From Paludisphaera soli (lineage in GTDB: Bacteria; Planctomycetota; Planctomycetia; Isosphaerales; Isosphaeraceae), in assembly GCF_011064595.1 (NCBI RefSeq), contig NZ_JAALJI010000023.1:1-64000 (forward strand): a stretch of 64,000 nt of DNA. Reading direction: 5' to 3'. The position numbers and the translations under genes are program-made. Within the stretch, counting starts at the first letter, position 1; every line of letters starts with the position of its first letter. Shown piece by piece: positions 1 to 64,000 of this stretch. The notes beneath the pieces were generated by a model. It made no database searches. It saw only the letters and a list, made by a program, of their open reading frames with translations, and was not told the origin of the DNA.

Positions 1-78
1 CAGCGTCAGATACGGCAGCATGAACTCCCACTCGGCGTCGCTCACGTCGCTGGGGTAACCCTTTCGTGTCGTGCTCAT
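1..78 (-). CDS. IS5-family transposase, N-terminal 26 codons (cut by window edge)
   Basis: Reading leftwards from the ATG at 76-78, all 26 codons to the window edge are open. They encode a start resembling IS5-type transposases (DUF4096-like helix-turn-helix region), with the motif YPSDVSDAEWEFMLPYLTL. This motif is typical of the extreme N terminus of these DDE transposases, which cut and join DNA at the element ends. The rest of the gene lies outside the window, so intactness cannot be judged. Confidence 0.75.
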   Translation of the reverse strand, partial: MSTTRKGYPSDVSDAEWEFMLPYLTL

Positions 79-123
79 GACTTAACACGAGCAAACGAAA
101 GACGATAAGTCAATAACAGGCTC
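1..123 (-). mobile_element. Probable right edge of an IS5-type insertion sequence
   Basis: The transposase start lies only about 40 bp from a CAGGCTC sequence at 117-123. Read from outside, this is GAGCCTG, similar to the tip of IS1031-type IS5 elements (family knowledge). A CTAG overlaps its end at 123-126 and could be target sequence. The boundary is an inference: the other end is not in the window. Confidence 0.4.
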
Positions 124-458
124 TAGGACCGGCCCGCCCACGCTCATAGCCCGGCGGTCCGGCGTCGGATGGGTCAAGCTGGCCGAAGCGGCCACGGTCC
201 TGGACCGGCCGGCGCGACGCCACACCGGCGGAAAGACCGGCGACGGGAACCAGGAGCGGGTGAGGTCGCAGGATCCGCCGCTGCGGATGATCGCGACCCG
301 AGGGAGGGCGGCGACCTGGGACTGTGCGGGCCGAGTGGCGGCCGTGCACCAGCTTCCGGGCCCTGCCTATCCTCCGCGTGGCGTCCGCTCTGGTCTTCCC
401 GCTCGTCGGGCGCTTCGGGCCACCTTCATCGACCAGGGGGGAAAGGGGGCGGAGCGGA
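124..458. other. Intergenic stretch between IS edge and hemL
   Basis: No convincing gene was seen. Open frames here on both strands are GC-driven and overlap hemL out of frame. Positions 405-447 hold a degraded copy of the repeat family described at 2836-3159 (it keeps the GGGCCACCTTC core and an AGGGGGGAAAGG end). The rest is unassigned and could be sequence flanking the IS insertion. Confidence 0.5.
405..447 (-). repeat. Degenerate copy of the GGCCACCTTCCCC hairpin repeat
   Basis: Core GCTTCGGGCCACCTTC followed by GACCAGGGGGGAAAGG matches the reverse-orientation unit of the intergenic repeat family, but the CCCCTCATCCGG tip is missing and the second palindrome is mutated. It sits just beyond the hemL stop. 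Confidence 0.6.
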
Positions 459-1799
<1,341 letters not shown>

Positions 1800-1809
1800 G
1801 GTCGGGCGC

Positions 1810-2814
1810 TCAACCTTGCTGGAGCCATCGGGCGACGTCGGGGGCGTGGTAGGTGAGGATCATGTCGATCCCCGCGCGCTTGAAGCCGGTGAGGGTTTCC
1901 AGGACGATCCGCCGCTCGTCGATCCAGCCCCGATCGGCGGCGGCCTTGATCATGGCGTATTCGCCCGACACATTGTAGGCGGCCAGGGGGACGCGGAAAG
2001 CGTCCTTGAGCCGGCGGGCCACGTCGAGGTAGGCCAGCGCCGGCTTCACCATGATGACGTCGGCGCCTTCCGCAAGGTCGATCGCCGCCTCGCGGACCGC
2101 CTCGTCGCCGTTGGCCGGGTCCATCTGGTAGCCCCGCCGGTCGCCGAAGCTCGGCGCGCTCTCGGCCGCGTCGCGGAATGGGCCGTAGTACGCGCTCGCG
2201 AACTTGGACGCGTAAGACATGATCGGGATGTGCGAGAACCCCGATCCGTCGAGCCCCGCGCGGATCGCGCGGACCATGCCGTCCATCATCCCCGAGGGGG
2301 CGATGACGTCGGCCCCGGCCTTCGCGTGGCTGACGGCCTGCTCGGCCAGCAGGGGGAGCGTGGCGTCGTTATCGACGTCCATCCGCCCGGCGACCTCGAC
2401 GAGCGGTCCGCAGTGGCCGTGGTCGGTGTACTCGCAGAAGCAGAGGTCGGTGATCGTCAGCAGCTCGGGCGCCCGCTTCTTGATGAGCCGGATCGCCTGC
2501 TGGACGATCCCGTCGTCCCGGAGCGCGGCCGAGCCGGTCGCGTCCTTGCGCTCGGGGATGCCGAAGAGCATGACGCCGGGGATCTTCAGCTCGACGACCT
2601 GGTCGATCACCTCGCCCAGGCGGTCGAGCGACCATTGCCGCTGGCCGGGCATCGAGGGGATCTCGCGGCTGAGGTTCGTCCCGTGGTAGACGAACAGCGG
2701 GTAGATCAGGTCGTCGCGGGTCAGCGTGTTCTCGCGGACGAGGTCGCGGAGCCGGGGGTTGCCGCGGAGTCGGCGAGGGCGGTGGGTGGGATGCCCGGCG
2801 GCGGGGTCGAACAT
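1810..2814 (-). CDS. hemB: Delta-aminolevulinic acid dehydratase (porphobilinogen synthase)
   Basis: The enzyme condenses two 5-aminolevulinate molecules to porphobilinogen, the step directly after HemL. The product is 334 residues, normal for the family. The two Schiff-base lysines are recognisable as K204 (YASKFASAYYGPFR) and K257 (ADVIMVKPALAYLD). A cysteine cluster C125/C127/C135 in DLCFCEYTDHGHCG marks the zinc-dependent type. It is the first gene of the hemB-hemL pair. Upstream lies a repeat-filled gap that separates it from the RNase E/G gene, so its promoter must lie inside or beside those repeats. Confidence 0.96.
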   Translation of the reverse strand: MFDPAAGHPTHRPRRLRGNPRLRDLVRENTLTRDDLIYPLFVYHGTNLSREIPSMPGQRQWSLDRLGEVIDQVVELKIPGVMLFGIPERKDATGSAALRDDGIVQQAIRLIKKRAPELLTITDLCFCEYTDHGHCGPLVEVAGRMDVDNDATLPLLAEQAVSHAKAGADVIAPSGMMDGMVRAIRAGLDGSGFSHIPIMSYASKFASAYYGPFRDAAESAPSFGDRRGYQMDPANGDEAVREAAIDLAEGADVIMVKPALAYLDVARRLKDAFRVPLAAYNVSGEYAMIKAAADRGWIDERRIVLETLTGFKRAGIDMILTYHAPDVARWLQQG

Positions 2815-2835
2815 GGCGGTGCGATGCCTCGTCTT

Positions 2836-3159
2836 TCCTTCACCCCGGTGGGGGAAGGTGGCCCGGAGGGCGGGATGAGGGGGACCATCAAGGCGGACGG
2901 ATCAAGAGGCGACGGCCCCTCCGTAATTCCTTCCCCCCTGGTGGGGGAAGGTGGCCCGAAGGGCCGGATGAGGGGGACCGTCAAGGCGGACGACGCGGAT
3001 GAGCGATGGCTTCTCGGAACGCCCCCCCCATCCGGCCTGCGGCCACCTTACCCACAAGGGGGGAGGAGAAGACGGGCCGGATGAGCGAGCGACGGCCTTT
3101 CGGCTCGTCCCCCCCTCATCCGGCCCTGCGGGCCACCTTCCCCCGCCAGGGGGGAAGGT
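2836..3159. repeat. Cluster of four hairpin-repeat units (MITE/REP-like family A)
   Basis: Units at about 2836-2897 (+), 2928-2992 (+), 3021-3066 (-) and 3108-3159 (-). A + unit reads CCTTCCCCCC-TGG-TGGGGGAAGG, then GGCCCGAAGGGCC, then GGATGAGGGG, so each unit can fold into two hairpins. After + units a conserved linker starts GACCATCAAGGCGGA (2883-2897) or GACCGTCAAGGCGGA (2977-2991). Facing units give GGATGAGGGG...CCCCATCC arms. The cluster fills most of the gap 2815-3212, where no gene is visible. Confidence 0.85.
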
Positions 3160-3212
3160 CGTTGGTGTGGGCCCGCCCCCCGGAAACCGAGGGGCGGGGC
3201 GTGCGTCGCGGC

Positions 3213-6200
3213 TCAGTGGCCGCCGCCGCCGCGGCGGTGGCTGTGGGGGGGGGCCGGGAAGAGCCGGATCTCGCCGTTGTTGGCGTCGTGGCACTCGATC
3301 TGGAGGTGCTCGGCGGGGACGCCTTCCTTGATGTGGATCGCCACGCTCAGGCCGGTCTCGGCCTCGATGCGGGCGACGGCCTTGCGCTTGCGGTTGTTGA
3401 GATAGGTCGCCACGGCCGGGGCCACGGTGACCTGGATCCGCCGCACGTCCTCGCGGTGCGAGGCCAGGGCGATGATCCGCATGACGTCGATGGCCATGCT
3501 CTCGGCCGACTTCACGACGCCGGCGCCGCCGCAGTTCGGGCAGTCCTCGTAGACCGACCGCTTGAGGCTGGGCCGGATCCGCTGGCGGGTCATCTCGATG
3601 AGCCCGAACGCGCTCATGCGGAGGACCTTGGTGCGGGCCCGGTCGCGCTTGATGGCCTCTCGCAGGGCGCGCTCGACGCCCCGGCGGTGCCGCTCCTCGC
3701 GCATGTCGATGAAGTCGTTGACGATGACGCCGCCGAGGTCCCGCAGCCGGAGCTGGCGGGCGATCTCCTTGGCGGCCCGGAGGTTCATCTCGTAGGCCGT
3801 ACGCTCGGCGTCGTCCTCGACCCGGAAGTTCCCCGAGTTGACGTCGATCGCCACGAGGGCCTCGGTCTGGTCGATGACGATCGAGCCCCCTTCCGGCAGC
3901 GGCACGTGCCGGCGCTGGATCTTGGCGATCTCGTCCTCGATGCCGTACTTGTGGAACAGGGGGATCTTCTCGTCGTACAGCTTGACCCGGTTGGCGAACC
4001 GGGGCATGACGACGCGGAGGAACTCCTGGGCCCGTTCGAAGGCGGCGGGCTCGTCGATCCAGATGGTGTCGATCTCGGACGTGAAGACGTCGCGGATCGT
4101 GCGGGTGATCAGGTCCGATTCCTGGTAGATCGGGGCCGGGCCCTTGGCCTTCTTGATGCGGCGGAGGATGACCTTCCAGAGCCGCAGCAGGTACGCCAGG
4201 TCGCGGGCCAGCTCGCGCTTGGTGCGCTCCAGGCCGGCGGTGCGGACGATGAAGCCGAGCCCCTTGGGGGGGTTCAGCTCGTGCATGATCTCGCGAAGCT
4301 TGCGGCGCTGGCCCTCGTCGACGATCTTGCGGGAGACGCCGACGCGGTTGAGCCCCGGCATGAGCACGAGGTAGCGGCCGGGGATGCTGATGTAGGTGGA
4401 GAGGGTGGGCCCCTTGGTGCCGATGCTCTCCTTGATGACCTGGATCAGGACCTCGTCGCCGCGGCGGAAGATCTCCTGGATCGGCGGCTTGACCTGGCCC
4501 CGGCCGCGGACGCCGCCGCGACCCCCTTCGGGCTTGTCGCCGCGACGGGGGCGGGCCTCGATGGGGCCGCGCAGGCCCATCTCGCGCTCCAGCTCCTCGA
4601 TCTCCTCGATCTCCTTGCGGATCTCCTGCTCCAGCTCGGGGTCGATCTCCTCCTCGACGACGGCCCGGGGGGGCTCGTCGTGGTCGTGGAGGTCGTCCCC
4701 CTCGCCCAGCAGGTCTTCCAGGTCGTCGACCTCGTCGTCCTCCAGCTCGGGGACGCCGCGGCCGTAGGCCGGGGCGGGCTCGCGGAACGAGACGATCTCG
4801 TCGTCGCCTTCGAGGTCGTCGGCCTCGGCGTCGGCGTCGCCGGCGCGGGGGGCTTCGAGCGATTCCGGCCGCTCGCGGTCGCGGCGGCGGCCCCGGCGTC
4901 GGCGGCGGCGACGGCCGTCGCGGGGCTCGGGGCGGCCCGTCTCGGACTCGGCGTCGGCCTCGACGTCCGCGTCGGTTTCGAGGTCGGCGTCGACGTCCAG
5001 CAGGTCGTCCACGCCCGCGCCGAAGCCGCGGGGGTCCTCGTCCTCGACGGCCTCGTAGCCGCGCCCGGCGGGGGGGGCGGGGCGGTCGCCGAAGTCGAGG
5101 TCGGGCGACCGCAGCCGCTCGCGGCGGGGGACGTAGCCGGGCTCGCCGGCGCGGTCGTTGGCCAGCCGCCGACGACGCTCGACGTCGGTCTCCGCCGCGG
5201 GGGCCGGGGCTCGCTCGGCGGGCGCCGACGGGCGCTCGGCGGCGGCGGGGCGATAGGGGCGTTCGCGTTCGCGCTCACGCTCGCGATCGGCCTCGGGGGC
5301 GCGTTCGGCGGCGGGGCGGAAGCTGGGGATGTCGGCCTCGGCGGCCGGCCGGGCCCGCCGCGCGGGCGGGGCCGGGGGCTCGTCCGGGGTGACGGGCGTG
5401 ATCTCGCGGGGGCGTTCGGGCTCGGGGCGGTCGCCGCCGCGCGAGCGGATGGCGGCGCGGCCGCCGCGACGGCGGGGGGGGGCGTCGACGTCGACGTCCG
5501 GGAAGTCCTCGATCGGGGCCGGGGCCTCGTCGTCGATCGGCTCCAGGATCTCCTCGTCGACGGGCTCGGGCGCCCGGGGGGACCGGCCGCGTCCGCGTCC
5601 GCGGCGGGGCTCGCGCTCGCGGCGGGCGGCCGGCGGGGCGTCGACCTCGGCGTCGGGCCCGAAGTCGGCCTCGGGCTCGCGGGGGGCCGGCGCCTCGGGC
5701 TCGTCGAAGAGCGAGCGCGAGCGGCCGCGATCGTCTCGGTCTCGATCCCGGTCCAGGCCGCGCCCGAAGCCGCCGAACTCGGGCTCGGCGGCGGGCTCGC
5801 GGCTGGCGGGGGCCTGCGGCTGCGGGGCCGGGGGCTGGCGGCGGGCGGTGCGGCTGGGGGGGAGGTCGGGGTCGAACGGCTCGGGCTCCTCGCGGCGGGC
5901 CCGTCCCCAGCGCGGCTCGGCCGGCTCGACGTCCTCGACGTCGCGCTCGCGGCCGTACTCGACCGACTTGGACCAGGAGGTCGGGCCGGCGTCGCGGGGG
6001 GCGCGGCCGGCGCCCCGGCCCTCGTCGTCGCGGTACTCGGGCTCGCGCTCGCGGGCCGGCTCCGGGGCTGGCGGCGGGGGCGGGGGGGCGAATCCGCGCT
6101 CGTCGTCGAGGCCCTCGCCGAAGCTGCGGGGCTGCTCGGAGCGGTCGCGGCGGCCCTTGATCGAGAGGTCGGGACGCTCGCGGGACGGGCGGTCGCGGCG

Positions 6201-6572
6201 GGGCTCGCGCTCGCGGTCGCGGCGGGGCTCGCGGTCCCGGGGGCGGGCGGAGGGCCCGGCGGGGCCGGCCTCGCCTTCGGCGGAGGGGCCGGCGTCGGGG
6301 GCGTCGGGGTCGTCCCCCTCGACGCCGTGGCGGTCGTAATACTGGGCCTCGACGTCGGAGACGTGGAGGAACCCGTTGCGGCCGACCGAGAAGTCGACGA
6401 ACGCGGCCTGGATGGCCGGCTCGAGGTTCACGATCTTGCCCTTATAGATGTTGCCGGTGTAACTCTCGTGGCTGGTCCGCTCGACGTAGAGTTCTTCCAG
6501 GACGCCGTTCTCGATGATGGCGATCCGGCATTCCTCCGGCTGGAGGACGTTGATCAGCATTTCTTTCTTCAT
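3213..6572 (-). CDS. Ribonuclease E/G family endoribonuclease with a giant insertion in the S1 domain
   Basis: Endonuclease of RNA decay and rRNA processing; 1119 residues. Residues 1-80 are the start of the S1 domain (KGKIVNLEPAIQAAFVDF, GRNGFLHVSDVEAQYYD). About 85-690 is a low-complexity insertion rich in Arg, Glu, Asp, Pro and Ala, with repeated RERE/RRDR-like runs. The S1 domain resumes near 692 with IQEIFRRGDEVLIQVIKE and runs into the catalytic core. By alignment with E. coli RNase E, the metal-binding aspartates are D910 (VAIDVNSGN) and D953 (VNDFIDM), and the zinc-link is CPNC near 1010-1013. The C-terminal half of E. coli-type RNase E is absent, so the disordered, charged part has moved inside S1. 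The tail is His/Gly-rich. GGAAG lies just upstream of the ATG. DUF2344 lies upstream on the same strand. Confidence 0.93.
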   Translation of the reverse strand: MKKEMLINVLQPEECRIAIIENGVLEELYVERTSHESYTGNIYKGKIVNLEPAIQAAFVDFSVGRNGFLHVSDVEAQYYDRHGVEGDDPDAPDAGPSAEGEAGPAGPSARPRDREPRRDREREPRRDRPSRERPDLSIKGRRDRSEQPRSFGEGLDDERGFAPPPPPPAPEPAREREPEYRDDEGRGAGRAPRDAGPTSWSKSVEYGRERDVEDVEPAEPRWGRARREEPEPFDPDLPPSRTARRQPPAPQPQAPASREPAAEPEFGGFGRGLDRDRDRDDRGRSRSLFDEPEAPAPREPEADFGPDAEVDAPPAARREREPRRGRGRGRSPRAPEPVDEEILEPIDDEAPAPIEDFPDVDVDAPPRRRGGRAAIRSRGGDRPEPERPREITPVTPDEPPAPPARRARPAAEADIPSFRPAAERAPEADRERERERERPYRPAAAERPSAPAERAPAPAAETDVERRRRLANDRAGEPGYVPRRERLRSPDLDFGDRPAPPAGRGYEAVEDEDPRGFGAGVDDLLDVDADLETDADVEADAESETGRPEPRDGRRRRRRRGRRRDRERPESLEAPRAGDADAEADDLEGDDEIVSFREPAPAYGRGVPELEDDEVDDLEDLLGEGDDLHDHDEPPRAVVEEEIDPELEQEIRKEIEEIEELEREMGLRGPIEARPRRGDKPEGGRGGVRGRGQVKPPIQEIFRRGDEVLIQVIKESIGTKGPTLSTYISIPGRYLVLMPGLNRVGVSRKIVDEGQRRKLREIMHELNPPKGLGFIVRTAGLERTKRELARDLAYLLRLWKVILRRIKKAKGPAPIYQESDLITRTIRDVFTSEIDTIWIDEPAAFERAQEFLRVVMPRFANRVKLYDEKIPLFHKYGIEDEIAKIQRRHVPLPEGGSIVIDQTEALVAIDVNSGNFRVEDDAERTAYEMNLRAAKEIARQLRLRDLGGVIVNDFIDMREERHRRGVERALREAIKRDRARTKVLRMSAFGLIEMTRQRIRPSLKRSVYEDCPNCGGAGVVKSAESMAIDVMRIIALASHREDVRRIQVTVAPAVATYLNNRKRKAVARIEAETGLSVAIHIKEGVPAEHLQIECHDANNGEIRLFPAPPHSHRRGGGGH

Positions 6573-6694
6573 GCGCTGTCTTCCGGGTGATCGCGGTTAG
6601 CGGGGATTGTTTCGTGCGTCCGGGCCTCGACGGCCCGCCGGTGCGGGGTCGGGTCGGCCCGGTCTCGATTCGATCGATTCGGTCTCTGTCTCGG

Positions 6695-7363
6695 TCAGCT
6701 CGGCTCGGGCCGGCCGGCCAGCTCGACGTGGGTGCGGGTCAGGAAGGCCCCGCCGTCGAGGAGGTCGCGGACGCCGAGGCATTCGAGCACTTCCTCGGGC
6801 CGGGCCGAGCCTTCGGGCGACGCCTTCAGGCGGGCGCGGAGGGTCCCTTCTTCGGTCAGTCGGGCGTCGAGCAGGAGCGGGCGGAGGTCGAATTCGACGT
6901 CGCGCTTCCGGTCCGGCCGGCGCCGGGTCACGATGCGGCTTTCGCTCTCCAGCAGGGATGCGAGGGCCGTGGCCAGGCCTTCCCGGCGGCCCTCGGGGAT
7001 CGGCAGTTCATACTCGACCCAGGCGGGCCGAGGGGGGGGCGCGGAGGGTTCCAGCGCCCGGGCTTCCAGCCAGTCGACGCCGGGCGGGGACGCCGCGGCG
7101 AGTCGGGTCAGCAGCTCGTCGGGGTCGGTGGGCTCGGTCAGCTCGAGGTCGACGACCTCGCGGAGCCCGGCGATCCCCAGGCCCATCGCCAGCGCGAAGG
7201 TGATCTTGGGGCGGGGGTTGAAGCCCTGGGTGGCGGCCACCGGGATCGCCGCCCGCCGCATCAGCCGCTCGAAGCAGCGCATGACGTCGTGGTGGCTGGT
7301 CAGGCGGAGGTCGCCGCGCTTGGCGAATCGGAGGCGGACCTTGACGGCGGCGGCTTGGGTCAT
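6695..7363 (-). CDS. DUF2344 / TIGR03936 radical-SAM-linked protein
   Basis: The 222-residue product matches the stand-alone form of the domain found next to or fused with B12-binding radical SAM proteins. Conserved parts are RLRFAKRGDLRLTSHHDVMR near residues 10-29 and the block PVAATQGFNPRPKITFALAMGLGI near 41-64. Its biochemical role is not established. It lies about 120 bp upstream of the RNase E/G gene on the same strand, an association frequently seen for this family and suggestive of an RNA-related role (inference). No strong Shine-Dalgarno is visible before the ATG. No radical SAM partner is in the window. Confidence 0.85.
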   Translation of the reverse strand: MTQAAAVKVRLRFAKRGDLRLTSHHDVMRCFERLMRRAAIPVAATQGFNPRPKITFALAMGLGIAGLREVVDLELTEPTDPDELLTRLAAASPPGVDWLEARALEPSAPPPRPAWVEYELPIPEGRREGLATALASLLESESRIVTRRRPDRKRDVEFDLRPLLLDARLTEEGTLRARLKASPEGSARPEEVLECLGVRDLLDGGAFLTRTHVELAGRPEPS

Positions 7364-7678
7364 GGGAGGGGGCGGCTTCGGTCGATCGGTCGATCGGCGT
7401 TCACGAGGCTCGGCGTCCCGGAGCGGTCGCGGCCCGGGGATCGATCCCGGGGCCGCGGGGAGAGGTTCATTCCGCTCGACGGGCCGCGGGCCGGGGGCTC
7501 CGGCCGGGGGCGTCGGGGGGCGTGAACGGGGGGCGTCTGGTCGCGGGGGCGTCGTGAGGCGTCTCGGCTCGGGTCGATTCCATTCGGGTTGCGGCTTCGG
7601 GGTGAAGGTCGCCGGCGGTCGGGGCCCTCCGCGCCTCGCGGCGGGGGGGGCCGATCGCCCGGGCGATCCCGGGTGACG
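7364..7678. other. Gene-free gap between ptsI and the DUF2344 gene
   Basis: About 315 bp, extremely GC-rich, with homopolymer G runs. No gene is supported on either strand. It contains one imperfect hairpin (7429-7456), and presumably the 5' region of the DUF2344-RNase unit. Confidence 0.5.
7429..7456 (-). terminator. Imperfect GC-rich hairpin downstream of ptsI
   Basis: GCGGCC and GGCCGC arms flank the exact palindrome GGGATCGATCCC, giving a stem with small bulges and no T-tract. It lies about 220 bp after the ptsI stop and may end the PTS operon. This is a structural guess only. Confidence 0.3.
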
Positions 7679-9631
7679 TCAGGGGGCCGGCTCGCCGGCC
7701 GGTCGGCCCGGCCTGGCCGCGTCGGCGGTCGGCCTCAGGGCGGACTCCAGCAGGGCGACGACCTCGCCGGCGGTGTCGAGCTCCAGGGCCTCGGCGGCCA
7801 CGGCCTGCGCGCGGTCGAGGCGGACGCCGCGGATCAGGCGGCGGACCTCCGGCAGCTGGTGCGGCGGCATGCTCAGCTCGCGCACCCCCAGCCCCAGGAG
7901 GAAGAGCGTGTACAGCAGCTCCCCGCCCATCGACCCGCAGACGCTGCAGGGGATGCCCCGCGCGGCGGCGGCCTCGACCACCCGGGCGATCAGGCGGAGC
8001 ACCGCCGGGTCGGCGGCGCTGTACAGGTCGGCGACGGTCTCGTTGGTCCGGTCCACGGCCAGGGTGTACTGGATCAGGTCGTTGGTGCCGATCGAGAAGA
8101 AGTCCACCTCCTTTGCGAAGCGGTCGGCCATCAGGGCGGACGCCGGCACCTCCACCATGATCCCCAGCGGCAGGGCCTCGCGCAGCGGGCGGCCCTCGGC
8201 GCGGAGCTCGGCGGCGACCTCGCCCATCAGGTCGCGGGCGCGCCTCAGCTCGTCCAGGGTGGTGACCAGGGGCAGCAGGATCCGCACGTCCCCCAGGGCC
8301 GAGACCCGCAGCAGGGCCCGGAGCTGGGTCCGGAACAGCTCCGGCCGCCGCAGCGAGAACCGCAGGCTGCGCAGGCCTAGGGCGGGGTTGGCCTCGACGC
8401 CGCCGCCGCCGATCTGGGGGGCGAGCTTGTCGGCCCCCAGGTCGAGCGTCCGGATCACGACCGGCCGGCCCTCGAGCGACCGCACGGCCTCGGCGTAGGC
8501 CTCGTACTGCTCCTCCTCGGTGGGGGGGGCGACGGAGCGGAGGTACAGGAACTCGGTGCGGTACAGGCCGACGCCGGCGGCGCCCCACTTCAGGCAGGCG
8601 GCCGCCTCGTCGACGAACTCGATGTTCCCCCAGAGGCCGACCTCGACCCCGTCCAGGGTCACGGCGGGGAGGCCCGACTCCTCGGAGAAGGTGCGGTAGC
8701 GGGCCGACCGCGCCTCGGCCGCGGCGCGGTAGCGTTCGAGCGTCGGGGCCGCCGGGTCGAGCACGACCAGGCCGGCCTCGCCGTCGAGGATCGCCGTGCG
8801 GGCCGAGCGGGCCTGGCCGAGGATCGTCCCCAGGCCGGCGACCGCGGGGATCTCCAGGGCCGCGGCGACGATCGCGGTGTGGCTGGCCCGGCCCCCGGAC
8901 TCGGTGGCGAAGCCCAGAACCCGCCTGGGGTCGAGCTGCGCCGCCTCGCTCGGCGTCAGGTCGTGGGCGAGGACGACGGAGGGGGTCGCCAGGTCGTCCT
9001 GGAACGAGCTGGGCCGCAGGCCGACGAGCTGGCCGACGATCCGGGCCTCGATGTCGCGGACGTCGGCGGCCCGCGCCGCCAGGTGGGAGTCGCTGAGGCT
9101 CTCCAGCCGGCCGGCGTGGCCTTCCAGGACCTCGATGACGGCGTGCTCGGCCGAGATCCGGTGCCGCTCGATGCGGGCCCGGGCGTCCGCCCGGAGCTGG
9201 GGGTCCTCGATCATGGCCGCGTGGGCGGCGAGGATCTCGGCGTACTGCGGGCCCAGCCGCTGGCGGGCCTCGGCCTCGGCCTGCGCGCCCTCGGCGGCGG
9301 CGGCGGCCAGCGCCGCCTCCAGCCGGGCGATCTCGCCGGCGACCGCCTCGGGGGCGATCTTGCGGGGGGGGAGCCGCATCCCCTGGGGGTCCAGCACGAC
9401 CACCGGCCCTATGGCGATCCCGGGGCTCACGCCGATCCCCCGGAAGACCTGCTCGCCGGCCGGCTCCGGGTGCGCCGGGGACGGGCCCGCGTCCGGCGCC
9501 GGGGCGGGGCGGGGCGTCGTCGCGGGGGCCGCGGCCGGCGCGAATGCCGGCCGGGCCGGCTCGGGCGAGACGCCTCGCGACGGCCCGCCGTCCCCGCCTC
9601 CCCACGATGTGCCGTCGATCCCCAAGGTCAT
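7679..9631 (-). CDS. ptsI: PTS enzyme I (phosphoenolpyruvate-protein phosphotransferase)
   Basis: Cytosolic enzyme that takes phosphate from PEP on a histidine and passes it to HPr. The 650-residue product has an Ala/Pro-rich extension of about 60 residues before the family start QVFRGIGVSPGIAIGPV. The phospho-histidine is H251 in ESGGRASHTAIVAAALEIPA. The C-terminal PEP-binding barrel shows GLYRTEFLYL, LPLGIMVEVPA, FFSIGTNDLIQYTLAVDR and SVCGSMGGE. There is no GAF domain, unlike proteobacterial PtsP. The ATG at 9629-9631 was chosen over an upstream in-frame ATG (9775) because it overlaps the HPr stop as ATGA and has GGAG upstream, implying translational coupling. Confidence 0.93.
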   Translation of the reverse strand: MTLGIDGTSWGGGDGGPSRGVSPEPARPAFAPAAAPATTPRPAPAPDAGPSPAHPEPAGEQVFRGIGVSPGIAIGPVVVLDPQGMRLPPRKIAPEAVAGEIARLEAALAAAAAEGAQAEAEARQRLGPQYAEILAAHAAMIEDPQLRADARARIERHRISAEHAVIEVLEGHAGRLESLSDSHLAARAADVRDIEARIVGQLVGLRPSSFQDDLATPSVVLAHDLTPSEAAQLDPRRVLGFATESGGRASHTAIVAAALEIPAVAGLGTILGQARSARTAILDGEAGLVVLDPAAPTLERYRAAAEARSARYRTFSEESGLPAVTLDGVEVGLWGNIEFVDEAAACLKWGAAGVGLYRTEFLYLRSVAPPTEEEQYEAYAEAVRSLEGRPVVIRTLDLGADKLAPQIGGGGVEANPALGLRSLRFSLRRPELFRTQLRALLRVSALGDVRILLPLVTTLDELRRARDLMGEVAAELRAEGRPLREALPLGIMVEVPASALMADRFAKEVDFFSIGTNDLIQYTLAVDRTNETVADLYSAADPAVLRLIARVVEAAAARGIPCSVCGSMGGELLYTLFLLGLGVRELSMPPHQLPEVRRLIRGVRLDRAQAVAAEALELDTAGEVVALLESALRPTADAARPGRPAGEPAP

Positions 9632-9960
9632 CGGGGCGGCTCCGCGTCCGGCGGCGGGCCGAGGGGCTCGCCGTCGTCGTCTTCGTAGAATCGGGCTTCC
9701 GCCAGGGCGGCCAGGGCCGCCACGGCCTCCTCGGCGTCGGGGCCGCGCGCCTCCACCTCCAGCCTGGTGCCGCACTCGGCGGCCAGCGAGGTCAGGTCGA
9801 GGATGCTCTTGCCGTTGAAGCAGCCGCCGTTGTAATGAACGCGCACGTCCGACCGATACTTCAGCGCGAGCTTGACGAACTTGTCGGCGGGCCGCAAATG
9901 AAGCCCCAGACTGTTGAGGATCTCGATCCAGCGGCGGGCGACGGTCGTTTCGTGGATCAT
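9628..9960 (-). CDS. HPr-family phosphocarrier protein
   Basis: Small phosphocarrier between enzyme I and EIIA; 110 residues, slightly longer than classical HPr (about 88). The active histidine is H21 in NSLGLHLRPADKF. A serine equivalent to regulatory Ser46 is S52 in NGKSILDLTSL, so both phosphorylation sites are kept. The tail after about residue 95 is acidic and Pro-rich. Its stop overlaps the ptsI start by four bases. The ATG is preceded by only a weak Shine-Dalgarno. With ptsN upstream and no sugar permease, it probably serves a regulatory PTS (inference). Confidence 0.92.
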   Translation of the reverse strand: MIHETTVARRWIEILNSLGLHLRPADKFVKLALKYRSDVRVHYNGGCFNGKSILDLTSLAAECGTRLEVEARGPDAEEAVAALAALAEARFYEDDDGEPLGPPPDAEPPR

Positions 9961-10139
9961 CAGCGGCTCGATCGGCGTGCGCGCCGGAGGCGGTCGGCCC
10001 TCGCGGCGGCCGGCGGTTCGTCCCGCCGGCCGGGGGGCCGTCCCGTCGCGGCGTGTTGTGTCGTCTCGTTCGCGGTTCGTCCCGCCGGCGCGGGCGTCCC
10101 CCCGCGGACGGGGGGGCGTCCGGGCCGGGTCGGGCGTCG

Positions 10140-10610
10140 TCAGACGGCGGCCCCGTCGGCCTCTTCCAGGACCTCGACCACGTCCCGCGGCGACTTCGAC
10201 TGCCGCAGGAAGCTCACGAAGCGTTCGTCCTTCAGGTGTCGGGAGATGTTCTCGAGCGCCCGCAGGTGGTCGCCGGGCTGGTTGTGGGGCGAGACCAGCA
10301 GGAAGAAGATGTCGACCGGCTCGCCGTCCAGGGCCGCGAAGTCGACCCCGTGCGACGAGAGGGCCACGGTGCCGATCAGCCGCTGCAGGGTCGGGTGCCG
10401 GGTGTGGGGCACCGCCACCCCCATGCCGATGCCGGTCGAGCCCAGCTCCTCGCGGTTGAGGATCGCGCGGATGACGCTCTCGACCTCGCCGTCGGGGAGC
10501 TGGCCGGCCGCGTTCAGGGCGGCGACCATCTCGCGGATCGCCTCTTCCTTGGTCGTGGCCTTCAGGTCCACGATGATGCTGTCCCGGACCACGAAATCCA
10601 ATAACTTCAT
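10140..10610 (-). CDS. ptsN: PTS EIIA component, fructose/nitrogen-regulatory type
   Basis: EIIA domain that accepts phosphate from HPr and in known PTS-Ntr systems regulates other proteins rather than sugar uptake. The product is 156 residues and a single domain throughout. The phospho-histidine lies in GVAVPHTRHPTL. Other family blocks are STGIGMGVAVPH and FFLLVSPHNQPGDHLRALE. The start MKLLDFVV at 10608-10610 is preferred to an ATG four codons upstream because GGAGGGG lies five bases before it. It lies between hpf and the HPr gene, about 180 bp before the latter. Confidence 0.92.
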   Translation of the reverse strand: MKLLDFVVRDSIIVDLKATTKEEAIREMVAALNAAGQLPDGEVESVIRAILNREELGSTGIGMGVAVPHTRHPTLQRLIGTVALSSHGVDFAALDGEPVDIFFLLVSPHNQPGDHLRALENISRHLKDERFVSFLRQSKSPRDVVEVLEEADGAAV

Positions 10611-10835
10611 CAGCCCCTCCATCGACGGGCCGCCAGGCCGATCGCTTGCTATTCGTCCCGGCCCCGCCCCCGCACCTCGAGCGTTCGAAGGGGGGCGATG
10701 CGTCCGGGTCCCGGCCGCCGGTCGGGGTCGGCGAAGGCCGACCTTGGGGTTCCGCTCGGGGCGGAGGCGCCGGGAGACGTCCCCGACAGAACGCGCCTCG
10801 GGTTGGTTCCAAACTCGTCCGGGGATCCGCCCCGG

Positions 10836-11177
10836 TCAACCGGCCTCGCCGACCGACCGCGAGGGGTCCCCGCCGTGAGGGACGTCGCCTTTGTGGTTCT
10901 GTGACTTCTCTTTGTATCGCCGCAGCTGGGTCTCGATCTTGTGCAGGCACTGGTCCGCCGCCGCCTCGAGCGTCGGGCCGATCTCGGTCGCCACGAAGTC
11001 GTTCTTGTGCTCGGCGGAGACCTGGAACTCGACGTTCCACGCCCCCTTCTCGTGCGAGGTCGTGATCTCGATCGCCATCAGGCGGCCGAACTTGGTCAGC
11101 TTCTCCGCCTTCTCCGCCAGGCGTTGCCGCTGGTCCGGGGTCAGCTCGCCATGCCGCGTCGAGATCTCGATTTGCAC
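10836..11177 (-). CDS. hpf: Ribosome hibernation promoting factor, short form
   Basis: Binds the ribosome decoding region during slow growth and blocks translation (family knowledge). The 113-residue product has the N-terminal HPF/RaiA fold (MQIEISTRHGELTPDQRQRL, AEHKNDFVATEIGPTLEAAADQ, HKIETQLRRYKEK) and lacks the long-form C-terminal dimerisation domain; the tail is Gly/Asp-rich. It starts with GTG, with AAGGAG eight bases upstream. It leads a gene set, hpf-ptsN-HPr-ptsI, like the proteobacterial rpoN-hpf-ptsN-npr region, though rpoN and rapZ are not here. Confidence 0.92.
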   Translation of the reverse strand: MQIEISTRHGELTPDQRQRLAEKAEKLTKFGRLMAIEITTSHEKGAWNVEFQVSAEHKNDFVATEIGPTLEAAADQCLHKIETQLRRYKEKSQNHKGDVPHGGDPSRSVGEAG

Positions 11178-11251
11178 CCGTCGACTCCTTGTCAGGCGCC
11201 GTGCGCGAGCCGGGGAGGGCCCGCGATCCAGGCGACGAAACAGTCAATCTA

Positions 11252-11280
11252 ACTTAACCGCCCGTCCGAGCCGAGGTCAA
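11252..11280 (-). promoter_or_regulatory. Possible sigma-70-like promoter for hpf-ptsN-HPr-ptsI
   Basis: On the minus strand TTGACC (plus 11275-11280) is followed after 17 bases by TTAAGT (11252-11257), about 75 bp before the hpf GTG. The -35 matches five of six bases and the -10 only three, so this is tentative. It sits in the divergent gap with the permease gene. Confidence 0.3.
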
Positions 11281-11386
11281 GTCTCCTCCCCGATCCGAGG
11301 CCCTTCGGGGCGGGGGGCGGCCCCTACCGCCCGGAGGTCGCATCGATTAGTGTGGCGGCCTTTCCGTCGATGGGGGGCAGCCGCGG

Positions 11387-13093
11387 ATGTGGACGCAGGA
11401 TTACGACCCGTTCGGGAGCTGGCCGCTCTCCACCTTGCTCGCGGCCTTGCCGATCCTGACCTTGATGGGCCTGCTGGCTTCGAACCGGGTCCCGGCCTGG
11501 CTGGCGGCCTCGGCGGCGCTGGCGACGGCCTTCGGCGCGGCCGTGCTGGGCTTCCACATGCCCTGGGCGATGGCGGCGTCGGCGGCCGGGGTGGGGGCGG
11601 TCTTCGCCCTGATCCGGGTCGTCTACCTGGTCGTGGCGGCGATGTTCCTTTATGACCTGGCGGTGAAGACCGGCCGGTTCGAGGTCATGAAGGCGTCGAT
11701 CGCCCGGCTCTCGCCGGACCGCCGGATCCAGGCGGTGCTGGTCGCCTTCTCGTTCGGGAGCTTCCTTGAAGGTTGCGCCGGGTTCGGCGCGCCGGTGGCC
11801 ATCGCGTCGGCCTTCCTGGTCGGGCTGGGTTTCCGGCCGTTGCAGGCGGCGGTTTTGGCGCTCGCGGCCGACACGGTCCCGGTGAGCTGGGGGAGCGTGG
11901 GGATCCCGCTGACGACCCTGGGGGCGGTCTCGGGCCTGGACGTGCCGGCGCTCAGCGTCACCACGGCGAGGCTCCTCACCATCGCCACCCTGGGGCTGCC
12001 GTTCTGGCTGGCGGCGATCGTGGCCGGGCCGAGGCGGGCGTTCGGCGCCTGGCCCCCCTTGCTGGCGGTCGGCGCGACCTACGCGGCGGTGCAGCTCCTC
12101 TGGTCCCGGTTCGTCGCGGTGGAGCTTGTTTCAATCGCCTCGGCGATCGCCAGCCTGGTCGCCGGGGTCGTCGTCCTCCGCTTCTGGCGGCCGAGCGAAA
12201 CCTTCCGGTTCGAGGGCGAGGACGAGCCCGAGCCGGAGGCCGCGGCCGACCCCGACTTCGGCACCCCCGCCGCCAAGCTCTCGCGCCGCGAGGTGGCCCG
12301 GGCCTGGATGCCGTTCGCGCTCTTGACGGTCGTCGTGATGGCCTGGGTGACGCCGGCCTTCCCGTCGCTCGGGACGCGGTCGGCCAAGGACGTGCTCGAC
12401 GCGGCCTGGTCGTGGAAGCCCGAGGTGGGCGGCCTCCATAAGAAGGTGGTGCGGGGGGCCGCGGTGACGGGGCGCGAGACGCCGACGGAGGCCGACCTGG
12501 AGGCGGCGGTGCTGGACGTCACGCCGCTCTCGGCGGTGGGGACGGCGGTGCTGGTCGCGGCGGTGGTCGGCGGGCTGCTGACCGGGGTGGGGCCCCGGGA
12601 GCAGGGGCGGATCTTCCTGGGGACCGCCCGGCGGATGAAGACGGCGGCGCTGGCCATCGTCTGCATGCTGGCGCTGGGGTTCGTGACGCGGTACTCGGGG
12701 ATGGACGCCGTGCTGGGGCTGGCGTTCACCCGGACGGGCCCGGCGCTCTACCCGATCTTCGGGACCTTGCTGGGCTGGCTGGGGACGGCGCTGACGGGCT
12801 CGATCACGTCGAGCAACGTGCTGTTCGGCAACCTCCAGCGGATCACGGCGACGAACCTGGACCTGTCGCCGATCCTGATGGGGGCGGCGAACACGGCCGG
12901 CGGGGCGATGGGGAAGATGATCGCGGCGGCGTCGATCGTGGTGGCCGCCGCCGCGACGGGGGAGGGGGGGCGCGAGGGGGAGGTCCTCCGCGCCGCGTTG
13001 CGTCACAGCCTGGCGATGGTGGCCGGCGTGGCGGCCGTGGTCTGGGTCGCGGCCCGGTTCGCCCCGTGGATCGCGGCCGTCCCGGCGGGCTGA
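11387..13093 (+). CDS. lldP: L-lactate permease (LctP/LldP) family transporter
   Basis: Inner-membrane symporter family importing L-lactate, and in some members D-lactate or glycolate. The 568-residue product has about a dozen hydrophobic segments. The family signature SFLEGCAGFGAPVAIASAFL is near residues 125-144, followed by VPVSWGSVGIPLTTLGAVSG. A non-conserved, charged cytoplasmic loop rich in Glu/Pro lies near 270-300, and a second hydrophilic stretch near 335-380. Late conserved parts are GWLGTALTGSITSSNVLFGN and NTAGGAMGKMIAAASIVVA. No lactate dehydrogenase gene is adjacent, so the substrate is uncertain. GGGGGGCAG precedes the ATG. Confidence 0.88.
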   Translation: MWTQDYDPFGSWPLSTLLAALPILTLMGLLASNRVPAWLAASAALATAFGAAVLGFHMPWAMAASAAGVGAVFALIRVVYLVVAAMFLYDLAVKTGRFEVMKASIARLSPDRRIQAVLVAFSFGSFLEGCAGFGAPVAIASAFLVGLGFRPLQAAVLALAADTVPVSWGSVGIPLTTLGAVSGLDVPALSVTTARLLTIATLGLPFWLAAIVAGPRRAFGAWPPLLAVGATYAAVQLLWSRFVAVELVSIASAIASLVAGVVVLRFWRPSETFRFEGEDEPEPEAAADPDFGTPAAKLSRREVARAWMPFALLTVVVMAWVTPAFPSLGTRSAKDVLDAAWSWKPEVGGLHKKVVRGAAVTGRETPTEADLEAAVLDVTPLSAVGTAVLVAAVVGGLLTGVGPREQGRIFLGTARRMKTAALAIVCMLALGFVTRYSGMDAVLGLAFTRTGPALYPIFGTLLGWLGTALTGSITSSNVLFGNLQRITATNLDLSPILMGAANTAGGAMGKMIAAASIVVAAAATGEGGREGEVLRAALRHSLAMVAGVAAVVWVAARFAPWIAAVPAG

Positions 13094-13126
13094 GGCCTTC
13101 GGGGCGGCCGGGGGGCGGGCGTCGCG

Positions 13127-13693
13127 TCAGCCGCGGACGTCGATCCGCCGGGCCTGGATCTCGGCCGGCTTGGGGAGGGTTACGGTGAGGACGCCGTTGC
13201 GGTAGTCGGCCTCGACGCGGGAGGCGTCGATCCCCGAGGGGAGCGGCACCGACCGGAAGAGTTCGCGGCGGCTCCATTCGTGACGGCCGGCCTTCTCGTC
13301 GGGCTCGGCCTCGTGGGTCGCCCGGAGGATGAGGTGGTCGCCCCGGATCTGGACGTCGAAGTCGCCGGTTTCGAAGCCGGGGGCCTCGGCGCGGACGATC
13401 AGGGCGTCGTCCTTCTCCTGGAGGTCGAAGCCCCAGCGGTCGTTGCCGATCGGGGCTTCCATCAGGGCGGGCCAGCCGCCGAAGGCCTGTTCGAGGAGCC
13501 GGTCCAGCTCCTCGCGCATCCGCCGCATCGGTTCCCAGCCCATCGGCGAGAAGGCCATCGGCCGGGTGGCGGGGACGGTCCTGGAGGCGGCTTTCGTCGG
13601 CTTCATCGTCGACGTCGGGGCGGGCGGCGGGGTCGTGGTCGGGGTGGCTTCCTGGGCCTTGGGCTTCTCCATCGTCGCGTTCTGGGCGGCCAT
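13127..13693 (-). CDS. Hsp20 / alpha-crystallin family small heat-shock protein
   Basis: ATP-independent holdase that binds unfolding proteins as oligomers. The product is 188 residues. The first 45 or so are Ala/Thr/Pro/Lys-rich and probably disordered. The alpha-crystallin domain follows (WGFDLQEKDDALIVRAEAPG, the SRRELFRSVPLPSGIDASRV strand pair and the YRNGVLTVTLPKP motif). It lacks the usual I-x-I tail; RRIDVRG closes the chain. The start MAAQNATMEK was chosen because AGGAGG lies eight bases upstream. Its stop converges on the permease stop about 30 bp away. Confidence 0.92.
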   Translation of the reverse strand: MAAQNATMEKPKAQEATPTTTPPPAPTSTMKPTKAASRTVPATRPMAFSPMGWEPMRRMREELDRLLEQAFGGWPALMEAPIGNDRWGFDLQEKDDALIVRAEAPGFETGDFDVQIRGDHLILRATHEAEPDEKAGRHEWSRRELFRSVPLPSGIDASRVEADYRNGVLTVTLPKPAEIQARRIDVRG

Positions 13694-14152
13694 TTGGGGA
13701 CCTCCTGGAAACACGTCGCGGGATGCGGAGCGTCGAGGCGCGGCTGCGGGGGCGGGGGGACGACCGTCGCGGGCGGCGTCGCCCCGTCGGCCCCGATGGA
13801 CGCGACGCCGCTCGTCGCGAGGGCGCCTCGATCCATCAAGACATTCCGAGCACATGGCGCGCCACGCCGAAGAAGGGCGGGATCAGGCGTCCGGGGGCCG
13901 GTTCGTGCCCCGGCGTTGGTCGCGCGGCGACCATCGGGGTCGGGAGTCGGCCAGCCCCCGCGCGCGAAACGGCCGAGGGTCGCGTGGCCCCCGGCCGTTT
14001 CGGCGGGATGGTTCGTGGGCTCCGAAGGGGCTTCGCTCGACCGGCGGCGGCCTCGGGAGGGTCGGGATCGGGCAGGAGGGGCGCCGGTGGGACGGTGCGG
14101 TGGGGCCTTGGGGAAAGCCAGGACGTCCTGGCCCGACCGCTCCGTTCCAGCG
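13694..14152. other. Gene-free region upstream of hsp20
   Basis: About 460 bp with no supported gene. The open frames across it lack ribosome sites and family resemblance. It should hold the hsp20 promoter, but no CIRCE-like or clear sigma-32-like sequence was recognised. Confidence 0.5.
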
Positions 14153-14455
14153 TCAGCTCCGGCCTCGGTTCTCCCAGTCGGACGATTCGGTGCAGCGGCC
14201 GTAGCCGGCGTCGGGGGCCTCGGCGCTCTGGACGGCGGCCTCGGGCTCCTCGGCGGGGCAGGCGGCGTACTCGCGGGGCTCGACCTCGGCCGGCTTGCCG
14301 ACGACGTGGGTCGGGGCGGCGGCCTCGATCTCGCGGGCGGGCTGCTGGACCTCGGTCCGCGTGGCGGCCTCGGCGGCCTTGCGGGCGGCCTTCTTCTTGC
14401 TCTTGCCGCCGGACTTGGCGGCCTTCTTGGTGGGCATCTTCATTCCAGTCGACAT
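14153..14455 (-). CDS. Small charge-polarised hypothetical protein with Lys/Ala-rich N terminus
   Basis: The 100-residue product does not match a family I know with confidence. Residues 7-31 are a Lys/Ala/Gly run (TKKAAKSGGKSKKKAARKAA) resembling histone-H1-like or AlgP-like tails. Residues 32-85 are Glu/Ala/Pro-rich and acidic, and the end is polar with two cysteines. A nucleic-acid-binding tail is possible by composition only. The ATG at 14453-14455 has GGAGGTGTCCC directly upstream; ATGs at codons 5 and 7 are alternatives. It stands alone between hsp20 and the phosphoesterase gene. Confidence 0.7.
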   Translation of the reverse strand: MSTGMKMPTKKAAKSGGKSKKKAARKAAEAATRTEVQQPAREIEAAAPTHVVGKPAEVEPREYAACPAEEPEAAVQSAEAPDAGYGRCTESSDWENRGRS

Positions 14456-14828
14456 GGGACACCTCCCCGCGCGACGCGGGAAAACCCTGGAAAACGCGGG
14501 CTCGTCGCTGGTCAGGGGCCGAAAGGTCCCGCGACGGATCCGCGCCTCCCGCGATGGTTCGCTCCACCGAACCGATCGCGCACCCGCCCACGGGACGGGT
14601 GCGGAGACATCGCCCTTCGATGTTCCGGAAGGCGAACGTCTCCAGGGTAAATGTATACCCCGGGATTCGGTTCCGCCAGCCCCGCCGCGCGGATTTCCCC
14701 CGGCCTCCCCCTTGCCGCGACGGCCCTCGGCCGCCACCATGCAGGCTCGGGATCCAGGCCCGGTCTTCGGCCGCATCGGGACGGCCCGGACGACCTGGAG
14801 CGTCGCGGCCGACGAGGACGAGCGGCCC
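14456..14828. other. Divergent intergenic region
   Basis: About 370 bp between the minus-strand small protein and the plus-strand phosphoesterase. A short palindromic spot, GGGTAAATGTATACCCC, lies near 14645-14661. No gene or convincing promoter pair could be assigned. Confidence 0.45.
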
Positions 14829-15314
14829 ATGCGCATCGGCATCCTTTCGGACACCCACGACCAGGCCCTCCGCACGCGGCGCGCCGTGGCGACCCTCCTC
14901 GAAGCCGGGGCCGAGGCCCTCATCCATTGCGGCGACCTGACCACCCCCGAGGTGGTCCTCGAATGCGTGGGTGCCCCCGCCTACCTCGTGTTCGGCAACT
15001 GCGACTACGACCTCGACGCCCTCCGCCTCGCCATGCGCCAGGTCGGCGCGACCTGCCTGGAGCGCGGCGGCCTGATCGAGCTGGCCGGCCGCCGCATCGC
15101 CGTCGCCCACGGCGACTCCCGCCGGGAATACCAGCGCCTGACCGACGAGGCCCCCGACTACTTCTTCTCCGGCCACACCCACGTCCGCCGCGACGAACGC
15201 GAGGGCCCCACCCGCTTCATCAACCCCGGCGCGCTGTACCGCGCCTCGACGTTCACCGTCGGCCTCCTCGACCTCCTCACGGACGAGTACCGTTCCCTGA
15301 CCATCCCCCGCTGA
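14829..15314 (+). CDS. YfcE/MJ0936-type metallophosphoesterase
   Basis: Cytosolic phosphodiesterase family with a two-metal centre; substrates are unknown for most members. The 161-residue product is full-length. Metal ligands are visible in order: DTH (ILSDTHDQA), GD (HCGDLTTPE), GNCD (VFGNCDYDLD), HGD (VAHGDSRREY) and GHTH (FSGHTHVRRDE), then NPGAL near the end. The start MRIGILSDTHD matches the family. Longer upstream extensions of the frame lack a ribosome site. It is monocistronic as far as seen. Confidence 0.88.
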   Translation: MRIGILSDTHDQALRTRRAVATLLEAGAEALIHCGDLTTPEVVLECVGAPAYLVFGNCDYDLDALRLAMRQVGATCLERGGLIELAGRRIAVAHGDSRREYQRLTDEAPDYFFSGHTHVRRDEREGPTRFINPGALYRASTFTVGLLDLLTDEYRSLTIPR

Positions 15315-15410
15315 GGGATTGGCTTCCAAATTGGCTTCGTTCGTCGACGGAGTTGTGTTCGAGTTGGGTGGTAATGTGTTGTTGGGAATGAGTTTGCGTC
15401 GGTTTTTGTG

Positions 15411-15427
15411 ATTGGCTTCGTTCGGCG
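15411..15427 (+). repeat. Flank repeat ATTGGCTTCGTTCGGCG
   Basis: The same 17-base sequence occurs in reverse complement at 40546-40562. In both cases it lies about 60 bp outside a copy of the 103-bp palindrome, showing that the mobile or conserved unit extends beyond the palindrome. Confidence 0.7.
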
Positions 15428-15485
15428 GATTCGATCGCGTTTTCGACGCCTCCGGATTTCTCGAGCACACCCCGGGAAGGACTTT

Positions 15486-15588
15486 GGGTGCCACGGGTTC
15501 GACGAACCCGTGAACCGGCTTTGGATCTAGGCAAGGGCTCGGGAGCGGCCCGACGCCGATCCACGGGTTCGTCGAACTCGTGGCACCC
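15486..15588 (+). repeat. 103-bp double-palindrome element, copy 1
   Basis: Arms at 15486-15512 and 15561-15588 are near-perfect inverted repeats beginning GGGTGCCACGGGTTC. Each arm is itself palindromic (CACGGGTTCGACGAACCCGTG), so a nested stem structure is possible. The middle contains GGCCCGACGCCGAT, also present in copy 2 at 40381-40483, which has exactly the same length. No coding capacity. Confidence 0.85.
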
Positions 15589-15750
15589 AGGCGTCCCTGG
15601 GGACTGAATCGTCGCCGGGCCGATTCGACAACGCTTCACCCTGACAATGGCGCCGAAATCGGGAATCCGCGCGCGGACGTCACGGAATCGCCGGGCCTTG
15701 CGTCCTTGCGGCGGAGAACGGACGGGGACGGCCCGAGTCGGAGCGTCGAC

Positions 15751-16683
15751 ATGAGCGAGGCGGACGAGAAGGTCGAGGCCGCCGAGCGGCTGCGGCCGAA
15801 GCTGCTGGGCGTGGCCTACCGGATGCTCGGCGACGCGACCGAGGCCGAGGACGCGGTGCAGGACGCTTATCTGCGGCTGCATCGCCACGCGGCCGAGGTG
15901 CTCGACCCGGAGCCCTGGATGGTCAAGGCGGTGACGCGGCTCTGCCTGGATCGGCTGCGGCGGGCGAAGACGCGCCGCGAGTCGTACGTCGGCCCCTGGC
16001 TCCCCGAGCCGGTGCCGGCGGGCTGGCCGGGCGCGGGGCCGGTCGACCGCGCGGAGCTGGCGGAGTCGCTCTCGATGGCGTTCCTGGTCCTTTTGGAAAC
16101 CCTCTCGCCGGCCGAGCGCGCCGTGCACCTCTTGCGCGAGGTGTTCGGCTACGAGTTCGAGGAGATCGCCGGGCTGATCGACAAGTCGCCGGTCAACGTC
16201 CGCCAGATCGCCTCGCGGGCGAAGAAGCGGCTGGAGGACCGCACGCCCCGGTTCCATCCCGACGCCGGCGCGGCCGACGCGCTGGCGGAGCGGTTCTTCG
16301 CCGCCTGCCGCGACGGCGACGTTCACGCCGTGGAGTCCATGCTGGCGGCCGACGTCACGCTCTACTCCGACGGCGGCGGCAAGGTCTTCGCCTCGCCCCG
16401 GCCGGTGGTCGGCGTCCGCAAGGTCGCCCGGCTGTTGACCGTGGTCTTCCGCAAGATCCGGGCGGTCGGCGAGGCGTCCTTCACGGTCGTCAACGGCCGC
16501 CCCGGCGTCGTCTTCACCCACGGCGGCCGGACCTTCAAGGTCGCCACCCTCGCCGCCGACCCCGACGGCCGGTCCGTGTCCGCCGTCTACATCGTCCTCA
16601 ACCCCGACAAGCTGGGCCACTGGCCCGCGTCGACATCCACAAGCCCCGAACAGGGAGACGTGAACCCATGGAAGCGCGATTGA
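15751..16683 (+). CDS. ECF41-family RNA polymerase sigma factor with SnoaL-like C-terminal domain
   Basis: The 310-residue product has sigma region 2 (KLLGVAYRMLGDATEAEDAV, near residues 15-80), region 4 (LSPAERAVHLLREVFGYEFE, near 120-175) and a C-terminal NTF2/SnoaL-like domain (about 190-305). All three ECF41 hallmarks are present: WLPEP in the linker, DGGGK in the C-domain and NPDKL near the end. In studied ECF41 members the C-domain controls activity in place of an anti-sigma factor. The start ATG at 15751 has GGAG eight bases upstream. It overlaps the CMD gene by 16 bp, the usual ECF41 partner. Confidence 0.95.
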   Translation: MSEADEKVEAAERLRPKLLGVAYRMLGDATEAEDAVQDAYLRLHRHAAEVLDPEPWMVKAVTRLCLDRLRRAKTRRESYVGPWLPEPVPAGWPGAGPVDRAELAESLSMAFLVLLETLSPAERAVHLLREVFGYEFEEIAGLIDKSPVNVRQIASRAKKRLEDRTPRFHPDAGAADALAERFFAACRDGDVHAVESMLAADVTLYSDGGGKVFASPRPVVGVRKVARLLTVVFRKIRAVGEASFTVVNGRPGVVFTHGGRTFKVATLAADPDGRSVSAVYIVLNPDKLGHWPASTSTSPEQGDVNPWKRD

Positions 16684-17153
16684 ACTACACGAGCCTCGCG
16701 CCGGAGCCGATCAAGGGCCTGTACGCCATCCAGAAGCACCTGGCCGCGTCCGGCCTGGAGTTCTCGCTGCAGGAGCTGGTGAAGACCCGCGCCTCGCAGA
16801 TCAACGGCTGCGCCTTCTGCCTGGACATGCACACCCAGGACGCCCGCGCCCACGGCGAGACCGAGCAGCGCCTCTACGCCCTGACCGCCTGGCGCGAGAC
16901 CCCCTTCTACACCGACCGCGAACGCGCCGCGCTGGCCTGGACCGAGGCCGTCACCCGCATCGCCGACGGCGTCCCCGACGATGTGTACGAGGAGGCCCGC
17001 CGCCACTTCACCGAGCAGGAGCTGACCGACCTGACCTGGGCCGTCGTCGCCATCAACGCCTGGAACCGCCTCGCCATCGCCTTCCGCGTCGTCCCCGGCA
17101 CCTACAAGCCGAGCATGAAGGCCGCGCTGGAGAAGCAGCTCGCCGGCGCGTGA
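16668..17153 (+). CDS. Carboxymuconolactone decarboxylase / AhpD-like protein
   Basis: The 161-residue product has an AhpD-like core with the redox CxxC pair in INGCAFCLDMHTQDARAHGE, including the following His (CxxC-x3-H). Such proteins are thought to act as peroxidase or thiol-disulphide enzymes; here the exact substrate is unknown. The family start MEARLNYTSLAPEPIKGLYAI is preceded by GGGAG. The gene begins inside the end of the ECF41 sigma gene, so the two are cotranscribed and likely translationally coupled. In ECF41 systems the CMD gene is the typical target. Confidence 0.92.
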   Translation: MEARLNYTSLAPEPIKGLYAIQKHLAASGLEFSLQELVKTRASQINGCAFCLDMHTQDARAHGETEQRLYALTAWRETPFYTDRERAALAWTEAVTRIADGVPDDVYEEARRHFTEQELTDLTWAVVAINAWNRLAIAFRVVPGTYKPSMKAALEKQLAGA

Positions 17154-17176
17154 GCCGTCCGACCCCGATCTCCACT

Positions 17177-17371
17177 CCTTCCCCCTGGCGGGGGAAGGTG
17201 GCCCGAAGGGCCGGATGAGGGGGGGACGAGCGAGTCGGCCGACGGAGTTCCAGCGGGGCCGGCCGAGGCCGTCGGTCAGGCGGGCCGGGCGTCGGACTCC
17301 AAAGCTCCCCGCCAGCGTCGCCCCCTCATCGGACCGCTTCGCGGTCTGTCTTCCCCGCGAGGGGGGAAGAC
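17177..17371. repeat. Family A repeat pair, partly diverged
   Basis: A + unit at 17177-17226 is a close match to the 2928-2992 unit. A - unit at 17320-17371 keeps CCCCTCATC and the GGGGGGAAGA end but has a different middle palindrome (GGACCGCTTCGCGGTC). The two face each other across about 93 bp, in the gap between convergent genes. Confidence 0.75.
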
Positions 17372-17423
17372 GTTCGAATTGCGACGCCCATCCCCAGCGT
17401 GGGAAGGGCCGTGAGCCCGGGAC

Positions 17424-18416
<993 letters not shown>

Positions 18417-18567
18417 CCGTCTGCCTCCTCGCATCCCGACCTCTCGCAGGTCCGCCGCACCCCCGGGCGCGACGGTCGTCCTTCATCATAGCGCGGCGAT
18501 CCATCCCGTCGACTACGATGGGGCGAGAGCGAAGGCGGCTTCGGTCGCGGGCGACTCGGCCGGAGCG

Positions 18568-19098
18568 ATGCGGGAGGAGGCGACCGTGGGGGTGGCGGAC
18601 GTGAGAGCCTTTTATCGGAGCATCCGGGGGAGCCTGGGGGCCGCGGCCGCCCTACTGTTCTGGGACGTGGTGATGACCGGGTCGTTCCTCATGTCGATGA
18701 TCTTCTGCCCGATCTGGATCCTCATCAGTCTCTTGAAGAGTACCATCCAGCTCCCCGGTCGGAGACTCGCCCTCGCGAGGGTCGGGATCCCGGTCGCGAC
18801 GTTGGCGATCGTCTGGGCCAACGACGCGGTCCAGCTCCGGATCGCCGAGGCGAACGCCCGGCGCGTCGTGGCGGCCTGCGAGGCGTATCACGTCGACGAG
18901 GGCCGATTCCCCAGGAAGCTCGAAGAACTCGCGCCGCGGTATCTGGAGTCGGTCCCGCTCGCGAAACACTGCATGATGGGCGGCTTCTTCTATTCCAATT
19001 CCCAGGGGGGCAAGCCCATGCTCTTCTGGGTGGTGGTCCCGCCGTACTTGCGGAAGATCTACCATTTCGACACTCGGACCTGGAGCTACCTGGATTAG
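18568..19098 (+). CDS. Membrane protein with pseudopilin-like C-terminal domain, unknown function
   Basis: The 176-residue product is not one I recognise. Hydrophobic segments lie at about residues 25-57 (probably one long or two short helices) and 72-87. After the last helix comes RIAEANARRVVAACEAYHVD, EGRFPRKLEELAPRYL and ESVP. This helix-then-'EGRYP-x-LxxLxPxYL' layout resembles the soluble part of type II secretion pseudopilins (GspG), but without a prepilin cleavage site. The start at 18568 follows GGAG closely; a GTG at 18601 is an alternative. It lies 54 bp upstream of kptA on the same strand. Confidence 0.65.
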   Translation: MREEATVGVADVRAFYRSIRGSLGAAAALLFWDVVMTGSFLMSMIFCPIWILISLLKSTIQLPGRRLALARVGIPVATLAIVWANDAVQLRIAEANARRVVAACEAYHVDEGRFPRKLEELAPRYLESVPLAKHCMMGGFFYSNSQGGKPMLFWVVVPPYLRKIYHFDTRTWSYLD

Positions 19099-19152
19099 GG
19101 CGACGAGGGCGGGCCCGTCTCCCGTGCTCCTCACGACTCCTGGACCCCGACC

Positions 19153-19698
19153 ATGGACCCGCGACTGGTCCCGATCAGCAAGTTCCTCGCCAAGCACCTG
19201 CGCCACGCGCCGGGGGAGATCGGGCTGACGCTCGACGGCGAGGGGTGGGCGGGGGTGGACGAGCTGCTCGCCGCCTCGGCGCGGCACGGATTCGCGATCG
19301 CGTACGACGACCTGGTCGCGGTCGTGGAGACGAACGACAAGCGGCGGTACGCGTTCGACGCGACGGGCGACCGCATCCGCGCGGTGCAGGGGCACAGCGT
19401 GGCGGTCGACCTGGGGCTGGAGCCTCGCGAGCCGCCCGAGACGCTCTGGCACGGCACCGTCGAGCGGTTCCTCACTTCGATCTTCGAGCGGGGGCTGGTG
19501 CCGGGGACGCGGCGGCACGTCCACCTGTCGGCGGACGTCGAGACGGCGCGCAAGGTCGGCGCCCGGCGGGGGCGGCCGGCGATCCTGCAGGTCGCCGCCG
19601 GCCGGATGCACCGCGACGGCCTGACATTTTACCGGTCCGAGAACGGCGTCTGGCTCGTCGACGCCGTCCCGTCGGGCTATCTGTCGCGGATGGGATGA
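19153..19698 (+). CDS. kptA: RNA 2'-phosphotransferase (Tpt1/KptA family)
   Basis: Transfers an internal 2'-phosphate from RNA to NAD+. In fungi and plants this finishes tRNA splicing; the bacterial role is unclear. The 181-residue product is full-length. Conserved elements are SKFLAKHLRHAPGEIGL at the N terminus, GWAGVDELL, NDKRRYAF, RAVQGHSV, the LWHGT motif and HLSADVETARKVGARRGRP. These cover the catalytic Arg-His-Arg-Arg residues known in the family. A hairpin follows the stop. Confidence 0.93.
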   Translation: MDPRLVPISKFLAKHLRHAPGEIGLTLDGEGWAGVDELLAASARHGFAIAYDDLVAVVETNDKRRYAFDATGDRIRAVQGHSVAVDLGLEPREPPETLWHGTVERFLTSIFERGLVPGTRRHVHLSADVETARKVGARRGRPAILQVAAGRMHRDGLTFYRSENGVWLVDAVPSGYLSRMG

Positions 19699-19718
19699 AG
19701 CGAAAGGGCGGGAACGAC

Positions 19719-19747
19719 GACGCCCCGCGAGATCCTCGCGGGGCGTC
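19719..19747. terminator. Perfect 12-bp hairpin between convergent genes
   Basis: Arms 19719-19730 (GACGCCCCGCGA) and 19736-19747 with a 5-base loop. There is no T-tract. It lies between the kptA stop and the decayed lipoprotein gene, so it could terminate both. A related stem (GACGCCCCGCG) follows the paralogous lipoprotein at 21121-21155. Confidence 0.6.
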
Positions 19748-19787
19748 ATGTCGCGCTTCGGTGCGGTCGGTCTCGGCTCGGTCCAGC

Positions 19788-19981
19788 TCAGGAGCCGGCC
19801 TTCTTGGCGGTCTTGCCGCCGGCGCTGCGCTCGCGCTGCATGACGTCCTGATGGTCCTTCTTGGCCGCCTCGAAGTCGGCGGCGGAGGGGGCTCGGGCTC
19901 GGCGCCGCAGCCGGAGGCGAGGGAGCCGAGGGCGACGACGGCCGCCAGGCCGAGCGTCGCGAGGAGGGAAGACTTCTTCAA
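19788..19981 (-). pseudogene. Small DUF1559-associated lipoprotein, frameshifted
   Basis: The ATG at 19979-19981 opens MKKSSLLATLGLAAVVALGS then LASGC, a signal peptide with lipobox. After about 30 codons the frame runs into Pro/Arg-rich nonsense. Adding one C within the five-C run at 19887-19891 restores a frame reading PPSAADFEAAKKDHQDVMQR, then ERSAGGKTAKKAGS and TGA at 19788-19790. That restored 64-residue protein resembles the intact lipoprotein at 21187-21390 in length, layout and Lys-rich tail. Either the gene is broken or a homopolymer base was missed in sequencing. Confidence 0.75.
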
Positions 19982-20042
19982 GGGAACGCTCCTGACGAGG
20001 TCTCGCGGTTCGATCGAGTGGGCGGATTCGGCCCGGTCCGGC

Positions 20043-20606
20043 TCAGTAGGAGTCAGCCGAGACGACCTCGCCGCCGATGCGGGTGCTGAGGCCCATCCAG
20101 ATCTGCTGATTCACCGACTCCTTGATGGCGCGGACGCTGCCGTCGGCCATCGCGGCGTTGACGACGCCCGGGTGGTACGAGGAGGCGGGCTTCATGATGT
20201 ACCACCAGGACTGGTCGTCCATCGTGGCGCAGATCTTGTTGGGGGTGAGGATGGTGTTGAACCAGGTCCGCCAGACGCTCCCCTCGACCCCGGGGTAGCC
20301 TTTGTACCGCCAGCCGCCGGTCCAGGCGATGGGGCCGGTGGACCAGTTGATGGCGTTGACGGCTGCCGTGGCCTGGTCGACGGTGGAGTTGGCGGTGAGG
20401 CCGCAGACCTCGTCGCAGTCGGAGACGCGGGTGCGGGCGGCGGAGGCGGCGAGCGGGCCGTTGGCGACCTCGGCGCAGAGCAGGGTGTCCTCGCGGGCCG
20501 ACTGCACGGCCGGCAGCAGGAGCGCGATGAGCACCGCGATGATCGCGATGACCACCAGCAGCTCGATCAGCGTGAAGCCGCCGGGACGACGATTCGTTGT
20601 CTTCAT
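20043..20606 (-). CDS. DUF1559 prepilin-like protein, internally deleted
   Basis: The 187-residue product has a type IV prepilin N terminus ([20 protein letters not shown], cleavage after G) and the C-terminal H-x9-DG motif in [20 protein letters not shown]. Aligned with its neighbour at 21790-22803 it is the same protein minus exactly 150 residues: the text jumps from [10 protein letters not shown] to [13 protein letters not shown], where the neighbour has 151 residues between. The deletion is in frame. Most of the extracellular domain is lost, so the product may be non-functional. GGAG precedes the ATG by ten bases. Its companion lipoprotein downstream is frameshifted. Confidence 0.85.
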
Positions 20607-20643
20607 GGGCGATCGCTCCGGGACGCGGGGGCGCGACGCCGCC

Positions 20644-20674
20644 TAGGATGAAAATATTTGCAAAGTTTCATCCT
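20644..20674. promoter_or_regulatory. Inverted repeat TAGGATGAAA-N11-TTTCATCCTA
   Basis: Perfect 10-bp arms around an AT-rich centre (ATATTTGCAAA-like), 38 bp upstream of the truncated DUF1559 start. Its AT richness stands out from the surroundings. It could be an operator or leader hairpin. No matching site was found before the intact paralog. Confidence 0.45.
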
Positions 20675-21120
20675 ATCGGCCGCGGTCCGCCCGAGCCCTG
20701 TCAGGACTACTTCGGATGCGTGGGACGGAATGTGGTCAGGGGGATTCCGAGGCGGGCCCGCCCCCGTCGGTCGGCACCGCGGGCGAGGGCGCGCGGGGGC
20801 CGTCGGCGGCCCGGGGCGTCGTCGCGAGTCGGGGCGTCTCGTCGGGGCGGGGGCCGGAGGCCGAGTCGCGACCGCCGTCCTCGTAAGGGTCGAGGGGCGG
20901 GGGCCAGCCCGCATCATTCGGGGCCGGCCGGGCTCGGTTCCGGACGATCGGGGCAGGGGAGGGCCGTCCCTCACGTCAGCCACGAAGGGTACAACGCCGA
21001 TCGCGGGCTGGCAACTATCGATTAAGGACTTCGGTGACTAGAATGTGGCATCCGCAAGTGGTGATCCGGAAGGGGTTTCCGGGCGGGGGCGCGGCGTCGC
21101 GGCGGCCGGCTTCGAAACGT

Positions 21121-21155
21121 CGAGACGCCCCGCGCGGCGGGCGCGGGGCGTCTCG
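21121..21155 (-). terminator. Perfect 15-bp hairpin after the lipoprotein gene
   Basis: Arms 21121-21135 (CGAGACGCCCCGCGC) and 21141-21155 with a GGCGG loop, 31 bp beyond the lipoprotein stop. GC-only, no T-tract. The stem core matches the hairpin after the frameshifted paralog. Confidence 0.65.
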
Positions 21156-21186
21156 GAAAGGTCGGGGCGGGCGGGGCGGGCGGGGC

Positions 21187-21390
21187 TCAGGGCTTCTTGG
21201 CGGCGGGCTTCCCGGCCTTGGGGCCGTACTCCTTGGCGATCATCTCCTGCTGCTTCTTCTGGACCTCGGCGAGGTCCTCGGCCGCCATCGGCGGGGGCTC
21301 GGCGTCGCCGTCGCAGCCGGGGGCGAGCGGGACGAGGAGGATGGCCGTCGCCAGGCCCAAAAGCGCCGCGGATACGGGACGGTTCTTCAA
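21187..21390 (-). CDS. Small DUF1559-associated lipoprotein
   Basis: The 67-residue product starts with TTG (21388-21390), chosen because AGGAG lies about eight bases upstream and because the decayed paralog begins MKKS at the same point. The signal peptide and lipobox read LLGLATAILLVPLAPGC, giving a predicted lipid-anchored cysteine near residue 24. The mature part is short: PPP, a helical stretch AEDLAEVQKKQQEMIAKEYG, and a basic tail GKPAAKKP. Function unknown. It follows the DUF1559 gene 21790-22803 on the same strand, with repeats between. Confidence 0.75.
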   Translation of the reverse strand: MKNRPVSAALLGLATAILLVPLAPGCDGDAEPPPMAAEDLAEVQKKQQEMIAKEYGPKAGKPAAKKP

Positions 21391-21442
21391 AGGCGGGTGC
21401 TCCTGTCGAGTCGTGTGGGTTGTTGGAATGTGCATGTCTTCG

Positions 21443-21582
21443 CTTCACCCCTGGCGGGGGAAGGATCGCGGAGGGGTCGATGAGGGGGATCATCCAGGCG
21501 GACCATCCGGGGGGCCGACGGCTTTTCGAGATGCCCCCCCTCATCCGGCCTTCGGCCACCTTCTCCCACGAGGGGAGAAGGA
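21443..21582. repeat. Family A element: facing pair with linker (first of two)
   Basis: + unit at 21443-21503 and - unit at 21533-21582. The linker begins GATCATCCAGGCGGACC and contains CCGACGGCTTTTCGAGATGCC. Together the ~140 bp have inverted-repeat ends of about 45-50 bp, the layout of a MITE. It lies between the DUF1559 gene and its lipoprotein; the whole gap 21391-21789 holds this and the next element and no gene. Confidence 0.8.
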
Positions 21583-21629
21583 CGATCGGCGAAGGCCCGC
21601 CCGATTCCCCGGACGGCGTTCGTGCGCGT

Positions 21630-21772
21630 CTTCCCTCCCCCCCTGGTGGGGGAAGGTGTCCCGAAGGGGCGGATGAGGGGGACCATCAAGGCAGACGGCG
21701 CGAGGGAGCGACGGTCTCTTGCGACGCCCCCCTCATCCGGCCTGCGGCCACCTTCTCCCACGAGGGGAGGAG
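21630..21772. repeat. Family A element: facing pair with linker (second of two)
   Basis: + unit 21630-21695 and - unit 21726-21772, same architecture and length as 21443-21582. The linker begins GACCATCAAGGCAGACGG. Two near-identical elements in tandem suggest repeated insertion or duplication. Confidence 0.8.
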
Positions 21773-21789
21773 GACGATCGACCGGGGCG

Positions 21790-22803
21790 TCAGAACGAGT
21801 CGGACGAGAGGACCTCGCCGCCGGCGCGGGTGCTGAGTCCCATCCAGACCTGCTGATTCACCGAGTTCTTGAACGCCTTGACGCTGCCGTCGCAGAGGGC
21901 GGCGTTGACGACGCCCGGGTGGTACGAGGAGGCGGGCTTCATGATGTACCACCAGGACTGGTCGTCCATGGTGAGGCAGGTCTGGTTGGGGGTGCGGATG
22001 GTGTTGAACCAGCTCCGCCACATGCTCCCCTCGACCCAGGGGTAGCCCTTGTACCGCCAGCCGCCCGCCCAGGGGATCGGCCCGCGCGACCAGTCGACGG
22101 CGTTGGCGGCGGCGGTCGCCTGCTCGACGGTGGAGGTGCGGGTGAGGCCGCGGACCTCGTAACAGTCGGAGACGCGGGTGCGGCCGGCGCCGGGGGTGAG
22201 CGGGCCGTTGGCGACCTCGGCGCAGAGCAGGGTGTTGCTGGAGCCGTCCGGGACCGAGGCGAACGTGATGTTGGTCCGGGAGAAGGGCTGGACGGCCGCG
22301 TCGTCGTCGTAGGTCCGGCCGAAGACGCCGTCCCAGCTCTGGGTGCGGGGCCACCACGTCCCGGCGTTCCAGGCGTAGTTCACCGCGTAGGTGTTCCAGC
22401 CGTCGCTGGAGCGCTCGGTGTAGACCTCGGACGGGCAGTTGTAGCCGGCCACCCGGGCGCGGAGGACGGTCGTGTTCTCGGCCAGGGTCCAGAGCCAGCG
22501 GTTGTCGATGTTGGAATTGAACGAGGCGTAGAGCGCCTGCTGCTCCACGAACGGCAGCATGGCGACGTTCACGGCGATCGCGCCGTAGCCCTCGCCGGGC
22601 GGGAACACGCCCCAGACGTCGTGGTAGTTGTGCAGGCCCAGGCCGATCTGCTTCAGGTTGTTGACGCACTGGGCGCGTCGCGCCGCCTCGCGGGCCGACT
22701 GCACGGCCGGCAGCAAGAGCGCGATGAGGACGGCGATGATCGCGATGACCACCAGCAGCTCGATCAGCGTGAACGCCGATCGCTCTCGGGACGATGCGCG
22801 CAT
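21790..22803 (-). CDS. DUF1559 prepilin-like protein (full length)
   Basis: The 337-residue product begins with a prepilin signal ([20 protein letters not shown]) and the conserved [21 protein letters not shown] segment, followed by a long extracellular domain and the H-x9-DG motif ([20 protein letters not shown]). These proteins are abundant in planctomycetes; a pseudopilin-like envelope role is assumed but unproven. GGAG lies upstream of the ATG. An exact TATAAT on the minus strand (plus 22972-22977) lies about 170 bp upstream. It is the intact paralog of 20043-20606. Confidence 0.92.
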
Positions 22804-23366
22804 GACGAGGCACTCCGATGGGACGGGACGGGTGTCGTGCGACGAACGTTCTGGGGAGAGGGTCGCGGGGAGCGTACCAGGGTCGAAGGCCCGTATCGGC
22901 GGGAGGGCCGCCTCGGGGCTTCGACGTCGGATGAGAGGCGAGAGCGACCCACGTCGCTCCCGTATCGGCTAATTATAGCATCGTGTTCGGCCGGTCCGCA
23001 AAAGAAAATTCATCTCGCCGCGACATCCCGATGTCGCTTTGCAAGATGTTTTACAGGAACAAGATAGAGTCGATGGAACCGAGGTCTGCGATCGGCTCGC
23101 GTCGAGATTTCGAAGTCGTGCCGCTTGGAATGAGGGAGTGCATTGATTGTGTGAGTATGTGAGGCTGGGTTCATGCGTTCCCGCGTCGGCCCATGCCCCC
23201 TCGGGTCGCGCGGCCGGGCCGTCGCGAGGGGCCCGGGGTTCGGCGGCCGATCGGTCGGGGGTACGGCCGAGCCTTCGGCGGAAGGGTCTCGTGGGCGGAC
23301 GGCATGAAGATTGCCCATCAGCGCCTTGCGTGGTCCCGTAGCGTCTCCAGCCGAGAGGAATCCGTC
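22804..23366. other. Divergent intergenic region before the LigD-like gene
   Basis: About 560 bp, with an AT-richer section at roughly 22965-23160. It contains an exact minus-strand TATAAT (22972-22977). Its -35 match is poor (TTGCGG at 18 bases), so a promoter for the DUF1559 gene is only possible. No gene was seen. Confidence 0.45.
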
Positions 23367-24827
23367 ATGCCGCCCGACGAGTCTCGCGCCACGCGCGCCC
23401 ACCGCGGGAATGGGACTGGCGAGCAGCCCGGGACGGCCGCGAAGGCGGGCCCCCGCGCCCGGCCGATCTTCGTCGTGCAGGAGCACCACGCGTCGCGCCT
23501 CCATTACGACCTCCGGCTGGAGGCCGACGGCGTGCTGAAGAGCTGGGCCGTGCCGAAGGAGCCGACGCTCGACCCCTCGGTCAAGCGGCTGGCGGTGGAG
23601 GTCGAGGACCACCCGCTCGGCTACGCCTCGTTCGCGGGCGAGATCCCCCGGGGCCGTTACGGCGGCGGGACCGTCGCCATCTGGGACCACGGCACTTATG
23701 AAGACCTCTCGTCGGGTCGATCGGTGGTCGAGGCCCTCGCCGACGGGCGCCTGGAGTTCGCGCTGCACGGCGAGAAGCTCCGGGGGGCGTTCGCCCTGAT
23801 CCGCATGAAGGCCCGAGGTCGGGGCAAGCCGCAGTGGCTCCTCGTCAAGAAGCAGGATGAGTTCGCCGCGGTCGGCCCGCCCGAGGCCGGCGAGTCGGAC
23901 GAGGCCCCGCCGCCCAGGTCGCGGGCCCGATCCGGCAAGGCGCTCGTGCAGCCGCCCCCCGCGTCCGCGCCGCCGGAGGCGATCGAATTGACGCACGGCG
24001 ACAAGCTGATGTATCCCGAGGCGGGGCTGACGAAGGCCGACGTCTTTGCGTACTACCGCAAGGTCGCCCCCCGGCTCCTGCCGTTCCTGAAGGACAGGCC
24101 GATCACCCTGGAGCGGCTCCCCGACGGACTCTCGGGCCCCGATGCGCCCCACTTCTGGCAGAAGGACGCCCCGGACTACTACCCGGACTGGATCCCGCGC
24201 GTCGCGATCAGGGCGGGGCGCGGGAAGGTCGTGCGTTACATCGTGGTGAACGACGAGCCGACGCTCCTGTATCTGGTGAACCAGGGGGCGCTCACGTTCC
24301 ACGTCTGGGCCTCGCGGGTGCAAGACCTCGACCGGCCGGACTTCGTCCTGTTCGACCTCGACCCCGGCGACGCCGCGTTCGACGACGTGATCGCCGTGGC
24401 CCTGGCCGTGCGCGACGAGTTGACGCGCGAGCGGCTCGACGCTCAGGTGAAGACCTCGGGCAAGTCGGGCCTGCACGTCCTGGCCCCCTGGACGGGGGAG
24501 GGGGGCCACGACGAGGCCAGGGCCTGGGCGTCGGACGTCGCCGGGCGCGTGGCCGCCGCGACGGCCGACCGCGCGACGACCGACATCCGCAAGGTCCGGC
24601 GCAAGGGCCGCGTCTACATCGACGTCATGCAGAACGCGCGCGGCCACCACGCGGTCCCCCCCTACGTCCTGCGCGCGATCCCCCGCGCGACCGTCTCGAC
24701 GCCGATCGCCTGGCGCGAGGTCCGCCCGGGGCTGGACCCCGCCGCGTTCACCGCCGACGTCGTCCTGGCGCGGCTCGCCCGGCGCAAGGCCGACCCGATG
24801 GCCGTCCTCCTCGGCGCCCCGAGATGA
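23367..24827 (+). CDS. LigD-like protein: 3'-phosphoesterase plus polymerase domains, no ligase domain
   Basis: Repair enzyme of the non-homologous end-joining type; 486 residues. Residues about 33-190 are the 3'-phosphoesterase domain (FVVQEHHASRLHYDLRLE, then SWAVPKEP, EIPRGRYGGG). About 205-260 is a Pro/Ala linker. About 215-480 is the primase-polymerase domain (ELTHGDKLMYPEAGLTKADV, HFWQKDAP, the metal motif FDLDPGD near residue 328, KTSGKSGLHV). The central ATP-dependent ligase domain of full LigD is missing and no Ku gene is in the window. The ATG at 23367 has GAGAGG upstream; the frame extends further without a ribosome site. A DUF72 gene follows 7 bp later. Confidence 0.9.
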   Translation: MPPDESRATRAHRGNGTGEQPGTAAKAGPRARPIFVVQEHHASRLHYDLRLEADGVLKSWAVPKEPTLDPSVKRLAVEVEDHPLGYASFAGEIPRGRYGGGTVAIWDHGTYEDLSSGRSVVEALADGRLEFALHGEKLRGAFALIRMKARGRGKPQWLLVKKQDEFAAVGPPEAGESDEAPPPRSRARSGKALVQPPPASAPPEAIELTHGDKLMYPEAGLTKADVFAYYRKVAPRLLPFLKDRPITLERLPDGLSGPDAPHFWQKDAPDYYPDWIPRVAIRAGRGKVVRYIVVNDEPTLLYLVNQGALTFHVWASRVQDLDRPDFVLFDLDPGDAAFDDVIAVALAVRDELTRERLDAQVKTSGKSGLHVLAPWTGEGGHDEARAWASDVAGRVAAATADRATTDIRKVRRKGRVYIDVMQNARGHHAVPPYVLRAIPRATVSTPIAWREVRPGLDPAAFTADVVLARLARRKADPMAVLLGAPR

Positions 24828-24834
24828 GGCCCCC

Positions 24835-25563
24835 ATGTCCGTCCTCGTCGGCACCTCGGGCTGGAGTTACGATCACTGGGTCGACGTGCTCTACCCCCGC
24901 AAGGCGACCAGCCTGGAGCGGCTCGACGCCTACGCGCGACGGTTCCGCACCGTCGAGGTCAACAACACGTTCTATCGATGGCCGAGGGACGAGGTGTTCG
25001 CCACCTGGTGCGAGCGCCTGCCCGAAGGCTTCGTGACCACCGTCAAGGCCTCGCGCGGGCTGACCCAGTTCCGCAAGCTCAACGACCCGGTCCCCTGGCT
25101 CGACCGGATGGAGGCCGGCCTGGAACGCCTGGGCGCGAAGCGCGGCCCGCTCCTCTTCCAGCTCCCTCCCCACTTCCCGCGCGACCTCGACCGGCTCGAC
25201 CGCTTCCTAGGCGTGCTCCCCTCGGGCCGGCTGGCGGCGATCGAGTTCCGGCACCCGACCTGGGACGTGGAGGAGACCTTCGCCGTCCTCGAACGCCACA
25301 AGGCGGCGTACTGCGTCACCAGCGGGGCCGGGCTGGCGTGCATCCTCCGGGCGACGGCCCCGTTCGTCTACGTCCGCCTCCACGGCCCCGACCCGCACCA
25401 GCTCTACGCCGGCTCCTACCCCGAGGACGACCTCCGCTGGTGGGCCGACCGCCTCGGCGAGTGGCGCGCCCAGGGCCGCGACGTCTACGCCTACTTCAAC
25501 AACGACGGCCAGGGCCACGCCGTCCGCAACGCCCTCCGCCTCCGCGAACTCGTCGCCGAATGA
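24835..25563 (+). CDS. DUF72 (YecE-like) family protein
   Basis: The 242-residue TIM-barrel-like product has family motifs GTSGWSYDHW at the N terminus, FRTVEVNNTFYRWP, FVTTVKASRGLTQ, LPPHFPRD, EFRHPTW and YAYFNNDGQGHAVRNA. The biochemical function of the family is unknown. It begins 7 bp after the LigD-like stop, so the two form an operon; a repair or nucleic-acid role by association is inference. Confidence 0.9.
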   Translation: MSVLVGTSGWSYDHWVDVLYPRKATSLERLDAYARRFRTVEVNNTFYRWPRDEVFATWCERLPEGFVTTVKASRGLTQFRKLNDPVPWLDRMEAGLERLGAKRGPLLFQLPPHFPRDLDRLDRFLGVLPSGRLAAIEFRHPTWDVEETFAVLERHKAAYCVTSGAGLACILRATAPFVYVRLHGPDPHQLYAGSYPEDDLRWWADRLGEWRAQGRDVYAYFNNDGQGHAVRNALRLRELVAE

Positions 25564-25582
25564 ACTCGCGCCCGCCCGCCGC

Positions 25583-25611
25583 TTGACAGCGACCCCGGAA
25601 AAGCGGATCAT
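25583..25611 (+). promoter_or_regulatory. Predicted promoter of the TPR gene
   Basis: TTGACA (25583-25588), 17-base spacer, GATCAT (25606-25611; four of six -10 matches). The Fur-box-like palindrome begins 12 bases downstream, in the position of the transcription start. Confidence 0.5.
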
Positions 25612-25622
25612 GGTGCAGTCAG

Positions 25623-25639
25623 TTGAGACTGAATCTCAA
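25623..25639 (+). promoter_or_regulatory. Fur-box-like palindrome
   Basis: TTGAGACTGAATCTCAA is an 8-1-8 palindrome with one mismatch and closely resembles ferric-uptake-regulator boxes of the TTGAGA-type (family knowledge). It lies just downstream of a predicted promoter and 42 bp before the TPR gene start, so repression by iron-loaded Fur is a reasonable inference. Confidence 0.55.
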
Positions 25640-25680
25640 TTGCAAACGAGCGAGTCGCCGCGATCAGGGGGATGGCATCC

Positions 25681-26409
25681 ATGAGTCAGGGCGGGGACAT
25701 CCTGAAGCGTTGCTTCGAGCTGGCGGGGGCGGGCGAGCTGGACGAGGCGGGGGACCTGGCGGAGCAGGCTCTGGCGTTGGAGGGGGAGAACGGGCTGCTC
25801 TGGCGTTTCGTGGGGCTCCTGCGGCATCGCGCCGGGGATTTCACGGGCGCGCGGGACGCCCTGGAGACGGCGCAGGTGCTGGTGCCGTTCGACCCCTCGA
25901 CGAGCTGCATCCTGGCCGAGACGCTGGCGAGGACCGGCCACACCGGCCCGGCGCTGGAGGTCTACCGGGAGCTGGCGACCGACGAGCGATCCCCGGACAG
26001 GCTGCTGCCGGCCATAGCCGCCGGGCTGGGCTACCTGGGGGAGTTCGGCCTGGCGCTCGACGTCTGCCTGGAGCTGATCCGCCGCCTCCCCGATCACGCC
26101 GAGGCCCACTTCGGCGCGGCGTTCTACGTCCGCCGCCTGGGCCGTCCCCCCGAGGCCGCGCTGCCGTTCGTCGCGAGGGCGTGCGAGCTGGCCCCGGACG
26201 TGGACCTGTACCGGATCTCGCTGGCGACGCTGCTCGACCACGCCGGCCGTCGCGAGGAGGCGTACGAGCTGCTCCGGGGCGTGGACCTCGACCGCGTCTC
26301 GTGCCGCTGCTGCCTGCGGCGGATGACCACCATCTTCCTCGCCGCCGGCGACGCCGCGCGCGGCTCCGCCTGCCGCCGCAAGACGGGCGACGAGGCCGAG
26401 GGCTGCTGA
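25681..26409 (+). CDS. TPR-repeat protein with C-terminal cysteine cluster, putatively Fur-regulated
   Basis: The 242-residue product is mostly helical tetratricopeptide-like repeats (KRCFELAGAGELDEAGDLAE, LETAQVLVPFDPSTSCILAE, LEVYRELATD, LDVCLELIRRLPDHAEAHFG, RACELAPDVDLYRI). The end carries SCRCCLRR and further cysteines (SACRR, EGC), which could bind a metal. No signal peptide. The second ATG (25681) was chosen because AGGGGG lies nine bases upstream; the first ATG abuts it. Function is unknown; the Fur-like box suggests a role in iron response. Confidence 0.75.
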   Translation: MSQGGDILKRCFELAGAGELDEAGDLAEQALALEGENGLLWRFVGLLRHRAGDFTGARDALETAQVLVPFDPSTSCILAETLARTGHTGPALEVYRELATDERSPDRLLPAIAAGLGYLGEFGLALDVCLELIRRLPDHAEAHFGAAFYVRRLGRPPEAALPFVARACELAPDVDLYRISLATLLDHAGRREEAYELLRGVDLDRVSCRCCLRRMTTIFLAAGDAARGSACRRKTGDEAEGC

Positions 26410-26462
26410 ACGCCGCGAACCGACCTCGCGCCTGCGTATCGAGATTCCCTGATATCTCAAGG

Positions 26463-26704
26463 TCCTTCCCCCCTCGCGGGGGAAGGTGGCCCGCAGGGCC
26501 GGATGAGGGGGGAGACGAGCACGATAGCCGGTGGAGGATCGGGCGAGCTGACCTTCGCCGATCGTCCTTCCCCCCTGGTGGGAGAAGGTGGCCGAAGGCC
26601 GGATGAGGGGGCGCCTCGAAAAGCCGTCGGCCCCTCGCCTAATCCGCCTTGATGGTCCCCCTCATCCGGCCCTGCGGGCCACCTTCCCCCGCCAGGGGGG
26701 AAGG
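26463..26704. repeat. Family A repeats: three units, one pair with inverted linker
   Basis: + units at 26463-26512 and 26566-26612, - unit at 26643-26704. In the last pair the linker is present in reverse complement: it ends CCGCCTTGATGGTC beside the - unit, and AAGCCGTCGG lies near the + unit. The gap between the TPR gene and nsrR (26410-26726) holds only these repeats. Confidence 0.8.
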
Positions 26705-26726
26705 GAAGAGGGCTGCCCCGACGCCC

Positions 26727-27227
26727 TCAGTCGGCCTCCGGCTTCGATTCCGCCTCAGGCTCCGTCGGCGTCGGCGGCTCGGCTTTCAACGCCGCGTCGA
26801 ACAGGGCGACCATCTCGGACCTGGTGGTGAGGAACTGCTCCAGCGTGTACTCGTCGAGGACGGCGAGGAACGCCTCGCGCGCCCGGATGAGGGCGCCCTT
26901 GAGGCCGCAGGCCGAGGCGATGGGGCAGGTGTTGGTCTCGGGGCGGAAGCATTCCACGATGTGGAAGTTGGGCTCGGTGCGGCGCACCAGCCAGCCGACG
27001 TTGACCTCCGAGGGGGCCTTCGCCAGCTTCAGGCCCCCCCCGCGCCCCCGCTGGGCCGTGACGATCCCCAGCTCAGTCAACGTCTGGGCCACCCGGACCA
27101 GGTGATGGCGCGAGATCCGATACGCGCGGCTGATCTCCTCGACCGACGCCAGGCGGTCGCCGTCGCCCCGGCTGGCCAGGTAGAGCACCGTCCGCATCGC
27201 GTAGTCCGAGAACTGCGTCAAGTGCAT
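26727..27227 (-). CDS. nsrR: Rrf2-family regulator, NsrR-like nitric-oxide sensor
   Basis: The 166-residue product has an N-terminal winged helix (MHLTQFSDYAMRTVLYLASR; ISRHHLVRVAQTLTELGIVT; GRGGGLKLAK) and three cysteines C93, C101 and C107 spaced C-x7-C-x5-C as in NsrR Fe-S proteins. In known systems NO destroys the cluster and relieves repression. The tail is Pro/Glu-rich. The start MHLTQF matches the family; an upstream in-frame extension (to 27302) would run through the operator. It is divergent from truncated haemoglobin and NO reductase genes with an NsrR-type box between. Confidence 0.92.
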   Translation of the reverse strand: MHLTQFSDYAMRTVLYLASRGDGDRLASVEEISRAYRISRHHLVRVAQTLTELGIVTAQRGRGGGLKLAKAPSEVNVGWLVRRTEPNFHIVECFRPETNTCPIASACGLKGALIRAREAFLAVLDEYTLEQFLTTRSEMVALFDAALKAEPPTPTEPEAESKPEAD

Positions 27228-27269
27228 CGTCGTCCGCCGCTCCGTTCCGCGTCCCATCCCGCCGCCCGA

Positions 27270-27298
27270 TTGACAGGGGCCGACGGCCTCAATAATAT
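27270..27298 (+). promoter_or_regulatory. Predicted promoter of the NO-defence operon
   Basis: TTGACA (27270-27275), 17-base spacer, TAATAT (27293-27298). The spacing and the exact -35 make this one of the clearest promoters in the window. The NsrR-like operator overlaps the -10. Confidence 0.6.
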
Positions 27299-27316
27299 GC
27301 ATTCGGAATGCAGTTT
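27294..27316. promoter_or_regulatory. NsrR-like operator (11-1-11 palindrome)
   Basis: Arms AATATGCATTC and GAATGCAGTTT around a central G match in 9 of 11 positions and follow the known NsrR consensus layout AAGATGYATTT-n-AAATRCATCTT. It lies between nsrR and the haemoglobin gene and covers the -10, so bound NsrR should block transcription. Confidence 0.65.
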
Positions 27317-27391
27317 AAAAGCCCGGCGGTCCGAACCGTGCGACGCCGGGCGTCGATCGGGGGCGGCCGGGAGCTTCCGGGAGGACGGGCC

Positions 27392-27832
27392 GTGACGCCT
27401 TCAGACCGGAACGGGCTTGATGCCCGAGTGGCGGGGCCGCCCCGGGAGGCCGACGTCGGCCCGACCGAGGCGAGGGTCCGCGAGGTGGTCGAGGAGTTCT
27501 ACCGCCGCGCCCGGGCCGACTCCCTGCTGGGGCCGATTTTTGCAGATCGGATCGCCGAATGGGACGGTCACCTGGCGCGGATGGTCGATTTTTGGTCGGC
27601 CGTGATGCGCGGGACGGGCCGCTACCGGGGCCGTCCGCTGCCGCTCCATCGGGCGATCGACGGGCTTTCCGGCGGCCATTTCGACCGCTGGATCGAGCTG
27701 TTCGACGCCACGACCCGGGACGTCTGCCCTCCCGACGAGGCCGCGGCGTTCCTGGGCCGCGCGCTTCACATCCGCGAGGCGATGACGAAGGTTCTTGAAC
27801 TGGGCGGGGCCGAGGCCCCGGCCGCGCGCTGA
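27392..27832 (+). CDS. Group III truncated haemoglobin
   Basis: The 146-residue haem protein probably helps detoxify NO or reactive nitrogen. Visible features are VREVVEEFYRRARADSLLGP, then IFADRIAEWDGHLARMVDFW and the haem-pocket region LHRAIDGLSGGHFDRWIELF; the proximal histidine is likely in PLPLHRAI. The start is GTG at 27392 with GGGAGG eight bases upstream; the ATG at 27308 lies inside the operator and is unlikely. It is the first gene of the putative NsrR regulon and 90 bp before the NO reductase. Confidence 0.88.
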   Translation: MTPSDRNGLDARVAGPPREADVGPTEARVREVVEEFYRRARADSLLGPIFADRIAEWDGHLARMVDFWSAVMRGTGRYRGRPLPLHRAIDGLSGGHFDRWIELFDATTRDVCPPDEAAAFLGRALHIREAMTKVLELGGAEAPAAR

Positions 27833-27922
27833 GCATCGGGGACGCCGCCCTTCGGAGACCCGCGCGGAGCGGTCGGGGCCGAGGCCCCTCCGCGCGCCGA
27901 GCGAACGAAGAAGGGAGCGATC

Positions 27923-30232
27923 ATGCGCTACGGCAGGTTGTGGCTGGGCTTGACCACGGTGATCGTGGGCTCGTTCGTGGTCCTGATCTACTTCGGGACC
28001 GAGCTTTACCGGATGGCCCCGCCGATCCCGGATCGGGTCGTGACGACGGACGGGAAGGTCCTGTTCACCGGCGAGGACGTGAAGGAGGGGCAGAACGTCT
28101 GGCAGTCGATGGGGGGCCAGGAGGTGGGCTCGGTCTGGGGCCACGGCGCGTACGTCGCGCCCGACTGGACGGCCGACTATCTGCACCGCGAGCTGACCTG
28201 GATCCTCGACCGCTGGGCGCCCGAGAAGGGGGCGGCGAGGTATGTGGAGCTTGACGCCGAGAGCCGCGCGGCGCTGCGAGAGCGGCTCAAGCGGGAGATC
28301 CGCCTCAACACGTACGAGCCGTCGACCGGCGACCTGACGGTCTCGCCCATCCGGGCCGAGGCGATGGCGGCTGTCGCGTCGCACTACGACGCGCTCTTCG
28401 GGACCGACCCGGACCTCCACGAGCTTCGCGACGCCTACGCGATCCCGGCCGACTCGATCAAGACGCCCGAGCGACGGGCGCAGATCGCGGCCTTCTTCTT
28501 CTGGGCCTCGTGGGCCTGCTCCACCGAGCGGCCGGGCTCGGCGATCACCTACACGAACAACTGGCCGGCCGAGGAGCTGATCGAGAACCGGCCGTCGGGC
28601 CAGATCGTCGTCTGGTCGGTGATCAGCTTCGTCTGCCTGCTTGCGGGCGTCGGCGCGTTGACGTGGATCTTCGCCGTCCAGCGCGGCCGCGAGGAGCACG
28701 ATCACCACCATCATCACCACGAGTATCCGGAGGGGGACCCGCTGCTGGCCCTGAACCCGACCCCTTCGATGCGCGGGACGCTCAAGTACTTCTACGCGGT
28801 CATCGCCCTGGCGGTGGTGCAGGTGGGGCTGGGGGCGGTGACGGCGCACTACGGGGTGGAGGGCTCGGGCTTCTACGGCATCCCGCTGGCGCAGTGGCTG
28901 CCGTACAGCGTGGTGCGGACCTGGCACACGCAGCTCGGCATCTTCTGGATCGCCACGGCGTGGCTTGCGACGGGCCTGTTCATCGCGCCGGCGGTCTCGG
29001 GGCATGAGCCCCGGTTCCAGAAGCTGGGGGTGGACTTCCTGTTCGTCTGCGTGGTGATCATCATCGTGGGCTCGATGTTCGGCCAGTGGCTCGGCGTCCA
29101 GCAGCGGCTGGGGAACGTCGCCAACTTCTGGTTCGGGCACCAGGGTTACGAGTACGTCGACCTGGGCCGCTTCTGGCAGATCTTCCTGACGATCGGGCTG
29201 TTTTTGTGGCTGGGGCTGATGATCCGCGCCATCGCGCCGGCCTTCCGTCGCCCGGAGACGAACCGGCACCTGCTGGGGCTGTTCCTGCTGGCCTCGGCGG
29301 CGATCCCCATCTTCTACACGCCGGGCCTGATGTGGCACCGGCACACGAACCTGGCGATCGCCGAGTACTGGCGTTGGTGGGTCGTCCACCTGTGGGTCGA
29401 GGGCTTCTTCGAGGTCTTCGCGACGGTGGTCATCGCCTTCCTGTTCACGCGGATGGGCCTGCTGCGGACGGCGACCGCGGCGGCGGCGGTGCTCTTCTCG
29501 ACGACCATCTTCCTCTCGGGCGGGATCATCGGGACCTTCCACCACCTGTACTTCACCGGCACGCCGACGGTGGTGACGGCCCTGGGGGCGGTCTTCAGCG
29601 CGTTGGAGGTCGTGCCGCTGGTCCTGATCGGCTTCGAGGCCTATGAGAACCTGTCGCTGAGCCGGGCGCGGCCGTGGGTCGAGGCGTACCGGATGCCGAT
29701 CCTCTTCTTCGTGTCGGTCGCATTCTGGAATCTGGTGGGGGCCGGCCTGTTCGGCTTTTTCATCAACCCGCCGATCGCCCTATACTACATGCAGGGGCTG
29801 AACACGACGGCCGTGCACGGCCACACCGCCCTGTTCGGGGTCTACGGCATGCTCGGGATCGGGCTGGCCCTGTTCTGCCTCAAGGGATTGACCGTCCGGC
29901 AGGTCTGGAAGACGGGCGTGCTGTCGTTCGCCTTCTGGTCGATCAACATCGGCCTGGCCTTGATGGTCCTCCTCAGCCTGCTGCCGCTGGGGCTGTTGCA
30001 GACCTGGGCGAGCGTCGAGCACGGCATGTGGTACGCCCGCTCGTCCGAGTTCATGCAGACGCCCACCATGCACGCCCTGCGCTGGATGCGCGTGGTCGGC
30101 GACACGATCTTCGCCGTCGGGATCGTGGCCCTGGGCTGGTTCGTCCTGGGGCTCAAGGGGGGCTGGTCGCTGGAGTCCGGGCCCGACGCCGTGGCCCGGC
30201 ACTACCCGGCCGAGGCGACGGCCTCGCGCTGA
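27923..30232 (+). CDS. norB: Quinol-dependent nitric oxide reductase (qNor)
   Basis: The 769-residue inner-membrane enzyme reduces 2 NO to N2O using quinol. It has the qNor-specific fused N-terminal region (residues about 1-250, with GQNVWQSMGGQEVGSVWGHG) and the 12-helix haem-copper-like core. Ligand histidines lie in RTWHTQLGIFWIATAWL, GTFHHLYFTG and TTAVHGHTALFGVYG, and the active-site glutamates in EGFFEVFAT. An unusual run HDHHHHHHEY joins the N-terminal region to the core near residues 258-267. It lies behind the haemoglobin gene and before the cupin gene, and is probably NsrR-controlled. Confidence 0.95.
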   Translation: MRYGRLWLGLTTVIVGSFVVLIYFGTELYRMAPPIPDRVVTTDGKVLFTGEDVKEGQNVWQSMGGQEVGSVWGHGAYVAPDWTADYLHRELTWILDRWAPEKGAARYVELDAESRAALRERLKREIRLNTYEPSTGDLTVSPIRAEAMAAVASHYDALFGTDPDLHELRDAYAIPADSIKTPERRAQIAAFFFWASWACSTERPGSAITYTNNWPAEELIENRPSGQIVVWSVISFVCLLAGVGALTWIFAVQRGREEHDHHHHHHEYPEGDPLLALNPTPSMRGTLKYFYAVIALAVVQVGLGAVTAHYGVEGSGFYGIPLAQWLPYSVVRTWHTQLGIFWIATAWLATGLFIAPAVSGHEPRFQKLGVDFLFVCVVIIIVGSMFGQWLGVQQRLGNVANFWFGHQGYEYVDLGRFWQIFLTIGLFLWLGLMIRAIAPAFRRPETNRHLLGLFLLASAAIPIFYTPGLMWHRHTNLAIAEYWRWWVVHLWVEGFFEVFATVVIAFLFTRMGLLRTATAAAAVLFSTTIFLSGGIIGTFHHLYFTGTPTVVTALGAVFSALEVVPLVLIGFEAYENLSLSRARPWVEAYRMPILFFVSVAFWNLVGAGLFGFFINPPIALYYMQGLNTTAVHGHTALFGVYGMLGIGLALFCLKGLTVRQVWKTGVLSFAFWSINIGLALMVLLSLLPLGLLQTWASVEHGMWYARSSEFMQTPTMHALRWMRVVGDTIFAVGIVALGWFVLGLKGGWSLESGPDAVARHYPAEATASR

Positions 30233-30286
30233 GGCGGGCCGGGTCGTCTGGCGCAACCTTTCCCATCCATCGGAAACGAGGTCACC

Positions 30287-30628
30287 ATGTCGGCGAATCC
30301 TGATCAATACGTGGCGGTGGTCGACCTGCTGGGCGGGGCCTCGGCCCCGTCGGGCGGGCGGAAGGTGGACACCCTGGCGAAGACGGACGCGTTCGAGCTG
30401 AAGCGGCTGACGCTGTCGCAGGGGGCCGAGGTCCCCGAGCACCACGCGCCGGGGCCGATCACCGTGCATTGCCTCGCCGGCCGGGTCGCCTTCCGGGCCG
30501 GCGGCGTCGAGCACGACCTGCCCGCCGGCCACCTGTTGCACCTGGCCGCGCGCGAGCCCCACGCCCTCGTCGCGACCGAGGACTCGGTGGTCCTGGTCAC
30601 CAAGCTGGCGGCCCCGGCCGGGTCCTGA
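30287..30628 (+). CDS. Small cupin-domain protein
   Basis: The 113-residue single cupin barrel has motifs PEHHAPGPITVHCLAGRVAF and PAGHLLHLAAREPHALVATE. The first motif keeps two candidate metal histidines (EHHAPG). The exact function is unknown; cupins of this type often accompany NO-reductase genes and may sense or protect metal centres (inference). It starts 54 bp after norB on the same strand and probably ends the operon. Confidence 0.82.
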   Translation: MSANPDQYVAVVDLLGGASAPSGGRKVDTLAKTDAFELKRLTLSQGAEVPEHHAPGPITVHCLAGRVAFRAGGVEHDLPAGHLLHLAAREPHALVATEDSVVLVTKLAAPAGS

Positions 30629-30666
30629 CCGAGCCCCGCCGAGCCGTCGCGATCGACGCCGATCGA

Positions 30667-31197
30667 TCAGCCGGGCGCGAGCCGCCTGCGGTACTCGCGC
30701 TCGGCGACCAGGTCGCGGGGGCTCTCCAGGCGGTCGAGGAAGACCAGCCCGCGCAGGTGGTCGTCCTCGTGCTGGAAGATCCGGGCGACGAAGTCCTCGA
30801 ACTCGCGGACGACGACCGCCCCCTCCGCGTCCCGATATCTCGCGACGATCCGGCGATGCCGGGGGACCTCGCCCCGCAGGCTGGGGATGCTCAGGCAGCC
30901 TTCCCAGCCCTTCACCAACTCGTCCGAGCGCTCGACGATCTCCGGGTTGACGACGACGATCGGCGGCTCCTCGACCGCGTCCGGGTAGCGCGGATTCGGC
31001 CTCGGCGCGACGAGGAAGATCTGCAGCGACTCGTAAACCTGGGGCGCGGCGATCCCCACGCCGTCGGCCTCGCGCATCGTCGCCAGCATGTCGTCGATCA
31101 GCGCGCGGACCTCGGCCGAGAGCGGGAACGCGACCGCCTCGGCCGGCGTCCGGAGCACGGGGTGTCCCAGCTGCGCGATCTGCCTGAGCACGGGCAT
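30667..31197 (-). CDS. def: Peptide deformylase
   Basis: Removes the formyl group from nascent N-terminal methionine. The 176-residue product has all three family motifs: GVGIAAPQ (46-53), EGCLS with C101, and QHEDDH with H143, E144 and H147, which form the metal site. The ATG has GAGGA seven bases upstream. It converges on the cupin gene. No fmt gene is adjacent. Confidence 0.95.
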   Translation of the reverse strand: MPVLRQIAQLGHPVLRTPAEAVAFPLSAEVRALIDDMLATMREADGVGIAAPQVYESLQIFLVAPRPNPRYPDAVEEPPIVVVNPEIVERSDELVKGWEGCLSIPSLRGEVPRHRRIVARYRDAEGAVVVREFEDFVARIFQHEDDHLRGLVFLDRLESPRDLVAEREYRRRLAPG

Positions 31198-31227
31198 GGG
31201 CGGGTCCTCGGGGCATCTCGCGGTCGA

Positions 31228-31301
31228 TCAGGGGCATCATCAAGGCGGACGAGACGGGAGGGCGACGGCTGGAAACGGCCTTCCCCCGCCAGGGGGGAAG
31301 G
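31228..31301. repeat. Rearranged family A element
   Basis: Linker CATCATCAAGGCGGACGAGA is followed by GGCGACGG and then only the outer palindrome of a - unit (CCTTCCCCCGCCAGGGGGGAAGG). The inner hairpins are lost. It lies upstream of def and guaC. Confidence 0.6.
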
Positions 31302-31452
31302 AATAGCCTCTTCGCGCCGATCCAACCGATGATGGCCCAGGGCGACGGCCGGCACAAGGCGAGTGGGCTTGGAAAACGGGGGGCCGCATCGGCTTCGGCG
31401 CGTCATTCGCTTCCTTCATCACGACGGCATGAGATCGAGGCCGGAGAACCCC

Positions 31453-32481
31453 ATGCGCATCGACAACGACCCGAAGCTGGATTTCGACGACGTGCTGATC
31501 CGACCCAAGCGTTCCGAGGCCCCGAGCCGGGCGTCGGTGGAGCTGGCGCGGGAATATCGGTTCCTCAACGGCGGGACGTGGCGGGGCGTGCCGATCGTGG
31601 CGGCCAACATGGACACCGTCGGGACGTTCGCGATGGCCCGGGCGCTCGGGCCGCCGATGCTCACCTGCCTGCACAAGCATTATCCCGAGGAGGCGCTCGT
31701 CGACTTCTTCGGCGAGGAGGGGCGCGCAGACTCGGCCTTCTTCACCGTCGGGCTCCAGGACGACGAGTACGACAAGCTGGCGGCCGTGAAGAAGAAGGCC
31801 GACGTCCGCATGGTGTGCGTCGACGCGGCGAACGGCTACACCAAGTACTTCGTCGAGCGCGTGAAGCGGATCCGCGACGCGTTCCCCGAGCTGGTCGTCA
31901 TGGCCGGGAACGTCGCCACGCCCGACATGGTCCAGGAGCTGCTCATCTCCGGCGCGGCCGACATCGTGAAGATCGGGATCGGGCCGGGGAGCGTCTGCAC
32001 GACCCGGCGGACCACGGGCGTGGGCTACCCGCAGCTCTCGGCGATCATCGAGTGCGCCGACGCCGCCCACGGCCTCCGCGGGCACGTCTGCGCCGACGGC
32101 GGCTGCCGATACCCGGGCGACGTGGTCAAGGCGTTCGCCGCCGGGGCCGACTTCGTGATGCTCGGCGGGATGCTGGCCGGGCACGACGAATGCGAGGGGA
32201 CCTGGGTCGAGGAGGACGGCCGTCGGGTCGCCCTGGAGTTCTACGGGATGTCCAGCCGCGAGGCCCTGGACAAGTACGCCGGCGGCCGGCGGGACTACCG
32301 CGCCTGCGAGGGCCGGGCGGTCTCCGTGCCCTACAAGGGGCCCGTCCTCGACACCATGCAGGAGGTCGCCGGCGGCATCCGCAGCGCCTGCGCCTACGTC
32401 GGCGCGACGCGGCTGAAGGACCTGTCCAAGTGCACCACGTTCGTCCTCTGCCAGCGTCCCCACGGCAGCATGTTCGCCTAG
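31453..32481 (+). CDS. guaC: GMP reductase
   Basis: Converts GMP to IMP with NADPH in purine salvage. The 342-residue product lacks the CBS domains of IMP dehydrogenase. The catalytic cysteine is C182 in GIGPGSVCTTRRTTGVGYPQ. Other GuaC-typical segments are KLDFDDVLIRPKRS, IVAANMDTVGTFAMA, FVMLGGMLAGHDECEG, EFYGMSSREALDKY and IRSACAYVGATRLKDLS. The start MRIDNDPKLDF has GGAGA seven bases upstream and was chosen over an upstream in-frame ATG. Confidence 0.94.
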   Translation: MRIDNDPKLDFDDVLIRPKRSEAPSRASVELAREYRFLNGGTWRGVPIVAANMDTVGTFAMARALGPPMLTCLHKHYPEEALVDFFGEEGRADSAFFTVGLQDDEYDKLAAVKKKADVRMVCVDAANGYTKYFVERVKRIRDAFPELVVMAGNVATPDMVQELLISGAADIVKIGIGPGSVCTTRRTTGVGYPQLSAIIECADAAHGLRGHVCADGGCRYPGDVVKAFAAGADFVMLGGMLAGHDECEGTWVEEDGRRVALEFYGMSSREALDKYAGGRRDYRACEGRAVSVPYKGPVLDTMQEVAGGIRSACAYVGATRLKDLSKCTTFVLCQRPHGSMFA

Positions 32482-32570
32482 ATTCCGGAGTGGACGGATG
32501 AACCCTTTTGCGAGGAGGGGCGTAGAACGGAGAGGAACGCATCCCACGATCTTCAACGCCGGGGCGTCGC

Positions 32571-33134
32571 ATGAATCACCAATCGCTCAAGGGACAACTG
32601 CTGATCGCTTCGCCCCAGGTCCAGTCGTCGCTCTTCGCCCGGTCGGTGGTCCTGGTGCTGGAGCACACCGAGGAGGACGGGGCCAAGGGGGTCATCCTCA
32701 ACCTGCCCACCAGCGCCACGATGGCCGACCTGGCGGGCAAGCTGTTCGACGAGGACTTCGCCTGGGAGAAGCCGCTCCACCTGGGGGGGCCGGTCGCCGG
32801 CCCGCTGCTCGTGCTGCACACCCGCGCCAAGCTGGCCGACCTGGAGGTCGCCTCGGGCGTCTACGTGGCGCTCGACGCCGCCAAGTCGCAGCACCTGATC
32901 ACCCAGGAGATCGAGCCGTCGCTGGTCGTCGCCAATTTCTCCGGCTGGGCCCCGGGCCAGCTCGAACAGGAGCTGCGCGACGACGTCTGGGTCGTGGCCC
33001 CCGCCGACACCCGCCGGATCTTCGGCGGGCTCGACCAGGACCTCTGGTGGACCACCATGCGCGACCTCCGCGCCTCCATCCTTCAGGACATTCTGGGGCT
33101 AGCTGAATTACCCAGAGACCCCAGTTTGAACTAA
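32571..33134 (+). CDS. YqgE/AlgH family protein (UPF0301)
   Basis: The 187-residue product has family segments LKGQLLIASPQVQSSLFARS, LEHTEEDGAKGVILNLPT, LHLGGPVAGPLLVLH and the ANFSGWAPGQLEQELRDDVW block near the C terminus. The function of the family is not settled; some members affect alginate regulation. It is 90 bp downstream of guaC on the same strand. Confidence 0.93.
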   Translation: MNHQSLKGQLLIASPQVQSSLFARSVVLVLEHTEEDGAKGVILNLPTSATMADLAGKLFDEDFAWEKPLHLGGPVAGPLLVLHTRAKLADLEVASGVYVALDAAKSQHLITQEIEPSLVVANFSGWAPGQLEQELRDDVWVVAPADTRRIFGGLDQDLWWTTMRDLRASILQDILGLAELPRDPSLN

Positions 33135-33280
33135 GTGAAGAAAATTTCCGTTCGGTCTGTAAGATTCGCACGGATCTGAGCCTGCAGGATCCTCGGCGAA
33201 GCCCTATGATGAAAAGGAGGCAAGGCGACGCGCCCGGCCAGGGAGGAGGCGCGTCGTAATCGTCGAGGAGACCCGAGAAC

Positions 33281-34633
33281 GTGTCGATTTGGGACGGAGA
33301 AGCGGACCAACGGATTTGGGGCGACTGCCCGCGGCGGGTCGTGGTGATCGGCGCGGGGTTCGCCGGCCTGGCCGTGATCCAGGGGCTGAAGAAGGCCCCG
33401 GCGTGCGTGTCGGTGATCGATCGACAGAATCATCACCTGTTCCAACCTTTGTTGTATCAGGTGGCGACGGCCTCGCTGAACCCCAGCGACATCGCCGCGC
33501 CGATCCGGCGGATCGTCCGGGGCCAGAAGAATACCGAGATCCTGCTGGCGGACGTGACGGGGATCGACGTCGACCGCCGGGTGGTGACCCTGGCCGACGG
33601 CGAGACGCCGTATGACGTCCTGGTCCTGGCCGCCGGCGCGACGCACTCGTACTTCGGGCATCCCGAGTGGGAGGAGCATGCGCCGGGGTTGAAGTCGGTC
33701 GAGGACGCCCTGGAGATCCGCCGGCGGATGCTCCTGGCGTTCGAGATCGCCGAGCGCGAGACCGACGAGGCCGTCCGCCGCGAATGGCTGACGTTCGTGG
33801 TGGTCGGCGGCGGGCCGACCGGCGTGGAGCTGGCGGGCACGCTCCGCGAGGTCGCCCGGATGACCCTGGCGAAGGACTTCGCCCACATCGACCCGGCCAC
33901 GGCCCGGGTGATCCTGGTGGAAGGCTCGCCCCGCGTGCTGCCGCCCTACTCGACCAAGCTTTCGGAGAGCGCCTTGCGGCAGTTGCAGGGGCTGGGCGTG
34001 GAGGTCCGCACCGGCGCGATCGTGACGGAGATCGACGCCGAGGGCGTGGCGATCGGCGACGAGCGGATCGCGTCGCGGACGGTCCTCTGGGCGGCCGGCG
34101 TGGCGGCCTCGCCGCTGGGACGCTCGCTGGGCGTCCCGCTCGACCGCGCCGGTCGGGTGATGATCGAGCCCGACCTGACCGTTCCGGGTCATCCCGAGAT
34201 CTACGTCATCGGCGACCTGGCCCACCTGGAGCAGGACGGCAAGGCGATCCCGGGCGTCGCCCCCGCCGCCTCCCAGATGGGCAAGCACGCCGCCCGAAAC
34301 ATCCTGCTGGCGCTCAAGGGCGAGCCGACCCGTCCGTTCAAATACGTCGACAAGGGCTCGATGGCGACCATCGGCCGAGGGGCGGCGGTGGCCCAGATCG
34401 GCCGCTGGAACATCTCCGGCTTCGTCGCCTGGCTGCTCTGGATGTTCGTCCACGTCCTGTTCCTGATCGGCTTCCGCAACAAGCTGCTGGTCATCATCCA
34501 GTGGGCCTGGTCCTACCTGAGCTACGATCGCGGCGCGCGGCTCATCACCGGCCGCGCCGAGGGCCCGTTGGTCCAGGGATTGACCGAGAAACGGCTCCCC
34601 TCCACGACCGAGGCCGAGGCGATCCACGGCTGA
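33281..34633 (+). CDS. ndh: Type II NADH:quinone oxidoreductase (NDH-2)
   Basis: Peripheral membrane flavoprotein passing electrons from NADH to quinone without pumping protons. The 450-residue product has the FAD motif VVVIGAGFAGLAVIQGL (19-35), the NAD motif FVVVGGGPTGVELAGTL and the second FAD motif PEIYVIGDLAHLEQDGKAIP. The C-terminal part (GFVAWLLWMFVHVLFLIGF) is hydrophobic and likely anchors it to the membrane. The start codon is GTG, with GAGGAG ten bases upstream. A strong hairpin follows. Confidence 0.94.
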   Translation: MSIWDGEADQRIWGDCPRRVVVIGAGFAGLAVIQGLKKAPACVSVIDRQNHHLFQPLLYQVATASLNPSDIAAPIRRIVRGQKNTEILLADVTGIDVDRRVVTLADGETPYDVLVLAAGATHSYFGHPEWEEHAPGLKSVEDALEIRRRMLLAFEIAERETDEAVRREWLTFVVVGGGPTGVELAGTLREVARMTLAKDFAHIDPATARVILVEGSPRVLPPYSTKLSESALRQLQGLGVEVRTGAIVTEIDAEGVAIGDERIASRTVLWAAGVAASPLGRSLGVPLDRAGRVMIEPDLTVPGHPEIYVIGDLAHLEQDGKAIPGVAPAASQMGKHAARNILLALKGEPTRPFKYVDKGSMATIGRGAAVAQIGRWNISGFVAWLLWMFVHVLFLIGFRNKLLVIIQWAWSYLSYDRGARLITGRAEGPLVQGLTEKRLPSTTEAEAIHG

Positions 34634-34644
34634 GGCCCCCCGCC

Positions 34645-34675
34645 GACCCGCCCCGGCGATCCGTCGGGGCGGGTC
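34645..34675 (+). terminator. Perfect 11-bp hairpin after ndh
   Basis: Arms GACCCGCCCCG (34645-34655) and CGGGGCGGGTC (34665-34675) with a 9-base loop, 11 bp after the ndh stop. GC-rich and without a T-tract, as for other presumed terminators here. Confidence 0.65.
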
Positions 34676-34789
34676 GTGGCGATCGTGCGGCCGTTCAGGT
34701 TTCGCGAGGCCGGAAATCCGGCGCGATCGGTCGTCTTTACCCAGGTTCGCGTGTTAGATTTGGGTCGACACCACCTGGGAGCGGCACCG

Positions 34790-35062
34790 ATGAACGCGAC
34801 GAATCCTGAACCGATGCGGGCGGGCGTCCCCCCCGAGCTGACTTCCCTCCGGGACCGGATCCTGGCCTTGCCCCCCGACGCGAGGGCCGAGCTGGAGCCG
34901 TTGATGGACGACGTGGTGGAACAGGCGATGTTCCGCTCGCGCGTCCTGACGATCGCCAAGGAAGGCCTCGAACGCTACCGCCTGGAGCTGGCGGCCCTGC
35001 GGTTCGACCTGGAAGCCACCCGCCGCGAGCATCAGGCGTCCCGGGTCCGCTCGGACGCCTGA
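34790..35062 (+). CDS. Small helical hypothetical protein
   Basis: The 90-residue product is not recognised. After a Pro-rich start it is almost wholly charged alpha-helix (LTSLRDRILALPPDARAELE, EGLERYRLELAALRFDLEAT), probably coiled-coil, with no signal peptide. The ATG at 34790 has GGGAGCGG upstream. A TTAGAT lies about 30 bp before the start but lacks a good -35. It converges on the histidine kinase gene 34 bp away. Confidence 0.65.
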   Translation: MNATNPEPMRAGVPPELTSLRDRILALPPDARAELEPLMDDVVEQAMFRSRVLTIAKEGLERYRLELAALRFDLEATRREHQASRVRSDA

Positions 35063-35096
35063 GCGGCCTTGCGCCCGCGCCCCTCCGACGATCGAA

Positions 35097-38036
35097 TCAG
35101 GAGGCGGGGCGGGCGATGAGCCGGGCGAGGGCCGAGGGGTCGACCGGCTTGACGAGGTGGTGGTCGAAGCCGGCCTCGCGCGAGCGGTTGCGGTCGTTGT
35201 TGCGTCCCCAGCCGGTGACGGCGATCAGGGTGAGGTCGCGGCCCCAGGGCTGGTCGCGGATGGCCCGGGCGACCTGATACCCGTCCATGCCGGGCAGGCC
35301 GATGTCGAGCACGGCGTAGTCGGGCCGGAGGGCGCCGGCCATGGCGAGCGCCCCGACGCCGTCGCGGGCGAGGTGGACCTCGCAGCCCTCGAGCGTCAGC
35401 ACGCGGCCCAGGGTGGCCGCCACGTCCTCGCCGTCGTCGACGATCAGCACCCGGGGCTTCGACCGATCCCCGGCCGCTTCGGCCTCGGCCCCGGTTTCGC
35501 CTCCCTGGCCCTCGTCGCGGGCGAGCGGGAGGCGTACGACGAACTCACTCCCCCGGCCGGGCCCGGCGCTGCGGGCCTCGACGGAGCCGCCGTGCAGCTC
35601 GACGATCCCCTTGACCAGGGCGAGGCCGATCCCCAGGCCCCCCTTGGGCCGCTGGAGGATGGGCGTGACCTGGGCGAACATCTCGAAGACGCGGGGGAGC
35701 TGCTCCGGGGGGATGCCCGCCCCGCGATCCTCCACCCGGACCTCGACCTGGCCGCCGCGGCGGGCGACCCGGAGGTCGATCCGGGCCCCGCGCTCGGAGA
35801 ACTTGGAGGCGTTGTCCAGCAGGTTGGCGACCACCTGGGCCAGCCGGGTCCGGTCGCCGTGGATCGGCAACGGCTCGGCGGGGAGCTCCAGGCGAAGCTC
35901 GTGGCCCTCGCGGTCGACGATCGGCCGGGTGATCTCCACGGCGTCGCCCACCGCGGCCGCCAGGTCGATCCGCTCGGCCTTCAGCTCCAGCTTGGCGCGC
36001 GTGATCCGCGAGACGTCCAGCAGGTCGTCGATCAGCCGGGACAGGTGGCCGACCTGGCGCTCGATCACCTCGCCCGCCCACTGGGAGTCGGGGTCGGCCC
36101 CGCCCATCTTGCGGAGGATCTGGACCGAGTTGCGGATCGGGGCCATCGGGTTGCGCAGCTCGTGCGCCAGGGTGGCGAGGAAGTCGTCCTTGCGGCGGTC
36201 GGCCTCGCGGAGCCGGTCGTACAGCCGGCCGTTCTCCAGGGCGATCGCGGCGCGGCCGGCGAGGTCGACGGCCAGCTCCAGGTCGGCCTGGTCGTAGCGG
36301 CGTCCCGACGTCGTGGCGACGAACGAGAGCGCGCCCAGGACCCCCTCGCGGCCCGCCAGCGGCACGCAGAGGTACGACCGGGGGTTGAACGCGCGGAGCG
36401 CCGCCAGGTGCTCGTCGTCGCGGGCCCCGGACCGCAGGTGCTCCTCGGCGACCTCGGGGATGAGGGTCGGCCGCCGCGAGGCGACGACCTCGAACAGGCC
36501 CTGGGGCATGTCCTCCCGCAGCCGATAGCGGTGCGAGACGGTCTCGATCACCTCGGCGGCGTCGGGCGAGTCGTGGGCCACGGCGACCCGGCGCAGGCCC
36601 CCGCCTTCGTCGAGGACGTCGACCGCGCACCAGTCGGCGAAGAAGGGGACGGCCAGGCCGGCGATCTCGCGGAGGGTGGTCTCGGCGTCGGCCACCGCCG
36701 CCAGCCGGGCCCCGGCGTCGGCCAGGAACCGCGCCGCCTGCTCGGAACGCTTGCGGCCGTCGATGTCGGTGATGGTGCCGAAGCGGTAGAGCAGCTCGCC
36801 GCGATCGTCGCGGATCCACATCGACCGCCCCAGGAACCATCGGTAGGCGCCCGACGCGCCCTTGATGCGATACTCCAGCTCGGTCGGCTCGCCCGCCTCC
36901 TTGGACCGGATCCGGGCGGCCCTCACGCGGGGGACGTCCTCGGGATGGATGGAAGCCAGCCAGGCGTCGCGGACCTCCAGGTGGTCGCCCGACGCGCCGG
37001 TGTACTCGAACCAGCGGCGGTTCAGGTAGGCGATCGAGTCGTCGGGCCGGGTGATGTAGACCATCTGGGGGATGGCCTCGGCCAGCTGGCGGAACCGCCG
37101 CTCGCTCTCGGCGAGGTCGGCCTCGGCGGCGCGGCGCTCGGTCACGTCGTCGAAGGCGGCGACGGCGGCGATCACGCGGCCGCGGTCGTCGAGGGCGGGG
37201 CCCGAGTTGATGCTGATCCGCCGGCGCAGGCCGTCGGCGAAGGCCAGCTCGATCTCCTCGTCCCTCACCACCTCGCCCCGGAACAGCGACCGACTCATCG
37301 GCCATTCGTCGGGCTCGTAACGGGTGCCGTCGGGGCGGAGGCCGACCAGTTCGCCGGGGTGCTTCCGGCCGTCGAGCTGGAGTCCGGGCTGCATATCGCC
37401 GCGGACGATCCGCTCGGCCTCGTCGTTGCTCAGCAGCAGCCGGGCCGTGCCGGCCTCCGCCACGACGATGCCCGAGGGGGCCTGCCGGAGGATCGCCGTC
37501 ATGAAGGCGTTCTTCTCCCGGACCTCACCCAGCAGGTCTTCCAGCCGCCTGGCCTGCGCCGCGGAGGTCTCCCGCAGCGCCTCCTGCTCGCGACGCAGCC
37601 GGGCCTCGGACTCGCGGTCGGCCCGGCGATGCTCCTCCAGCTCCGCCAGCCGGGCCGTCGCGGCCGATCGCTCGGCCTCCGCGGTCCCCAGCCTCGCCCT
37701 CAGCCGGTCCCCGCAGTACGCGAGCCCGCCCGCCGTCAGGGCGTAGATCCCCAGGCCCAGCGACGGCCCGACCGCCCCTCCCGCCGGGATCATCGCCCAG
37801 GCACCGCCGGCCAGGGTCACCCCCAGCGCCAGCACGGCCGGGCCGAAGCCCCCCAGCCACGAGGCGGCGATCACCGGCGGGAAGAAGGTCAGCAGCGGGA
37901 ATTCGGCGCCGAGCGCCGGGGCCAGGGCCTGCCGCAGCCCGATCCCCGCCACCCCCAGCGCCAGGCCCCCGGCGTACCGACGCCTCGCCGACGCCCGACC
38001 CTTGGTCCCGACACCGCCGGGACCCGAGGGGGGCAT
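35097..38036 (-). CDS. Hybrid sensor histidine kinase (DUF4118-like, PAS-PAS-GAF-HisKA-HATPase-REC)
   Basis: The 979-residue membrane-bound sensor has hydrophobic helices at about 20-120 (ALAPALGAEFPLLTFFPPVI, DUF4118-like) and a coiled coil to about 180. Two PAS domains follow at roughly 180-430 (FMTAILRQAPSGIVVAEAGT; QLAEAIPQMVYITRPDDSIA), then a GAF domain (450-600). HisKA has phospho-acceptor H625 in FLATLAHELRNPMAPI. The ATPase shows LLDNASKFSERG, EDRGAGIPPEQ and KGGLGIGLALVKGIVELHGG. A C-terminal receiver has D911 in YAVLDIGLPGMDG. The start was chosen because GAGGAGG lies nine bases upstream. No separate response regulator is adjacent, so the output partner is unknown. Confidence 0.93.
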   Translation of the reverse strand: MPPSGPGGVGTKGRASARRRYAGGLALGVAGIGLRQALAPALGAEFPLLTFFPPVIAASWLGGFGPAVLALGVTLAGGAWAMIPAGGAVGPSLGLGIYALTAGGLAYCGDRLRARLGTAEAERSAATARLAELEEHRRADRESEARLRREQEALRETSAAQARRLEDLLGEVREKNAFMTAILRQAPSGIVVAEAGTARLLLSNDEAERIVRGDMQPGLQLDGRKHPGELVGLRPDGTRYEPDEWPMSRSLFRGEVVRDEEIELAFADGLRRRISINSGPALDDRGRVIAAVAAFDDVTERRAAEADLAESERRFRQLAEAIPQMVYITRPDDSIAYLNRRWFEYTGASGDHLEVRDAWLASIHPEDVPRVRAARIRSKEAGEPTELEYRIKGASGAYRWFLGRSMWIRDDRGELLYRFGTITDIDGRKRSEQAARFLADAGARLAAVADAETTLREIAGLAVPFFADWCAVDVLDEGGGLRRVAVAHDSPDAAEVIETVSHRYRLREDMPQGLFEVVASRRPTLIPEVAEEHLRSGARDDEHLAALRAFNPRSYLCVPLAGREGVLGALSFVATTSGRRYDQADLELAVDLAGRAAIALENGRLYDRLREADRRKDDFLATLAHELRNPMAPIRNSVQILRKMGGADPDSQWAGEVIERQVGHLSRLIDDLLDVSRITRAKLELKAERIDLAAAVGDAVEITRPIVDREGHELRLELPAEPLPIHGDRTRLAQVVANLLDNASKFSERGARIDLRVARRGGQVEVRVEDRGAGIPPEQLPRVFEMFAQVTPILQRPKGGLGIGLALVKGIVELHGGSVEARSAGPGRGSEFVVRLPLARDEGQGGETGAEAEAAGDRSKPRVLIVDDGEDVAATLGRVLTLEGCEVHLARDGVGALAMAGALRPDYAVLDIGLPGMDGYQVARAIRDQPWGRDLTLIAVTGWGRNNDRNRSREAGFDHHLVKPVDPSALARLIARPAS

Positions 38037-38506
38037 GGGGGTCTGCCTCCTCAGAAGGGGGCCGATCCGCCAGAATCTTCGGCCGCGCCGGCGTGGGCCC
38101 TGGACTTCCAGGTCCCCGTCATGCTGGGGAAAGGGAGACGGGCGATCAGCGTCCGCGAGGGAGCAAAGACGACGCCACGACACGGAGGCATCCATTATGT
38201 CAGCTTACCCCACTTGATCCGTCCGACCCCCGGCCGGCGTTCTTCCAGCCCCTGTCCACCTCGCCGCACGTTCAATCGAGTTTTCGTTTACGGGATGCCC
38301 TAAGCCGTTAGTGCAAATAGTGTGCCAAAAAACGTTCGGCCCGGGAGTCACGCGGGTCATCCCTCCGACGTTGAACGTATGGGAGGATTTTCGCCCCTTG
38401 CGTGGCGCGGGGGCCCGGAAAGCGGCGACTCCGGTCGACTTCCCCGGGAAGCGAGCTTCACGGCTGGGCGCGGGAGTTTGCCCGGGGGGCCGCATCGCGG
38501 CGCGGG
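38037..38506. other. Gene-free region upstream of the hybrid kinase
   Basis: About 470 bp. Positions 38200-38400 are AT-richer than the surroundings (for example TTTTCGTTTACGGG and GTGCAAATAGTGTGCC) and may hold the kinase promoter on the minus strand. No gene and no repeat-family copy was seen. Confidence 0.45.
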
Positions 38507-39412
38507 TCATCGGCGGCTGAGCCGGCCGGCCATGGCGCGGAAGGAGAACGGCGCCTTGAACCGGCCGGCGTTGTCGAGCCGGGCGGCCGCGGCGCTGACG
38601 GCGGTGGGGGACATCCGCTCGGCGGCCGTGGAGGCGACCACGACGAAGCCGTCGTAGCCCTGGAGGCGGAACACGTAGGTGTTCGGGAAGGCCTCGCGGA
38701 TGGTCCGGATGTCCTGCTGGACCGCCAGGTGGGGGTTCAGGTTGAAGACGACCGCGCCGTCGGGGTTGAGCCGCTTCTTGATCTGCTCGTAGAAGGCCAG
38801 GGTCTTCAGGTGGAGCGGGACGCCGGTGATGTCGGTCCCGCCCGACGGGCGGAGGAACGCGTCCATGTAGATGACGTCGTACTTCGCCTCGGATTCCCGC
38901 AGGTAGGCGAAGCCGTCGGTCACCTTGACGTCCACGTTGCCGCCGGTCTTCACGCCGAAGTAGCGGTCGGCGATGCTGACGATCAGGGGGTCGATCTCGA
39001 CGACGTCGACCTTCACCTCGGGGTCGTGGATCTTGAGGAAGTGGACCATCGAGCCGCCGCCCAGGCCCACGATCAGCACCTTCTTGGGCTCGGGCCGGAA
39101 GACGTAGCTGAGGAACATGAACCGGGTGTATTCGATCAGCAGGTCGTCCGGGCGGTCGAGGTCGAGCTTGCTCTCGACGACGTGCTCGCCGTTGTCGCGG
39201 ACGAACCAGAGGGTGCGCGTGCCGCGGTCGCGGGTCACCTTGACGTGGGAGTAGTTGGACACCTCGTCGAGCTCGAGCTGGCCGGGGACCTGGAAGGCCG
39301 CGCCCCGGGCCAGCCCCGCGGGCGCGTGCCAGGCGGCGGCGAGGGCCAGGACCAGGGCCGTCGCGGTCGTGGCCCACGGCGGGGCCTTGCGGAAGAACCG
39401 GACCAGCGGCAT
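38507..39412 (-). CDS. Secreted or membrane-anchored spermidine-synthase-like protein
   Basis: The 301-residue product has an N-terminal hydrophobic helix (ATTATALVLALAAAWHAPAG) ahead of a polyamine-synthase-like Rossmann fold: VLIVGLGGGSMVHFLKIHDP, VDVVEIDPLIVSIADRYFG, DGFAYLRESEAKYDVIYMDA. The last motif corresponds to the catalytic Asp region of aminopropyltransferases. Many such fused or anchored homologues have no known substrate. The start MPLVRFFRK has GAGGAGAGG upstream; a longer frame to 39529 lacks this. Flanked by the kinase and a divergent secreted protein. Confidence 0.82.
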   Translation of the reverse strand: MPLVRFFRKAPPWATTATALVLALAAAWHAPAGLARGAAFQVPGQLELDEVSNYSHVKVTRDRGTRTLWFVRDNGEHVVESKLDLDRPDDLLIEYTRFMFLSYVFRPEPKKVLIVGLGGGSMVHFLKIHDPEVKVDVVEIDPLIVSIADRYFGVKTGGNVDVKVTDGFAYLRESEAKYDVIYMDAFLRPSGGTDITGVPLHLKTLAFYEQIKKRLNPDGAVVFNLNPHLAVQQDIRTIREAFPNTYVFRLQGYDGFVVVASTAAERMSPTAVSAAAARLDNAGRFKAPFSFRAMAGRLSRR

Positions 39413-39674
39413 GCGACCTCTCCTCGCCCTCGTCGGACCTCGATTCGCGGACGCCACGCGCCCGGCCGCCCGCCCATCCCGACGGGCCCGGCGACACCGA
39501 TCGTAGGGGAGACCGCGCGGGTCGGTCAAGGCGCGACGGCCCCCGACGCGGGCCTCGCCTCTTTACAAACGTCGGACGGCGCGCCCAGAATCCGGCGTCG
39601 CCCGTCTCCCGGCGGCTCCGCCGGGTCGTGCGACGAGGCGTCCGGTCCCTTCTCTCTCTCGGGAGTCACTTCCA

Positions 39675-40184
39675 ATGGTCGCAATGCGGAATGGTCGGTC
39701 CAGTGTGGCGTGCGGGTTCGTGGTGACGGCGGTCCTGGCCCTCGGGTCGGCCGCGACGGCGTTCGACGACGGCGACGAGAAAGCCAAGCCCGCCTGCTGC
39801 GAGAACTGCGCGGCGCGGCTGGGGGCGATGTCGGGGATCTGGTCGGGCGAGTACCGCTACTCGGAGGGCTCGGGCCAGCGCCCCGTGGTCTTCACGGCCT
39901 ACCTGTTCCAGGAGGGGGACCGGATCAAGGCGATGATCCGCGAGCCCAACACGTTCGGCGACGCCGACTCCCCCTGGCTCCACGCCACCGCCGAGGGCCG
40001 GCTCGACCCCGCCACGCAGGGGCTCACCCTCATCAAAACCTATGACGGCACCGCCGGCCAGAGCCACGACGTCGTCTACAAGGGGACGGTCTCGTCCGAC
40101 TCGTCCCAGGTGCTCGAAGGGACGTGGGACATCTCGGGCGTTCAGGGGACCTTCACCATGAAGCGGAAGGCCCCCGTGGATTGA
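39675..40184 (+). CDS. Secreted hypothetical protein with CCENC motif
   Basis: The 169-residue product has a signal peptide (SSVACGFVVTAVLALGSAAT, cut near AFD), then a short charged stretch with three cysteines in KPACCENCAARLG and a beta-rich domain starting GIWSGEYRYSEG. The latter recalls small lipocalin-like or DUF1579-like domains, but I cannot name a family. GGGAG lies nine bases before the ATG. It stands alone, divergent from the spermidine-synthase-like gene. Confidence 0.7.
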   Translation: MVAMRNGRSSVACGFVVTAVLALGSAATAFDDGDEKAKPACCENCAARLGAMSGIWSGEYRYSEGSGQRPVVFTAYLFQEGDRIKAMIREPNTFGDADSPWLHATAEGRLDPATQGLTLIKTYDGTAGQSHDVVYKGTVSSDSSQVLEGTWDISGVQGTFTMKRKAPVD

Positions 40185-40380
40185 TCGCGGCCGGGCCGGA
40201 TTGGGAGTTTCCCAGCTCCCCGATCCTCGATCGCGGGCCAGGATCAATGGGGGGATTCTGCGCGCCCTTCGATTCTCGGAGCGTGGTCCCCGATGGCCAA
40301 CACCAGACTCGCGATCGCGGACGATGGGCCGAAGCGGAGCCTCCTCGCCCGACGCCACCAAACGGCGAAGGAAGTCCTTT

Positions 40381-40483
40381 GGGTGCCACGGGTTCCCCGA
40401 ACCCGTGAACCGGCCGGGGATCTCGCCGAAGGCCCAGGAACGGCCCGACGCCGATCCACGGGTTCGGGGAACCCGTGGCACCC
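40381..40483 (-). repeat. 103-bp double-palindrome element, copy 2
   Basis: Arms GGGTGCCACGGGTTCCCCGA and its inverse at the right end are perfect over the outer 20-plus bases; each arm is itself a palindrome (CGGGTTCCCCGAACCCG). Length is identical to copy 1 (15486-15588). The central GGCCCGACGCCGATCCACGG is shared. The flanking ATTGGCTTCGTTCGGCG lies on the other side and strand relative to copy 1, so this copy is inverted. Confidence 0.85.
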
Positions 40484-40545
40484 GAATTCGACCCTCTCCA
40501 AACACTCCCGGGCCGGTGATGTCGAGTGCGGAACGTCGAAGAACG

Positions 40546-40562
40546 CGCCGAACGAAGCCAAT
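40546..40562 (-). repeat. Flank repeat (reverse complement of 15411-15427)
   Basis: CGCCGAACGAAGCCAAT, 62 bp beyond the right arm of copy 2. It mirrors the position of the same sequence 58 bp before the left arm of copy 1. Confidence 0.7.
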
Positions 40563-40823
40563 CCTTATGACGGTCGCAAGTTGCTTTCGGGTAATCGTTT
40601 GTGTGGATAAACCGGCCCGATGTCCGCGCGCGAACGAACCCAATCGAAGCCGATCCTCGGGGGGCCGGGCGGCGCGGCCCGGATCGGAGGGACCGCCCCG
40701 TCGGGCGCGCCGGCGCGGGTTGCGTCCGGCGGGGCGCTCTGCTCCAATGGCTGCGCCGCCGATCGGCCCCGGCCCGGACGCCGGGGCGCCCCGCGACCCG
40801 AGCCCCCGGGAGGAGCCCCGCCC

Positions 40824-42023
40824 GTGACGCCTCCGATCTCCCGCCGCGCGACGCTCGCGGCCTCCTTCCTGCTGCTGTTCGCCTCGGCCCTCGGGACCGC
40901 CCGCCCCGCGTCCGCCCAGGAGGCGCCGGCCCCGATCCCGGCCGCGGCCGACCCGCCTGTGATTCTGCTGACCGGCTTCGAGCCTTTCGGCAAGGGGAAG
41001 CCGCCGAACTCCTCTTGGGAGGGGATCAAGGGGCTCGACGGCCGCGAGTGGCGGGGCTACAAGCTGGTCGCCCGGCAGCTCCCGGTGGTCTGGGACGAGC
41101 CGCTCAAGCGGCTGGAGGCCCTGGTCGCCGAGCACGACCCGGTCGCCGTCTTCGCGTTCGGCCAGGGGCGGCCGGGCTACTTCACGATCGAGGGGCTCGC
41201 GCGTCGGGACCGCTGGGCCTTCCCGGACAACGACGGCAAGAAGCCCGGCAGGCCGGCCATCGCGGCCGACGGCCCGATCGCGTTCGTGGCCACGGCGGAC
41301 GTCGAGCGGCTCGTCGGGGCCCTCGTCGAGCGGGGCCGGACCGTCAAGGTCTCCGACGAGGCCGGCCGGTACCTCTGCGAGGAGATGCTCTACAGCCTCG
41401 AATACCTGAAGAAGGCGGGGAAGATCCGCGGGCCCGTGCTGTTCAGCCACGTCCCGCCGCTCGGCGTGAAGGTCCCGTATCGGGACGTGGACGCCCCCTA
41501 CGTGGAGAGCTACGTCATGGACTTGCTGGACGCTTGGCGCGAACTCGATCAGGCCGCGCCTCGCCCCAAGACCGACCCCGTCGTGCGGCCGGCCTCGTTC
41601 CGGTCCCAGGTGCCCGCGGCCCCCGCCGCGTCCTCGGCGACGGCCCGCGAGAAGGAGGTCCGGGCGTTCGTCGAGCACTACTTCAAGGTGTGGTCCGATC
41701 AGGACATGGACGGCTACGACGACTGCTTCATGACCGACGCCTCCATCCAGCACATCAACGAGCAGGGCCAGCTCTTCACCCTCGCCCGCCCCCGGTTCGT
41801 CGCCAGCCAGCGCGACGTCCACCGCCGCTCGCCCGTCCGGATGGTCGAGGTCCCGGAGTCCATCGAGATCCGGTTCGAGCAGCAGCTCGCCCGCGCGGTG
41901 GTCTCCTGGAAGCTCACCGCCGGCTCCCGCGTCGACAAGGGCTACGATCACTTCACCCTGAAGGAGGATCGAGGCCGCTGGCGGATCGTCAACCTGCTGT
42001 TCTACTCGACCGAGGACGAGTAG
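40824..42023 (+). CDS. Secreted C15 (pyroglutamyl-peptidase-like) peptidase fused to an NTF2/SnoaL-like domain
   Basis: The 399-residue product has a signal peptide (SRRATLAASFLLLFASALGT, cut near ASAQE). Residues about 45-245 match peptidase C15: ILLTGFEPFG, E123 in FTIEGLA, C185 in GRYLCEEMLY and H209 in LFSHVPP, the Glu-Cys-His triad. Residues about 265-399 form an NTF2-like domain (REKEVRAFVEHYFKVWSDQD; GYDHFTLKEDRGRWRIVNLL). Classical C15 enzymes are cytosolic single-domain proteins, so export and fusion are unusual. The start is GTG with GGGAGGAG upstream. A hairpin follows the stop. Confidence 0.85.
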   Translation: MTPPISRRATLAASFLLLFASALGTARPASAQEAPAPIPAAADPPVILLTGFEPFGKGKPPNSSWEGIKGLDGREWRGYKLVARQLPVVWDEPLKRLEALVAEHDPVAVFAFGQGRPGYFTIEGLARRDRWAFPDNDGKKPGRPAIAADGPIAFVATADVERLVGALVERGRTVKVSDEAGRYLCEEMLYSLEYLKKAGKIRGPVLFSHVPPLGVKVPYRDVDAPYVESYVMDLLDAWRELDQAAPRPKTDPVVRPASFRSQVPAAPAASSATAREKEVRAFVEHYFKVWSDQDMDGYDDCFMTDASIQHINEQGQLFTLARPRFVASQRDVHRRSPVRMVEVPESIEIRFEQQLARAVVSWKLTAGSRVDKGYDHFTLKEDRGRWRIVNLLFYSTEDE

Positions 42024-42045
42024 GGGTCGGAGGCATTCGACCCCG
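42024..42045 (+). terminator. Hairpin directly after the C15 fusion gene
   Basis: GGGGTCG (42024-42030) and CGACCCC (42039-42045) with an 8-base loop begin right at the stop codon. There is a short stem and no T-tract, so this is tentative. Confidence 0.45.
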
Positions 42046-42118
42046 CAGCTTATTCCGGGCCGGGCCCGGACCACGGGAATCCGGCCGACGATCATAAGCT
42101 TTTCGGCCCGCTCCGGCC

Positions 42119-43444
42119 TCACTCGGCGAGTCGACCTTTGAGCGACGCGACGGCGTGCGCCACCTCGCGTTCGGCGAGGCGGAAACGGACGTCGGGCGAC
42201 TCGGCCAGGCGGGGCTTCGCGTACTTGCCCAGCGAGCGGAAGCCGGCGTCGACCTGGCCGCCGTCGGACGTGGTCCGGTGGCAGAGGGTGCACTGGGCGG
42301 CGTAGGTCGTCCGCTTGGCCGTGCCGTACTCCAGGAAGATCGACTGGGCCGTGTCCGGGACGAACCGGAAGGCACCCCGGTCGGGGTCGACCAGCGTGCC
42401 GTTGCGGGTCCGCAGGTACATCCAGGTGTTCAGGCCGTCGCGCGAGGTGGTGTCGCCCGCCGGGTCGAGCACGCGGGGCCCCGCCAGGGCGCGGACCCGG
42501 ACCTCGTCGACCATCGGGGTGGCGACCGGCTCCAGATCGGGCGTCAGGCCGATCAGCGAGAGGACGATGGCCGCCTCGGTCCCCTCGGGCACGCGGGCCG
42601 GCCCCGCGCCCGCCGCCCCGGTCCCCTTCGCCGACTCGATCAGGGCGGTCGACGCCGCTCGGCTGCCGGCGTTCACGAAGACCCGGGCCGCGCGGTAGCT
42701 GCTCGCGCCGTGGAAGAGCTTGGTCGACGCCCGATCCAGCTCCACCCAGGGCGAGCCCGGGTCGTCCGCCAGCAGCCCGGCCGGGAAATACGGGGCGCGG
42801 CGATCCTGGGGACGGCCGCTCGCGAACCGCGCGTGCAGCTCGTCCGTCCCGCTCGGCAGGCCGCGAAGGACCTCGGCCGGCTGGCCGCACGCGCGGACCC
42901 CCTTCGCCAGCGCTTGCAGGAGCGCGGGGTCGCCGCCCTCGGCCTCGAACCGTCGCAGGGCGTTCCAGAGGTCCCATTGGAGGAGGAGCCGGGCGGTCGG
43001 CGACCGGAGTTCCGGGATCGCGTCGACCTTCTCCGGGGTCGCGATCATCGCGAGCAGCTCGATCGCGCGGGCCGCGTCCGAAGGGTCGAGGGACTGCACG
43101 GGCGAGGTGCGGACGTCGCCGCCGACGACCACGCGGTCGGCCTCGACGCCGGGCCGCTTGCGGAAGTACCAGCCCGGCTTGTAGAACGCCGCGTCGTCTT
43201 CGCCCCCGGCCTGGCGCTCGGTCGGCAGGGCCGCGCCGACTTCCTCCGGGACGCGCTCGACCTGGAAGAGCAGCGTGAACAGGGCGTTCAGCGGCGAGTC
43301 CGGGTCGGCGGCGTAGGCCCGGACCGGCGTCCCGTCGGCCGGCAGGCCCTCGGCGACGTGCCCCGCCGGGTGGAAGCCGTCCGACGCCCCCGCCGGGCGC
43401 GCGATCAACAGGGCGGCGAGCAGCAAGGTCGAGCGTCGAGGCAT
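42119..43444 (-). CDS. Secreted haem-c-motif protein of unknown function
   Basis: The 441-residue product has a signal peptide (RRSTLLLAALLIARPAGASD). Most of the chain is not recognised. Near the C terminus it has a single haem c attachment motif, CTLCH, in KRTTYAAQCTLCHRTTSDGG, followed by a short tail. Its position recalls planctomycete cytochrome-domain proteins in which one CxxCH follows a long domain. The start MPRRSTLLL was chosen at the signal peptide; AGGA lies about eight bases upstream. Neighbours do not indicate a pathway. Confidence 0.7.
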   Translation of the reverse strand: MPRRSTLLLAALLIARPAGASDGFHPAGHVAEGLPADGTPVRAYAADPDSPLNALFTLLFQVERVPEEVGAALPTERQAGGEDDAAFYKPGWYFRKRPGVEADRVVVGGDVRTSPVQSLDPSDAARAIELLAMIATPEKVDAIPELRSPTARLLLQWDLWNALRRFEAEGGDPALLQALAKGVRACGQPAEVLRGLPSGTDELHARFASGRPQDRRAPYFPAGLLADDPGSPWVELDRASTKLFHGASSYRAARVFVNAGSRAASTALIESAKGTGAAGAGPARVPEGTEAAIVLSLIGLTPDLEPVATPMVDEVRVRALAGPRVLDPAGDTTSRDGLNTWMYLRTRNGTLVDPDRGAFRFVPDTAQSIFLEYGTAKRTTYAAQCTLCHRTTSDGGQVDAGFRSLGKYAKPRLAESPDVRFRLAEREVAHAVASLKGRLAE

Positions 43445-43547
43445 CGGCGGAGTCCTGGGTCGGGATGCGTGGGCTTGGCCCCCGAGCGGGGCGGGTTCGC
43501 CTTCGAACCCTTCGCGGCAGGGCTCCATTGTCCCGCCCCCTCCGCCC

Positions 43548-44690
43548 TCAGGGAACCCCGATCTCGGCCCGCGACTCGGCGGGGGCCAGCGTGCGAAACC
43601 GCTTGAGCCAGGCGGCGGTGATCGCGTGGGGGATGTCGCCGACCTTCTCGCACTCGGCGGCCGTCTTGCCCCAGTAGAAGGTGATCCAGCCGTCGACGTG
43701 CTGTTTCGACCGCTCGATGAACGTCTCGGTCTCCTCCAGGCTGGCGCCGAGGGGGAAGATCTCCTCGATGACCAGCGGCTTGCCGACCTCGTAGACCTTG
43801 AGCGCCTCCAGGGTCTCGTCGAGCTTGCCGGCCTTGGGGTAGAAGTGGACGGCGACGAAGTCGAGCGGCCTGCCGACCTCGGGGTCGTGGAACAGGGGCT
43901 TCGCCCCCTTGAACACCTGGGCCCACGGGATCACGCCGACGGTGATCAGGGTGCGGTCGTCGACCTCCTTGATCGCCGTGGTCAGCCGGCGGATCCAGGC
44001 GGCGGCGACCTCGCGGTCCTTGCGGCCCTTCATGTCGGTCGTGATGCGCTGGACGAAGTACTTGCCCCCCAGGGGCTCGCCGACGAGCCAGCTCTCGGGA
44101 TCCTTGCCGCCGGTGAGGACGGGCTCGTTCATCAGGTCGTAGCAGAAGACGGCGGGGCTCCCCTTGCAGGCGCCGGCGACCGCCTTCCAGAAGGTCACCT
44201 GGGCGTCCCAGCGGGCGGATTCGTCGAGCGCGTCGTACCAGGCGGGGACGTCCTGCTTGTGGTAACATCCCAGGCCGGTGAGGTCGAGGTACAGCCCGGT
44301 CGCCTCGGCGAGCTTCACCAGCTCGGCCAGGCGTTTGAGGTTGACCTCGTCGGCCTCGACGGCGGACTTCAGGAACTTGCCCGTCTGGAGGTGGACCCGG
44401 ACGACGTTCGCGCCCAGGTCCTTGATCTCGCGGAAGTCCTCGACGACCGCGTCCCACTCGTCGGCCCAGTAGTCCTCCAGCAGCCGGCCGGCGTCGTCGT
44501 GGTCGTAGTTGACCCCCCAGAGGAGGAAACGCCGGTCCGACCCGTCGAGGACGAAGTGCGTCCTGTCCGCGCTCACGACGACCCGGGCGAGGGCCGGGGG
44601 CTTCGGCCCTTCGCCGAGCGTCCGGGGGAGGGGGGCGGCGAGGGCGAGAACGAGCAGGGCCGAGGCGCAGGCCGGTCTTGGAATCGACAT
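43548..44690 (-). CDS. Secreted GH5-like glycoside hydrolase (cellulase family fold)
   Basis: The 380-residue product has a signal peptide (ASALLVLALAAPLPRTLGEG). The TIM-barrel shows LLWGVNYDHDD, DLGANVVRVHLQTGKF, the acid/base E189 in CYDLMNEPVL and a likely nucleophile E309 or E310 in PLVIEEIFPLG. A His/Tyr before the nucleophile (AVHFYPKAG) fits the clan. The glycan substrate cannot be told. GGAGG lies ten bases upstream of the chosen ATG. About 100 bp separate it from the haem-c-motif gene downstream on the same strand. Confidence 0.85.
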   Translation of the reverse strand: MSIPRPACASALLVLALAAPLPRTLGEGPKPPALARVVVSADRTHFVLDGSDRRFLLWGVNYDHDDAGRLLEDYWADEWDAVVEDFREIKDLGANVVRVHLQTGKFLKSAVEADEVNLKRLAELVKLAEATGLYLDLTGLGCYHKQDVPAWYDALDESARWDAQVTFWKAVAGACKGSPAVFCYDLMNEPVLTGGKDPESWLVGEPLGGKYFVQRITTDMKGRKDREVAAAWIRRLTTAIKEVDDRTLITVGVIPWAQVFKGAKPLFHDPEVGRPLDFVAVHFYPKAGKLDETLEALKVYEVGKPLVIEEIFPLGASLEETETFIERSKQHVDGWITFYWGKTAAECEKVGDIPHAITAAWLKRFRTLAPAESRAEIGVP

Positions 44691-44821
44691 GAGTTGCCGG
44701 ACCTCCACGATCGGAAGAGGGGGCGGGTGGTATCGCGGCGCACGGCCTAGGATTCTAATCGAGCCCGCGCCGCCGTGCATCTCGCCGGCGAGGGGGGTGG
44801 CCGCGAAAGGGAGAAGGGGCG

Positions 44822-45388
44822 ATGTCGTCGATCGTGCTGCCGCCGAGGCGAAATTCCTGGCTCACGACTTCCGACCTGTTGATCTTCGCGGCCGGGACGG
44901 CGGCGGCGTTGGGGCTCCTGCGCGCGACGCCGGGGGGGCTTCGGGGCTGGGTCGGACCCAGCCTGGCGGCGCTCGTCCTGCCGTTGCCGTTCTTCGCCCT
45001 CCTCGGGGGCCGCGAGCTGCTGCGCCTCCGACGTTTCGTCCGCGACCGCCGGGCGCGGGCCGAGGCGGCCCTGGGCGACGGCGAGTTCCCGTCGACGCTC
45101 TTCCGGGGCGGCTACACGGGCCGGGCGTACGACGGCGTCGTCCGGGTCCTCGCGAGCGCGCTGGGGGTCGCCTGGCTCGTGATCGCGGCCCTGGCCGTCT
45201 CGGCCCCGAGGCAGTCCGTGCCGATCCTGCTCGGCCTGCTGGTCTTCTGCACCTGCGTTCTGGTAGTGATCGTCCTGCTGAGCCTGCTGGATCGCGCCTT
45301 CGGCCGGATCCTGGCGATCGGGGGAGGGCTGGCGGCGGTGTACGCGGTCTCCTGGCACCTGCTCCCCTGGGCGCTGGCCTGGTCGTAG
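44822..45388 (+). CDS. Small integral membrane protein, unknown function
   Basis: The 188-residue product has five predicted helices (DLLIFAAGTAAALGLL; VGPSLAALVLPLPFFALL; ASALGVAWLVIAALAV; PILLGLLVFCTCVLVVIVLL; ILAIGGGLAAVYAVSWHLL) and a basic cytoplasmic loop RRFVRDRRARAEAALGDGE. No family is recognised. GGGAGAAGGGG precedes the ATG. It converges on the GNAT gene 13 bp away. Confidence 0.7.
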   Translation: MSSIVLPPRRNSWLTTSDLLIFAAGTAAALGLLRATPGGLRGWVGPSLAALVLPLPFFALLGGRELLRLRRFVRDRRARAEAALGDGEFPSTLFRGGYTGRAYDGVVRVLASALGVAWLVIAALAVSAPRQSVPILLGLLVFCTCVLVVIVLLSLLDRAFGRILAIGGGLAAVYAVSWHLLPWALAWS

Positions 45389-45401
45389 CGGGGCGGGGCG
45401 G

Positions 45402-46226
45402 TCAGGCCCTCGGCCTTCGGGCGAGGATGTAGCCGCAGCGGCGGTCGTCCTGGCGGTGGAAGCCGACGGCCTCGTAGCCCAGGCCGAAGGCGGTCTTCAT
45501 CGCCTGGCGGACGGCCTTGCGCCAGGCCTCGGCGGTCTCGGGGTGGTCGCGGCGCATCGGGGCCACGTCGTACGGGATCGGCAGCCGGAGGCGGTCGGCG
45601 GCCGGGGTCGAGACGACCCGGGGGAAGCCGTCGCGGACCTCGATCAGGCTGGGGGCGTGGTCGGCCTCGGCGGGTTGCTCGGGCTGCGGCGTGGGCTCGT
45701 CGATGACTTCCCACTCGGCGATCACGCGGTCGGTCGGCACGCCGGCGTTGAGGGCGTCGGTGCGGGGGCCGTACATGTCGTCCACGTAGCGACGGACCTT
45801 CGCGCCCAGCTTCACCAGGTTGAAACGGGCGTTGCCGGACTGCAGCGGGTCGAACGCCCAGGCGATGATCGGCAGGCCCTCGGCGCGGGCGAAGTCGCGC
45901 TGGAGGAGCTTCATCTCGCGGCCCAGCCCCAGCGACTGGCGGCCGGGGACGACCCCCGTGAGTTGCGAGTACAGGCAGGGCCGGCCGTCGATGCGGCCCA
46001 TGAAGCCGAACGACATGGCGACGGCCGAGCCGTCCTCCAGGAACGCCCCCAGCACCAGGCCGCCGTGCAGGTTGGCGCCGACCATCGTGGCGACGGGGAT
46101 GACGTAGCCGTCCTCGGAGATCCCCCACGCCCTGCGCTGGGCGTGCTGGCAGGCGCGGTAGTCCTCGGGGCTCTCGGCGCGTCGCAGGACGACGCCGCCT
46201 TCCAGCACGCGGCGGAAATTGGGCAT
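45402..46226 (-). CDS. GNAT acetyl/acyltransferase (COG3375-like), putative amino-acid N-acyltransferase
   Basis: The 274-residue product matches the COG3375 GNAT family: ACQHAQRRAWGISEDGYVIP, the core MSFGFMGRIDGRPCLYSQLT, the acyl-CoA loop PGRQSLGLGREMK and IIAWAFDPLQSGNARFNLVK. In Geobacillus a GNAT in an equivalent operon N-succinylates D-amino acids (established for that system). Here it is the third gene after an N-acylamino-acid-racemase-like enolase and an M20 hydrolase, spaced 25 bp, which supports the same role by context. AAGGAA lies five bases before the ATG. Confidence 0.82.
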   Translation of the reverse strand: MPNFRRVLEGGVVLRRAESPEDYRACQHAQRRAWGISEDGYVIPVATMVGANLHGGLVLGAFLEDGSAVAMSFGFMGRIDGRPCLYSQLTGVVPGRQSLGLGREMKLLQRDFARAEGLPIIAWAFDPLQSGNARFNLVKLGAKVRRYVDDMYGPRTDALNAGVPTDRVIAEWEVIDEPTPQPEQPAEADHAPSLIEVRDGFPRVVSTPAADRLRLPIPYDVAPMRRDHPETAEAWRKAVRQAMKTAFGLGYEAVGFHRQDDRRCGYILARRPRA

Positions 46227-46251
46227 GGGATTCCTTCGCGGATTCTCGGGG

Positions 46252-47391
46252 TCAGATTTCCAGGAGGAGGGCCGCCAGCAGCGCGGCTCGCTCGGGGATC
46301 GATTCGATCGCGACGTGCTCGTCGTCGGCGTGGGCGCCGCCGCCGTGCGCCCCCAGGCCGTCGAGGGTCGGCGTGCCGACGGCCGCGGTGAAGTTGCCGT
46401 CGCTGCCGCCGCCGGTCGAGCCCTCGGTCAGCGCCAGGCCGAGTCCTTCGCCGAGCTTCCGCGCCTTCGCGAACAGGTGGGCGACGCCCGGGCTCCGCTC
46501 CATCGGCGGGCGGTTGAAGCCTCCTTCGACGGTCACGCGGGTGCCGGGGGTGACCGCCGTCAGGCCGAGCATGGCCCTCTCGACCGCCTCGGCCCCGGCG
46601 ATCGTCACGGCGCGGGCGTCGATCTCGGCCGTCGCCCTCGCGGGGACGACGTTCGGGGTCGTCCCCCCCGCGACCAGCCCGACGTTCAGCGTCGTCCCGG
46701 CGGCCGGGTCGTTCAGGGCGACGATCTTGAGGACCTGATGCGCCAGCTCGACGATTGCGTTCGCCCCCAGCTCGGGCGCGACCCCGGCGTGCGCCGCCTT
46801 GCCGTCCACCGTCAGCGTGAATCGGCCGACCCCCTTCCGCGCGGTCTTGAGCGAGCGGTCGGCCAGGGGGGGCTCCAGGATCAGGGCGTGGGCGCTCTCG
46901 CGGGCCAGGGCCTCGATCAAACGCCGCGAGGTCTTGCTCCCCACCTCCTCGTCCGACGTGAACAGCAGGGTGATCGGCCGGGCCGGGGCGAGGCCGTGCG
47001 CGGCGAACGCTTCGAGCACGGCGGCGACCAGGATCAGGCTGGTCTTCATGTCGTAAACGCCCGGGCCATACAGCCGATCCCCCTCGCGGCGGAAGGGGAG
47101 GCGGCCGATCGTGCCGACCGGCCAGACGGTGTCGAAGTGGCCGACGACCAGCGCCGCGCGGCCGGGCGCCTCGGCGAAGAACCGGCCGACGAGGTGGTCG
47201 CCCCCGGAGTCGTTGGCGACGCGCTCGACGGCCCCGCCGAGGCCCGCCCAGCGTTCGGCGATCGTCCCGGCCAGCAGGTCGAGCCGCCCCTTGTCGCCGC
47301 TGGGGGATTCGTGCTCGACCAGCCCCTTCAGCTCGGCGAGGTAGCCTTCGAGGCGGTCTTCGACGAACGTGCGGACGGCTTGCGGAGTCAT
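46252..47391 (-). CDS. M20-family metallohydrolase, putative N-acyl-L-amino-acid deacylase
   Basis: The 379-residue di-zinc hydrolase resembles glutamate carboxypeptidase, desuccinylase and ArgE proteins. Metal and catalytic residues are H85 and D87 (VVGHFDTVWP), D114 (GPGVYDMKTS), E148/E149 (FTSDEEVGSK) and the C-terminal His in LGAHGGGAHADDEHV. The lid domain starts at KGVGRFTLTVDGKAAHAG. The start MTPQAVRTFV was chosen as it fits the family; the longer frame is Pro-rich and overlaps the upstream gene. It lies 31 bp after the racemase gene. By context it removes the acyl group from L-amino acids. Confidence 0.88.
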   Translation of the reverse strand: MTPQAVRTFVEDRLEGYLAELKGLVEHESPSGDKGRLDLLAGTIAERWAGLGGAVERVANDSGGDHLVGRFFAEAPGRAALVVGHFDTVWPVGTIGRLPFRREGDRLYGPGVYDMKTSLILVAAVLEAFAAHGLAPARPITLLFTSDEEVGSKTSRRLIEALARESAHALILEPPLADRSLKTARKGVGRFTLTVDGKAAHAGVAPELGANAIVELAHQVLKIVALNDPAAGTTLNVGLVAGGTTPNVVPARATAEIDARAVTIAGAEAVERAMLGLTAVTPGTRVTVEGGFNRPPMERSPGVAHLFAKARKLGEGLGLALTEGSTGGGSDGNFTAAVGTPTLDGLGAHGGGAHADDEHVAIESIPERAALLAALLLEI

Positions 47392-47422
47392 GGCGGGCTC
47401 GGGCTCGGGATCGGATGGAGGC

Positions 47423-48535
47423 TCAGGCGCCCGCGCGGAGGGTCGCGGCGCGGAGGGTGTTCTTGCGGATCCGGTCGGGGACGGGCTCGACCCCCAGGCC
47501 GGGGCCATTGAAGACGGCGATCGACCCGTTCGTCGCCAGGATCGCCGGCTCGACCACGTCCTCGCGGTAATACTTGTCCGACCCGGAGACGTCGCCCGGG
47601 AGCGAGAACCCGGGCAGGCTGGCGACGGCCACGTTGGCCGCCCGGCCGATGCCGAACTCGTGCATCCCGCCGCACCAGACCGGGACGTCGCGCTCGCGGC
47701 AGACGTCGTGGATCCGGCGGGCCTCCAGCGGGCCGCCCACCCGACTGACCTTGATGTTGATCACCCGGCAGGCCCCCAGCTCGATCGCCTTGCGGGCGTC
47801 CTCGGCCGAGTGGATGCTCTCGTCCAGGCAGACCGGCGTCTTCAGCGCGGCCTGGAGCTTCACGTGGTCGATGATGTCGTCGTGCGCCAGCGGCTGCTCG
47901 ATCAGCAGCAGGTCGAACTCGTCGAGCCGCTTCAGCAGGTCCAGGTCGTCGAGCGTGTAGGCCGAGTTGGCGTCGACCTGCAAGGCGACGTCGGGATGAC
48001 GCTCGCGGACCTGGCGGACCACGTCGACGTCCCAGCCGGGCGCGATCTTCAGCTTGATCCGGCGGTAGCCCTCGGCCAGGTACTGGTCGATGTTCTCGAA
48101 GACCGCGCCGATATTCGACTCGATCCCCAGGCTGACGCCCGAGAGGACCTCGCCGCGCGTGCCCCCCAGGAGCCGGTGCAGCGGCATCCCTTGCGACCGG
48201 GCGAGCGCGTCCCAGCAGGCCATCTCCAGCCCGGCGCGGGCGAAGCCGTTCCCCTTCACCTTCTTGTAGAGGGCGGTCAGCTCCTCGATCGTCGCCCAGG
48301 GCTTCCCCAGCGTCATCGGGGCGAGGAAGTCGTGGAGGATGTGCCAGCAGGTCTCGGTCGTCTCCGGGCAGTAGAACGGGTCGGAGGGGCTGGCGCATTC
48401 CCCCCAGCCTTCCACGCCGTCGGCCACGATCCGCACCAGGATGTGGTCCAGGTGCGCCTTCCGGCTCGAACTCGTCTGGAAGGGACGGATCAAGGGCAGC
48501 CGCACGATCGCGAGGTCGATCTGTTCGATACGCAT
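47423..48535 (-). CDS. N-acylamino-acid racemase / o-succinylbenzoate synthase-like enolase-superfamily enzyme
   Basis: The 370-residue product belongs to the NSAR/OSBS branch of the muconate-lactonising subgroup. Catalytic K161-L-K163 (RRIKLKIAPG), metal ligands D188 (VDANSAYT), E213 (LLIEQPL) and D238 (CLDESIHS), and K262 on the other face (NIKVSRVGG) are present, as is the branch motif GDVSGSDKYYREDVVEPA. Such enzymes racemise N-succinylamino acids, make o-succinylbenzoate, or both. No other menaquinone gene is adjacent, while an M20 hydrolase and GNAT follow in the operon, favouring the racemase role. The ATG at 48535 leads the operon. Confidence 0.9.
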   Translation of the reverse strand: MRIEQIDLAIVRLPLIRPFQTSSSRKAHLDHILVRIVADGVEGWGECASPSDPFYCPETTETCWHILHDFLAPMTLGKPWATIEELTALYKKVKGNGFARAGLEMACWDALARSQGMPLHRLLGGTRGEVLSGVSLGIESNIGAVFENIDQYLAEGYRRIKLKIAPGWDVDVVRQVRERHPDVALQVDANSAYTLDDLDLLKRLDEFDLLLIEQPLAHDDIIDHVKLQAALKTPVCLDESIHSAEDARKAIELGACRVINIKVSRVGGPLEARRIHDVCRERDVPVWCGGMHEFGIGRAANVAVASLPGFSLPGDVSGSDKYYREDVVEPAILATNGSIAVFNGPGLGVEPVPDRIRKNTLRAATLRAGA

Positions 48536-48805
48536 CGTCCCAGCTTCGTTTTCCGGCCGGGGGATGTCAAGGATCGCCGGCCTCCGCGAGTCGGCGCCGC
48601 GGCCGGGGCTTTAATAAAGACGTTTGGATCGGGCGATGATTTGAGGATGAAGTCGTTCGGATTGGTGAAAATCGACAACCGCCCGATCGGGCTCGTTGCT
48701 GGGGCGGGGGCGAGCCGATAGGATCATTCGCGCCCGGTCCTTCGGGGCCGGCGTCCCCGTCGCGCGCCGGATCCCTTCGCCTTGGAATCGAATCGAGGGT
48801 CGCCC

Positions 48806-50056
48806 ATGAGCGCCGTCCCCGTCAGTCCCCCGTCGACCCCGACCGCGGCGCCGCGGATCGTGTCGATGGACCAGTTCCGCGGCTACACGGTGGCCGGGAT
48901 GTTCGTGGTGAACTTCGTGGGGGGTCTGAAGGCGCTCCCGGAAGTGCTCAAGCATCACGACCATTACTTCAGCTACGCCGACACGATCATGCCCGCGTTC
49001 CTGTTCGCGGCGGGCTTCTCGTACAGGCTGTCGGTGTTGCGCCGGCTGGAGAAGAAGGGGGCGGCCGCGACCTACGGCGGGTTCTTCGTCCGGAGCCTGG
49101 CGCTGGTCCTGATCTCGATCGTGATGTACGGCCGGGAGGACTTCGGGGTCGGCAAGTGGGAGGACCTGGCCGACGCCCCGGGGCGGTTCATCCTGGGGGT
49201 CTTGAAGGCCGACCTGTGGGAGGTGTTGGCGATCATCGGGGTGACCCAGATCGTGATCATGCCGGTGATCGCGGCGGGATTCCGGGTGCGGGCGGCGGCG
49301 ACGGCGGCGCTGATGGCGCTGGCGCTGGGGATGGCGTACTCGTTCAACGTCTTCTACATCTACGGCCTGCCGAACTGGATGGACGACCTCTGGGGGACGA
49401 CGGGCAAGGGGGCCTGGGACGGCGGCTTCTTCGGACCGCTGAGCTGGGCCGTGCCGATGCTCTTCGGCACCCTGGTCTACGACGTGATGACGGCGCACGC
49501 CCCGGCGGTCGCGGCGCGGCGGCTGCTGGCGGCTGGGGTCGCGATGATGGCCGTCGGCTACGGGCTCAACTGCCTGGCGACGCTCTACGACACGCGGCAG
49601 GGGAGCGTCGAGGTCGCGGGCAAGAACGTCGCGGCGTCGCCGGTGGTCCCCCCCTGGGGGAACGCCTCGGGCCGAGGCCTGACCAGCCTGCTGGCGACCC
49701 CGCCGTTCATCCAGCCGCCGCCGAAGGACGTGCTGCCGGTGAACTACTGGCAGATCAACAAGAAGCTGGTGAGCCTGCCGTTCATGTTCTTCTCGTCGGG
49801 CTTCGCGATCGCGCTTTACGCGCTGTTCATCCCCGCCTGCGACGTGGCCGGGGTGCACGTGGGCCTCTTCCGCACCCTGGGGCAGAACCCGCTGGCGGCG
49901 TACATCATCCACCACTACGTCGAGGAGTCCGTCCTGGGGGTGACACCCAAGGATTCGCCCCTCTGGTACTGCCTGATCGCGCTGGCGGTGTTCTTCGGGA
50001 TCTCCTGGATGTTCGTCAGGTCCCTGGAAAGCCGCAAGATCTACCTGAGGCTTTAG
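48806..50056 (+). CDS. HGSNAT-like (DUF5009) multi-pass membrane acyltransferase-family protein
   Basis: The 416-residue inner-membrane product has about ten hydrophobic segments. The N-terminal [20 protein letters not shown] and [20 protein letters not shown] are typical of the heparan-alpha-glucosaminide N-acetyltransferase / DUF5009 family; the histidine-rich HHDHYF corresponds to its conserved His region. In lysosomal relatives acetyl is moved across the membrane to a sugar; the bacterial substrate is unknown. The second ATG (48806) was chosen, with GAGGG seven bases upstream. Divergent from the racemase operon. Confidence 0.85.
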
Positions 50057-50632
50057 GCCGTCGCGTCGTCATTTGTTGATTTTCGGCACGTTCGGCGAGC
50101 CTATGATGACGAGCCCCTGAAAAATCGATGAATCATCGGGAATCCGTTTTCGTTTTCCGCGGTCGCGCGGTACCATTCTCGATGTCCCAATTCAAGGCCT
50201 CGCTGCATGCCGGCAAGCTCCGTCCATTCATGACGGATGCTCCGGCGACCCCGAAGATATTCGTTGCGACTCCGAGGAAATACGTAGAGCGGGCGTGATC
50301 GCCGACGCCTGCGGCGCCTGAGCCGCGGCGAAGCGATCTCGCCCGCGACCCGCTCGCCCCGACTTCAAGGAAGTCTCGCGGCCCGCCCGACGGACTTCCC
50401 GGCGTCGTCTCACCGTGAGTCGATTTTCAGTTGACACGAAGGAACGATCGATCAAGGATGAGCGCGTGTCGATGGGCGGCGTTCACGCACCGTCTGGCAC
50501 TTTCCCGTCCCGCCTCACTCGTCGCTTGCTTCCGTGACGGTCCCCTGGCCCACGCTGAAGGTGGGCCCCGCAACGTTGCGTCTTCGTCGGTTGCGTCGCA
50601 GCTTCCCGAACGTCGAGTGGAGACTCCCACCC
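50057..50632. other. Gene-free region before the lipoprotein-DUF1559 pair
   Basis: About 575 bp. A perfect TTGACA lies at 50431-50436, but the sequence 17 bases on (AAGGAT) is a weak -10, so a promoter is only possible. AT content is raised around 50100-50290. No gene or repeat-family copy was recognised. Confidence 0.45.
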
Positions 50633-50893
50633 ATGCCTCTTGCAGCGTCGATCTCGCGTACGCGGTTCCGGTGCCTCGCGCCCTTGGTCCTCGCGTCCGG
50701 CCTCGCCTTCACCGGCTGCGGGGAGGGCGAGGGCCAGGTCGCCTACAGCCAGGACTTCCCCAAGCCCGAGGGCGCGACCGTCAAGGCCGACCCCAACGCC
50801 GAGCTCGGTCGCGGCGAGCTGCGCCGCCAGGAGATCGAGGAGTCGAAGCAGGAAGCGGCCGCCAAGGGCAAGGGCAAGAAGCGGCGCTCCTGA
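50633..50893 (+). CDS. Small DUF1559-associated lipoprotein
   Basis: The 86-residue product has a signal peptide with lipobox (CLAPLVLASGLAFTGC). The short mature part is EGEGQVAYSQDFPKPEGATV, then a helical stretch GRGELRRQEIEESKQEAAAK and a basic tail GKGKKRRS. The layout equals the lipoproteins at 21187-21390 and 19788-19981. GGAGAC lies upstream of the chosen ATG. The DUF1559 gene follows 112 bp downstream on the same strand, so here the lipoprotein comes first. Function unknown. Confidence 0.78.
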   Translation: MPLAASISRTRFRCLAPLVLASGLAFTGCGEGEGQVAYSQDFPKPEGATVKADPNAELGRGELRRQEIEESKQEAAAKGKGKKRRS

Positions 50894-51005
50894 CGTCCCT
50901 CGTCTCTTCACGGGCCGCGTCGGCGGGGCATCTCGCCCCAACCCGGCGACCGGGCCCGTTCCCCTTTCTCGGTCCTCATTTCGTCCCTCGAGTGGAGTGC
51001 CATCC

Positions 51006-52088
51006 ATGACATTGTCGCGTCGGAATCCTCGATTCGGTTTCACCCTGATCGAGCTGCTGGTGGTCATCGCCATCATCGCCGTGCTCATCGCGTTGCTCCT
51101 GCCGGCCGTCCAGTCGGCCCGCGAGGCCGCCCGCCGTATCCAGTGCACGAACAACCTCAAGCAACTCGGGTTGGCGATGCACAACTATCAGGACGTCAAC
51201 GGGTCGTTCCCGATGGGCGACCAGTTCGGCTACTGGACGGGAGGCTGGGTGCGGCAGAACGCCGGCCCCTTCCTGGCGATGGCGGCGTTCATCGAGCAGT
51301 CGAACGTCTACAACGCGTACAACAACCAGGTCTTCCTGTACGTGGCCACCAACGCCACGGTCAACGGGATCGGCCTCAGCGCGCTGTGGTGCCCCAGCGA
51401 CGGCGACATCGTCGGCAAGCGCTACGCCGGCCAGCCGACCGACGGCTGGGACGACGCCCCGATCCCGATGACCTTCACCAGCTATGGCGCCAACGCGGGC
51501 GTGCTCTACTACTACGCCGGCCGCGACAACGTCCCGCAGGCCCTGGTCAGCCAGAACAGCGGCATCTTCGAGCACGCCGGGCGCCCGGCGACGGCGAACC
51601 CCCCCCGCGCCGAGCCCAACGGCAAGTGCATCAAGCTCGGCGACATCACCGACGGCACGAGCAACACCGTCATGATGGGCGAGAAGTCGTATACCAAGGC
51701 CGCCCAAGGGACCAACGTCAACTGGTGGGATCCCAACTGGTGGACCACCGGCATGGTTGGCGACGGCGCCTACTCCGCCATCTTCCCGCCCAACTTCTTC
51801 AAGTCGCGGGCCGCGGCGCTGCTGGTGCCGAACAAGTTCCCGACCGGCAACAACTACACCTGCACGGCGACCAGCCTCCACCCCGGCGGCGTGAACGTCG
51901 GCATGTGCGACGGCTCGGTCCGGTTCCTCAAGGACTCGATCAACTCCTGGAACCCGCTCCTGGTCAACTTCACCGACCGCACCCAGCCCTACACCGGCAC
52001 CGGCGGCGGCGCCCTGCCCCCCTACGGCATCTACCAGGCCCTGCACACGCGGGCCGGCGGCGAGATCATCAGCGCCGACCAGTATTGA
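51006..52088 (+). CDS. DUF1559 prepilin-like protein
   Basis: The 360-residue product has prepilin start [20 protein letters not shown], the conserved [19 protein letters not shown] segment, then an extracellular domain rich in Asn, Gly, Tyr and Trp. The H-x9-DG motif is in [20 protein letters not shown], and the C terminus is GGEIISADQY. GGAG lies upstream of the ATG. It is preceded by a companion lipoprotein and followed by a hairpin and two TPR/FG-GAP genes. Confidence 0.93.
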   Translation: MTLSRRNPRFGFTLIELLVVIAIIAVLIALLLPAVQSAREAARRIQCTNNLKQLGLAMHNYQDVNGSFPMGDQFGYWTGGWVRQNAGPFLAMAAFIEQSNVYNAYNNQVFLYVATNATVNGIGLSALWCPSDGDIVGKRYAGQPTDGWDDAPIPMTFTSYGANAGVLYYYAGRDNVPQALVSQNSGIFEHAGRPATANPPRAEPNGKCIKLGDITDGTSNTVMMGEKSYTKAAQGTNVNWWDPNWWTTGMVGDGAYSAIFPPNFFKSRAAALLVPNKFPTGNNYTCTATSLHPGGVNVGMCDGSVRFLKDSINSWNPLLVNFTDRTQPYTGTGGGALPPYGIYQALHTRAGGEIISADQY

Positions 52089-52106
52089 TCGATCGATCGA
52101 CCGCGG

Positions 52107-52132
52107 CGGCCGGGGCCGGAACGCCCCGGCCG
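52107..52132 (+). terminator. Hairpin after the DUF1559 gene
   Basis: Ten base pairs: CGGCCGGGGC (52107-52116) and GCCCCGGCCG (52123-52132) with a 6-base loop, 18 bp after the stop. It separates the DUF1559 gene from the TPR/FG-GAP gene and may be partial, since the same-strand genes continue. Confidence 0.55.
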
Positions 52133-52221
52133 GCCTCGTCGCAGTTCCCAATCCAAGGGTCGGCCCGCGAGCCCGTCTCGCCGGCCGGCCCTTTCACGTC
52201 CCCACCGCCGAGGGATCGCCG

Positions 52222-55095
52222 ATGCAGCGGAAAGGCTCCGTCTCCCGGTGGGGCGTCGCCCTGTTGATCGTCGCGGCCGGGCTCGCCGCCATCGGTTGGC
52301 GGGCGTTCTCGGAGCGTCGCTTCCAGGCCGACCTGGAGGCGGCCAAGCAGGATCTGCTCGCCGGCCGGACCGCCCAGGCCCTGCGACGGCTGGAGCCCCT
52401 CGCCACCGGGAGGCCGGGGACGGGCGAGGTCCACTACCTGATCGGCCTCGGCGAGATGGCCCTCGGCCGCAACGACCGGGCCCGGGCGTCCTGGTCGCGG
52501 ATCGCGCCCGGCGAGGCGCCCCACGCCGGGATGGCGGCGACGAAATGGGCCGAGCTGGACCGCGAGCGGGGCCGCCTGGCCGACGCCGAGGACCGCCTCC
52601 GCGCCGCCCTGGCCGCATCGCCCAGCCCCCGCGTGCGCTGGGCCCTTGTGCAGCTCCTGTCGCTGGAGGGGCGCGGGGCCGAGGCGCGTCGGCTGTTCGC
52701 CGACGGGCTCGACGAGCAGCCCGACCCGGTCGAGGCCCTGAAGAGCCTGTACCGGCTGGAGATCGAGCCGTTCCCCGCCGAGGCCGCGCGGGACTACTTC
52801 GCGACGGCGGCGGGCCTCGCGCCCGACGACGACCGGGTCCGGCTCGGCCTGGCCCACCTGGCGATCCGCGCGCAGGAGTTCCCCAAGGCCCTGGAGCTGC
52901 TGGAAATCTGCCTCCTGCGCCGGCCCGACGATCGCCCGACCTGGGAGATGGTCCTGGAGTGCGGGCTCCAGGCCGAGCGTCCCGACCTGGTGGCGCGGGC
53001 GATGGCCCACCTGCCGGCCGGCCCGCAGGATGAGCCGCGCATCGCCGAGCTTCGCGTCTGGGCGGCGCGACTTGGCCGCGACGCGGAGGCGGAGCGACGC
53101 GCCCTGGAGGCCCGGCCGGCCAGCCCGCGCACCCTGGAACGGCTGGCCGAGCTGGCGATCGAGGCCGGCCGGGGCGACGAGGCGGCCGGATACCGCGAGC
53201 GACGGGCCGAATACGACCGGAAGCTCCTCGCCTACCTCCGCCGGCTCGGGACGGCCGACGCCGCCGACCGCCCCGCCGAGCTGGCGACCCTGGCGGCCGA
53301 CGCGGGCCGGGTCGCGGACGCCGAATTCTGGACGGCGCGGGCCTCCGGCCGGAAGCTCGCCCCGCGATCCGCCCCCGGGCGGACGCTGGCCGAAGCGATG
53401 CCCGAGGTGGTCGCGGCCCTGACGGCGGCGAAGCCCGGTCCCGCCCTCGCCGACGAGACGCCTCGGGCCCGCCCTCGCTTCCGCGACGACGCCGAGTCGG
53501 CCGGGCTGCGGTTCGTCCACGAGAGCGGCGCGGGCGCGGGCCGGCTCATCCCGCCGGTCACCTTCTCGGGCGGCGTGGCCCTGCTGGACTACGATCGCGA
53601 CGGCCGCCTCGACGTGTTCCTCGTGCAGTCGGGACGCTTCCCCCAGGGGCCGGACTCCGCCGACCCGGGCGACCGCCTGTTCCGCAACCGGGGCGACGGG
53701 ACGTTCGAGGACGCGACCCGGGCCGCGGGCCTCGGCGGCGCGCACGGCTACGGCCACGGCGTCGCCGTGGGGGACGTGGACGGCGACGGCTTCCCCGACC
53801 TGCTGGTCACCCGCTGGCGGAGCTACGCCCTGTACCGGAACCGGGGCGACGGAACGTTCGAGGACGCCACCGCGTCCTGGGGCCTGGCGGGCGACCGCGA
53901 CTGGCCGACGTCGGCCGCGTTCGCCGACCTCGACGGCGACGGCGACCTGGATCTTTACGTCTGCCACTACCTCGCCTGGGACGATCGCGACGACCGCACC
54001 TGCGTCGACCCCGACGACCCCTCGCGCTACAACTGCAACCCGCGCGACTTCCCGGCGCTCCCCGACCACCTCTTCCGCAACGACGGCGGGCGGTTCGTCG
54101 ACGTGACCGAGGAATCCGGCGTCCTCGAACGCGAAGGCCGAGGGCTGGGCGTGCTGGCGGCGGACCTCGACGGCGACGGCCGGGTCGACCTGTTCGTCGC
54201 CAACGACATGTCGGCCAACTACCTCTTCCTGAACAAGGGGGGGATGCGGTTCGAGGAGCGGGCGCTGGAGGCCGGCGTGGCGGCGAATTCGAGCGGCGGC
54301 TACCAGGCCGGGATGGGGGTGGCCTGCGGCGACCTCGACGGCGACGGCCGGCCCGACCTGACGGTGACCAATTTCTACAGCGAGTCGACCTCGTTCTTCC
54401 AGAACCTGGGCGACGGCCTGTTCGCCGACCGGACCGCCGCGATCGGCCTCAAGGCCGCCAGCCGGAACCTGCTCGGGTTCGGGATGGACTTCCTCGACGC
54501 CGACGACGACGGCCGGCTCGACCTGATGACGGCCAACGGCCACATCCACGACGGCCGCCCCGTCTATCCCTGGAAGATGCCCCTTCAGCTTCTGCAGGGG
54601 ACGCCCGGCGGCCGCCTCGTCGACGTCTCGGCCGACGCGGGGCCGGCGTTCGCCGTCCCCCGGATCGCGCGGGGACTGGCGGTCGGCGACCTCGACGGCG
54701 ACGGCCGCGTCGACGTGGTGGTGCAGTCGCAGGACGAGCCCGCCGCCTATCTTCGCAACGTCTCCGAGGGGGGCCGTTCGATCGCGTTCGAGCTGGAGGG
54801 GACGGAGTCCAACCGCGACGGCGTCGGCGCGACGGTGACGGTGGTCGACCCGGAAGGGCGGCGTCGGGTCGTGCAGCGGATCGGCGGGGGGAGCTACCAG
54901 TCGGCGTCTTCGCCGATCCTCCACGTCGGGCTGGGCGAGGCGGCGAAGGCCGAGCGAGTCGAGGTCCGCTGGCCCTCGGGCCGCGTCGATCGCCACGAGG
55001 GCCTCGCCGCCGGCGCGACCTACCGGCTGCGCGAGGGTTCGCCGGAGGCGGCTCCGCGACCGGCCGCGTTGACCGCGCGTCCGGGGGGGCCGTAA
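52222..55095 (+). CDS. Membrane-anchored TPR / FG-GAP (VCBS) / ASPIC-UnbV protein
   Basis: The 957-residue envelope protein has a transmembrane or signal helix at about 10-28 (GVALLIVAAGLAAIGW), then helical TPR-like repeats to about 390. From about 435 to 850 there are seven FG-GAP-type calcium-loop motifs, for example YDRDGRLDVFLV, VDGDGFPDLLVT, LDGDGDLDLYVC and LDGDGRVDVVVQ. A C-terminal ASPIC/UnbV domain (RVEVRWPSGRVDRHEGL) ends the chain. Such proteins fold as beta-propellers and probably bind ligands or partners outside the cell; no catalytic role is known. GAGGGA lies six bases upstream. A paralog follows 58 bp later. Confidence 0.9.
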   Translation: MQRKGSVSRWGVALLIVAAGLAAIGWRAFSERRFQADLEAAKQDLLAGRTAQALRRLEPLATGRPGTGEVHYLIGLGEMALGRNDRARASWSRIAPGEAPHAGMAATKWAELDRERGRLADAEDRLRAALAASPSPRVRWALVQLLSLEGRGAEARRLFADGLDEQPDPVEALKSLYRLEIEPFPAEAARDYFATAAGLAPDDDRVRLGLAHLAIRAQEFPKALELLEICLLRRPDDRPTWEMVLECGLQAERPDLVARAMAHLPAGPQDEPRIAELRVWAARLGRDAEAERRALEARPASPRTLERLAELAIEAGRGDEAAGYRERRAEYDRKLLAYLRRLGTADAADRPAELATLAADAGRVADAEFWTARASGRKLAPRSAPGRTLAEAMPEVVAALTAAKPGPALADETPRARPRFRDDAESAGLRFVHESGAGAGRLIPPVTFSGGVALLDYDRDGRLDVFLVQSGRFPQGPDSADPGDRLFRNRGDGTFEDATRAAGLGGAHGYGHGVAVGDVDGDGFPDLLVTRWRSYALYRNRGDGTFEDATASWGLAGDRDWPTSAAFADLDGDGDLDLYVCHYLAWDDRDDRTCVDPDDPSRYNCNPRDFPALPDHLFRNDGGRFVDVTEESGVLEREGRGLGVLAADLDGDGRVDLFVANDMSANYLFLNKGGMRFEERALEAGVAANSSGGYQAGMGVACGDLDGDGRPDLTVTNFYSESTSFFQNLGDGLFADRTAAIGLKAASRNLLGFGMDFLDADDDGRLDLMTANGHIHDGRPVYPWKMPLQLLQGTPGGRLVDVSADAGPAFAVPRIARGLAVGDLDGDGRVDVVVQSQDEPAAYLRNVSEGGRSIAFELEGTESNRDGVGATVTVVDPEGRRRVVQRIGGGSYQSASSPILHVGLGEAAKAERVEVRWPSGRVDRHEGLAAGATYRLREGSPEAAPRPAALTARPGGP

Positions 55096-55153
55096 GATGC
55101 GCGAGGGGCGAGCACGGCGGCCTGGGATCGTTCGTTCGGGAGGGGTGGTGAGC

Positions 55154-58075
55154 ATGGCCGCCAAGCGGAAACCGGCCCGTCGCAGGGTCTGGCGGGTCGC
55201 CCTCGTCCTGGTCGTCCTCGCCGCGGTCGCCGTGGGGGCGGCCTTCTGGCTGGCGGCCTCCGCCCGCGACTCGCGCCCCGCCGACTCGATGGCCGCCATT
55301 CGCGCCGCCGCTTCCCAGGGACGCTGGGCCGAGGTGGACGGCCGCCTCGCCCGCTGGATCGAGGCCCATCCGGGCGACGGCGAAGCCCGCCTGATGCGCG
55401 GGATGCTGCTGGCCGGGATCGGCAAGTCGGCGGACGCGGCCGAGCTGCTCCGGGGCGTGCCCGATTCGGCGCCGGAGCGCGTCCGGGCGATGACGACCGT
55501 CGGCGAGATCGCGCTCCGGCTCCACGACGCCCCCGAGGCCGAGCGCGCCTTCCGCCAGGCCGCGGCCGATCCGAAGGAGGCCGAGCCGCGCCGCCGGCTG
55601 ATCTATCTCCTGAGCCTCCAGCAACGCCACGGCGAGGCCCGCGACGTGCTCTGGGAGCTGTTCCGCGCCACCCGCGACCCGCGCGTGCTCTCCAGCTTGG
55701 TGCAGAACCTCTCGGCCTACGAGAACGACGCGCGCGGGTTCACCGCCGAGGTCGACGAGTTCCTCGCCCGCACGCCGACCGACCCGTTCCTGCGCCGGAT
55801 CAAGGGCCTGGCGCTGGCGATGCAGGGCCGGCCCGCCGAGGCGCTCCCCCACCTGGAGGCGGCGGCCGAGGCCCTCGCCGACGACCCGGTCGGGCGATTC
55901 GCGCTCGCGGAGTGCCTGCTCACGCTCGGCCGGTTCCGGGGGGACGAATCGATTCTCGGCCCGCGCCCGGAGGCCCCCGCCGACGCGGCGCGCTGGTCCG
56001 TCCTGCGCGGCCGGCTGCAGGAGGCCCTCGACCGCCCGGACGACGCGCTCGCCAGCTTCCGCGAGGCCGCGACCGCGAACCCGCGCGACCCCGAGGCGCA
56101 CTACCGGCTCGGCCAGGCGCTCAACCGCCTGGGCCGCGCCGACGAGGCCCGTCGGAGCCTCGACCGGGCCGCCGCGATCAAGGCGGAGCAGGTCGAGTTC
56201 CGCCGCGCGTTCGACGCCGCCCTCCGCAAAGGATTCGACGTCGACCCGCCTTACGAAACTCTCGGCGCACTCTGCCGCGGGGCCGGCCTGACGGCCGAGG
56301 CGCGGGCCTGGTACGAACTCGCCGCCGGCGTCGACCCGTCGAGCGCCTCGGCGCGATCGGCCCTGGGCGAGCTGCCCGAGGCGCCGACGCCCCCCCCGGT
56401 GGCCCTCTCGCGCCCCGTCCGGGCGAAGGCGGCGTCGGACGTCGGTCGGCTCGCCGCTTCGGCGGCCCAGACGGCCTCGCCGGTCGTGCGGCTCCAGCTC
56501 GAGGACGTCACCGCGTCCGCCGGGATCTCGTACCAGTATGACTGCGCGGCGAAGGGGGACCTCTACCTCGGCGACACGATGGGGGGGGGCGTGGGGTTGA
56601 TCGACTACGACGACGACGGCCGGCTCGACATCTATTTCGTCAACGGCTGCCGCCTGCCGTACGACCCGGCCGACCCCCCGGGCCCCAACAAGCTGTACCG
56701 CAACCGGGGCGACGGGACGTTCGAGGACGTCACCGAGAAGGCCGGCGCGCCGGGCCAGGGCTACGGGATGGGCTGCGTCGTCGGCGATTACGACGGCGAC
56801 GGCCGCGACGACCTGTTCGTCACCGGGCTGGGCCGGACGGTCCTGTATCGGAACAAGGGGGACGGGACGTTCGAGGACGTCACCGAGAAGGCCGGCGTCG
56901 GCTCGGACCGCTGGACGACGGCGGCGGGCTTCGGCGATTTCGACGGCGACGGCGACCTCGACCTGTTCGTCGTCACCTACGTCTCGGCCGACCCGGTGAA
57001 CGTCCCGGAGTGTCGCGACGGCACCGGCCGGGCGCTCCACTGCTCCCCCGCGCTCTTCGAGGCGCAGCCCGACCTGCTGTTCCGCAACGACGGCGACGGC
57101 ACGTTCACCGACGTCAGCCGGGAGTCGGGGGTGGACGCCGCGCCCGGCGGTCGCGGGCTGGGCATGGCGGTCGCGGACCTCGACGGCGACGGCCGGCTCG
57201 ACGTGTTCGTCGCCAACGACCTCTCGCCCGACTTCCTGTTCCTCAACCGGGGCGGTCTGAGGTTCGAGGAGTCGGCCCTGGAGGCGGGCGTCGCCCTGAA
57301 CGGGGCGGGGCGGGCGACCGCGAGCATGGGCGTGGTGGCCGACGACCTCGACGGCGACGGCCTGACCGACCTGTTCGTCGCCAACTTCCTGAACGAGCCC
57401 GACAGCCTGTTCCGCAACCTCGGGAAGGGCCTGTTCGTCGACGCGACGCTGGGGGCGAACCTGCACGCTTCGGGGCCGATCGCCACGGGCTTCGGCGTCG
57501 CGGCGCCCGACTTCGACGACGACGGCCGGCCCGACCTCTTCATGGCCAACGGCCACGTCGACGACCAGCCCTGGATCAACACCCCGATGGCCCAGCTCCC
57601 TCAGGCCTTCCACGGCGGGGAAGGGGGGCGGTTCGAGCCGATCGACCCGTCGACCGTCCCCTATCTGTCGCGGCGCGTGGTGGCCCGGGGCCTGGCCGCG
57701 GGCGACCTGGACGGCGACGGCCGCGTCGACCTGGTCGTCGTCCATCGGGACGCGCCGGCGGTGGTTCTGAAGAACACCACGCCCGGCGGCCGTTCGGTGG
57801 GGCTCCGCCTCCGCGGCCGTTCGGGCTCGACTCCCGTCGGCGCCCGCGTCGCCTGCCGCGTCGGCGGGAAAGAGCAGGTCCGGATCCTCTCCAGCGGCAC
57901 GGGCTACCTCTCCGCGCACGACCCGCGCCTTTGGTTCGGCCTGGGCGGGGCGGAGCGGGCGGAGTCGATCCGCGTCCGCTGGCCCTCGGGCCTCGAACAG
58001 GAGTTCGCCGACCTCCCCGCCGGCGGGGTCTTCGAGCTGCGCGAGGGGGAGCCCGAGGCGAGGCGTCGGGATTGA
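55154..58075 (+). CDS. Second TPR / FG-GAP / ASPIC-UnbV protein, paralog of the preceding gene
   Basis: The 973-residue product has the same order as its neighbour: an N-terminal helix (VALVLVVLAAVAVGAAFWLA), TPR-like repeats (for example DPEAHYRLGQALNRLGRADE), seven FG-GAP motifs (YDDDGRLDIYFV, YDGDGRDDLFVT, FDGDGDLDLFVV, LDGDGRLDVFVA and others) and a C-terminal UnbV domain (SIRVRWPSGLEQEFADLPAG). Two adjacent propeller blades share TFEDVTEKAG, so duplication inside the protein is likely too. The start at 55154 has GGGAGGGG upstream. Probably co-transcribed with the preceding gene. Converges on the minus-strand lipoprotein gene. Confidence 0.9.
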   Translation: MAAKRKPARRRVWRVALVLVVLAAVAVGAAFWLAASARDSRPADSMAAIRAAASQGRWAEVDGRLARWIEAHPGDGEARLMRGMLLAGIGKSADAAELLRGVPDSAPERVRAMTTVGEIALRLHDAPEAERAFRQAAADPKEAEPRRRLIYLLSLQQRHGEARDVLWELFRATRDPRVLSSLVQNLSAYENDARGFTAEVDEFLARTPTDPFLRRIKGLALAMQGRPAEALPHLEAAAEALADDPVGRFALAECLLTLGRFRGDESILGPRPEAPADAARWSVLRGRLQEALDRPDDALASFREAATANPRDPEAHYRLGQALNRLGRADEARRSLDRAAAIKAEQVEFRRAFDAALRKGFDVDPPYETLGALCRGAGLTAEARAWYELAAGVDPSSASARSALGELPEAPTPPPVALSRPVRAKAASDVGRLAASAAQTASPVVRLQLEDVTASAGISYQYDCAAKGDLYLGDTMGGGVGLIDYDDDGRLDIYFVNGCRLPYDPADPPGPNKLYRNRGDGTFEDVTEKAGAPGQGYGMGCVVGDYDGDGRDDLFVTGLGRTVLYRNKGDGTFEDVTEKAGVGSDRWTTAAGFGDFDGDGDLDLFVVTYVSADPVNVPECRDGTGRALHCSPALFEAQPDLLFRNDGDGTFTDVSRESGVDAAPGGRGLGMAVADLDGDGRLDVFVANDLSPDFLFLNRGGLRFEESALEAGVALNGAGRATASMGVVADDLDGDGLTDLFVANFLNEPDSLFRNLGKGLFVDATLGANLHASGPIATGFGVAAPDFDDDGRPDLFMANGHVDDQPWINTPMAQLPQAFHGGEGGRFEPIDPSTVPYLSRRVVARGLAAGDLDGDGRVDLVVVHRDAPAVVLKNTTPGGRSVGLRLRGRSGSTPVGARVACRVGGKEQVRILSSGTGYLSAHDPRLWFGLGGAERAESIRVRWPSGLEQEFADLPAGGVFELREGEPEARRRD

Positions 58076-58082
58076 GCGGCGA

Positions 58083-58565
58083 TCACCGCCGGCTCGACGC
58101 GATCTTCTTGGGGGCGGCCTTCGAGCCGGTCAGTTCGTAGGTGAAGCGGTTCTCACCCCCCTGCACCACGTCGGCTTTCAGCTCGGACCTGAGGTTGTAG
58201 CGCGGCGGGACGATCTCGACCCGCTCCTCGTTCGGGTTCTCGGGATCGTCGGGGTTCTTGACGGCCTTCCCGGTGGCCTTTTTCGACCAGACGTCGACGC
58301 GGTGGGGGCCGAGGCCGGGCCCTTCATCGCGGGGGAGATTGAAGGCCCCGTCGACGATCAGGCCGCTGACGACCAGCTCGCCGCCGGCCTCGGGGGTGAA
58401 GGTGATGAGCCCCTTCTCCAGGGGCTGGCCGTCGAGGGTGACGACGCCCGCGACGGGCTCGCGCGGCGGGCCCTCCTGGGCGCCGCATCCGGCGGCGACC
58501 AGGGCGAGCAGGACCGTCGAGGCGCGGAGCGAGGACGACGCGCGAAGGGTGTTCAGGCGAAGCAC
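58083..58565 (-). CDS. Lipoprotein with carboxypeptidase-regulatory-like fold, DUF1559-associated
   Basis: The 160-residue product has a lipobox signal peptide (ASTVLLALVAAGC), then a transthyretin-like beta domain typical of planctomycete lipoproteins: VAGVVTLDGQPLEKGLITFT, GLIVDGAFNLPRDEGPGLGP, HRVDVWSKKATGK and VPPRYNLRSELKADVVQGGE. It begins with GTG, with GGAGCC eight bases upstream. It follows a DUF1559 gene by 52 bp on the same strand. Unlike the other three lipoproteins it is larger and has no basic tail, apart from KKIASSRR at its end. Confidence 0.85.
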   Translation of the reverse strand: MLRLNTLRASSSLRASTVLLALVAAGCGAQEGPPREPVAGVVTLDGQPLEKGLITFTPEAGGELVVSGLIVDGAFNLPRDEGPGLGPHRVDVWSKKATGKAVKNPDDPENPNEERVEIVPPRYNLRSELKADVVQGGENRFTYELTGSKAAPKKIASSRR

Positions 58566-58617
58566 GGTTATCTGGCTCCAGGATGATCGAGGGTCGAATG
58601 GGTGGGGGCGTCGGGGC

Positions 58618-59769
58618 TCAGTAAGCGTCGGATGAGATGATCTCGCCGCCGGCCCGGGTGCCGAGGGCCCAGACGGTCTCCAGCGCCACCGAATCCTTCA
58701 GGAACCGGACCGAGCCGTCGGCCAGGAGGATGTTCGCGCCGCCGGGGTGGAGGCTGCTGAGGCCCCAGACGCCCGGGGTCTGGAGGGTGCCGCTGGCGTG
58801 GGTCGAGCAGTTGGGGAACCGGGGATTGGGGCCGAGCAGGATGTTGCCCATCGAGTAGCCCACCAGCCCCAGCGACCAGTTCTGGCCGAGCGTGGTGCTC
58901 TTGCCGTAGTAGCCGTTGCGGTCCTTGGCGGCCGCGGCGCACTGGGAGGCCCAGGCCAGGAAGGCGGAACGTTGGAGGAGCGGCGACCCCAGCGACCCGT
59001 CGTTGCGCTGAGTGCCGGCGGGGAAGGCGCCGATGAAGATGATGTCGCTGGGGATGGTGGTGACGTTGGGGTTGCCGCTGCCGGTCCGCCACTCGCCGAA
59101 GGCGATGGTGTTGCTCGTGCCGTCGGTGATCTTATGGATCCCGTGGCTCCGGCCCAGCTCGCCGACGTACTCGAAGACGCCGTTCGGCGGGCCGCCGCTC
59201 TGCTGGCCGGCGAACTCCATCGTCGCCCCGACCGAGGCGAAGTAGTTGCCGCCCGGGGCCCGCAGCGAGTTGAACAGGGCCCCGGACCCCTGGTGGTTCC
59301 ACGACGGCGGCGTCGCCGACGGGCAGAGGGTCAGGGCCAGCCGCGTGGTCGTCGTGGTCGAGTTGGCGTGGTTGCCGTAGGCGTCGTCGTTGAAGCACGC
59401 CAGCGCGAAGTTGGCGGCGTTGTACAGGGCCGGCTGCTCCGTGAACCCCAGGAGCCGCACGAGGGCCGAGAAGTCCCGGTTGTTCCCCAGCGTCAGGTCG
59501 GCGCGTCGGCCGAACAACGCCCCGGGCGGGAACGACTCGAACACGCTGTGGTAGTTGTGCAGGCCGAGCCCGATCTGCTTCAGGTTGTTGGTGCACTGTG
59601 CGCGGCGGGCGGCCTCGCGGGCGCTCTGGACGGCCGGCAAGAGCAGCGCGATCAGGACGGCGATGATGGCGATCACCACCAGCAGCTCGATCAGCGTGAA
59701 GCCCCGGCGGACGGAGACGGCGGGCGTCGACCGCGCCTCGGCGCGATCGAGAGACGTGGAAATCCTCAT
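58618..59769 (-). CDS. DUF1559 prepilin-like protein
   Basis: The 383-residue product has a prepilin start after a 23-residue leader ([20 protein letters not shown]), [21 protein letters not shown], an extracellular domain rich in Asn, Ser and Gly, H-x9-DG in [20 protein letters not shown] and the end [10 protein letters not shown]. The leader is longer than in the other three paralogs. The carboxypeptidase-regulatory-like lipoprotein gene follows it. Upstream (59940-59975) is an AT-rich patch with TAGAAT on the minus strand, possibly its -10. Confidence 0.93.
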
Positions 59770-60015
59770 GATTCGACTCGATTCCCGGGCAGGGCCTCCA
59801 TGCGTCTGGTCGGTCGCCTGCGGACGAAAGGGGGTTCGCCTCTCGTGGTCGAGTCGGCTCGGGCGGGGGTGCTGCGACGGGAAAGCGTCGCGTCACCGGG
59901 GCCATTCTGGCTCCGGAGCCCCGACTGGTCAAGGCTGATTCATGTAAATTCTATCGGGTTTATAGAGATTAAAGTTGAAGCCGTCCTGGCGCTTCTCCAG
60001 GAAGGCCACGGCGGC

Positions 60016-60585
60016 TCATTTCGGGGCGAGGGCGAGGAGGCAGGGGGACGCGACCGAGTTCCAGAACTGGTAGCGGACGACGGTCGCGCGGGGGGTGGGG
60101 ATGGCGTGGGTCCAGGAGAGGACGGCGTCCTGCTCCTCCTCGCCGCCGGGGTGGCCGGGGTAGCAGATGATGGTGATCATGCCGCCGGGGGTCGTCAGGT
60201 CGAGGGCGGCTGAGAGGGCGGGGAGGGTGGTCGCCGGCCGGGTGGCGACGTTGTGGTCGCCCCCCGGCCAGTAGCCGAGGTTGAACATCACCGCGCGGGG
60301 GCGTCGGCCCGGCGCGCGCTCGGCGAGGACCTCGGCCAGGCGCTCGTGGCCGGTGCGCACCAGGATGACGCGGTCGGCGGCCCCAGGCGAGGTCAGCTTC
60401 GCGGCGGCGGCGTCGAGGGCCTCCTGCTGGAGGTCGAAGCCGATCACCAGGCCCCTGGGCCCGACCCGACCGGCCAGGATGGCGGTGTCCCGGCCGTTGC
60501 CGACGGTGGCGTCGACCGCCAGGTCGCCCGGCTTGAGGACCCGCTCGACCCACGCGTGGGCTTGGTTGAGGATCGGGTGGAACAC
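60016..60585 (-). CDS. mnmM: MnmM (YtqB)-type tRNA methyltransferase
   Basis: The 189-residue SAM-dependent methylase matches B. subtilis YtqB, shown to complete mnm5s2U in tRNA wobble position 34. Motifs are DLAVDATVGNGRDTAILAG (SAM site), VIGFDLQQEALDAAAAKL and the family hallmark AVMFNLGYWPGGDHNVATRP, followed by TIICYPGHPGGEEEQDAVL. The start is GTG (60583-60585). It begins 4 bp beyond the stop of the upstream TIM-barrel gene, so the two are coupled. Confidence 0.88.
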   Translation of the reverse strand: MFHPILNQAHAWVERVLKPGDLAVDATVGNGRDTAILAGRVGPRGLVIGFDLQQEALDAAAAKLTSPGAADRVILVRTGHERLAEVLAERAPGRRPRAVMFNLGYWPGGDHNVATRPATTLPALSAALDLTTPGGMITIICYPGHPGGEEEQDAVLSWTHAIPTPRATVVRYQFWNSVASPCLLALAPK

Positions 60586-60589
60586 GGCT

Positions 60590-61534
60590 TTAGGACCCGG
60601 CCCGGGGCGGGGCCGAGATCCCCTCGATGAGGGCCTTCATCTTCCGCACGCCGGTCGCCGCCACGACGGCCGGGTCCTGCGCCCAGTACTCTCGGTTGAA
60701 CACTTCCAGCGAGAGCATGACGCGGAACCCCCGCTCGGCGAGCGATTCCAGGATCGGGCGGATCGGCGCGACGCCGTCGCCGGGGTAGACGCGGTCCGAG
60801 TCGTTCAGCTTCGACGGGTCGGGCACGGCCGGGTAGTCGTTCATGTGCAGCACGGGGACGGCCGCGGGCCCCAGGAGCTTGAGCCCCTCGAACGACGAGC
60901 CCCCGCGGTGGAGGTGGTAGACGTCGGGCAGGATGCAGGCGTCGGGGTGCCCGGCGGCGATGGCGACGTAAACCGCCTCGGCCAGGTTGCCGAGGGTCTT
61001 CGAGAAGCCCCAGACCTCGACCTCGGGGACGACGCCGAAGCCCTCGCTCAGCTCCAGGAGCGCCCGGTAGCGCTCGGCCAGCCGGGGCAGTTCGACCGCG
61101 GCGTCGGTCGCGCCGGCGGCGGGGGCGGCGACGCGCTTGGCGCCGATCTTCTGGAGGGTGTCCAGCGAACGCTTCGCGGCTTCGAGGCCCTTGCGGCGGC
61201 GTTCGGGGTCGTCGACGCCCCATTCGAAGAAGTCGATGGCGCTCTCGACCGAGATCCCCGAGTCGCGCAGCCGCTTGCCCAGGTCTTCGAGCGAGCCGCC
61301 GCCGTCCTTGTAGCGGTTGATCTCGTCCAGCCAGGGCTCCAGCCCGCCGTAGCCGGCCTTCGCGGCGAGGTCGACGATCTCGACGATCCCCAGCTTCTGG
61401 CCCCGGATCGTGGCCGTGTTCAGGCCGAGCAGGAACGGGCCTTCGGTCGCGGATTGCTCGGCGGCGGCCCGCCGGGGCGAGAAGCCCAGCAGGGAAGAGG
61501 CCGCGACGCCCGCCAGGGCGGCCCGCCGGTTCAT
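60590..61534 (-). CDS. Sugar phosphate isomerase/epimerase-like TIM-barrel protein with Tat-type leader
   Basis: The 314-residue product starts MNRRAALAGVAASSLLGFSP, a twin-arginine-like signal, followed by an AP-endonuclease-2-type TIM barrel: GYGGLEPWLDEI, VVPEVEVWGFSK, ACILPDVYHLHRGGSSFEGL, VPVLHMNDYPAVP and VMLSLEVFNREYW, containing the usual metal-binding Glu, Asp and His. The substrate is unknown. The second ATG (61534) was chosen, with GGGGA about nine bases upstream; one 12 codons earlier is possible. Coupled to mnmM downstream. Confidence 0.85.
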   Translation of the reverse strand: MNRRAALAGVAASSLLGFSPRRAAAEQSATEGPFLLGLNTATIRGQKLGIVEIVDLAAKAGYGGLEPWLDEINRYKDGGGSLEDLGKRLRDSGISVESAIDFFEWGVDDPERRRKGLEAAKRSLDTLQKIGAKRVAAPAAGATDAAVELPRLAERYRALLELSEGFGVVPEVEVWGFSKTLGNLAEAVYVAIAAGHPDACILPDVYHLHRGGSSFEGLKLLGPAAVPVLHMNDYPAVPDPSKLNDSDRVYPGDGVAPIRPILESLAERGFRVMLSLEVFNREYWAQDPAVVAATGVRKMKALIEGISAPPRAGS

Positions 61535-61704
61535 CGCGATCGGTCCCCGTGTCGAATCTTCCGAGGTCATGGAGGCGCACCCGTTTGGCTGGGGGAGGGA
61601 TCCGGTGCAGGTCGGGCCGGCCTCGCGGGAGGCGCGAGGCGGCGCGACGACGCCCGTGGATTCTAAACCACGCGCCGGGGCGGCCGCAGCAGGAATCCGC
61701 AGCT

Positions 61705-62478
61705 TCAGGCCCCCAGGTCGCGCGCCAGGCCCCGCCGGGCCTCCTCGATGCACTCGGCGATCCGGTCGCGGATCAGGGCGGTGACGGCCCGGGGCTCCAG
61801 GCCCACCAGGTCTTCGGGGAGGATCGGGGGGCCGTAGTGGACGCGCAACGGATAGGGCCGGGGGAAGATCCGGCCTCGCGGCCAGGCGCGGAAGGTCCCG
61901 GCGAGCCCCGCGGGGACGACGGGCACGGCCGCGCGGGCGACGAGCAGGGCGATGCCCGGCTTCAGCTCCTTCAACTCGCCGTCCGGGCTCCGGGTCCCTT
62001 CGGGGAAGAGGGTGACCACGCCGCCGGACCGCAGCCGCTTGAGCGTCTCCTTCATGCCCGAGGCCCCCATCCCCTCGCGCTGGATCGGGAAGCCGCCGAT
62101 CGAGCGGATCAGGGGGCCGAGCACCGGCAGGAACAGGGTCGAACGCGCCACGTAGTTCAACGGCCTGCGCACGCCGACGCCCAGGATGAAGACGTCGAGA
62201 TAGCTGAGGTGGTTGGAGACCAGGACGACGCCGCCGGTCTCGGGCATGTTCCGCCAGCCGGTCGACCGCCAGCCGCCGAACGCGGCCAGCCAGGTGGCCG
62301 CCAGCGCCCTCACCAGCCGGTACCAGATCAGGGCGAGCCGGGACCGATCCCCCTGGGGGGACTCGCGACCCGCCCGGACCCGGCCTCGGCTCCGGTCCCG
62401 GCCCGGGGGGGCGGCGTCGGGGCCGCTCGGGGGGGGCGTGGCGTCGTCGTCCGGGGGGGGCGTGGCGTCGGCGTTCAT
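61705..62478 (-). CDS. plsC: 1-acyl-sn-glycerol-3-phosphate acyltransferase (PlsC-type)
   Basis: Makes phosphatidic acid at the membrane by acylating lysophosphatidate. The 257-residue product has a Pro/Asp/Arg-rich extension of about 45 residues before the conserved core. The catalytic motif is NHLSYLD (H-x4-D), and the glycerol-phosphate motif is FPEGTRS. Further segments are SIGGFPIQREGMG and PVVPAGLAGTF. Its ATG overlaps the cmk stop as ATGA, so it is the second gene of a cmk-plsC unit, an arrangement common in bacteria. Confidence 0.92.
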   Translation of the reverse strand: MNADATPPPDDDATPPPSGPDAAPPGRDRSRGRVRAGRESPQGDRSRLALIWYRLVRALAATWLAAFGGWRSTGWRNMPETGGVVLVSNHLSYLDVFILGVGVRRPLNYVARSTLFLPVLGPLIRSIGGFPIQREGMGASGMKETLKRLRSGGVVTLFPEGTRSPDGELKELKPGIALLVARAAVPVVPAGLAGTFRAWPRGRIFPRPYPLRVHYGPPILPEDLVGLEPRAVTALIRDRIAECIEEARRGLARDLGA

Positions 62479-63128
62479 GGCGAGGGGAGGACTTTCCGGT
62501 GCAAGAGGGCGACCACCTCATCGATGGTCATCCCGGTCGTGTCGATGGTCTCGGCGTCGGCGGCCGGCCTCATCGGGGCGATGGCCCGCGAGGCGTCGCG
62601 GGCGTCGCGGGCCCGCTGGTCGGCGAGCACGGCTTCCAGGTCGGAGTCGGCCCCCTTCGCCCGGAGTTCCTCGTGGCGACGGCGGGCCCGCTCCAGGTCG
62701 GAGGCGGTCACGAAGAACTTGCGGAAGGCGTCCGGGAAGACGATCGTCCCCTGGTCGCGGCCCTCGGTCACCACGTCGTCCCGGTCGGCGACGGCGCGCT
62801 GCCAGGCGACGAGGCGGCCGCGGACGGCCGCGCAGTCGGCGATGAACCGAGTGGCCCGGGTCACGGCCACGTCCCGGACGGCCTGCGAGACGTCCTCGCC
62901 GGCGAGCAGGACCCGGCCGGGGGGGAAGGCGGCGTCGAGGCCGGCGGCCAGGCGGTCCAGGGCGTCGGGGTCCTCCAGGTCGGTCCCCGCCCGCAGGGCC
63001 GCCAGGGTGACGACCCGGTACATGGCCCCGGTGTCCAGGAACCGCCAACCCAGGCGCCCGGCCAGCAGCCGGGCGACCGTGCTCTTGCCGGCCCCGGCGG
63101 GGCCGTCGATGGTCACGACGCGATGCAC
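62475..63128 (-). CDS. cmk: Cytidylate kinase
   Basis: Phosphorylates CMP and dCMP with ATP. The 217-residue product has the P-loop GPAGAGKST at residues 9-17, the CMP-binding segment FLDTGAMYRVVTLAALR, TRATRFIADCAAVRG and the lid VVTEGRDQGTIVFPDA. It starts with GTG, with only a weak Shine-Dalgarno about ten bases upstream. It is coupled to plsC by a 4-base overlap. Confidence 0.94.
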   Translation of the reverse strand: MHRVVTIDGPAGAGKSTVARLLAGRLGWRFLDTGAMYRVVTLAALRAGTDLEDPDALDRLAAGLDAAFPPGRVLLAGEDVSQAVRDVAVTRATRFIADCAAVRGRLVAWQRAVADRDDVVTEGRDQGTIVFPDAFRKFFVTASDLERARRRHEELRAKGADSDLEAVLADQRARDARDASRAIAPMRPAADAETIDTTGMTIDEVVALLHRKVLPSP

Positions 63129-63280
63129 GAGAGGGGGGTCCTGGGGTTGATCGGCCCGCGGCGGCGCCGCGGCTGGACCCCTATTGTCCTCGTCGGGCCG
63201 CGAACTTCAAGGAGCCGCCCCGCGAGGCCGGGGTCGGCCGCGCGGGGCGGGGGTGTGTTCCGGGGGGTGGGCGGACGGGC

Positions 63281-63739
63281 TCAGGCCGTGGGGCCGGTCG
63301 CGGCGGGGGGCGGGTCGGCGATCCGCTGCCGGCCGGCGAACCCGGCGTCCAGCTCGTGCCAGTGGGCGACCTGGGCCTCGCCCAGCCGCCAGCAGAGGTA
63401 GACCTCGCGGCCGTCCATCAGGCTGGGGAAGTCGCACAGGCCGTCGAGATTCCGCAGCTCCACGCCCAGCCGGCGCAGCTCGTCGTGGAACGTGTTGAGC
63501 CGTTCCTCCTCGGCCTCCAGCTCGTTCTGGAACTGGGTCATCTCCTCGGAGTAGAGGTCCTCGGAGTTCCGCTTGCGCTCGCGGCTGACGCGGGCGAGCC
63601 GCTGCTGCAGCTCCTCGACCACGCCGTTCTGGCGGACGATGTCGGACACGATGGCCCGGACCAGCGGGAGGGCCCGGTTGGCCTCCTCAATGCTGTAATA
63701 TCTCTTTCGCGTATCCCGAAGGGGTGTCGTCGCGGCCAT
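63281..63739 (-). CDS. DUF2203 family protein
   Basis: The 152-residue product has the family start RYYSIEEANRALPLVRAIVS, a long coiled-coil (VVEELQQRLARVSRERKRNS) and the C-terminal block LCDFPSLMDGREVYLCWRLG, EAQVAHWHELDAGFAGRQ. The cellular function is unknown. The ATG at 63739 has GAGGA upstream; the in-frame extension to 63859 lacks a ribosome site. It lies about 150 bp upstream of cmk on the same strand, so it might join that unit. Confidence 0.88.
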   Translation of the reverse strand: MAATTPLRDTRKRYYSIEEANRALPLVRAIVSDIVRQNGVVEELQQRLARVSRERKRNSEDLYSEEMTQFQNELEAEEERLNTFHDELRRLGVELRNLDGLCDFPSLMDGREVYLCWRLGEAQVAHWHELDAGFAGRQRIADPPPAATGPTA

Positions 63740-63989
63740 GGGAACGTCCTCGCAACCAAGGGATGAAAGCGGATGAGATCGGTGCCGGAGTGCCGAAGCG
63801 TCGGCGATCGCCTCCCCTTCCGCGAATCGGGCGCCGAACGCGCTCGGACGACTCGACAAAGGGACTTCGGGCCTCCGTCGCGATGAATCCCCCCTCCCGG
63901 CTCGGCGTTCGAGGAGAACCCGCGGACTCGTTCCGGGCTCCCATTTCCGGCGGGGATTCCGACCACCTTCCTGGCTGATTCACCGATAC

Positions 63990-63995
63990 ATTATA
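63990..63995 (-). promoter_or_regulatory. Exact TATAAT on the minus strand at the window edge
   Basis: ATTATA on the plus strand reads TATAAT on the other. The matching -35 would lie outside the window. It could drive the DUF2203 gene with a long leader, or be unrelated. Confidence 0.3.
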
Positions 63996-64000
63996 GGAAC

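Follow-up and report, generated by a model that had tools for sequence, protein, structure and literature searches.

In Escherichia coli RNase E, the scaffold at the C-terminus is disordered and carries short motifs for docking along with Arg-rich segments that bind RNA (outlined in PMC4245959). Another disordered segment has been described inside the S1 domain: according to the account given for the Caulobacter crescentus enzyme (PDB 4OXP; Voss et al. 2014, PMC4245959), RNase E of alphaproteobacteria and plants has a charged, disordered insert of ~50-150 aa in a loop of S1. In Caulobacter, this insert is partly helical and juts into the predicted RNA site, its acidic side chains were suggested to mimic RNA, and RhlB is bound by a fragment that contains it; in Arabidopsis, deletion of the S1 insert led to lower activity (PMC4245959). 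For planctomycetes, the size table of a 2011 review lists RNase E/G proteins of 509-588 aa, which by size were considered to be without the potential for a degradosome-like complex (PMC3071783, Table 2).

The window analysed here, a stretch of 64,000 nucleotides from Paludisphaera soli, encodes an RNase E/G in which the S1 domain is interrupted by a far longer segment. The gene and its main parts, together with the upstream neighbor, are as follows:

3213..6572, minus strand: RNase E/G family ribonuclease, 1119 aa plus stop
6321..6572, minus strand: residues 1-84, the N-terminal RNase H-like segment and the first S1 half; F58/F68 align to E. coli F57/F67
4503..6320, minus strand: S1 insert, residues 85-690, ~606 aa, modelled as disordered, fraction charged 0.46
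3216..4502, minus strand: second S1 half, 5' sensor, catalytic core, Zn-link and small domain, by alignment to E. coli
6695..7363, minus strand: upstream neighbor on the same strand as the RNase E/G gene, a TIGR03936 radical SAM-associated protein

In a profile search of the genome, PF10150 matched the 1119-aa frame alone (E <= 0.001); PF10150 spans residues 729-998 (341 bits, cut-off 25.5), PF20833 (small domain) spans residues 1011-1093, and TIGR00757 scores 477 bits (cut-off 326). E. coli RNase E residues 2-79 align to residues 3-80 and E. coli 87-469 to residues 695-1075, with K720 of the second S1 half corresponding to E. coli K112. F58, F68, K720, R777, T778, D910, D953, C1011, and C1014 are invariant in an alignment of 48 rows; we take D910/D953 to be the catalytic Asp pair, C1011/C1014 the Zn-link CxxC, R777/T778 the 5'-sensor residues, and F58/F68/K720 the S1 residues that contact RNA. 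The small-domain match ends just 26 residues before the C-terminus, so that the protein has no C-terminal scaffold, as the earlier note had reported, and the 1068-aa NCBIfam RNase E model has its best match at model positions 87-467 only.

The S1 loop is broken after residue 80-84 and resumes at ~693-695 (the E. coli site is 79/87), in close agreement with the earlier note, which had placed the break at ~80 and the resumption at ~692 and had described about 600 disordered residues rich in Arg, Glu, Asp, and Pro. The composition of residues 85-690 (R 18.2, E 15.2, P 15.2, D 11.9, A 11.7, and K 0.7%) bears out that description. AlphaFold2, run on the 48-row alignment with four family-type rows (the window, L111, L112, and L117), predicts that both S1 halves still fold around the insert: pLDDT means of ten-residue blocks are 81-97 over residues 1-80 (90-97 over residues 41-80) and 82-96 over residues 691-730. 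Within the insert, the block means are 31-62, except for 91, 93, and 78 over residues 641-670, so that the insert is predicted to be disordered with one confident helix at residues 645-665. A Foldseek search with the whole model matched chains of E. coli RNase E as well as 4OXP. The mixed-charge repeats that had also been claimed turned out to be a minor element, the best Tandem Repeats Finder array being a 24-bp unit x2.2 at 6189-6240; between species, it is short conserved motifs rather than repeats that recur in the insert.

The loop that is extended is the same as in the Caulobacter structure: there, too, S1 is picked up again at the equivalent position (residue 693 aligns with position 162 of the 4OXP chain), and the two inserts are alike in being charged, predicted to be disordered, partly helical, and variable in sequence (PMC4245959). 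Plant chloroplast RNase E also shares an S1 insertion by the published description, albeit one within the reported ~50-150 aa range (PMC4245959). Four of five alphaproteobacterial genes that were fetched have inserts of 52, 123, 139, and 227 aa together with C-terminal tails of 253-558 aa, whereas the protein in the window combines an insert of 606 aa with no tail. The E. coli scaffold would resemble the insert in its inferred working (a disordered region with short motifs and Arg-rich segments), but it sits after the catalytic domain, where the protein in the window has none. The insert is therefore an extreme, scaffold-like variant of the S1 insert that has already been published.

Across the Isosphaeraceae-type family, an insert of 520-926 aa (fraction charged 0.33-0.48) is present in 26/26 intact genes, and the C-terminal tails of the 25 intact relatives extend at most 29 aa beyond the end of the query. 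Two other families of the class (f3 and f4) have inserts of 432-493 aa in 8/8 genes. The remaining, short RNase E/G proteins of the class share the catalytic core and mostly end at about the same place, but their S1 loop is only 7-72 aa longer than the query core without its insert (11 loci). A small conserved loop shared by the phylum, which the earlier note had raised as the counter-case, is found in many other lineages but not in the Isosphaeraceae-type family, and the family contradicts the planctomycete size class tabulated in the 2011 review (PMC3071783). An assembly or annotation artefact can be put aside as extremely improbable: two congeners have frame breaks inside the insert, one of them with an adapter-like stretch, but the frame is intact in 26 genomes, including single- and few-contig assemblies, and dN is lower than dS, comparative data that refute this explanation. 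Because dN < dS holds throughout the insert relative to three congeners, and because frame and composition are common to all 26 intact family genes, the insert is taken as coding beyond doubt of frame; it is coding sequence.

Within the insert, six short islands and one helix stand out by conservation:

6108..6182, minus strand: island 1, RERPDLSIKGRRDRSEQPRSFGEGL, with the F[GA]xG[LIV] motif, residues 131-155; F[GA].G[LIVM] in 26/26 family genes
5847..5867, minus strand: island 2, DLPPSRT, residues 236-242; LPPS[RK] in 20/26
5583..5606, minus strand: RG-rich box RRGRGRGR, residues 323-330; conserved in the alignment, also with the genus left out
5433..5462, minus strand: island 3, GRAAIRSRGG, residues 371-380; R.[AS]IR.R in 25/26
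5115..5153, minus strand: island 4, RAGEPGYVPRRER, residues 474-486; [FYW][VI]PRR in 22/26
4881..4913, minus strand: Arg tract, residues 554-564; R{5,} in 26/26
4575..4646, minus strand: acidic helix, IDPELEQEIRKEIEEIEELEREMG, residues 643-666; EL..EI and EI..LE in 26/26

The order of the motifs is identical wherever they are present, the RG box being placed by alignment only. F[GA].G[LIVM] occurs in one to several copies per insert, with 42 copies in total across the 26 inserts vs 0.42 expected from shuffles, an expectation that takes no account of shared ancestry. By eye, the acidic helix was judged to be amphipathic.

In comparisons with three congeners, dN/dS was 0.09, 0.10, and 0.10 for the islands, 0.59, 0.64, and 0.54 for the spacers, and 0.15, 0.13, and 0.21 for the catalytic core. 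When only the other 22 species were used to define the islands, identity within the genus was 87/92, 87/93, and 90/92 at the islands, and 183/381, 239/415, and 261/402 in the rest of the insert. The six collinear motifs and the helix are under a constraint similar in strength to that on the catalytic core, but the spacers diverge fast, and most of the insert evolves nearly freely. The latter is what would be expected of a permissive loop that grew by slippage in a GC-rich genome and is tolerated as an entropic linker without a function of its own; the variable length (520-926 aa), the GC content of ~0.82 across most of the insert, and the repeated lengthening within the phylum (an insert of at least 200 aa needs 6 changes on an 88-row tree) agree with it as well. 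We consider it very unlikely as a full account, given that the islands and helix are constrained and that every intact family gene has kept the insert.

The charged composition and the Arg tracts would also suit a driver of condensates, in which a mixed-charge disordered region gives rise to RNase E bodies like BR-bodies, and charge segregation is above that of shuffles in 26/26 inserts (z 1.1 to 6.9). In Sinorhizobium meliloti, BR-bodies were described to require the C-terminal tail of RNase E (PMC12691583). That tail, however, is more segregated (z 9.9, with a patch number z of 1.7) than the insert in the window (4.4 and 0.6), and alternating patches in the family are for the most part about as numerous as in shuffles (z -1.3 to 3.2), so that a role of this kind seems quite unlikely.

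The conserved collinear motifs, the Arg-rich tracts, and the predicted disorder fit a degradosome-type scaffold that is built into S1. It is proposed that the protein is an RNase E/G with its key residues intact, whose S1 domain hosts a disordered scaffold of ~600 residues that docks partner proteins and feeds RNA to the nuclease; a probability of roughly 0.55 is assigned to this reading. The flexible chain would hang from the S1 loop, adjoining the RNA channel, and would present in fixed order I) F[GA]xG[LIV]x[DE], II) LPPSRT, III) the RG box, IV) GRAAIRSRGG, V) RAGEPGYVPRRER, VI) the Arg tract, and VII) the acidic helix, after which the chain returns to S1. The motifs with a hydrophobic core may dock partner proteins, with DEAD-box helicases and PNPase as candidates, the Arg/RG tracts may bind RNA and feed it in, and the acidic helix would lie near the S1 RNA path and may gate RNA as proposed for the shorter Caulobacter insert. 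In effect, an E. coli-type C-terminal platform would be placed on the substrate-entry domain instead. Docking, feeding, and gating are what we infer from this layout. A PNPase gene is present in 6/6 genomes searched, and the genome of the window contains two strong DEAD-box helicase matches. None of the insert motifs was recognized as one that docks PNPase or a helicase, and F[GA]xG[LIV]x[DE] is not known to have been described as a docking motif. Searched at the DNA level in 10 genomes, [RS]FGEGLx[DE] gave seven hits, five of which fall within RNase E as judged by their position, with one hit for the backward control. The matches outside RNase E were rejected as partner clues: the one in G017 lies in a 680-aa frame judged by eye to be unrelated, and G003 has no RFGEGL in an open frame of more than 150 aa.

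A narrower function could be assigned to the helix, namely that of a nuclease gate, in which it competes with RNA in the channel until displaced by substrate or partner, with the disordered part as a tether. The helix is strongly conserved and is the only part of the insert predicted to fold with confidence, and it lies in the same loop as the Caulobacter insert with its suggested RNA mimicry (PMC4245959). Such a gate leaves the other six islands unexplained, however, and a simpler helix pattern is found in 21/26 family genes but in 0/8 of the f3/f4 inserts; as the principal function it is considered unlikely. For the scaffold reading, the motifs offer concrete candidates for partner docking. 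If they do dock partners, degradosome assembly would have been rebuilt inside the RNA-binding domain, the position of the scaffold would not be fixed, and partner binding would be coupled directly to RNA entry. The family is also an extreme example from which to approach the role of the alphaproteobacterial and plant S1 inserts.

The earlier note had suggested that the scaffold may have moved into S1; scaffold-like motifs, Arg-rich tracts, and the missing tail speak for a scaffold at this site, but not for a move from the C-terminus. Because a tail of at least 60 aa is present in 0/52 loci with loops of 12-100 aa, the scaffold may instead have originated at its present site. Tails of at least 60 aa are present in 6 and absent from 47 loci with inserts of at least 100 aa, vs 22 and 73 with shorter inserts (Fisher p 0.085). 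With the limit set at 12 aa, the counts are 6 and 99 vs 22 and 21 (p 1e-9), a difference confounded by lineage, and phylogenetically independent pairs on the tree (4-5) gave no significant association of insert and tail (5 pairs, median p 1). A trade-off between insert and tail across the phylum is thus unsupported once ancestry is considered.

Outside the family, F[GA]xG[LIV]x[DE] occurs in 8/8 f3/f4 inserts (14 copies vs 0.03 expected from shuffles). The AIR, GYVPRR, and LPPS motifs are found in 0/8 and R-tracts in 2/8 of these inserts, and judged by pattern matches the F motif is the only insert motif common to the family and f3/f4. The strict form is absent from the 5/5 measurable Gemmataceae/Gemmatales-titled inserts (L114, L115, L137, L138, and L153); looser forms are seen in L153. 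It occurs in 0/27 large C-terminal tails and in 2/39 large N-terminal extensions (0.04 expected), the latter measured from stop to stop with start codons unchecked, and these two cases are suggestive of relocation. It is tentatively put forward, as a possibility somewhat short of even, that the whole family, possibly along with others in the class, has a degradosome platform nested in S1 and organized around F[GA]xG[LIV]x[DE], with recruitment and RNA entry at one site, and that scaffolds were built at the N-terminus, the S1 loop, and the C-terminus within one phylum. On the tree, a single branch (SH-aLRT 99) separates the 18 rows with inserts of at least 500 aa from all others. Constraining the 33 long-insert rows of the class together was not rejected (p-AU 0.554), a value that does not prove a single gain of the long insert. 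It is also observed that the same S1 loop was lengthened several times within the phylum.

The window's RNase E/G is encoded by one translated frame, the only match to PF10150 found by profile search in the 7.97-Mb genome, with the following layout.

6572..3213, minus strand: RNase E/G ORF, 1119 aa
residues 729-998: RNase_E_G domain (Pfam)
residues 1011-1093: small domain PF20833 (Pfam)

Alignment to the E. coli chain gives two blocks (3-80 to 2-79 and 695-1075 to 87-469), the ~7-residue E. coli S1 loop being exchanged for ~600 residues, as the earlier note had read from the sequence in placing the split of the S1 domain after residue ~80 and its resumption at ~692. In E. coli RNase E, D303 and D346 are catalytic, C404 and C407 form the Zn-link, R169 and T170 belong to the 5' sensor, and F57, F67, and K112 are S1 contacts. 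By the same alignment, their counterparts are D910/D953, C1011/C1014, R777/T778, and F58, F68, and K720, all without variation in a 48-row alignment. Since the core is complete by residue, the insert (residues 85-690) is an addition to a nuclease that should be functional. Directly upstream on the same strand lies a TIGR03936 radical SAM-associated gene (6695-7363, minus strand); also upstream is a PTS-related cluster (7679-11177, minus strand) that includes ptsI, a PTS IIA-like protein whose scores fall short of its model cut-offs, and, slightly below its own cut-off, an HPF/YfiA-like ribosome hibernation factor. Downstream, hemB and hemL follow on the same strand.

The disorder proposed for these residues was also recovered in an AlphaFold2 model built on the 48-row alignment (mean pLDDT 63.6). 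Block means were 90-97 at residues 41-80 and 82-96 at 691-730, and 31-62 within the insert (a weak helix at 463-472 reaching 60), apart from a predicted helix at 645-665 (blocks 91, 93, and 78).

Among 59 genomes of relatives, an RNase E/G match was found in 55. The window's family, Isosphaeraceae, accounts for 36 of these genomes, with 32 matched and the four misses being 68-85% complete. An intact single frame with both S1 halves was present in 25 of the 32, and in all 26 intact genes, the window's included, the insert spans 520-926 aa. Left out of these lengths were four partial or contig-end genes (G012, G021, G033, and G034) and three loci (L044, L059, and L075) that have no single frame with both halves; islands are readable across frames in L044 and L059. 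L044 (genome G002) switches frame twice inside the insert, and L059 (G001) has a frame break, an apparent assembly artefact, beside a stretch whose translations EGHTSEL and GRAHV resemble residual sequencing adapter.

Most of the insert is unalignable between species, and short islands recur in constant order: RERPD..GRRDRS...R.FGEGL, DLPPSRT, an RG box, GRAAIRSRGG, RAGEPGYVPRRER, an Arg tract, and IDPELEQEIRKEIEEIEELEREMG. The motifs F[GA].G[LIVM] and R{5,} occur in 26/26 family inserts, R.[AS]IR.R in 25/26, [FYW][VI]PRR in 22/26, and LPPS[RK] in 20/26; shuffling, which ignores ancestry, gives means of 0.1-2.6 copies across the 26 inserts together. Against the congeners L051, L049, and L052, dN/dS is 0.09, 0.10, and 0.10 for islands, 0.59, 0.64, and 0.54 for spacers, and 0.15, 0.13, and 0.21 for the core. 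Circularity was avoided by defining the islands anew, at 94 positions, on the 22 species that belong to other genera; within-genus identity is 87/92, 87/93, and 90/92 at these, and 183/381, 239/415, and 261/402 in the rest of the insert. The insert is real, family-wide, and under selection.

In families f3 and f4 of the same class, the insert measures 432-493 aa in 8/8 genes, a ninth (G051) lying at a contig end; the remaining 11 loci of the class have 7-72 aa. The eight f3/f4 inserts all carry the F motif (F[GA].G[LIVM], 20 copies), 14 of the 20 copies with an acidic residue two positions further on (0.03 expected from shuffles, which ignore ancestry), and none has the AIR (GRAAIRSRGG), GYVPRR, or LPPS motifs. 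The RNase E of a locus titled Singulisphaera sp. GP187 (L143, insert 429 aa) groups with f3 instead of the window's family, and the title may be wrong. Among the best 80 matches, five measurable of six Gemmataceae/Gemmatales-titled loci have inserts of 204, 252, 275, 382, and 395 aa, all five lacking the strict F motif, F[GA]xG[LIV]x[DE] (L153 has looser forms, e.g., FTAGLDDE); Pirellulales-titled loci (L118, L123, L124, and L141) have 27-53 aa; and in 14 loci with Phycisphaerae, -ales, -aceae, or Phycisphaera in their titles the insert is 8-10 aa long, with C-terminal tails of 93-519 aa in 11 of the 14. Homologues of RNase E are reportedly classified by scaffold position. Insert and tail lengths are compared below.

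S1 insert length and loci with a tail of at least 60 aa, among 148 distinct loci with both S1 halves (161 inspected in both sets; a non-random sample, long frames having been favoured in choosing loci of other classes, and named loci being the best 80 matches)
<12 aa: 43 loci, tail in 22
12-60 aa: 48 loci, tail in 0
60-100 aa: 4 loci, tail in 0
100-300 aa: 14 loci, tail in 5
300-520 aa: 12 loci, tail in 1
>=520 aa: 27 loci, tail in 0

Among regions of at least 100 aa in these loci, the strict F motif occurs in 35/53 S1 inserts, 2/39 N-terminal extensions, and 0/27 tails. The RNase E of L083 / L175, without an S1 insert, has PFGFGLFEE in an N-terminal extension of 591 aa, measured from stop to stop; this sequence is close to the f4 insert motif and possibly the same motif elsewhere in the protein. 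In family f29 (L078-L082), an S1 insert of 222-268 aa and a tail of 212-345 aa occur together, as in alphaproteobacterial RNase E.

In a tree of 88 cores with the insert excluded, a branch with SH-aLRT 99 separates the 18 rows with inserts of at least 500 aa from all others, while an insert of at least 200 aa takes six changes (a tail of at least 60 aa, five). Forcing the 33 long-insert rows of the class into one clade was not rejected (p-AU 0.554). The long insert may therefore have arisen once in the class and grown later in the window's family. The S1 loop was also lengthened elsewhere in the phylum.

The insert is an extreme variant of a known architecture. In Voss et al. (PMC4245959), S1 insertions of alphaproteobacteria and plants are ~50-150 aa, charged, and predicted disordered; in Caulobacter the insert, which is shorter, has a helix reaching into the predicted RNA site, and RhlB is bound by a fragment that comprises S1, the insert, and the 5' sensor. 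PMC5436854 terms an S1 insertion of ~50 aa typical of alphaproteobacteria. Four alphaproteobacterial genes measured here have inserts of 52, 123, 139, and 227 aa plus tails of 253-558 aa, the longest insert (L200, Methylobacterium bullatum plasmid 1) exceeding the published range; a fifth, from Sinorhizobium, lacks an N-terminal S1 match in the same frame. The window's insert sits at Caulobacter's S1 site but is far longer. For Planctomycetes, PMC3071783 lists RNase E/G of 509-588 aa and, going by size, predicts no potential to form a degradosome; the insert was not found in titles and abstract openings of open-licence literature on RNase E or the degradosome in planctomycetes, Isosphaera, and Gemmata, and RNase E is not discussed in the text examined of a Tuwongella proteome paper (PMC8567305).

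Short conserved motifs on a fast-evolving disordered background look like docking sites, and the Arg and RG tracts suit RNA. PNPase was present in 6/6 genomes searched, and among 20 PF00270 matches the window's genome has two strong DEAD-box helicases, one with a C-terminal region that appears RNA-binding-like by eye; these proteins are candidate partners. Because of these docking-like motifs, RNA-suited tracts, and candidate partners, and the Caulobacter helix and RhlB precedents, we favour, at a probability of roughly 0.55, a nested scaffold that possibly also gates. Its docking motifs would recruit partner proteins, the Arg/RG tracts would feed RNA to the nuclease, and the acidic helix leading back into the second S1 half may provide gating. 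The case for a scaffold function is good but indirect.

Lastly, a REP-like palindromic repeat, CATCCGGCCCTTCGGGCCACCTTC, has eight matches in the window with at most 3 mismatches (0.00 expected).

2854-2877, 2947-2970, 17194-17217, 21652-21675, 26482-26505, minus strand: REP-like repeat
3117-3140, 26663-26686, plus strand: REP-like repeat
404-427: eighth copy, 3 mismatches

Genome-wide, 68 copies lie on each strand (control 0), and stem variants such as CCGCCCCTTCGGGGC preserve pairing.
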